Notes under the pieces: generated by a model
The model's database searches: none
What the model saw: the letters and a program-made list of their open reading frames with translations, nothing else
What the model was told of the DNA's origin: nothing
Part shown: positions 1-34,813 of the stretch, one piece after another
How the letters are laid out: the number at the start of each line of letters is the position of its first letter
Numbering within the stretch: position 1 is the first letter of the stretch
Assembly: GCA_021162425.1 (NCBI GenBank)
Contig: JAGGYQ010000012.1
Coordinates: forward strand, 1 to 34,813
Direction: 5' to 3'
DNA: 34,813 bases
From: Candidatus Aenigmatarchaeota archaeon
GTDB lineage: Archaea > Aenigmatarchaeota > Aenigmatarchaeia > QMZP01 > QMZT01
Program-made: the position numbers and the translations under genes

Positions 1-90
1 CATTTATGCTGATAATTCTTAATTTTATCGGTCCTCTGATAAAGTTTTGAACCAAATCATATATTTAAATAAAAAACTTATATTTTCCTT

Positions 91-432
91 ATGAAGGAAA
101 AACAACATGTTAACATACAGATAGACCACAGCGAAGGCGGGTTTTATTGCGATTCCATAAGTGTTGTTTACAACCCATCGAAATTTGTGCTGGATTTTAG
201 GCAAACAACACCGAGAATAGACCAAATCCATGGGAAAAATCAGCAGACTCTGGCTGTTAAGCATAAGGTCATACTTCTTGATGTTAAATTCGCAAAGGTG
301 TTTCTGAACACACTCAAAAGCGCGGTTCAGGGTTACGAGAAAAAGTATGGTGAGATTAAACTTCCAAAAGCCAAAAAAACAAAGAAAAAAGCCGAGATTG
401 TCGATGCGAAAGACGAGGAATATATAGGATAA
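91..432 (+). CDS. DUF3467-like small protein
   Basis: ORF track; motif FYCDSISVVYNPSKFVLDFRQ...LLDVKFAKVFLNTLKSAVQGYEKKYGEI resembles the DUF3467 family. Confidence 0.7.
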   Translation: MKEKQHVNIQIDHSEGGFYCDSISVVYNPSKFVLDFRQTTPRIDQIHGKNQQTLAVKHKVILLDVKFAKVFLNTLKSAVQGYEKKYGEIKLPKAKKTKKKAEIVDAKDEEYIG

Positions 433-478
433 ACCCTAAAATTCTTTTTTGACACCCCGTGTATAAATCTGTTTTTTT

Positions 479-656
479 TCATTCTGCTGTAACTTCGCAC
501 GGGAACTCAACGAAATTCAGGCGTTGAACACGAATTATGAGGTTCAGCACTTGCAGGACTTCACCAAATTTTGTTCGCTAATACTCACAAACTTCTCGTA
601 ATCCGATATGTTATCGAGTGTAACAGATTTGCTCCACAAAGACGAAAAACCATCAT
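479..656 (-). pseudogene. Possible frameshifted small ORF (about 58 aa if two single-base shifts are repaired)
   Basis: Adding one T in the TTTTT run after ATGATGG and one T in AAAATTTGG gives MMVFSSLWSKSVTLDNISDYEKFVSISEQNFGEVLQVLNLIIRVQRLNFVEFPCEVTAE*; a GAGGT lies just upstream of the ATG. Confidence 0.3.
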
Positions 657-725
657 ATGACCTCAAAAATAAATATGAAAAGAAAAAAGACTTTTTGGGT
701 TTTCAGTTTTTTCAGTTCTTGTTAA

Positions 726-953
726 TTAAAACTCCAAGATTTTCTTCGATACAAACTCTTTTACTTCGGGATCGTCTGGAATAGCGATTGATCTCTTGAA
801 TTTCTTTGCACCATCTGGCATGAAGAACCCTCGAGATATTGAGATGAACTCATTCTCGCCCTGTTCTGAAATTGCCTTTTTTCTCGCTATCTCCAAGAAC
901 TTATTGTTCCCGAATTTAATTTCCTCTGCTCTGATAGTTTCAAATTCTACCAT
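726..953 (-). CDS. Small hypothetical protein (75 aa)
   Basis: ORF track; plausible archaeal composition; promoter-like AT-rich region upstream. Confidence 0.6.
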   Translation of the reverse strand: MVEFETIRAEEIKFGNNKFLEIARKKAISEQGENEFISISRGFFMPDGAKKFKRSIAIPDDPEVKEFVSKKILEF

Positions 954-1070
954 TTTTTCCCTCCATTTTATAGGATTTATGCTTACTTAATTGGCAATTT
1001 GGTATTTAAAGTTAACGGTGCAGCCAAAGCTGACATCTGTCTCAAAAAACAGTGCAAAATCATAGTTTGA

Positions 1071-3041
<1,971 letters not shown>

Positions 3042-3049
3042 GTGTTTGA

Positions 3050-5482
3050 ATGGCAGAAGAAACTAAACACGAAAATATGAAAGAAAGGTTGATAGAAGAA
3101 GAGATGAAGACAAGTTATCTTGATTACTCGATGTCCGTTATCGTAGGGCGCGCATTGCCTGATATAAAAGATGGTCTGAAGCCTGTTCAGAGAAGAATTT
3201 TATATGCGATGTATGAAATGGGCCTGCTCCATAACAAGCCGTATAAAAAATGCGCAAGGATAGTTGGTGAAGTTCTTGGTAAATACCATCCACACGGCGA
3301 TCAAGCAGTTTACGACGCGCTTGTTCGACTGGCTCAGGACTTCTCCTTGAGACACCCGCTTATAGACGGGCAGGGTAATTTCGGTTCAATAGACGGCGAT
3401 GCCCCGGCAGCTATGAGATACACAGAGGCAAGGCTTCGTAACGAGGCAGAAGAGCTTCTGACCGACATAGACAAAAACACCGTAAACTTTGTTCAGAATT
3501 TTGACGCTTCACTTAAGGAGCCTCTTGTCCTACCGGGGAAGTTTCCAAATCTCTTGGTAAATGGGGCGTCAGGTATAGCGGTTGGTATGGCAACAAACAT
3601 ACCACCGCACAATTTAAGCGAGGCAATAGATGCTATAATCGCAACCATAGACAACCCAGACATTACTGTTGAGGAACTGATGGGATACATTCTTGGCCCT
3701 GATTTTCCTACAGGCGGGATAATTCTTGGTAAAGCAGGTTTGATACAGGCATACAAAACAGGGAAAGGATTGATAACAGTCAGAGGGCGTGCAGAGATTG
3801 AGCCAAGAGGAAGCGACAGAGAAAGAATCGTTATAAAGGAAGTGCCATATCAAGTCAACAAGGCAAGACTCATAGAGGAGATAGCGAGAAATGTAAGGGA
3901 AAAAAGAATAAAGGGTATAACCAACATACGCGACGAGTCAGACAAAGAAGGCATAAGAATCGTAATAGATGTTTCCTCAAATACACCCGCGAACGTTGTT
4001 CTGAACAACTTATACAAGCACACCCAACTACAAACGACCTTTGGCATAAATCTACTCGCCCTCGTCGACAATCAGCCTCGACTTCTCAATCTCAAGGAGA
4101 TGATAGTCGAATTCATAAAACACAGGAAAAATGTCGTCACAAAAAGGACGAAATTTGAACTCAGAGAAGCAATGGAAAGAGAACACATACTTGAAGGTCT
4201 TATAATAGCGCTTGACGACATAGACAGGGTGATAAAAACCATAAAATCATCGAAAAACGCCGAAGAAGCAAGGAAAAGATTGATATCGGGATTTGATTTA
4301 AGCGAAAAGCAGGCACAGGCAATACTTGACATGAAGCTTCAGAAACTGACGAATCTCGAGCAGGAAAAGATAAGAAAAGAACAGGAATCGCTCGTCAATA
4401 AAATAATGGAATTGAAAGATATACTCGAACATGAAGAAAAGATTTACGGTATAATAAAGAAGGAACTTGAGGAAATAAAAGAGAAATATGGCGATGAAAG
4501 GAGAACCGAAGTGGTGAAAGGACGTGACAGGATAGAGGACCTCGAGGATGACAGGCTCATCAAACAAGAGGATGTTGTAATACTGATATCCGAAAATGAC
4601 TACATAAAACGTGTCCCGCTCGACGAATACAGACAGCAGAGAAGAGGCGGGAAGGGGATGATAGGAACGCGAACAAAAGAGGGAGACATAGTAAAGAATG
4701 TCTACGTTGTCAATACGCACGATTACCTCATGTTCTTCACAAACAAGGGAAGGGTTTTCTGGTTAAAGGCATATAAAATACCAGAAACTAGCAGGTATTC
4801 AAGAGGGAAGCATATGGCGAATATACTCATGCTTCAAAAAGACGAAAAAGTAAAGGACATAATACCAGTTAAGAAGTTTGAAAAAGGCTTTTACATATTC
4901 TTTGCAACAAAGAAAGGATTGGTGAAAAAAACCGAACTCATGGAATACAGCAGACCCAGAAATTCTGGAATAATAGCAATAAGGTTAAAGGAGGGCGATG
5001 ACTTAATAGAAGCTAGGCTAACCGATGGGAATAAGGAAATAATCTTGGCTACAAAGAAAGGTTATGCCATAAGATTCAGCGAAGCAGACGTCAGACCAAT
5101 GGGGAGAATATCCTCTGGTGTTCGTGGGATAAGATTGAGAAAGGGTGACGAAGTTGTTGGAACAGCCGAGGTTGTTTACGGTGAGTCGTTGCTCACGGTA
5201 ACAGAAAAAGGTTTTGGTAAAAGAACGAAATTCTCGTTGTATAGACGACAGAAAAGAGGCGGAAAAGGAATAAAAAACATGAGAATAACTGAGAAAAACG
5301 GAGACATTATAGGTTGTGAATCAGTAAATGATGAGAATGAAGTGGTGTTGGTTTCCAGAAACGGTCTTGTAATACGGACATTTGCAAAAGACATATCAGA
5401 GGTTGGACGTGTTACTCAAGGCGTGCGTGTTATGAGATTGGATATTGATGATAAATTGGTTTCTCTTGCAAAGGCAGGTTGA
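3050..5482 (+). CDS. gyrA: DNA gyrase subunit A
   Basis: [26 protein letters not shown], catalytic-Tyr region [10 protein letters not shown], canonical GyrA box QRRGGKG and a second QKRGGKG; 8 nt after gyrB. Confidence 0.98.
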
Positions 5483-5490
5483 ATTTTGGA

Positions 5491-5768
5491 TGCGCCGGCC
5501 GGGATTTCCAACATAAGGGAGCCTTCCCCTCCCTTATCAACCCTTCCGAGCCATAAGGGAATAAGGGCGCCACGCCCGCCCTTATCAACCCATCCTACCG
5601 TTAAGGCGCCACGCCCTCCTTTATCAACCTTTCCGAGCCGATGGGGTTTCAGCTTTTGAACCCGGGTTACAGGCTTGGGAAGCTTACACCAGAGATTTCG
5701 AAAGATGTATGCCAAGCATACATCGATTTACATCCTGTCCGTGTCCTACCAGGCTAGACTACCGGCGC
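5491..5768 (-). tRNA. tRNA-Gly(CCC), interrupted in the T-loop and probably in the anticodon stem
   Basis: Acceptor GCGCCGG/CCGGCGC with A73; D-arm GTCT..GGAC; loop TTCCCAA (anticodon CCC, 5677-5679); T-stem CCGGG/CCCGG. T-loop insert about 5505-5654; putative 29/30 insert 5684-5738, which restores stem CGGGC/GCCTG (one G-T wobble). TATA-like AAATATAATAG upstream. Confidence 0.88.
5505..5654 (-). repeat. T-loop insert of tRNA-Gly with three tandem 42-48 nt hairpin units
   Basis: Units at about 5504-5545, 5544-5591 and 5592-5639, each built around GGTTGATAARGG..GG..CCTTA hairpins. Confidence 0.85.
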
Positions 5769-5865
5769 ATGAAACCTTTTTGGATTCTATTATATTTGCT
5801 GTTTGCAATAAAAATTTAAAGGGTAAAAAATAAGAAAAATTTTTTCATCCTCCCGGTTTCATCCC

Positions 5866-6243
5866 CTATTTCTTCTTTGCTTCAGGGCTCACGAAGAGGA
5901 TGATGGAACCTATGAGCACGATTATGTCTATGGGTGGGAGAAATGCTGCAATCAAAGCATATATTGCTGCTCCGTGGAAATCCTTGGATGCCATTTTTTC
6001 GAATGTCTTCCATATGAGGAAGAGTCCTATCAAAGACAGCACCACGAGTCCTGCTACAATTCCTGTCCAGAACGCCCCGAGACCTATCGGAGCGAACATC
6101 ATTGCATACGGGCCCAAAGAGAACGCTGTTATCGAAAAGAGTATCCCTATTATTTTCAGGACGAATGCCACCAGAACCACTATCTTCCCTATCTTCGCCT
6201 CAGTACTCAGACCCTCAAAGTCAACCAAATTATTTAAATCCAT
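5866..6243 (-). CDS. Small multi-span membrane protein, hypothetical
   Basis: ORF track; several hydrophobic helices; convergent to none, begins close to the tRNA-Ser 3' end. Confidence 0.7.
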   Translation of the reverse strand: MDLNNLVDFEGLSTEAKIGKIVVLVAFVLKIIGILFSITAFSLGPYAMMFAPIGLGAFWTGIVAGLVVLSLIGLFLIWKTFEKMASKDFHGAAIYALIAAFLPPIDIIVLIGSIILFVSPEAKKK

Positions 6244-6286
6244 ACTATAGTTTTCGTGGCTCAGCTTAAAAAGATTTATAGAGGAG

Positions 6287-6679
6287 CGCTGGGTGCAGGA
6301 TTCCCGTGAGCCTTTTCCTGAAAAAGGCTCAAGCGAAAAGGAGCCTCACTCCACTTCGTTTCGCTCGGCTTCCATCGGAAGCGAACACAGAGATATTCCC
6401 AATGCTTTTGCCTTGAGGAAAAGCTTCTCGGAAGCGAGTGAGCCTGCGAGCGAAGCTCCTTTTGCTCCACCGCTTTTCTTGAAAAAGCGGTGTTTCGAAC
6501 CTGCGCGGGCGTACGAGCGAACGACGCACACTCCATGCGCGTCAATCTGGAGCAGCGAAAGACACACACTCCATGCGCGTCAATCTGGAGCAGCGAAAGA
6601 CGCACACTCCATGCGCGTCAATCTGCTTTTCGCCCACAGGGTTAGCAACCCTGCGCCTTAACCGCTCGGCCAACCCAGC
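6287..6679 (-). tRNA. tRNA-Ser(GCT), interrupted in the T-loop and in the variable arm
   Basis: Acceptor GCTGGGT/ACCCAGC with G73; GGCCGAGCGGTTAAGGC D-arm; CAGGG-TTGCTAA-CCCTG (anticodon GCT, 6644-6646); variable arm GGGCG...CGCCC; T-stem GCAGG/CCTGC. T-loop insert about 6301-6493 (193 nt). Confidence 0.9.
6511..6624. repeat. Three 38-bp tandem repeats within the variable arm of tRNA-Ser
   Basis: 6511-6548, 6549-6586, 6587-6624; consensus ggagcagcgaaagacgcacactccatgcgcgtcaatct; first copy diverged at its left end. Confidence 0.93.
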
Positions 6680-6763
6680 TTGCTCCACAATACAAAATCT
6701 TACGCATAATCTTTATAAATATAAACTAGTTAATATCAATAAATGATTTTATGAGGTGAATAT

Positions 6764-7069
6764 ATGGCGATAAAGGTTGCTAGCATCTCTGACACATACG
6801 GAAAGGATGTTTTTACACACAAAGGGATGTTTTGCGGAAAAGTAGAAGATGTCGAGTGTGACCTTAAGAGATTCAAGATTCGTTCGCTCGTAGTCAGGGC
6901 TGCAAAGGAGTCATACATTTCAAAAATGCTCGGAAACAAGAAGGGGGTTATCATTCCGTTTCCCATGGTAGAATCAATAGGGGATATAATAATAATCAAA
7001 CACATATCCCTGCCCGTTTCTGAAGAAACGCCAAGTGAAGAACCACATGCGCAGGCAACGAGTATGTAA
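6764..7069 (+). CDS. PRC-barrel-like domain protein
   Basis: ORF track; short beta-rich protein with SLVVRAAKESYISKMLGNKKGVIIPFPMVESIGDIIIIK, resembling archaeal PRC-barrel proteins. Confidence 0.55.
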   Translation: MAIKVASISDTYGKDVFTHKGMFCGKVEDVECDLKRFKIRSLVVRAAKESYISKMLGNKKGVIIPFPMVESIGDIIIIKHISLPVSEETPSEEPHAQATSM

Positions 7070-7071
7070 GT

Positions 7072-8073
7072 TTATGAAAGCATTTCCGCTTTATTTTTTT
7101 TAATCAAAATCATATTCTCTATTCTGAATCCGCCAATGCCTTTTATATAAATTCCAGGCTCTATTGTCATGACCATGTTTTCCTTCAGCGTGTCAGGCAT
7201 TGGGTCATGGACATCGAGACCGACACTATGACCAAAAGAATGACAGACTTTGTAGCCCTTTTTCCTGAACAACTTTCCCTGCAACCTTTCAATAGCCTCT
7301 ATGCTTACACCAGAGGCAAGGTTATCAAATATGACGTCATGAATTTCCTTCACATCTTCAAACACAGCCTTCTTTTTCCCGGTTAATCTTCCGAACACAC
7401 GCGTGAGGTCGGAGCAATACCCATTAGACTTGCAACCAATATCTACAAGGACATGCTCGCAGCTTTTTACAATCTTTTCGTTGGGTTTGTGATGAACGAA
7501 GGATGATTGCTCACCCGATGAGACTATACTCTCGAACGCGTTTTCTACGTGATGCTTCTTGAAAAACATGTCTATCATCTCTGCAATTTCAATTTCAGAT
7601 TTCCCTGTGAATCTGCCTTCCACATATTTAAATGCTTTTTTCGTTACTCTTATCGCTTTTTTTATTTGATTCATTTCGTATTCATCTTTAACAACTCGCT
7701 GCATTTTTATGAACTTCTCAAACGGCTTCAGGGAGAGCTTCAACTTCTTCAACTTTTTGTATAACAAGACATTCATCTTCCTTTCGTCAAACCCTATGAT
7801 TCTGTATGGTCTGACTATCTTGAAGAGGTCTTCGAATTTTTTTATAAACATGACATGAGGATATACTGTCTTTATCTCGCTTTCAAGCAGGGTAGCGATA
7901 ATCTTTGGTTTGCGGTCGGCGGGGAATAGCATGAAAATCGCATCATCTTTGAATCCGAGGTAACCGGTGTAATAATATATGTCATTCTTGTCCGATGTGA
8001 GAACAGCCTCCACGTTTTTCTTTTTCATCAATTCGGCAAGTCTTTTCTGCCTCTTTTGGAAATCAGGCTTCAT
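7072..8073 (-). CDS. M24 family aminopeptidase (Xaa-Pro dipeptidase-like)
   Basis: Metal-binding and catalytic motifs VDIGCKSNGYCSDLTR, GHSVGLDVHD, TIEPGIYI, ENMILI. Confidence 0.93.
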   Translation of the reverse strand: MKPDFQKRQKRLAELMKKKNVEAVLTSDKNDIYYYTGYLGFKDDAIFMLFPADRKPKIIATLLESEIKTVYPHVMFIKKFEDLFKIVRPYRIIGFDERKMNVLLYKKLKKLKLSLKPFEKFIKMQRVVKDEYEMNQIKKAIRVTKKAFKYVEGRFTGKSEIEIAEMIDMFFKKHHVENAFESIVSSGEQSSFVHHKPNEKIVKSCEHVLVDIGCKSNGYCSDLTRVFGRLTGKKKAVFEDVKEIHDVIFDNLASGVSIEAIERLQGKLFRKKGYKVCHSFGHSVGLDVHDPMPDTLKENMVMTIEPGIYIKGIGGFRIENMILIKKNKAEMLS

Positions 8074-8149
8074 TCTATATATTTGCCTGAAATGAATAAA
8101 AGATTTAAATCTGACTGTAATGAGTTTTATTTATTGGGGCGGGAAGAAC

Positions 8150-8965
8150 ATGCAAGACAATCTGAAAGCAGTAGCAAATAACATAAGAAAGGACATAATA
8201 AAGATGACAGCAGAGGCTGGTTCTGGTCATCCCGGCGGGTCGCTGTCATGTGTCGAAATTTTGGTTTCACTCTATTTTAGTGTTATGAATCATAAACCTG
8301 AAGACCCTGAATGGGAAGGACGGGATAGGTTCGTCTTATCAAAAGGACACGCTGCCCCTGCTCTTTACGCTGTTCTGGCAAGGAGCGGATATTTCCCTCT
8401 CGAGGAACTTGCAACTTTGAGAAAGTTGAATAGCCGCTTACAGGGACATCCGCACAGAAAATCACTTCCTGGAATTGAAGCATCAACTGGTTCGCTCGGT
8501 CAGGGCTTTTCAATTGCGGTTGGTATGGCTTTGGGATTGAAAAGCGATAGCAGACCAAACAAAGTATACGTTCTGCTGGGTGATGGCGAAATCCAAGAAG
8601 GTCAGGTTTGGGAGGCAGCAAACACGGCTTCACACTACAAACTCGATAATCTTATAGCGATACTTGACCACAACGGTCTGCAAATAGACGGTCATGTCAA
8701 AGATGTCATGAACATATATCCTATTGAAAAGAAATGGGAGGCGTTCGGGTGGGACGTTATCACTGTTGATGACGGTCATGATTTTGAAAAACTTCTTGCA
8801 GCTTTTGAAAAAGCCAAACAGCAGAAAGGCAGACCAACAATTATAATAGCAAACACGGTGAAAGGTAAAGGCGTTTCCTTTATGGAGAACAGGGCGGAGT
8901 GGCATGGAAAAGCACCGACAAAAGAGCAGGCTGAAATCGCTTTGAGGGAGTTGGAAACATGGTGA
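8150..8965 (+). CDS. Transketolase, N-terminal subunit
   Basis: [35 protein letters not shown] motif [32 protein letters not shown]. Confidence 0.95.
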
Positions 8966-9963
8966 ACCAGAAGCTTAACCCGGATATGAAACTTGCCGAA
9001 AATGTATTCAACAATCCTGAAATGATTCCAACCAGAAATGGATTTGGCGAAGCCTTGCTTGAACTCGGGGAGGAGAACAAAAATGTCGTTGTTCTTACAG
9101 GCGACCTTACAGAATCGGTCAGGGCACATAAATTCGGCGAGAAATACCCAAACCGACTTTTCCGTATGGGTATCGCTGAACAAAATATGATGAGTGTTGC
9201 CGCAGGATTGAGCGCAGTTGGAAAAATACCGTTCGTTGCAACGTTCAGTATCTTTGCAACCGGTCGCGCATGGGAGCAGTTGAGAACAAGCGTCTGCTAC
9301 AACGAATTCAATGTTAAAATAGCGGCCTCGCACGGTGGCATAACCGTCGGTGAAGACGGTGCCTCACACCATGCGACTGAAGATATAGGCATAGCAAGAG
9401 TTATACCGAACATCAAAGTTATAATTCCTGTTGATAGTATCGAAGCAAAGAAAGCGACCATAGAAGCGGCAAGAATTTACGGTCCGATGCTCTTGCGATT
9501 GTCAAGAGATAAATTCCCTGTTATAACGACGAACGAAACACCGTTCGAGATAGGAAAGGCGAACGTCATACGATTTGGCGATGATGTGACAGTATTTGCT
9601 TCAGGTGTAATGGTTTACGAATCACTACTTGCTGCAAAAACCCTTGAAAAAGAAGGAATAGATGTCCGCGTGGTGAATGTTCACACAGTAAAACCTATAG
9701 ACGAGAAAGCAATAATCACCGCTGCAAAAGAGACAGGCGTCGTGGTCACGGCGGAAGAGCATCAACACATTGGCGGTCTTGGCTCGGCAGTTGCTGAAGT
9801 CCTAATCGAAAATTACCCTGTCCCCATGAAGCGCGTCGGGATAAGGGATGTGTTCGGCGAATCTGGAAAGCCAAGAGAGCTTATGGAAAAATACAGAATT
9901 ACAAGCAAAGACATAGCAAAGGCTGTGAAAGAGGTTTTGAAAAAGAAATTTGCCTATAATTGA
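8959..9963 (+). CDS. Transketolase, C-terminal subunit
   Basis: [38 protein letters not shown]; overlaps the N-terminal subunit stop. Confidence 0.95.
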
Positions 9964-10042
9964 AAACTTGGGAAGCATGGGTTGGGAAAGTAAAACTTCT
10001 AGGAGCAAACCTCAAGGAAGCAAACTTGAGGGAGTATATTTC

Positions 10043-10201
10043 ATGTTGGCAGACCTTAGATATGTAAAAGGTTTAGATAAAGCAAAGGGTTTGGACGAGG
10101 CATTTTTGTGTAAAACAAAAGTTTCACCTGCAAGAGCAGAAATTTTTAAGAAAAAAGCACCAAAACTGTATGAAGCGGTAATTGGTGTGAAGCCTCTGTG
10201 A
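10043..10201 (+). CDS. Small hypothetical protein
   Basis: MLADLRYVKGLDKAKGLDEAFLCKTKVSPARAEIFKKKAPKLYEAVIGVKPL; likely ATG start inside the ORF-track call 9950-10201. Confidence 0.4.
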   Translation: MLADLRYVKGLDKAKGLDEAFLCKTKVSPARAEIFKKKAPKLYEAVIGVKPL

Positions 10202-10245
10202 TGGCTCTCAAATTGAAATTAACAATCATTTGATACGAAAATAAA

Positions 10246-10432
10246 TGGGGCCGCCGAGATTCACAGACGAAAAGCCCCTTTTGGAACAACAGCGTTTCTA
10301 CGCTGCCCGCCATTTGAACTCGGGTCGGCAGCACCCCAAGCTGCAATGCTCATAGCGCCAAGCTCAAAAGCTCGAGGTTGGCTAGGCCATTGCAGAGCCT
10401 TCCCTTAGAAGGCTTGACTACACCACGGCCCC
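10246..10432 (-). tRNA. tRNA-Pro(GGG), interrupted in the T-loop and in the D-loop
   Basis: Acceptor GGGGCCG/CGGCCCC with A73; GCAGC-TTGGGGT-GCTGC (anticodon GGG); T-stem CCGAG/CTCGG. T-loop insert about 10260-10312 (53 nt); D-loop insert about 10362-10415 (54 nt, boundaries uncertain). Confidence 0.9.
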
Positions 10433-10468
10433 ATTTTTCAATATAATATGTATTTAATTTATTATATT

Positions 10469-11110
10469 ATGATTTACAATCTCAAAAAGCTTCGAGGTGA
10501 ACAGATACAATTATCCAAAAAGGTTTCGCTTGAAAATGATATTCCTGAGAATGTAAAGACGGTGGGAGGTTTTGACCTTGCATATTCAGGAAAGACAGCG
10601 TATTCCGCTGGCGTGGTTTTCGACTTTGAAACCCTTGAATTAATGGAAAAACATGTGACAAAAATGAAAATAAATTTCCCATACATCCCTACATTTCTCG
10701 CATTCAGGGAATACAAACCCATAGTTGAGGTCTATAAAAAATTGAAAAACAAGCCAGATGTTTTGCTCATAAACGGTCAAGGCATTGCACACCCTTTGCG
10801 CATAGGATTGGCTTCACATGTTGGCGTTATGCTCGATAAACCAACCATAGGCGTTGCACAGAAAAAACTTGTGGGAAATTACGATGAACCAAAGATTGGC
10901 GAATATTCTAAACTTTTCCATAATGGTGAACAAATAGGATGGGTTTACAGGTCGAAAAAGCAATTTAAACCGATATTCATATCGCCCGGTCACAAAGTAT
11001 CACTCTTCACATCCATCGGAATAGTTTTAAATTGTATGAGAGACCACAAACTGCCAGAGCCTCTATGGAAGGCACATACATTATCTGTTCTGTCGAAAAC
11101 GAACCTTTAA
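10469..11110 (+). CDS. nfi: Endonuclease V
   Basis: GGFDLAYSG...AGVVFDFETLE, YIPTFLAFREYKPIVEVYKKL, LLINGQGIAHPLRIGLASHVGVMLDKPTIGVAQKKLVG. Confidence 0.93.
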   Translation: MIYNLKKLRGEQIQLSKKVSLENDIPENVKTVGGFDLAYSGKTAYSAGVVFDFETLELMEKHVTKMKINFPYIPTFLAFREYKPIVEVYKKLKNKPDVLLINGQGIAHPLRIGLASHVGVMLDKPTIGVAQKKLVGNYDEPKIGEYSKLFHNGEQIGWVYRSKKQFKPIFISPGHKVSLFTSIGIVLNCMRDHKLPEPLWKAHTLSVLSKTNL

Positions 11111-11152
11111 ATATTTAAACATCTCACCTCTATATAAGTTATAGGTGATGAA

Positions 11153-11347
11153 ATGATTATACCCATTCGCTGCATGACGTGCGGAAAACCTGTAGGTCAT
11201 TTATGGGAGAAATATAAAGAGCGTGTTGCCCGAGGCGAAGACCCAAAAACAGTCTTGGATTCACTAGGGCTTGAAAGATACTGCTGCAGGTCACTTTTTC
11301 TAACGCACGTCGACCTAATAGACAGAATAGGGCAATTTAAAAAATAA
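11153..11347 (+). CDS. rpoN: DNA-directed RNA polymerase subunit N
   Basis: [21 protein letters not shown]...[23 protein letters not shown], zinc-binding CxxC..CC. Confidence 0.97.
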
Positions 11348-11380
11348 GACAGTCGCTTTAACCTATATTTCATAAAATCT

Positions 11381-11391
11381 ATTTTTATACA
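11381..11391 (+). promoter_or_regulatory. TATA-like box upstream of candidate ncRNA
   Basis: TTTTTATACA located about 45 nt before a strong inverted-repeat stem. Confidence 0.35.
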
Positions 11392-11430
11392 TCGAAATTC
11401 TTAAAAAACCTTGTTCTAATCATGTATCAG

Positions 11431-11518
11431 AATTCCAATGCCTGATCAAAAGGTAAGGCTGTTAAGCCCCAAGACCAGGTAAAGTTTTGCTGAACCCTGG
11501 TCAAATGGCTTTGGAATT
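11431..11518 (+). ncRNA. Candidate structured RNA, three-way junction
   Basis: Closing stem AATTCCAAtGCC/GGCtTTGGAATT, hairpin GGCT-gtta-AGCC, hairpin GACCAGG-N16-CCTGGTC; strand assigned from the TATA-like box. Confidence 0.5.
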
Positions 11519-11538
11519 TGAGCACGGGCACAGAGTTC

Positions 11539-12165
11539 TTATTTCAAGACCTTTTTTGTTTCCATATACCAGAGATAAAGGTCGAGCTCTGCGAGATTCA
11601 TACCAAGTTTTTCTGCTATCTTCCTCAAAACAGTTTCTATCTCAAAATATTTCCTCTTGGTGAGATGCCTCGGTTTTGTTACCAATCCGTATTTTGCGAG
11701 GACATCGAGAATGTGAAAATCGATAATCGCGAGATTTTTGAACCCTATGTTCCGCAGGAAGTGACTCGCCTCTTTGTAGCCAATCCCTTTTATATTTTTA
11801 ACCAACCATTCCCTTGCTTCCTGCTCGTCTTTAAACGAATTCAGGATACCTCTCAATGAGTTTATATATCTTCTCGCCTCAACAATGTATCTTGCGCGTG
11901 TGTTCGGATAGCGGTGACCCAGCTTTTTCAGCTTCCGGGCGAGCTCTTCCTCTGACAGCGTCAGAAAATCTTTGCCTATCGCTTCCTGTATTTTTATCCC
12001 TCTTTCAGCAGAAAAATTTGCGGTGAGTATGCAAAAACAAAGCTCCTGAAATATCATAACATCTGATGATTTTCCGATTATCTCGAATTCCCTTATTCTT
12101 TTTTTAACAACACTTCCGATATCATTCTTCATCCCATGCCCCAGATACTCCAAAAGCCTTTCCAT
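11539..12165 (-). CDS. ogg: N-glycosylase/DNA lyase (archaeal Ogg2-type)
   Basis: HhH-GPD signature VKNIKGIGYKEASHFLRNIGFKNLAIIDFHIL. Confidence 0.93.
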   Translation of the reverse strand: MERLLEYLGHGMKNDIGSVVKKRIREFEIIGKSSDVMIFQELCFCILTANFSAERGIKIQEAIGKDFLTLSEEELARKLKKLGHRYPNTRARYIVEARRYINSLRGILNSFKDEQEAREWLVKNIKGIGYKEASHFLRNIGFKNLAIIDFHILDVLAKYGLVTKPRHLTKRKYFEIETVLRKIAEKLGMNLAELDLYLWYMETKKVLK

Positions 12166-12212
12166 TACACAAATTTAGTCTTTATTTATTAAAAATCAAC
12201 CAAAATATAATC

Positions 12213-13901
12213 ATGAGACTCTTCCTCGCATCAGTCTTCACGATTCTTCTGCTTTCTGGTTTCCTCGCTACAGCACTTTTTGTTCTGCTCTTTTTCGCTG
12301 GTTTCATCGATGCGGCAGTTCTCATATCCCTCGTGATCCTTTTCAACTTCGTTCTCTGGCTGGTCTCACCCAAACTCTCCGATTTCATCTACCGTTATTT
12401 CTTCAAAATGAGATGGATGAGCCTTGAAGAGCTTGGGAAGAGGAGTAGAAAAACGGTGGAGTTTCTGGAAAACACATGCAGAAAATACAATTTTCCCCTT
12501 CCTAAGCTTGGAATAATAGATGATAAAAACCCGAACGCATTCACGTATGGATCAGGGAGATGGAATGCGAGGATAATCGTTACAGAAGGGATTTTCCATT
12601 ACCTGGAGGAAGATCACATAGTCGCCGTTTACGCGCATGAGCTGGGACACATCAAGAACAGGGACTTCATAATCATGACGCTTGCCTCCACGATCCTGCA
12701 GCTTCTTTACGTTGTTTCGCAAATACTCATCCGCTCGAGATTATACGAAAGCAGCGGAAGGGGTGGTTCGAAAAGGGAAGGCGGTGGAATAATTTTGATT
12801 GTCGGTATAATCTCGTATATCTTCTACCTCATCGGCCAGTATATCGTTCTCTACTTGAGCAGGGTGAGGGAATATTACGCGGATGAATTCTCCGCAAGAG
12901 AGACGGGAAATCCGAACGCCCTCTCTCTCGCGCTGATAAGGATAGCGTACGGAATACTTGCAAATCCTGACAACGTTGAATTAATTAACACAACGAAACA
13001 TATGGGGATAGTAAACTTTCATGCCGCAAAGTCGACGGGTCTAACCTATCACATTTCCCAGAAATTAAGAGATGCTTCCATCCTCGAAAGGGCGTTTCTT
13101 TTCGATATTTGCAACCCTTGGGCATTTATTTCAGAACTCAATTCCACACATCCTCTAACAGGGAAAAGAATAAGAAGGTTGTGCATGCTTTGCAAGGATA
13201 TTGGTGTGAAATCCCTGTTCGATTTCGATAAGATTAGAGAGGAATATCAGGTAGACAGGAGGAAATTGAGATGGAATTTTGTGAAGGATATGTTTGTTCT
13301 CTTTCTTCCTGTTTTACTTGCGACAGGGTTTCCGGTAATTTACATTCTCCTTCACATAGGTATGAATTCAGATATTCTTTCTTCTTTATTCGTTCCTGGT
13401 TTTGTGGTGAGGTTAGCATTTGAATTGATACCCTTCTGGCTCATCATCATAGGTTTGACGATTGTCGTCAGGACACTTTATCGTTATCCTCGCGGGCGTG
13501 GAAAAGAGATGAGGATAGTCGATTTGTTATGTGATGTTTACGCTTCTCCGGTCAGGGGAAGAAAGGTTGTGGTAAATGGCAAGTTCATAGGAAAGGGTGT
13601 TCCGGGATTCATATTTTCCGAGGATATGATGATGAAGGATTCCACAGGGCTCATATACCTGAACTACGAAAGCTGGCTGCCATTCTTGGGAAATCTCATA
13701 TTCTCCGTTTCGAAGGTTAACGAGCTCATCGGGAAAGAAGCAAGGGTCGAAGGGTGGTTCTTGAGGGGGCTATCATCCCGGATAGATCTGGATTACCTGA
13801 AAAGCGGAGGAGAGATTGTGAAAAGCTACGTGAAACTTCTTGGAATACTTTCTGGGCTGATCATAGCGGGAATAGGTCTCATGCTAATTTTTGGTTTATG
13901 A
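12213..13901 (+). CDS. M48 family (HtpX-like) membrane metalloprotease with C-terminal extension
   Basis: HELGHIKNRD zinc motif; N-terminal and internal TM segments; about 150-residue C-terminal region with beta-rich segment and TM. Confidence 0.93.
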   Translation: MRLFLASVFTILLLSGFLATALFVLLFFAGFIDAAVLISLVILFNFVLWLVSPKLSDFIYRYFFKMRWMSLEELGKRSRKTVEFLENTCRKYNFPLPKLGIIDDKNPNAFTYGSGRWNARIIVTEGIFHYLEEDHIVAVYAHELGHIKNRDFIIMTLASTILQLLYVVSQILIRSRLYESSGRGGSKREGGGIILIVGIISYIFYLIGQYIVLYLSRVREYYADEFSARETGNPNALSLALIRIAYGILANPDNVELINTTKHMGIVNFHAAKSTGLTYHISQKLRDASILERAFLFDICNPWAFISELNSTHPLTGKRIRRLCMLCKDIGVKSLFDFDKIREEYQVDRRKLRWNFVKDMFVLFLPVLLATGFPVIYILLHIGMNSDILSSLFVPGFVVRLAFELIPFWLIIIGLTIVVRTLYRYPRGRGKEMRIVDLLCDVYASPVRGRKVVVNGKFIGKGVPGFIFSEDMMMKDSTGLIYLNYESWLPFLGNLIFSVSKVNELIGKEARVEGWFLRGLSSRIDLDYLKSGGEIVKSYVKLLGILSGLIIAGIGLMLIFGL

Positions 13902-13949
13902 ACCAGACTTCCATAACCCGTGAACGTTGTAGTATTTTGCAATTTTCAT

Positions 13950-14531
13950 TCAATACTCCTCGCACTTCAGCTCGAAATAATTCTTGGGATGACTACATAA
14001 TGGGCATTCTTCAGGCGGTTCTTCACCCTCGTGAACATACCCGCACTTCCTGCATACCCAGTAGACCTTCTTTTCCTTTTTGAACACTGTTTTCCCTTCC
14101 ACTTGTTTCAGGAGATTGCGGAATCTTTCCTCGTGATGCTTCTCCGCGATGGCTATTGCCCGCAGCCTTCTTGCTATTTCAGGCAATCCTTCTTTTTCTG
14201 CAATATCGGCGAACTCTGGATACATTTTTGTGTGTTCATAATTCTCTCCGGCTATCGCAGCCTTCAGGTTTTTAACTGTATCGGCGAGCGTGGTCGGGAC
14301 ATTCGTTTCGATTGATATCTCGAAATCTTCATCTAATTTCTTCTTCAGCTTGTTTATCAGCCTGAACAGCCATTTTGCGTGTTCTCTCTCGTTTTCGGCT
14401 GTAAGCAAGAATATCTCTGCAATCTGCTCGAAGCCCTCTTTTTTCGCTATTTTTGCATAAAATGTATATCTGTTCCTCGCTTGGCTCTCGCCGACAAACG
14501 CCTTCGCAAGATTTTCGACTGTTTTTCTCAT
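13950..14531 (-). CDS. Rubrerythrin
   Basis: [37 protein letters not shown], and C-terminal rubredoxin [25 protein letters not shown]. Confidence 0.97.
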
Positions 14532-14659
14532 TTAATCAGCCCCTAAACATAAGTTCGATAAATATACAAATACATTCAGGTATAAATGATTCGAATTTCA
14601 AAGTTACAGCTAAATCCTCTGAAGGAAATTACAAACAGGAACAAGACATTTCTTAAGAT

Positions 14660-15778
14660 TTAATAGATATTCAGAAGTATTTTTTCAATGTCTTTTGGTT
14701 CGATTGGCTTGGGGTTCAGCTCGAGTCTGCGTGTGATGGATTCCTCCGCCAATAACGGAATATCGTTTTTATCCACGCCCAGCTCGCTTAATCTCATCGG
14801 CAGACCGAGGTTATTTATCATATTTCTAAAATTCTCGATTCCCTCATGTATATCGGACGTTCCTGTTATGTTGGCGATGGCTTTCATCTTTTCCGGAATC
14901 GCGTCTGCGTTGAAAGTCATGGTTTCGATTATAGTTAATCCGCACGCATGACCGTGAGGAATTCCATATCTGATTGTGAGCGGATAGGATATTGAATGCA
15001 TGACATTTGTTCCAATTGCGAGAGATATGCCGGCAAGCGTGGACGCAAGGGACATATTCTCTCTGTATATAATTTTTGGCTGCTTACAGGCATTTGGAAG
15101 GTTGTGGTAAATTAGCTCGATTGCTTTCAGCGATATTGCTTCTATTAAAGAATTCGCCTTTTTCGACCAGTATGTCTCCAATGCATGGGATAGAGCATCC
15201 AAACCTGTTACAGCTGTCAATTTCCTCGGCATGCTCATTGTCAGTTCAGGGTCAACTATAGCGAAGCACGGATACATGTAATCATGGCGGACAACAAGCT
15301 TCTTTTTTATTTCACTATCTGTTATCACAGCTGCGTTGTCTGCTTCGCTTCCTGTCCCTGCGGTGGTTGGTACTGCGATATACGGAATACCTTTATGTTC
15401 TATTGTTTTTTCCTTTCTCAGATATTCTTTCGTTAAGCCGTTATTTTCGGCAAGTATTGCTATGGTTTTCCCAGCATCCATCGCACTGCCACCGCCTAAA
15501 CCTATGACGAGGTCACAATTATTTTCTCTGCATAACATAATGCCTTTATCAACCGTTGTGTCGGACGGGTTTGGTTCAACCTGATTGAAAACAACTATCT
15601 CGTAATCAAGCATAGATTTTATTTTGCTGGTTATACCGAGCTTTTCCATCGAACTTCTCCCCGTTACGAGGAATATTTTTTTCGGCTTAATCTCATCTAC
15701 ACAATCCTTAAGTCTCTTAAGTGTATCTGCGCCAAAAATTATTTTTGTTGGAAGGGTGAATGACCACAAGCAGACCAC
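14660..15778 (-). CDS. Iron-containing alcohol dehydrogenase
   Basis: GLGGGSAMDAGKTIA, VPTTAGTGSE, TGLDALSHALETY, GIPHGHACGLT. Confidence 0.95.
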   Translation of the reverse strand: MVCLWSFTLPTKIIFGADTLKRLKDCVDEIKPKKIFLVTGRSSMEKLGITSKIKSMLDYEIVVFNQVEPNPSDTTVDKGIMLCRENNCDLVIGLGGGSAMDAGKTIAILAENNGLTKEYLRKEKTIEHKGIPYIAVPTTAGTGSEADNAAVITDSEIKKKLVVRHDYMYPCFAIVDPELTMSMPRKLTAVTGLDALSHALETYWSKKANSLIEAISLKAIELIYHNLPNACKQPKIIYRENMSLASTLAGISLAIGTNVMHSISYPLTIRYGIPHGHACGLTIIETMTFNADAIPEKMKAIANITGTSDIHEGIENFRNMINNLGLPMRLSELGVDKNDIPLLAEESITRRLELNPKPIEPKDIEKILLNIY

Positions 15779-15812
15779 CGTTAGTTAATTATTATAGGCT
15801 TAAAAATTTAAG

Positions 15813-17090
15813 TTATTCAACTTTCCTGAAATTTCTGCCTATATACTTCGCCTTTTTGCCGAGTGATTCCTCTATCCTCAAAAGCTGATTGTATTTCGCG
15901 TTGCGTTCAGACCTTGCTGGCGCCCCGAACTTTGATTGACCCGCACATAAACCAACAGCCAAGTCAGCTATGAATGAGTCTTCTGTTTCACCCGACCTAT
16001 GAGAAACAACGACTGTCCAGCCGGCGGAAAAAGCTAAATTCGCTGCTTTTATTGTTTCTGTGACCGTTCCAATCTGGTTTATTTTAACCAAAAGTGAGTT
16101 GACGGCTTTGAGCTCTATGGCTTTCTTAATTCTTTTCGGATTTGTTACAAGCAAATCATCCCCGACTATCTGTATGCGTTTGCCTAATCGTTTGGTCAGT
16201 TCTGTCCACCCTTCCCAATCATCTTCCGCCATCCCATCCTCTATTGAAATTATGGGATAAGTCGAGACCAGCTCTTGGTAGAAATCAACAAGTTCAGGTG
16301 AAGTGTATTCCCTTTGCCCTATTTTGTATCGGTTGATATGAAAAAATTCAGAAGATGCAGCATCAAGCGCGAGCATTATCTTATTTTCATACCCTGTCTC
16401 TTTTATTGCTTCGAGTATGGTATCGAGCCTGTCCTGGATGTTCCGTAATTTCGGGACAAATCCACCCTCATCCCCGAGAAGTATACCCTGCGCTCCAAAT
16501 CGCTTTTTCAGTATGTTTTTCAATGTGTGATATGTTTCGACCGACATGCGAATGGCTTCAGAAAAAGTTTTTGCCCCTATCGGCATTATCATATGCTCCT
16601 GTATGTCATTTTTTATGTCCGCATGCTTGCCTCCGTTGATGACATTTAGTTGGGGGACAGGAAGCACACATCCTGAACGTCTGGACAGTTCGGCTATGTA
16701 TTCATACAATGGTTTCTTCAAGGCATGTGCACCTGCCTTGCAAACAGACATGGAAACCGAAAGGATGGCATTTGCTCCAATATTCGATTTATTTTCTGTT
16801 CCGTCGATCTCTATCATAACGTTATCTATACTCTCCTGCTCTCTGCAATCCATGCCTACTATTTTATTCGCTATTACCTCGTTCACATTTCTAACAGCTT
16901 TAAGCACACCTTTTCCCATATAGCGTTTTTCATTATCCCTTAGCTCTACTGCCTCATAACTTCCTGTGGAAGCGCCCGACGGAACAATTGAACGAAACAA
17001 ACCATCTTCTGTTACGACATCGCATTCGACTGTCGGATTTCCGCGCGAGTCCAGCACTTCCCTCGCTGTAACTTTTTTAATAATGCTCAT
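15813..17090 (-). CDS. eno: Enolase
   Basis: AREVLDSRGNPTVECDV, GASTGSYEA, SIEDGMAEDDWEGW, LLVKINQIGTVTE, VVSHRSGETED. Confidence 0.99.
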   Translation of the reverse strand: MSIIKKVTAREVLDSRGNPTVECDVVTEDGLFRSIVPSGASTGSYEAVELRDNEKRYMGKGVLKAVRNVNEVIANKIVGMDCREQESIDNVMIEIDGTENKSNIGANAILSVSMSVCKAGAHALKKPLYEYIAELSRRSGCVLPVPQLNVINGGKHADIKNDIQEHMIMPIGAKTFSEAIRMSVETYHTLKNILKKRFGAQGILLGDEGGFVPKLRNIQDRLDTILEAIKETGYENKIMLALDAASSEFFHINRYKIGQREYTSPELVDFYQELVSTYPIISIEDGMAEDDWEGWTELTKRLGKRIQIVGDDLLVTNPKRIKKAIELKAVNSLLVKINQIGTVTETIKAANLAFSAGWTVVVSHRSGETEDSFIADLAVGLCAGQSKFGAPARSERNAKYNQLLRIEESLGKKAKYIGRNFRKVE

Positions 17091-17101
17091 TATACCTCAC
17101 C

Positions 17102-18445
17102 TTAAGTTTGGTTGTTCTGCCCTGCGATTTTCTTCTCATCTTCAGGAATTTTTGAGACGTCAACAAATGGCTCATCTGTCGTTTCATGCTTGACTGCGTT
17201 TTCTTCTGCTGACCTTTCCTTTTTATGCGAGAATTTGGATATGAGAGCCGCGGACATGGTTGAGAAAAGAACAGAAAAAAGCATTATCAGGAATATCACG
17301 TTAACTATGAGATTTGCCACTCCGTTCCCAGCCGCTTGTGATATGGTCCTTGCAACTATTGGTGCCATGGCTGCAGCTGCCAGTCCACGTGGAGCCACAA
17401 AGCTCATGAGCAATATATCAGACCTTGTGAATTTGTTTTTCATTTTCCCCAGTGTTGGTATGAGGAAAATTGGTCTGGAGAAGAAAATTATAAGGAAGAA
17501 TACAAAACTCTTTATGAAAAGGTTGAGGTCGAACACCATCATGACTTGCGCGCCAAGTAACGTGAAGACAGATATCCTCAACATTTCTGACAGCTGGTCA
17601 TCGAACCTTTTCACCTCCTCTTTTTCCGGGAATATCATATTGCCTGTTATGAGACCACAAACCGCGACCGCAAGCATGCCAGAGCCTCCTATATTTTCGG
17701 CCAATGCGTACGTTATCAAGGCTATGGAAAAGAGAAGCAATGGCGTGTACTCTTTGAGTGTTGCTCTCATAAGTTTTGACACCGCCAAGCCGACAACAAT
17801 ACCAGTCCCTATACCCGCTACTATCATAAGCCAGAATTGGCTCATGTATTTCAACGGTTCGATAAGAGCTCCTGGATCGGTGTTTATGAGGTCAAGAAAC
17901 AAAATAGGAAGCAGAACAGTAAGCGGTGAATTGAAAATAGATTCTACCTTTATGATAGTCAGGGCTTTCTTTGATTTCGATAGCGTATGCTCGAATGCAT
18001 ACAGCACACCTGTTCCTGTCCCTCCGAGTATGGCACCTAAAAGCAAAGTGTAAATTATGTTTATCCCGAAAATTAAATGCGCTGCAACACCAAAAATAAT
18101 AGTGTTGAACACCATGCCTACAAATGCAAGGTTTATGGAAACATCGGAAAGTCTTCTGAAGACCTTCCAATTCAGGTTAAATGTCCCGGTGAAAACTATC
18201 ATTATTAACGCCCACACGCGTAGGAAATCGGGTATTGCGCCCATTGCCGACACATCCACCAACGTTATGCTCACATACTTTGTAAGCGCGGGATTCATGA
18301 AAACAGTCGGTCCTAAAAGCAGGCCAAGAATTAAAAGAAAAAATGTGTCTGGAATTTTTCTTTTTTTGAGAATATTTGCAACTATTACACCAAAACCGAG
18401 CAGGAACGCAAAATAAGTCATCGTCAAGGTTATGTTAAACGCCAT
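17102..18445 (-). CDS. Cation:proton antiporter (CPA1/NhaP-like)
   Basis: 12-13 hydrophobic helices, GAILGGTGTGVLYAFEHTL, LLMSFVAPRGLAAAAMAPIV. Confidence 0.9.
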   Translation of the reverse strand: MAFNITLTMTYFAFLLGFGVIVANILKKRKIPDTFFLLILGLLLGPTVFMNPALTKYVSITLVDVSAMGAIPDFLRVWALIMIVFTGTFNLNWKVFRRLSDVSINLAFVGMVFNTIIFGVAAHLIFGINIIYTLLLGAILGGTGTGVLYAFEHTLSKSKKALTIIKVESIFNSPLTVLLPILFLDLINTDPGALIEPLKYMSQFWLMIVAGIGTGIVVGLAVSKLMRATLKEYTPLLLFSIALITYALAENIGGSGMLAVAVCGLITGNMIFPEKEEVKRFDDQLSEMLRISVFTLLGAQVMMVFDLNLFIKSFVFFLIIFFSRPIFLIPTLGKMKNKFTRSDILLMSFVAPRGLAAAAMAPIVARTISQAAGNGVANLIVNVIFLIMLFSVLFSTMSAALISKFSHKKERSAEENAVKHETTDEPFVDVSKIPEDEKKIAGQNNQT

Positions 18446-18478
18446 AATTATAATTAAGGTTTCTAAATAAAAACCTTT

Positions 18479-19114
18479 TTATTTTTTTCCCAGCCAACGT
18501 ACACCAAGATAACAGAATGGCGTGTCAAAAAGAGCTACAATAACCTTTAAGATGTAATAAGGTATTATCAGCGTGATAATGAAATCGACGGTGTATTTTG
18601 GTATTGCCATGTAGAAGGCGATGAACATAAAAATTGTTGTGTCTATAAGCTGTGATATGACCGTGCTTGCGTTATTTCTCAGCCAGAGGAAACGCCCTGA
18701 AGTTTTTTCTTTCCAGAAATTGAACGCCCATATATCGTGAAACTGCGACAGTATGAACGCAGTCATGCTTGCCAGCATAATGCGTATGGATGGGTTGAAA
18801 ACTTTTAAGAACGCTTCGTTGTGAGGGTAGCGAGGTGCAGGGGGAAGATTAACCGAAACTATAACATAGAGCATAGCCAAAATCACAGAGACAAATCCCG
18901 CACATACGAATCCCTTTACTTTTTCCTTGCCGAAGACCTCTTCCACTATGTCTGTGATGAGAAAGGTTACAGGATACATAAATATTCCTACAGATGCTGT
19001 AACAAACCATAATTGAATGATTTTCGTTCCTAATATGTTAGCAGAGATTATTGCGGTGATGAAAATCCCAAAAAGTATGTGCAGTTTATGTTCCTGTGAA
19101 AGTCTTATAACCAT
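18479..19114 (-). CDS. Queuosine precursor (VUT/YhhQ family) transporter
   Basis: ANILGTKIIQLW...YPVTFLITDIVEEVFGKEKVKGFVCAGF; QFHDIWAFNFWKEKTSGRFLWLRNNASTVISQLIDTTIFMFIAF. Confidence 0.92.
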   Translation of the reverse strand: MVIRLSQEHKLHILFGIFITAIISANILGTKIIQLWFVTASVGIFMYPVTFLITDIVEEVFGKEKVKGFVCAGFVSVILAMLYVIVSVNLPPAPRYPHNEAFLKVFNPSIRIMLASMTAFILSQFHDIWAFNFWKEKTSGRFLWLRNNASTVISQLIDTTIFMFIAFYMAIPKYTVDFIITLIIPYYILKVIVALFDTPFCYLGVRWLGKK

Positions 19115-19500
19115 TCTTCCAAGACCTCCTCCAGCTCATCTGCGATTTCCCTGCAATCAGAAACCTGTTTTTTCATTTTTTCGATCAGTAGCTGATAATG
19201 ACGAATTGTGCCCATTAACAAAATATCGGTCTCCGGGACAGAACAACTCACACAACCCCTGTTTACGGCAGCTTCTCCCCCTATCGACAGCATTTCCTGT
19301 TTTATTATATTTGCCGCAGGACTTCTGACATGACGGATTTTCACAACTTTAAATACTGCCTTCGGGACCATTATATCGACCCCTGAAGCACCTATTTTCA
19401 TTATTTCTTCTTTCGCATGGTTTTTGTCTCTTATTTCAATTATTTCGGGTTCGTGCGACGGCATAAAGTTAAAATATAAACAAGGTTTTAAATTGTTCAC
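19105..19500 (-). CDS. Small protein resembling a domain of archaeal dihydropteroate synthase-like proteins
   Basis: VRSPAANIIKQEMLSIGGEAAVNRGCVSCSVPETDILLMGTIRHYQLLIEKMKKQ; overlaps the transporter start by 10 nt. Confidence 0.5.
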   Translation of the reverse strand: MNNLKPCLYFNFMPSHEPEIIEIRDKNHAKEEIMKIGASGVDIMVPKAVFKVVKIRHVRSPAANIIKQEMLSIGGEAAVNRGCVSCSVPETDILLMGTIRHYQLLIEKMKKQVSDCREIADELEEVLEEWL

Positions 19501-19534
19501 ATATTTTTAAATCCGATACGTCTCTATTTGTATT

Positions 19535-20617
19535 ATGAAGGCATACGTTGCGACAAATTTTTTGGGAGTATTTGCATTCAATGGTAACGGAAAGCTTGTG
19601 GATTTCGAGAGATTTGAGAAAGTTCCCGAAACAGTCGCCCAAAAAATTATGGATTTGTCAGAAGGAAAAATTGTTCATGAGGAGAAAAAGCTTCTTGACC
19701 GTCTGATTAAATCAGGTGTAAAAAAAATAATATGGGATAAAAAGTTGGAATATCCGGGTATTGAGTGTTTTTATGAGAGAATGCACACGGGAAAGGAAGC
19801 GTTAAGAAAATACAGGGAAATTTCTGTCCGAGAAGGCATTGTAAAAAGCGATGCTGAACTCAACAAACTCCTTTCAAATGTGTGTATGTATCTTACAGCA
19901 AATAAGTTGAAAAAGATGGTCAGAAAGGATAAAATAATAATGCTGATTGTGGGTATGATAGATGAGCTTAATAATTCGCTAAACAACCTCGTAGAAAGAC
20001 TTCGCGAACTTTACGGTTTGCATTTTCCTGAATTGAGCAAAGCGGTGAAGGACCACAAAAAATTCGCGGAACTTGTTGCGAGGTACGGAGAGAGATGTAA
20101 TGTAAAGGGTTTTGACAGTCTTGCAAAAAAATCGGTCGGTATGAATTTTGGAAAGGAAGATATCAAAAATACCCAAAGAATAGCGAGACAGGTGATTGAG
20201 CTTTACACAATGAAAGATGCGATGTCTTCATATCTTGAAGACGTATGCAAAAAGACTATACCAAACATGACGGCTGTGGCAGGTCATATGCTTGCGGCAA
20301 GGCTTCTGAACATTGCAGGCGGTCTTGAAAAGTTAGCGAAGCTCCCATCATCGACGATTCAGCTTCTCGGCGCGGAGAAAGCGTTGTTCAGGCATTTGAA
20401 AGGTGAAGGGAAAGCCCCAAAATATGGCGTGATATTTGGGCACCCGTTCGTTCAGCAGGCGCCAAAGCCGTTGAAAGGAAAAATAGCGCGCTTGGTTGCA
20501 TCGAAGCTCTCGCTGGCAGCAAAGATGGATTTTTATTCAAAGAAAGACCAAGGAGAAGATATGAGGAAAGATTTGGAGAAAAAGATCGAGGAGGTTTTGA
20601 AAGAATTTAAAAAATGA
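19535..20617 (+). CDS. Nop5/Nop56-58 family C/D RNP protein
   Basis: Nop domain PNMTAVAGHMLAARLLNIAGGLEKLAKLPSSTIQLLGAEKALFRHLKGEGKAPKYGVIFGHPFVQQAPKPLKGKIARLVASKLSLAAKMD. Confidence 0.97.
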   Translation: MKAYVATNFLGVFAFNGNGKLVDFERFEKVPETVAQKIMDLSEGKIVHEEKKLLDRLIKSGVKKIIWDKKLEYPGIECFYERMHTGKEALRKYREISVREGIVKSDAELNKLLSNVCMYLTANKLKKMVRKDKIIMLIVGMIDELNNSLNNLVERLRELYGLHFPELSKAVKDHKKFAELVARYGERCNVKGFDSLAKKSVGMNFGKEDIKNTQRIARQVIELYTMKDAMSSYLEDVCKKTIPNMTAVAGHMLAARLLNIAGGLEKLAKLPSSTIQLLGAEKALFRHLKGEGKAPKYGVIFGHPFVQQAPKPLKGKIARLVASKLSLAAKMDFYSKKDQGEDMRKDLEKKIEEVLKEFKK

Positions 20618-20667
20618 TAGATATATCAACGGTTGAAAAATAGAGAAATGCATGGGTTTGGGTTGCT

Positions 20668-21363
20668 TCAAATTTTCTTCATAACGAGAAAAAGATGGTC
20701 TTTCTCATATGGGTCAAGCTTGACTTTGTCCAGAATTTCAAAATGCTTTTTCAGTTTTTCGATTTCCTTCCTGTAAATCTCGTCAGGCGATTTAACAACA
20801 TCAATCGACCTCGCCTTTATTGCCATCATTGCGAAGCCGTTCTTTCGAAGAAATCGTTCGCTGTTCCGAATCATTATCGGGGTTTGATCATCAGAGGCGA
20901 CATCCTCAAATATCAAATCAACGTCTTCAATCCATTCGTATTCCTCTGGTTTTCTTGCATCTGCAAGAATAGGAGCTATGTTGCCTCGTTTTTCGGCTAA
21001 AGGAAGTGTGTCGCGAATAGACCTGTCAGATATTTCAATTCCGTATATGATGCCTGATTTTCCGACTATGTCAGAGAAAAATGTGGCGGTCTGTCCGGAA
21101 GCGATACCTAAATACAGGACTTTCATACCTTTTTGCAACGGAAATTGTTTTAACCCTTTTAGTATTGCTGCAGCAGGTTTTGAGCGATGAGGGTTCCATT
21201 CGCGAAGCTCAAAGCCTTTGAATTTGAAAATATTCTTTGAATACGTCCGGTCACCTGGGACAAGATTTTTCGTGAATAAATGTTTGCCATCCTGCCAAAC
21301 GCATGGAAATATTTCCCGCATTTGAAAATATTGAACACCACTATTTAAATGCTCTTCCCGCAT
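20668..21363 (-). CDS. flpA: Fibrillarin-like rRNA/tRNA 2'-O-methyltransferase
   Basis: FREWNPHRSKPAAAIL, MKVLYLGIASGQTATFFSDIVG, GIEISDRS, FEDVASDDQTPIMIRN. Confidence 0.97.
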   Translation of the reverse strand: MREEHLNSGVQYFQMREIFPCVWQDGKHLFTKNLVPGDRTYSKNIFKFKGFELREWNPHRSKPAAAILKGLKQFPLQKGMKVLYLGIASGQTATFFSDIVGKSGIIYGIEISDRSIRDTLPLAEKRGNIAPILADARKPEEYEWIEDVDLIFEDVASDDQTPIMIRNSERFLRKNGFAMMAIKARSIDVVKSPDEIYRKEIEKLKKHFEILDKVKLDPYEKDHLFLVMKKI

Positions 21364-21403
21364 AATTTCAAAAGACTGTCTGCTTTATATAAAATGTGAG
21401 TGC

Positions 21404-22423
21404 ATGAAAAGATACTATGATGTCTGTGACGGCAGGCTCCCTGCAAGATTTCTGATAGCAAAAACAATAAAAGTTGATTTTTCCGCATCTGAAAACGAAA
21501 AAAAGTTATGGAAAATTCACACATCCAAAATGAAAGAGTTCAGGGAAAAATTGAAGACAATCGACACAAAAAGGCAGGTTCCGAATGAGTCAGCATACGG
21601 AAACAGAACATTAGTCGACCTTAAACTCGAAATTGCAAAAAGAATGCTTGAGTCATGCGAATTTTGCGAACGGAAATGCTCTGTTAACAGGAAAAGCGGT
21701 GAAAAAGGATTTTGCAGTGTTGGTGAAACAAGTTATCTTTCGAGCCAGTTTCTGCATATGGGGGAGGAGAGATGTTTGATACCGAGTCACACATTTTTCT
21801 TTATCGGATGCAACTTTTACTGTGTATATTGCCAAAACTACACCATCTCAAGGCAGATAGAGCGCGGACATGCAGTTGATGGAGAGAAACTCGCGGAATT
21901 CGTCAGGGAAAAAGCGCACATAAGCAAAAACGTAAATTTAGTTGGTGGTGACCCGATACCACACCTGCATACCATAATCGAGATGTTGAAATATCTCGAA
22001 ATTAACAAGCCCATAATCTGGAATTCAAACATGTATATGACTGTGAAAAGCATGAAATTACTCGAGGGCTTGGTAGATGTTTATTTGGCAGATTTCAAAT
22101 ACGGGAATAACAATTGCGCAGAAAGACTTTCAAAAGTTAAAGACTATTGGGATATTACAACAAGAAATCTTCTCGCGGCGAAAATGCACGCAGATGTAAT
22201 TGTCCGTCATCTAGTTTTACCGGGTCATGTGGAATGTTGCTCCAGACGTGTTCTTGAATGGCTGGGTAAAAACCTGAAACACGCCGTGGTCAATGTAATG
22301 GACCAATATCACCCAGAATTTGAGGCTTCAAAGTACGACAAAATAAACAGATACGTGACAGAAAAGGAGATGTCAAGAGCTTTTAAAATTGCGAGAAAAA
22401 GCGGTATAAAAATGGAATTTTAG
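21404..22423 (+). CDS. Radical SAM protein, PflX/COG1313-like
   Basis: CEFCERKCSVNRKSGEKGFCSVG...HTFFFIGCNFYCVYCQNYTISRQ (CxxxCxxC-type cluster: CNFYCVYC). Confidence 0.88.
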   Translation: MKRYYDVCDGRLPARFLIAKTIKVDFSASENEKKLWKIHTSKMKEFREKLKTIDTKRQVPNESAYGNRTLVDLKLEIAKRMLESCEFCERKCSVNRKSGEKGFCSVGETSYLSSQFLHMGEERCLIPSHTFFFIGCNFYCVYCQNYTISRQIERGHAVDGEKLAEFVREKAHISKNVNLVGGDPIPHLHTIIEMLKYLEINKPIIWNSNMYMTVKSMKLLEGLVDVYLADFKYGNNNCAERLSKVKDYWDITTRNLLAAKMHADVIVRHLVLPGHVECCSRRVLEWLGKNLKHAVVNVMDQYHPEFEASKYDKINRYVTEKEMSRAFKIARKSGIKMEF

Positions 22424-22677
22424 ATAAAGTTGTTATCCTTTAAAATTTCTGTTATTTTTTCAAGTGCTGTGATTATTGCCTCGAATCTTCGATTAATGTC
22501 GTTCTCCAATTGTTCAGCCCTGTATTTTTTCTGGTCAAAGACCTTTAACTCCCTCAGCACATTTTCAAGCGTTTCGCAGAATATCAATGCCTGCGGTCCC
22601 CCGAATTCTATACGTTTTCTGAGCAATTGGAGTTCCTCGTCAACCTTTTCCAGTCTTTTGCTTATCATTCCTATCAC
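22420..22677 (-). CDS. Small coiled-coil hypothetical protein
   Basis: ORF track; helical charged composition; directly downstream of the M48 gene, same strand. Confidence 0.6.
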   Translation of the reverse strand: MIGMISKRLEKVDEELQLLRKRIEFGGPQALIFCETLENVLRELKVFDQKKYRAEQLENDINRRFEAIITALEKITEILKDNNFI

Positions 22678-22678
22678 C

Positions 22679-23500
22679 TCAATCCAAATCTATTTCAGTC
22701 AGCACAGGCGGCTCGGGCATGCCTTTGTGCTCCATATCCTTTATTCTCTTCACGCGCCTTGCAGTCGGCGGGTGTGTGTTGAACCATGCATTTATTCCTG
22801 TTCTTGTATACGGATTTACTATCCACAAGCAGCTCATGCACGCAAAACCATCCAGCGGGAATTCGATTGCTATCTCATTCATTTTTTTGACGGTTTCTGC
22901 AAGTTTTTTGCTATCCTTTGCATACCGAACCCCATAATAGTCAGCTCTGTATTCTCTGACAGGCGAAAGCGAAAGGTGCGTGAAAAGAACGGCAAAAGGC
23001 ATCAGGATTATAGTTGATGCAAGAATCTTGGAGACAACCGCAGCTACTGACTGTATGAGTATATCCTTATTGCGTATATGCCATATTTCATGTGAGAATA
23101 CGCTTCTTATCTCTTCCCTGTCCATTGTCAGTAGGCCGGCTGTGACGCATATGATTGCCTTATCCCTTCCCCAGCCCGTTGAAAATGCATTCGGATTATC
23201 CATGGGAACTATGTAAATTTCAGGCAGTTTGTTTATTCCCGCGTTTAAGCATAGTGGCTTTAGTATTTCGTTCAGCTCTTTAACCTTATCGTCTTTAAGG
23301 GGCTTTGCATGGTATGTCTTCAGTATAATGAGAGGGGAATATCTGTAAAGCAACAAAATTGTGAGAAGTGAGAGAAGAAAAGACAAAACGAAGCCGTAAA
23401 ATATTCCAGACAGCCCGCGAAGCATAAAACCCAAAATCGAGCCCGTCGCAGATATCAAAGATAACAAAAGTATTGAAAACGCTACCAGCCTGTATCCCAT
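22679..23500 (-). CDS. M48 family (HtpX-like) protease
   Basis: SHEIWHIRNKD zinc motif, AFSTGWGRDKAIICVTAGLL, N-terminal TM segments. Confidence 0.93.
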   Translation of the reverse strand: MGYRLVAFSILLLSLISATGSILGFMLRGLSGIFYGFVLSFLLSLLTILLLYRYSPLIILKTYHAKPLKDDKVKELNEILKPLCLNAGINKLPEIYIVPMDNPNAFSTGWGRDKAIICVTAGLLTMDREEIRSVFSHEIWHIRNKDILIQSVAAVVSKILASTIILMPFAVLFTHLSLSPVREYRADYYGVRYAKDSKKLAETVKKMNEIAIEFPLDGFACMSCLWIVNPYTRTGINAWFNTHPPTARRVKRIKDMEHKGMPEPPVLTEIDLD

Positions 23501-23539
23501 GAGAGCACCTAATAATAATTAATGCGAGAAATTAAATAT

Positions 23540-26500
23540 CTATTTTTTCTTCATCGAACCTTTTTTGTATTTGTATGCGAATTGCGTTAATTTTGTATAA
23601 TCGCCGCTGTATACTTTCCTTCTTAATTTTTCAACACTTTCGCTTACCTCGAAATCCGTTATTCTCTTTTGTTTTATTTTGTGGTGAATCCTTTTCATGT
23701 GCGAAACTATGTTGAGAATATCTTTTAACTTGGCTAAGGCAAAGTTAATCTTTAATTTAACCGACCTCTTTTTTGGTGGTGTGTAGCCAAATGCGGGATG
23801 GTATCCTTTCTTGGGCGGGAGCAGGAGATAAACAAGCAATGCTCCTATCACTACAACAGCTATCCCTATCCCTATAAATATCCACATATTTGAACTTTCT
23901 TTAGTCATTTTTTCTTCAATGAGTTTGTTTACTTCCTCTTGGAATGACTTAAGTGATTCGTTCGCTTCTTTCAGAAGCATGTATGCATCCACATATTTTT
24001 CAGCGCGCAGATAATTTTCTGCTTCTTTTAACATGGTTATTAGCCTTGTGTATGTTCTGTTGGCTCTTGTGTAGTTTATGTCCGATACCATTGTGGGAAT
24101 GATACCTTCGAATTGAAGGGAGATGTCGTTGAACATTTTTTTGATATCGTTGTATGTTTTATTTACGTAAATTTTTGTTTCTTCGGTTGGTTCCACGACC
24201 AATGTGAAATCCTTTGTGTCGTAAACGCTTGAATTTTCTGTTGCGTATGCTTTGAATTGAAGATTATAACGACCTATTTCTGTTTTATTGCTTACGCTGA
24301 CCTTGACGGTGAAAATACCTGAAATACCAGATAATAGCGTATAAGAGTCAGGGGATACAGAGAATGTGGTTCCGTTCAAAGATGGTATTATCTCAAGTTT
24401 TGTAGTGGCTGACAGGTCTCCTATATTTTTAACAGTAACCTTTAAGCTTGTTGTACTACCCTGCATAACGCTTGCTTCCCTCGGATACTCTGTTATGCTC
24501 AGCTTTCTCTGATAAGGGATACATACGTGATTTGAAACATGCCCATTTGGGCATGAAACAGCTGTGCATACCCCGTTTAAGCAATATTCTGAATCAGCGC
24601 AGTCGCTGTTGCTTGAGCATGTGCTGCTCTGTTGCTGTTGCGTTGCCTGCTGGCTCGACGTTGACGAATTATCTTTAACAGTCAGCCTTATACCTGTTAT
24701 ATTTCCAAAGTTTGCATGCCCGGATATTATCTTTACCTGCGCATTAGAGCATGACGAATCTTCACTCACAGAATTCCCTGTCAGCGTCCATGAGAGCTTG
24801 CACCATGACGCACAATACTCAGGGAAATTAGATATTTTCCAATCCGTCGTTGAAGCATTTTCTGCGCTGCAATTGTTGGTGGAAGTTGATACAGATACAG
24901 GGCAGGAGCCTTTGTCAAATCTTATCTGAAGATTTTTTGCCTCTAAAGGTCCATAGTTTCTCACGAGAACTGTGTAGACAATAGTTTCACCTTCATAAAC
25001 ATCAGGAGGGTGGTCTGTTTCTGAAAGGAAAATACCTGTATTATTTATCACAATCTGTTGGCTAGATGTGCCTGTTCCTGTGAGGTTTACACCATCTCCA
25101 CCTAAAACACTCGTGTTGAACCTCAAAGACACGATATAATAATATCTCCCACCAACGCTACCGCCGGGTAAGGTTGATTTTATCATGCAGATATGGGATG
25201 AATTATTTGAGGGACATGCTACACCACTTGGATTGTTGCCTGTGATGTTCTGCAATGTATAAGTCGTAGTGGTCACATTCCCCTCTTTTAGTTTAGTTGA
25301 GGTGAAATCGTATATTTTCATCGTTTCATTTTCAGATATGTATGAACCGTTGGCAAGTTTAACAGTTATGTTTGCTGTTATATTCGTTGAATTTTCCGTT
25401 TGTGAAACAAAAGTTGGTGAAACACTTGTAACATTAACTTCAAGATATTTTGTAAGATTGACCTCAATTATAACGACAAATTTCTTGAATGGGTATGAAG
25501 ATGAATTTGCACTTTGTGCACTTGTATCAAATGTTATGTTGCCTCTATAAACACCTTCGGTATCATTTGTTTTTGATGTATTTATGTAAATTGTTATGTT
25601 GAGTTCATCTGTAGAGTTTGCTTTTATTGGATTATCGGGCCATGTGACATTGAAATCTATGTATTTATCTGTATGAGCTGTATTGTTCAATTTATAATCA
25701 CTTGTTGTATTTGTATATGTTATGTTGTATTCACCGATATTCTTGACAGGTAAACTTACCTTTAATGCATTTGAACCCAATCTGTTGAAACCTATGTTAT
25801 CCTTTACACGAACAGTTACGGTTTCAAGTGTATTGTTTATGAGAAATGTTCCAGCCTTGACATGGAATTCCAAAGGTATTCTCATAGACCATTTATTCGT
25901 CTGGTAATACTCAATAAAGCCTTCGTAATCACCGCCTATTATATCCTCTTCGGGTATTTTAAGATAAACAGAAACATTTTTTGTTGAGTTAGCATTTCCG
26001 GTGGAATTGAATGTGAAGATGGTTGGATAATTCGAAACAACAATTGAGTTTGGAATCCATAAATAAACGGTTAGATTGTAATCATCTTTTATCTCGCTCT
26101 GGTTTTCAACTTTTATTCTCCAGAAACCATCGTTTGTCGTGTTAAATGGGCCATTGAATATTATTATTTCTTTTTGTAGACCATCAGTTACATTTGCATT
26201 GTAATATTTGCCATATGAACTTCCTATAAGATTATTGTTAGAATCGTTCAAAGATATTTTCCATTTGGTTGATCCTTTCCAGGACAAAACAACCTTGAGT
26301 TTTTGTGTGAAATCAGGAACAAGAAAATTGTAGGTCGTTGATTTGTTTGAACTCCATGCGTTTATGTGATAAACTTCTTTTCTCTCCTTGACATCTGAAA
26401 GGACAAGGTTACCTTCATTCACCAATGTATAATTTATAGTTTCAGATGTTTCATTCGGATCCAAAATATCAAAATCAAGGAGATCAATCTTTTGACTATC

Positions 26501-27388
26501 ATCACTTGTATTTGTCACATTCAATGTTGTGAAATATATCCATCCTGTGTAATTTACAGGTGAAGAAACATTGCCGTATATTTTCAACTTCCACATATCG
26601 GATGTTGATGGTATCTCATAAATCAGATACTCATTTCCATTCTTTTCGTTTGATTGTGTAAGTAAATTATCAGATGAATCGAAAAGGAAAAGATCAAGGT
26701 CTTGGTTGTAATTATCCCATGTGAGATTTACAGAAACGTATGTTGCATTTTCGGCTAGGCTTGTATTGAAATAGTAAATATGTGAATTTTTGTTTGCAGC
26801 ATCGCTTGTTGAAAATGTTCCTTTGAAACCTGCTTTATTTGTTGTTGAATTGAATGTGTTATCTCCACTTATCGGTATATTTACAGACATGTTTAAGGTA
26901 GCATAATCATTTGTCCCATTTTGAGTTACATTGAATTGACCAAAATAGTAACCAGGCGGGCAGAAAAGATATGGCGTAAGTGTGAATAATGAACTGTTCG
27001 TGTTGTTTAATTCATTTGTAATACTTACATATGCATCTGTTGAATTCTGCACCACGAACTTCATACCATTTTTTGTTAAAGATGTAAAACAGAGATCAAA
27101 TTCAATACCATTAAAATTAGGATATAATGTATTTCCTACTTTATAATCATCATTTGTGAAATATCTCGGCTCAACACTTGTTGATTCGTTGTTAATCAGC
27201 AGAACCACACTATCGTTATTTGATGTTAAATTTATCTTTGCGCTTGTTGACCAGTTGAGATAAACATTGTCGGGCGTTACTGTGAAATTTCCCGAATTAC
27301 TGTTGACGGCAGAACTCGGGAGAACAAAGACTATGGTCAAGAGCAATGAAACTATCACCCCAACATATAGTTTACGTTCGCTAGACAT
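23540..27388 (-). CDS. Large secreted, membrane-anchored surface glycoprotein
   Basis: Signal peptide, dense N-x-S/T sequons, CARDB/NEW3-like repeats, Cys-rich insert, one C-terminal TM (WIFIGIGIAVVVIGALLVYLLL) and basic cytoplasmic tail. Confidence 0.85.
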   Translation of the reverse strand: MSSERKLYVGVIVSLLLTIVFVLPSSAVNSNSGNFTVTPDNVYLNWSTSAKINLTSNNDSVVLLINNESTSVEPRYFTNDDYKVGNTLYPNFNGIEFDLCFTSLTKNGMKFVVQNSTDAYVSITNELNNTNSSLFTLTPYLFCPPGYYFGQFNVTQNGTNDYATLNMSVNIPISGDNTFNSTTNKAGFKGTFSTSDAANKNSHIYYFNTSLAENATYVSVNLTWDNYNQDLDLFLFDSSDNLLTQSNEKNGNEYLIYEIPSTSDMWKLKIYGNVSSPVNYTGWIYFTTLNVTNTSDDSQKIDLLDFDILDPNETSETINYTLVNEGNLVLSDVKERKEVYHINAWSSNKSTTYNFLVPDFTQKLKVVLSWKGSTKWKISLNDSNNNLIGSSYGKYYNANVTDGLQKEIIIFNGPFNTTNDGFWRIKVENQSEIKDDYNLTVYLWIPNSIVVSNYPTIFTFNSTGNANSTKNVSVYLKIPEEDIIGGDYEGFIEYYQTNKWSMRIPLEFHVKAGTFLINNTLETVTVRVKDNIGFNRLGSNALKVSLPVKNIGEYNITYTNTTSDYKLNNTAHTDKYIDFNVTWPDNPIKANSTDELNITIYINTSKTNDTEGVYRGNITFDTSAQSANSSSYPFKKFVVIIEVNLTKYLEVNVTSVSPTFVSQTENSTNITANITVKLANGSYISENETMKIYDFTSTKLKEGNVTTTTYTLQNITGNNPSGVACPSNNSSHICMIKSTLPGGSVGGRYYYIVSLRFNTSVLGGDGVNLTGTGTSSQQIVINNTGIFLSETDHPPDVYEGETIVYTVLVRNYGPLEAKNLQIRFDKGSCPVSVSTSTNNCSAENASTTDWKISNFPEYCASWCKLSWTLTGNSVSEDSSCSNAQVKIISGHANFGNITGIRLTVKDNSSTSSQQATQQQQSSTCSSNSDCADSEYCLNGVCTAVSCPNGHVSNHVCIPYQRKLSITEYPREASVMQGSTTSLKVTVKNIGDLSATTKLEIIPSLNGTTFSVSPDSYTLLSGISGIFTVKVSVSNKTEIGRYNLQFKAYATENSSVYDTKDFTLVVEPTEETKIYVNKTYNDIKKMFNDISLQFEGIIPTMVSDINYTRANRTYTRLITMLKEAENYLRAEKYVDAYMLLKEANESLKSFQEEVNKLIEEKMTKESSNMWIFIGIGIAVVVIGALLVYLLLPPKKGYHPAFGYTPPKKRSVKLKINFALAKLKDILNIVSHMKRIHHKIKQKRITDFEVSESVEKLRRKVYSGDYTKLTQFAYKYKKGSMKKK

Positions 27389-27451
27389 TCGAGCCCCTTT
27401 TAAAAACCTTGCATATTCGTAAAATATCTTCTATATGCTATTTTTTAATTA

Positions 27452-28042
27452 ATGATTTATATATTATTTCTTATGCAAAATAAGATAATTTTTGTAATTT
27501 TATGTTTGGTGTTGTTTTTTGTTGCTCTTGGTTATTTGGTATATAACGACGCGTTTTTATACCGGTCAGCTGCAGTTGTTGACATCAGCGAAAATCAGAC
27601 GCTTATGCTAACAGACAGGGAATATTTTCCTTTTGTTCACAAACTTTTGAACTCAGCCAACCAGAGCATACACATAGTTATGTTTAGTATGAATTACTAC
27701 CCAGATTATCCTGACAGCAGCGTGAACATGCTGCTCAAAGATCTCGAAAACGCTGCTGGGCGTGGGCTTGATGTGAAGGTGGTTGTTGATGAACATGCAA
27801 CAGACAGCCCACTCCTCAAAATGCTCCAGAAAAAAGGAATAAATATAAAGTTCGATAGAAAAGATATTACAACGCACGACAAATTGATAATTATTGACGG
27901 AAAAATCGTCATCATCGGCTCCACTAACTGGAGTTATTATTCATTCGAAAAAAACCATGAGGCAAACGTTGTGATATACTCCAAAGAATTGGCTGATGAC
28001 TTCGAATATTACTTCGAAAAGATATGCGCGGAGAGTGGTTGA
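27452..28042 (+). CDS. Membrane-anchored phospholipase D-like (single HKD) protein
   Basis: N-terminal TM; HDKLIIIDGKIVIIGSTNWS HKD motif. Confidence 0.92.
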   Translation: MIYILFLMQNKIIFVILCLVLFFVALGYLVYNDAFLYRSAAVVDISENQTLMLTDREYFPFVHKLLNSANQSIHIVMFSMNYYPDYPDSSVNMLLKDLENAAGRGLDVKVVVDEHATDSPLLKMLQKKGINIKFDRKDITTHDKLIIIDGKIVIIGSTNWSYYSFEKNHEANVVIYSKELADDFEYYFEKICAESG

Positions 28043-29533
28043 ATGGAGGGTGTGACATCGGAAATCGAGGAAAGAAAAAAGAAAGTAACGGAACTGAAAA
28101 GATCAGGTTTTGACCCGTATGGAAAAAAATACGAAAAAACGCATTACATTAAAGAGCTTGCTGATAAGTTTCATGACCTCAAAAACGGCGAGAAAAAAGA
28201 GAAATTCAAGGTATCTTTGGCAGGGCGCATAAGGTCTATAAGGAAGCACGGGAAGATAGCATTCTGCGATTTGCAGGACACATCAGGGAGAATTCAAATT
28301 TTCATAGAGACGAAGACCATAGGCGAGAGAAAATTCAAATTTTTCGATGAAATGGTAAACACAGGCGATATAATAGGTGTGAGAGGTTTTATCTTTCGGA
28401 CTCAGCGCGGTGAATTAACAGTTTGGGTTCAGGACTTTGAACTGCTAACGAAAGCTATACGTCCGCTTCCGAAGGAGTGGTTCGGACTCAAAGACAAGGA
28501 GCTTCGCTACAGGCAGAGATATGTAGACCTTATACTTAATCCAGAAGTGCGCGAAGTTTTCGAAAAAAGAAGAAAGATAAACGAGGCTATCCGTGAGTTT
28601 ATGCGCATGAAAGGGTTTGTCGAGGTCGAAACCCCCATCCTTCAGCCTATATACGGAGGGGCATCCGCGAGACCTTTTGAATCCAAACTCCACGCACTCG
28701 ACATGAAGGTTTATATGAGGATTTCAAACGAGCTTTATCTTAAGCGATTAATAGTGGGTGGGTACGAAAAGATATTTGAGTTTTCGCGTGACTTCAGAAA
28801 TGAGGGGGTTGACAAACTTCATAACCCAGAGTTCACACAGGTTGAAACAATGTGGGCTTACGCTGATTACAAGGATAACATGAGCTTCGCCGAAGAGCTC
28901 TTCAGCTTTATTGCCAAAAAAGTTCTCGGCACAACAAAAATAGAATATCAGGGAAGAAAAATCGACCTCAAGCCGCCATGGAAGAGAATAAGATTCGTTG
29001 ACGCTATAAAAAAGCACACAGGCATCGATTTTGAAAAAAATGCGACAACATTTGAAAAAGCAAGAAAAGACGCTGAGAAACTTGGTCTTGACGTTTCCGA
29101 TTGCGGAACATGGGATGAAGTAGCGATAAAAGTTTTTGAGGATTTGGTTCAGCCGAAGTTGATACAACCAACGCTTGTTTACGATTATCCAGCCGAGGCT
29201 GCTGGTCTGGCAAGGTTGAAAAAAGAAGACCCGAGGTTTGTCATGGCATTCGAAATCATAATAAATGGGTGGGAAATGGGTTTATCATACTGCGAGGAGA
29301 ATGACCCGGAGAGATTGAAGGAATTCTGGAAGAAATCCGAACAGCGGTTGAAAAAAGGTGATTTTGAAGCGCAGAAAATGGATAAAGATTTCCTTCGCGC
29401 GCTTGAATATGGTCTTCCACCAACATCAGGTTTGGGCTTTGGCATAGACAGATTAACTATGCTGCTTACGAATTCTCTGTCTATACGTGATGTCATATTC
29501 TTTCCATTTATGAGACCAAAAGATGACGAGTGA
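28043..29533 (+). CDS. lysS: Lysyl-tRNA synthetase, class II
   Basis: KELRYRQRYVDLILNPEVREVFEKRRKI, RISNELYLKRLIVGGYEKIFEFSRDFRNEG, SGLGFGIDRLTMLLTNSLSIRDVIFFPFMRP. Confidence 0.97.
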   Translation: MEGVTSEIEERKKKVTELKRSGFDPYGKKYEKTHYIKELADKFHDLKNGEKKEKFKVSLAGRIRSIRKHGKIAFCDLQDTSGRIQIFIETKTIGERKFKFFDEMVNTGDIIGVRGFIFRTQRGELTVWVQDFELLTKAIRPLPKEWFGLKDKELRYRQRYVDLILNPEVREVFEKRRKINEAIREFMRMKGFVEVETPILQPIYGGASARPFESKLHALDMKVYMRISNELYLKRLIVGGYEKIFEFSRDFRNEGVDKLHNPEFTQVETMWAYADYKDNMSFAEELFSFIAKKVLGTTKIEYQGRKIDLKPPWKRIRFVDAIKKHTGIDFEKNATTFEKARKDAEKLGLDVSDCGTWDEVAIKVFEDLVQPKLIQPTLVYDYPAEAAGLARLKKEDPRFVMAFEIIINGWEMGLSYCEENDPERLKEFWKKSEQRLKKGDFEAQKMDKDFLRALEYGLPPTSGLGFGIDRLTMLLTNSLSIRDVIFFPFMRPKDDE

Positions 29534-29573
29534 GGAAATTAATATAAGCTTTTGACATACTTTTATTAATCAT

Positions 29574-29737
29574 GGCCGCGGTAGTGTAGCCTGGCCTAGC
29601 ACGGGGGCCTGTGGAGCCCCAGACCCGAGTTCAAATAAGCCTCTCCATTACATATCATAAGGAGTGATGCCTTGACAGTAGGAAGGGTTGATAAGGGAGG
29701 GGAAGGCTCCCTTATGTTGGAAATCTCGGCCGCGGCC
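29574..29737 (+). tRNA. tRNA-His(GTG), interrupted in the T-loop
   Basis: G-1 (29574) opposite C73 (29737); acceptor GCCGCGG/CCGCGGC; GGGGC-CTGTGGA-GCCCC (anticodon GTG, 29611-29613); T-stem CCGAG/CTCGG. T-loop insert about 29636-29723 (88 nt). Confidence 0.93.
29681..29725 (+). repeat. 45-nt block identical to the reverse complement of 5503-5547
   Basis: GGAAGGGTTGATAAGGGAGGGGAAGGCTCCCTTATGTTGGAAATC in both. Confidence 0.97.
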
Positions 29738-29765
29738 TATCTTCTAAAACAAGTTTTGGTGTGTT

Positions 29766-31847
29766 TTATTCTGCTATGCTTTCTATTGCCTGTCTTATCA
29801 GGTCACCGAACATTGCTGATGCACCGACAGCGACAAGAAAATACATTGACACCGCTATTATAAGCATTTTTCCAGCAGTATACCATTGGTAAACCTTGTT
29901 TTCACCCTTTGTTATTTTTGTTATAAACATCGCCAAGATAATGATAACTTCTATAAGATAAATGCCTATTATTATCTGGAACATTTCAGGAGAGACCGCG
30001 GTAGAAACATTGCCCACGCCTATTCCAAATAATCCCTGCGTCATATTTATAGACATGCCCTCTGTCCCCATGGTCATTGCCTGAAGTCTCAAAGACAAAA
30101 CAGTTAAAACTTTTATGATTATTTGTGCCATTGAGACAATGAGACCTGTGACCATAGGTGTGAGCATATACGCCTGAAACGTCATGGAAGAGACAGAGTC
30201 CTGAAGCAACTCCCTTATATATTCCTGCGTGTCCTTTATGCTTCTGAGATACTTTGCTATGGTTAGCATACCTTCCGCCGCGTACTTCACACCTTTTTTG
30301 CCTATGTCTATGACCATATACATGATGTTCTCTATAAGTCTGCTTGGATAGTAGTTCACGGCTCCCCACTTCGGATGAAAAAGCGCATCCTTGAAGGTCA
30401 TGCCTAAATTTTTGATGTTTCTTAATGCTGTTATAAAGAGACCTGAGATGGTAAGGTCCTTGACGTCATCTATTGATTTTTCAAGTGCCACTTCTGCGGG
30501 AACGCCCGCGGATATTCTGTTGCCGAGCTGGAACAACGCCAGTTCGAATTCGCTTTCAGTTTTTTCGATGTCACCCTGTATTTGCACTCGCTGGTAGTTC
30601 GAAAGCATGAAATATGTTGATAATGAAAATGCAATCCCCATTGTTATCATACAGGACATTATAAGCGATAAAACATCATGTGTTCCCTTGGCTGAAAAAA
30701 GAATTTCAGGGTTGGCTGAAAAGAAATACATAGGCGGTGTCAGGAAAATCAACGCAACCATGACTGCGAAGGGCAGAACAGGCAAAACTACTTTTTTATC
30801 GCCGAACCTCATAATAAACTTCCCATTGGGTGGCAGGTCTGGATGCTTTGATGTATCAACCTGCGAAAACGTGGACGGTCTTTTTTTCAGTATGGTATTT
30901 ATGAACCAGATGAGAAAGATGGGAAGTATAATATCATAGCCAATGGCAAAATATTCAGGTCTTGCAATGTCTGAAAGAAAAACTGCTGCCATTGGTGCCA
31001 TTATCGAACCCATCACAGGTAAAACAATACCCATCATATGAATTATGCTGACGGGCAGACTCAATTCCTGTGCGTAGTGCTTCATTCTGACTTTTGTACC
31101 TTCTAATATCGTGTCCAACGCCTCGTCAAGGACAGCACCCTGCCTGCTCATTGGTTGCGTCTGCGAATCTCTTATTAATCGCAACGCCTCGGCAAATTCC
31201 TCATTTTCGGGTTTCCATTTCGCTATATAATCAACGAGGGCGTGAGAAGCGGAATAATATTTCCCCATCTCTATATCCCATAAAAGTCTTCGCATATCCC
31301 ATGCAAGAGGTCCAGAGATGTTCGATGCAGCAAATCTCAAAGCCTGTTCAAGGTTTGGTGATACACGCATGGAGACAACCATGTAAAGTATAGCCAGAAC
31401 AACCTGCGAAGACGCTTGGATTCTATACGCCTTTAAAAGGTTTGATGGGTATTTCAGAAAGTAGTATGAAAGACCGACACCCGCGGCTGTTATAAAGAGG
31501 AAGCCTAGAACAGGAATGACACCCGCAGCTATCAAAAATATTGAAAGTATCACGGACGACATAGCTGTGAGAACAACGAGAGCCATGACATCCTCAGGCG
31601 TTATGCGCAGACCCGTGAACGATATGGAGTTTTTGAGTTCTTTTCTTGTATTTTCGTCAGGTGGACTTACCTTTATTATGCTTCCTGCAAACCTTGCAAG
31701 ATTTTCAAACCAAGAGTATGGAATTCTTTCTTTTTTTTTGAAAATTCTATACTCCCTCGATTCTATGTGCGGCTCTGATTCGCTGGGGAAGTATAACATT
31801 CTGTGTTCTTGCGAATCTTTGTTCTTTTTTTTGAAAAAACCAGTCAT
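29766..31847 (-). CDS. Type II/IV secretion F-family membrane platform protein (TadC/FlaJ-like)
   Basis: Two T2SSF-like halves with multiple TM helices; ALRLIRDSQTQPMSRQGAVLDEALDTIL; ELALFQLGNRISAGVPAEVALEKS. Confidence 0.85.
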   Translation of the reverse strand: MTGFFKKKNKDSQEHRMLYFPSESEPHIESREYRIFKKKERIPYSWFENLARFAGSIIKVSPPDENTRKELKNSISFTGLRITPEDVMALVVLTAMSSVILSIFLIAAGVIPVLGFLFITAAGVGLSYYFLKYPSNLLKAYRIQASSQVVLAILYMVVSMRVSPNLEQALRFAASNISGPLAWDMRRLLWDIEMGKYYSASHALVDYIAKWKPENEEFAEALRLIRDSQTQPMSRQGAVLDEALDTILEGTKVRMKHYAQELSLPVSIIHMMGIVLPVMGSIMAPMAAVFLSDIARPEYFAIGYDIILPIFLIWFINTILKKRPSTFSQVDTSKHPDLPPNGKFIMRFGDKKVVLPVLPFAVMVALIFLTPPMYFFSANPEILFSAKGTHDVLSLIMSCMITMGIAFSLSTYFMLSNYQRVQIQGDIEKTESEFELALFQLGNRISAGVPAEVALEKSIDDVKDLTISGLFITALRNIKNLGMTFKDALFHPKWGAVNYYPSRLIENIMYMVIDIGKKGVKYAAEGMLTIAKYLRSIKDTQEYIRELLQDSVSSMTFQAYMLTPMVTGLIVSMAQIIIKVLTVLSLRLQAMTMGTEGMSINMTQGLFGIGVGNVSTAVSPEMFQIIIGIYLIEVIIILAMFITKITKGENKVYQWYTAGKMLIIAVSMYFLVAVGASAMFGDLIRQAIESIAE

Positions 31848-31876
31848 ACTTAATATTTATCAGCGTCCCTTATATT

Positions 31877-34768
31877 TCATTTTGGTGTGATTTCAATCAA
31901 TACTTTACCTTGTGTGACGCCGCCGTGTTTTATTGATATTTTATGTTCACCTTTATGCAGTATTGCTCTGCCTGATACGTTGCCCAGGGGGATGACAAAA
32001 TCCACTTCGTATGTTCCGAGGCCAAAGGCAAATGTTGGTTTAGGGTATTTGAGGAATTCACCTCTGTTTATCAGGCTGATTCGTCTGTTCACAGTAACCC
32101 AGTTTCCTTCTGAAAAAATGACGAATATCATGGAATTCGGCATTTGCGTGTCGATGGCGATGGCGTAGTTTGTGTCTTGCGTATCTGTAAATAATGAAAC
32201 AGGATTATTGGATTTAAGGAGAAGTCCTGTGAGTATATTCTGCATGTAAGAAACTATGTAATAATATTTAGGATTCGTATAGGTTTGATTGTTTTTTGAG
32301 ACCTCGCCATAACCTGGCACGTATATACTTGCCTCTGAGTTGTTGAGAACTAATTTCACCTGAAGTGTTAAAGACAGGGAAGCGAAAGTAGTTTTATTGC
32401 TTCCTTTGTTTCCATTTTTGTCTTCGCCTGTTACGTTTATAGTCCATACACCAGATGCGTTATTTGGAAGTGTGTATATGTATTCGTATGTATAACCATT
32501 TGTAATTGATGTTGTCTTGTTCATGGAGCCTTCGCTAACTCTCACTTCGCCTAACGAGTCTGTTATGGTCACGGTTGCGCTCTTGATATCATCTCTTCCA
32601 TCGAAGTCTGTGATATTCACACGGATTATCACAGGTCTTCCTGATTTGAAAACAGTTTTTTCGATGTTTGCATACGTGTATGTTTTTGGTTCATACACTT
32701 TCGGCGGCTTTGTCAGCGTTATTACAATGGTTTGGGTTTCATTTATATTGACCGACATCCTTGTTATGCCGTAGTCCGAGTTATCTTTGGTCGCGGTGAA
32801 GGTGTAGTTTGTGTAATAGTATGTCTGGCTTGCAGTTTTCCAGAATTCTGTCAATGCCTTTCTTCTAATGCTTCCGTTTTCGTCGCTTAATTCCGAGAAT
32901 TTCCCTTTGCCGTATCGGTCTTCACATGTTATGTTTGCACCTTGAACAGGGGACCCTAGTGAATTTTCAACACGGACATCCACATACCATTTTACGGTTA
33001 TGTTGGCGGTTGAACCTGTCGCAAATGTTATATCTGATGTGTTGAATGTTACATTCGTCATTGTAATGTTTCCGAAGCCGTCGAGATAGACATCGCTGTT
33101 CCAGAAAGAATATATGATTGAATCGTTGAATTTGTTGACCTTCGAATCCTTTGAATATAAGCCGTATGTGTTATCCCAGCCAACAGCAAGGACAGCGACA
33201 TTTGAAAAGGCGTTCGCATCGGCGTTCGAAAGATAAATACAGTGCCCTTTGTTGCCCTTCGTGTAAATGGTGAGGTTGGTGATGTTGTTAAAAGATGAGT
33301 AATATAGATAAAGACCTCTGCTATACGAGGAGGTTGTGTTAATTTCGATGTTTGCCAAGGTATTGTACGATGAGTGTTCAATGTGTATAGCATCTGATGA
33401 GCCGTCGTCGTTCACAATTGTGTTGTTTTCGATTGTGGTTCTGTTTGAATATTTTACAAAAATGCTGTGTGCATAGTTGTTGCCTGAACAGAAGAGTGTG
33501 TGAAGGGTTGAATTCACTATCACGCTTTCGCTTGAGTTGTAGATATAGACTGCGTTTTCGCGGCCTCTTACTGTGAGGTTAGATGAGTTAAGTGTGAAGT
33601 TGGGCGAGAAGATAACCTTTACACCATGATTATGCGTAGTACAGTTTTGGACAGTGAAATTACTTGAGTTTACGACGATGAGCTGTGAAAACTCGCAGTT
33701 GTTCAGCGTAGAATTCGGTGAGTTCAGAAAGTAAAGGATGGGTTTGCCCCATGCATAATTTGATGTTATGTTGTGGATAAAATATGTAAGGGAGTCCCCG
33801 GAAAATTCTATGGCTGGTCCCTTCTCCACATTTATAGTGTTATTTGAGATGTTCGCAGCGTTTGAGCATCGATAAAAAAAGATACCATAGCTCCTTGGAC
33901 CATGGGCAATGATGGTGTTGTTTGTTGCGGTGACAGAATCACTCAGCCGCATTCCATACGAGGAATCAGCATAAAGCTCTATTGTGTTGTTGGTTACAAC
34001 GTTGTTTATGCTTGTTGGTCTAACAAATATACCTTTGGATTCCTGACCAGACATATTTATCAGGTTGTTTTTTATCAGTATGTTTTTGCTGCCTTCGTAA
34101 GGCCAGAGGCCAAGGGAGATTCCGCGGTTGTAAGTATTTCCGATTGATGTTGTCATGTAGATTTTGTTGTTTGTTATGTTGCAGTTTTCGGAGTTTATAA
34201 TGACTACAGCTTTTCTGTATCTGTAATTTACTGTTGAGTTTATCGTGTTATTGTCGATAGTGGCGTTGCTTGTATCTTTCAAGATGAGCCCGTAAACATT
34301 ATCTGATTTCGCATCCATCATGAATACGTTATTCTTTATCAGTATGTTGTTTGCTTGCACGACAATTCCCCTTGTAGTGATATCGTCTGAATAATACCCG
34401 AAATATCTGAAATGCGAGTCTGACACGGTGAGGTTGCTTCCGGGGTTATTTATGAATCCATAGTTAGCAAAGCCAGATGTGTTTCCCGATGTTATGGTTG
34501 AGGAATTGATTAAAAGTGTCCCGTTGTTTACGATTTTAAATTCGCCATTGAACGAGCAGTTGAGAATTAGTGTGACGTTTTTTAATGTCAGGTTGCCTGT
34601 TGGGTTAATTGTTAAATTTCCGTTGAGTGTTATGGTCTGGTTTTCGCAGTGTTCTTCTCCGTTCACGACCCAGCTGCCAGAAGGTGGGTTGTTGCAAACT
34701 GCAAACGCTTTTCCCGGCAGGATGAAAAGGAAAAACAACAAGGTCGCCAGCAAAATAATTTTTTTCAT
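31877..34768 (-). CDS. Secreted right-handed beta-helix (NosD-like) surface protein with Ig-like C-terminal domains
   Basis: Signal peptide; repeated IxNNxI/NNTI parallel beta-helix rungs; PKVYEPKTYTYANIEKTVFKSGRPVIIRVNITDFDGRDDIKSATVTI Ig-like segment. Confidence 0.85.
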   Translation of the reverse strand: MKKIILLATLLFFLFILPGKAFAVCNNPPSGSWVVNGEEHCENQTITLNGNLTINPTGNLTLKNVTLILNCSFNGEFKIVNNGTLLINSSTITSGNTSGFANYGFINNPGSNLTVSDSHFRYFGYYSDDITTRGIVVQANNILIKNNVFMMDAKSDNVYGLILKDTSNATIDNNTINSTVNYRYRKAVVIINSENCNITNNKIYMTTSIGNTYNRGISLGLWPYEGSKNILIKNNLINMSGQESKGIFVRPTSINNVVTNNTIELYADSSYGMRLSDSVTATNNTIIAHGPRSYGIFFYRCSNAANISNNTINVEKGPAIEFSGDSLTYFIHNITSNYAWGKPILYFLNSPNSTLNNCEFSQLIVVNSSNFTVQNCTTHNHGVKVIFSPNFTLNSSNLTVRGRENAVYIYNSSESVIVNSTLHTLFCSGNNYAHSIFVKYSNRTTIENNTIVNDDGSSDAIHIEHSSYNTLANIEINTTSSYSRGLYLYYSSFNNITNLTIYTKGNKGHCIYLSNADANAFSNVAVLAVGWDNTYGLYSKDSKVNKFNDSIIYSFWNSDVYLDGFGNITMTNVTFNTSDITFATGSTANITVKWYVDVRVENSLGSPVQGANITCEDRYGKGKFSELSDENGSIRRKALTEFWKTASQTYYYTNYTFTATKDNSDYGITRMSVNINETQTIVITLTKPPKVYEPKTYTYANIEKTVFKSGRPVIIRVNITDFDGRDDIKSATVTITDSLGEVRVSEGSMNKTTSITNGYTYEYIYTLPNNASGVWTINVTGEDKNGNKGSNKTTFASLSLTLQVKLVLNNSEASIYVPGYGEVSKNNQTYTNPKYYYIVSYMQNILTGLLLKSNNPVSLFTDTQDTNYAIAIDTQMPNSMIFVIFSEGNWVTVNRRISLINRGEFLKYPKPTFAFGLGTYEVDFVIPLGNVSGRAILHKGEHKISIKHGGVTQGKVLIEITPK

Positions 34769-34813
34769 AATATTAATATTGGATTTTGATATTAGTATTT
34801 GGATGTTTTGAGT

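Follow-up and report, generated by a model that had tools for sequence, protein, structure and literature searches.

The double-hairpin elements of mitochondria are small, codeless repeats of two hairpins that are dispersed in spacers and structural RNA genes. The repeat described here resembles those of fungal and algal mitochondria (e.g. PMC7218506, PMC4478555) in being small, codeless, dispersed and built of two hairpins, but it lies on an archaeal chromosome, is unrelated in sequence and is tied to a tRNA intron of the protein-spliced kind. In the Thermoproteales, as reviews summarise the work, noncanonical bulge-helix-bulge (BHB) tRNA introns have spread by transposition (Sugahara 2008; Fujishima 2010, reviewed in PMC4033280, PMC4090602). 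In those accounts, as here, BHB introns occupy noncanonical positions in many tRNAs, several to a gene, different isoacceptors carry similar introns, and the endonuclease is permissive; however, the Thermoproteales belong to another phylum, and here the introns are long, consist of double-hairpin units, and share the unit with intergenic DNA and a 16S rRNA gene. Junctions at 59/60 are known in the permuted tRNAs of Thermofilum and Cyanidioschyzon (PMC3218864), where the T-loop splice position is identical and processing is likewise of the BHB type, whereas the intron here interrupts a normally ordered gene without permutation. Disruption by a recombinase-bearing mobile element has been proposed for the Caldiarchaeum tRNA-Thr (PMC3293823), and there too a mobile element is the proposed source of a tRNA intron; that element is 1.8 kb long with a recombinase gene, whereas here gene-less units of about 65 nt form the intron itself. 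Endonucleases of the epsilon2 type are reported to cleave noncanonical, diverse BHB-like introns (PMC12397907, PMC4033280). The ARMAN-2 epsilon2 system has an enzyme of the same type as the genome studied here, homologous over its full length, but ARMAN is another lineage, and the consulted parts of these two reports describe no repeat-based introns for it. A literature search of partial coverage, and so weak as evidence, turned up neither introns of this kind reported from Aenigmatarchaeota nor a tRNA intron family that doubles as an intergenic hairpin repeat. The spread of introns among tRNA genes is already known; what is new, so far as could be checked, is their link to a repeat that occurs outside RNA genes as well.

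The window is the whole 34,813-nt stretch of contig JAGGYQ010000012.1 (assembly GCA_021162425.1) from a Candidatus Aenigmatarchaeota archaeon, the group to which the relatives named below also belong. Its genome (954,499 nt in 75 contigs, read as stretches) is about 93% complete. The original prediction placed here a 393-nt tRNA-Ser(GCT) gene with a 193-nt insert in its T loop, and both are confirmed, the gene on the minus strand and the insert at exactly 6301-6493. The locus has the following features.

6287-6679, minus strand: tRNA-Ser(GCU) gene, 393 nt including two inserts, recognised from its sequence and a weak Rfam tRNA match to its 5' part.
6301-6493, minus strand: 193-nt insert, a probable BHB intron at tRNA positions 59/60, judged by its splice motif, the restored T arm and covariation over 53 inserts.
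6496-6499, minus strand: exonic strand of the predicted BHB helix, UUCG (nucleotides 54-57), followed by the bulge AA^A.
6303-6306, minus strand: intronic strand of the predicted BHB helix, CGGG, followed by the bulge AA^U.
6430-6492, minus strand: double-hairpin unit 1, running along the gene, with hairpin I (6468-6492), the linker GAGCAAAAG, then GGAGC...CGCTTCC.
6308-6373, plus strand: double-hairpin unit 2, in the opposite orientation to the gene, with hairpin I (6308-6330), the linker AAGCGAAAAG, then GGAGCC...GGCTTCC.
6512-6629, minus strand: insert of about 118 nt in the V-arm loop, read from the sequence as three tandem hairpins GATTGACGCGCA-TGGAG-TGTGCGTC.
6712-6719, minus strand: TTTATAAA, which reads like an archaeal TATA box, 33-40 nt upstream of the gene.

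The gene has the acceptor strands GCTGGGT/ACCCAGC, a D arm, the anticodon arm CAGGG-TTGCTAA-CCCTG (GCU), a V arm and the T arm GCAGG-TTCGAA...T-CCTGC, and as a whole it folds with z = -7.9. A genome-wide search returned its anticodon arm once; apart from this interrupted gene, no serine tRNA gene for AGC/AGU codons was found in the genome. Standard tools overlook most tRNAs in this lineage: ARAGORN missed all four tRNA genes of the window, and Rfam at gathering score recovered none of the apparent Gly-UCC, Pro-GGG and His-GUG genes there. A custom-written finder, which may miss tRNAs with unusual arms, was run on the window's own genome and found 35 tRNA genes, 28 of them longer than 100 nt and at least 19 with T-loop inserts, 13 to 193 nt long; five matches in coding sequence were discarded as false. 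The three other tRNA genes of the window also carry T-loop inserts: apparently Gly-UCC (5491-5768, minus strand, 150 nt), Pro-GGG (10246-10432, minus strand, 53 nt) and His-GUG (29575-29737, plus strand, 88 nt). A second family of T-loop introns, which ends in AAGGCTCCCTTATGTTGGAAATC and has repeated GATAAGGGnGGG...CCCTTAT hairpins, occupies six tRNA genes of the genome with up to 97% identity (window 5491-5768 and 29575-29737; G000 C24:10155, C28:20134, C37:179 and C46:19375). Elsewhere in the window, at 1134-5482 on the plus strand, neighbouring ORFs have translations that read like the B and A subunits of bacterial-type DNA gyrase, here in an archaeon.

Several lines of evidence suggest that the T-loop insert is a BHB intron. 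The exonic UUCG (54-57) can pair with the CGGG just 5' of the 3' junction, leaving two 3-nt bulges in the canonical bulge-helix-bulge arrangement. Cleavage at the predicted boundaries, 6494/6493 and 6301/6300, would yield GCAGGUUCGAA^UCCUGC (GCAGGTTCGAA^TCCTGC in DNA letters) and restore the perfect, canonical T arm GCAGG-UUCGAAU-CCUGC. T arm and insert together fold at -96.7 kcal/mol (z = -6.1). Among 53 T-loop inserts of this genome and its relatives, 40 have a perfect 4-bp splice helix and about a quarter do not; for inserts longer than 40 nt the full helix is present in 32 of 44, compared with a mean of 1 and a maximum of 5 when the partner was slid by 1-24 nt. Nucleotide 57 covaries with its intron partner across the 53 inserts (p = 1e-8): where it is G, 21 partners are C and 5 are T, and where it is A, 20 partners are T and none is C. 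We regard the helix counts and the covariation as strong evidence for the splice helix, and judging by motif and enzyme the cell can probably remove the 193-base intron by splicing. A group I or group II intron was not supported: no Rfam ribozyme family matched the window at gathering score, and a search at E up to 10 over 6000-7000 returned just a weak tRNA match and one chance match.

The genome encodes a 400-aa splicing endonuclease of the epsilon2 type, which aligns end to end with the ARMAN-2 epsilon2 enzyme (4fz2, E = 8e-104) and conserves its FRIYFPG, EWIHS and VKKTF blocks. For the whole tRNA to be normal, the V-arm insert must likewise be removed or else tolerated. A BHB scan of that insert gave many repeat-driven candidates and no clear one; GGCG AA^A / CGTC GT^T, with a 108-nt intron, is plausible but no better than the others. 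The V-arm insert recurs at 95% in tRNA-Ser(CGA) (G000 C24:10981-11344), which has two copies of its unit, and hairpins of the form GATTGACGC...GCGTC, like those of the V arm, occur in introns of one relative (G013), so that this insert may be part of a second family of repeats.

The two similar hairpins said to bound the T-loop insert stand exactly where the original prediction put them, with CACCGCTTTTTCAAGAAAAGCGGTG at 6468-6492 on the gene strand and GAGCCTTTTTCAGGAAAAGGCTC at 6308-6330, and within the window CTTTTCYTGAAAAAG is confined to this pair, even when 2 mismatches are allowed. Their similarity is not due to chance: in 100 dinucleotide-preserving shuffles of the insert, no pair of 15-mers reached the 14 or more identities seen between two 15-mers of the insert itself. 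The likeness extends past the hairpins, each being followed, in inverted orientation, by RAGCnAAAAGGAGC. The insert thus contains two inverted units, which explains the resemblance. The earlier view of the hairpins as paired element ends stands as to their relatedness but not as to their role, since each is hairpin I of a double-hairpin unit that elsewhere also occurs singly. Comparison of copies gave a unit consensus in which hairpin I, with the core CTTTT(T)YN..RAAAAG and a variable foot, is followed by the linker RAGCnAAAAG and by GGAG(G)CY...RGC(C)TTCC, which is able to form hairpin II. Of 52 distinct copies, 44 have a fully paired hairpin I foot, compared with 7 in shuffles; the paired feet take 17 different forms, indicating that hairpin I is conserved by compensatory change. 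Hairpin II is fully paired at its three outer positions in 8 of 43 copies, compared with 1.7 in shuffles, which is moderate support. Foot pairing was counted directly, and a MAFFT alignment of the hairpins was set aside because it misaligned the arms.

Related introns occur in other tRNA genes. The tRNA-Cys(GCA) intron of the genome belongs to the same family, shares 85 identical nt with the tRNA-Ser(GCU) intron at its 5' end and includes unit 1; a tRNA-Leu gene also carries the family, and in the relatives many isoacceptors have similar intron sequence. The hairpin pair is retained in the paralogous tRNA-Cys and tRNA-Leu introns and in several introns of relatives, and there are many further copies, as expected under the original prediction. 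The comparison with orthologous tRNA-Ser(GCU) genes that it had suggested found the intron absent. Some orthologues have no T-loop insert (L016, L017, L025, L027, L029, L031, L032, L034 and others), and others carry at this site an insert, 31 to 391 nt long, that is unrelated (L019, L023, L024, L036, L037, L042). The intron is specific to this genome among the orthologues seen, and the empty or differently filled sites mark this T-loop position as a hot spot of gain or replacement.

To survey the repeat more widely, we used hairpin I plus linker as a search pattern. Within the order it gave 45 matches, spread over 13 of 41 genomes, compared with 1 match for a reversed control; outside the order, 117 other genomes of the phylum gave 5 matches compared with 3 for the control. 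The 52 distinct copies comprise 36 in tRNA genes, 1 inside a 16S rRNA gene, 13 apparently intergenic and 2 in coding sequence, the last probably by chance; contexts were called partly by the finder and partly by eye, in relatives represented by draft assemblies. Copies in tRNA genes lie mainly at T-loop position 59/60, where the unit begins 1-4 nt past position 59, and some lie in the D loop or at the anticodon. A single tRNA gene of one relative (L252, G033:C62) has repeat copies in both the D-loop region and the T loop.

Copies outside tRNA genes are known from relatives, because all recognised copies of this genome lie in tRNA genes. One 16S rRNA gene (L244, G013:C18) is interrupted near its 3' end by a repeat copy, AAGTCGTAA^...^AACAAGGTAGCC, which is probably a 16S rRNA intron, and a further related copy adjoins the 3' end of a 23S rRNA gene (L208). 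In G025 one copy stands after rpl23; in its congener G033, rpl23 has no copy and is followed by different genes. The spacer between SufS and SufU holds a copy in both congeners, but the copies differ. Clear direct repeats flank two of 12 intergenic copies: at L218 a duplication of 18 nt with one mismatch, and at L255 a diverged duplication, about 50 nt long, of the beginning of SufU. Other repeats were seen during this survey. One further hairpin repeat, AACCCTTT...AAAGCGTTnACGGAAAG, lies within T-loop introns of tRNA genes and apparently also in spacers (G013 L198, L202, L227 and L259; G012 L040; G000 C20:3910-4125). A palindromic repeat, GCCTGCCGGCGATGTTATCGCCGGACCTG, is very abundant in G033 and G025, with dozens of copies in G033, and is at times nested within the double-hairpin unit.

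We consider it highly probable that the insert is a BHB intron at 59/60, spliced by the epsilon2 enzyme, made of inverted repeat units and gained by insertion or copying of units. The original prediction of a small structured or mobile element with related hairpin ends is thereby largely borne out, amended in that the insert reads as an intron. In the pre-tRNA-Ser(GCU), the exonic UUCG and the intronic CGGG would form the 4-bp helix with its two 3-nt bulges. The intron body would consist of two inverted copies of the lineage-specific double-hairpin repeat, each intron end folding into its own hairpin. Unit 1 extends from the 5' splice site in the direction of the gene, unit 2 from the 3' side in the opposite direction, and the inverted linkers are predicted to pair and start a long central rod that draws the splice sites together. 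The endonuclease would cut both bulges and the exons would be ligated, restoring the T loop UUCGAAU. Introns of this family most likely arise when repeat units are inserted or copied beside a site capable of forming the BHB motif, and would persist because a substrate-tolerant epsilon2 enzyme removes them.

Other readings were weighed against this one. That the gene is a broken pseudogene or an assembly artefact, with unrelated sequence in its T loop, is hardly credible: it has two large inserts, that of the V arm without a clear splice motif, and ARAGORN reports no tRNA in the window, but every stem is intact, a TATA-like box is present, the architecture is shared by most tRNA genes of the genome, and no other Ser-GCU anticodon arm was found in the assembly, which is about 93% complete. 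More weight attaches to the possibility, still unlikely in our judgement, that these are ordinary tRNA introns whose copying, through gene conversion or homologous recombination, is restricted to tRNA genes, the repeat having no mobility of its own and the intergenic copies being relics of lost tRNAs or by-products. Most copies do lie in tRNA genes, all of them in this genome, and the identity of the Ser and Cys introns starts in the T arm and then gives way to divergence, as in a conversion tract. Against this, copies are present inside 16S rRNA, in the D loop, at the anticodon and between protein genes (rpl23-rpl2, SufS-SufU), where no remnant of a tRNA was noticed, and direct duplications flank two intergenic copies. 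Gene conversion alone does not readily explain the intergenic and 16S copies.

Dispersal, turnover and the two flanking duplications argue for mobility of the repeat. Inverted hairpin pairs resemble REPINs and the ends of IS200/IS605 elements, and this genome has two Y1_Tnp matches, so a REPIN or IS200/IS605-like element mobilised by a Y1 transposase (TnpA or RAYT) was considered. That origin is very unlikely and was not supported when Y1_Tnp was searched in seven genomes, a search that identified no mobilising enzyme for the repeat: five of the seven, incomplete assemblies all (G025, G028, G033, G015, G019), lack a match, and yet G025, G028 and G033 rank among the most copy-rich genomes. Copies also commonly occur as single units or in direct arrays. 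A 157-aa Y1_Tnp (IS200-like) transposase frame was noted in this genome at G000:C15:194-553 (L247), away from the introns. Tentatively, and with more doubt than conviction, we also entertain a stronger form of gain by unit insertion, in which the double-hairpin repeat of Aenigmatarchaeota is a codeless mobile element and a self-contained intron maker: it would prefer to insert next to T-loop position 59, where its end and the conserved TTCRA would create the BHB motif, and would also enter rRNA genes and intergenic DNA.

The case bears on how archaeal tRNA genes gain introns. The intron body consists of a recognisable repeat, traceable both within RNA genes and beyond them, and related genomes offer orthologous sites both empty and filled, so that the direction and the mechanism of gain can be put to the test. 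If the repeat is indeed a self-contained intron maker, intron gain in archaeal tRNA genes would be the outcome of a selfish repeat tolerated by the epsilon2 endonuclease.
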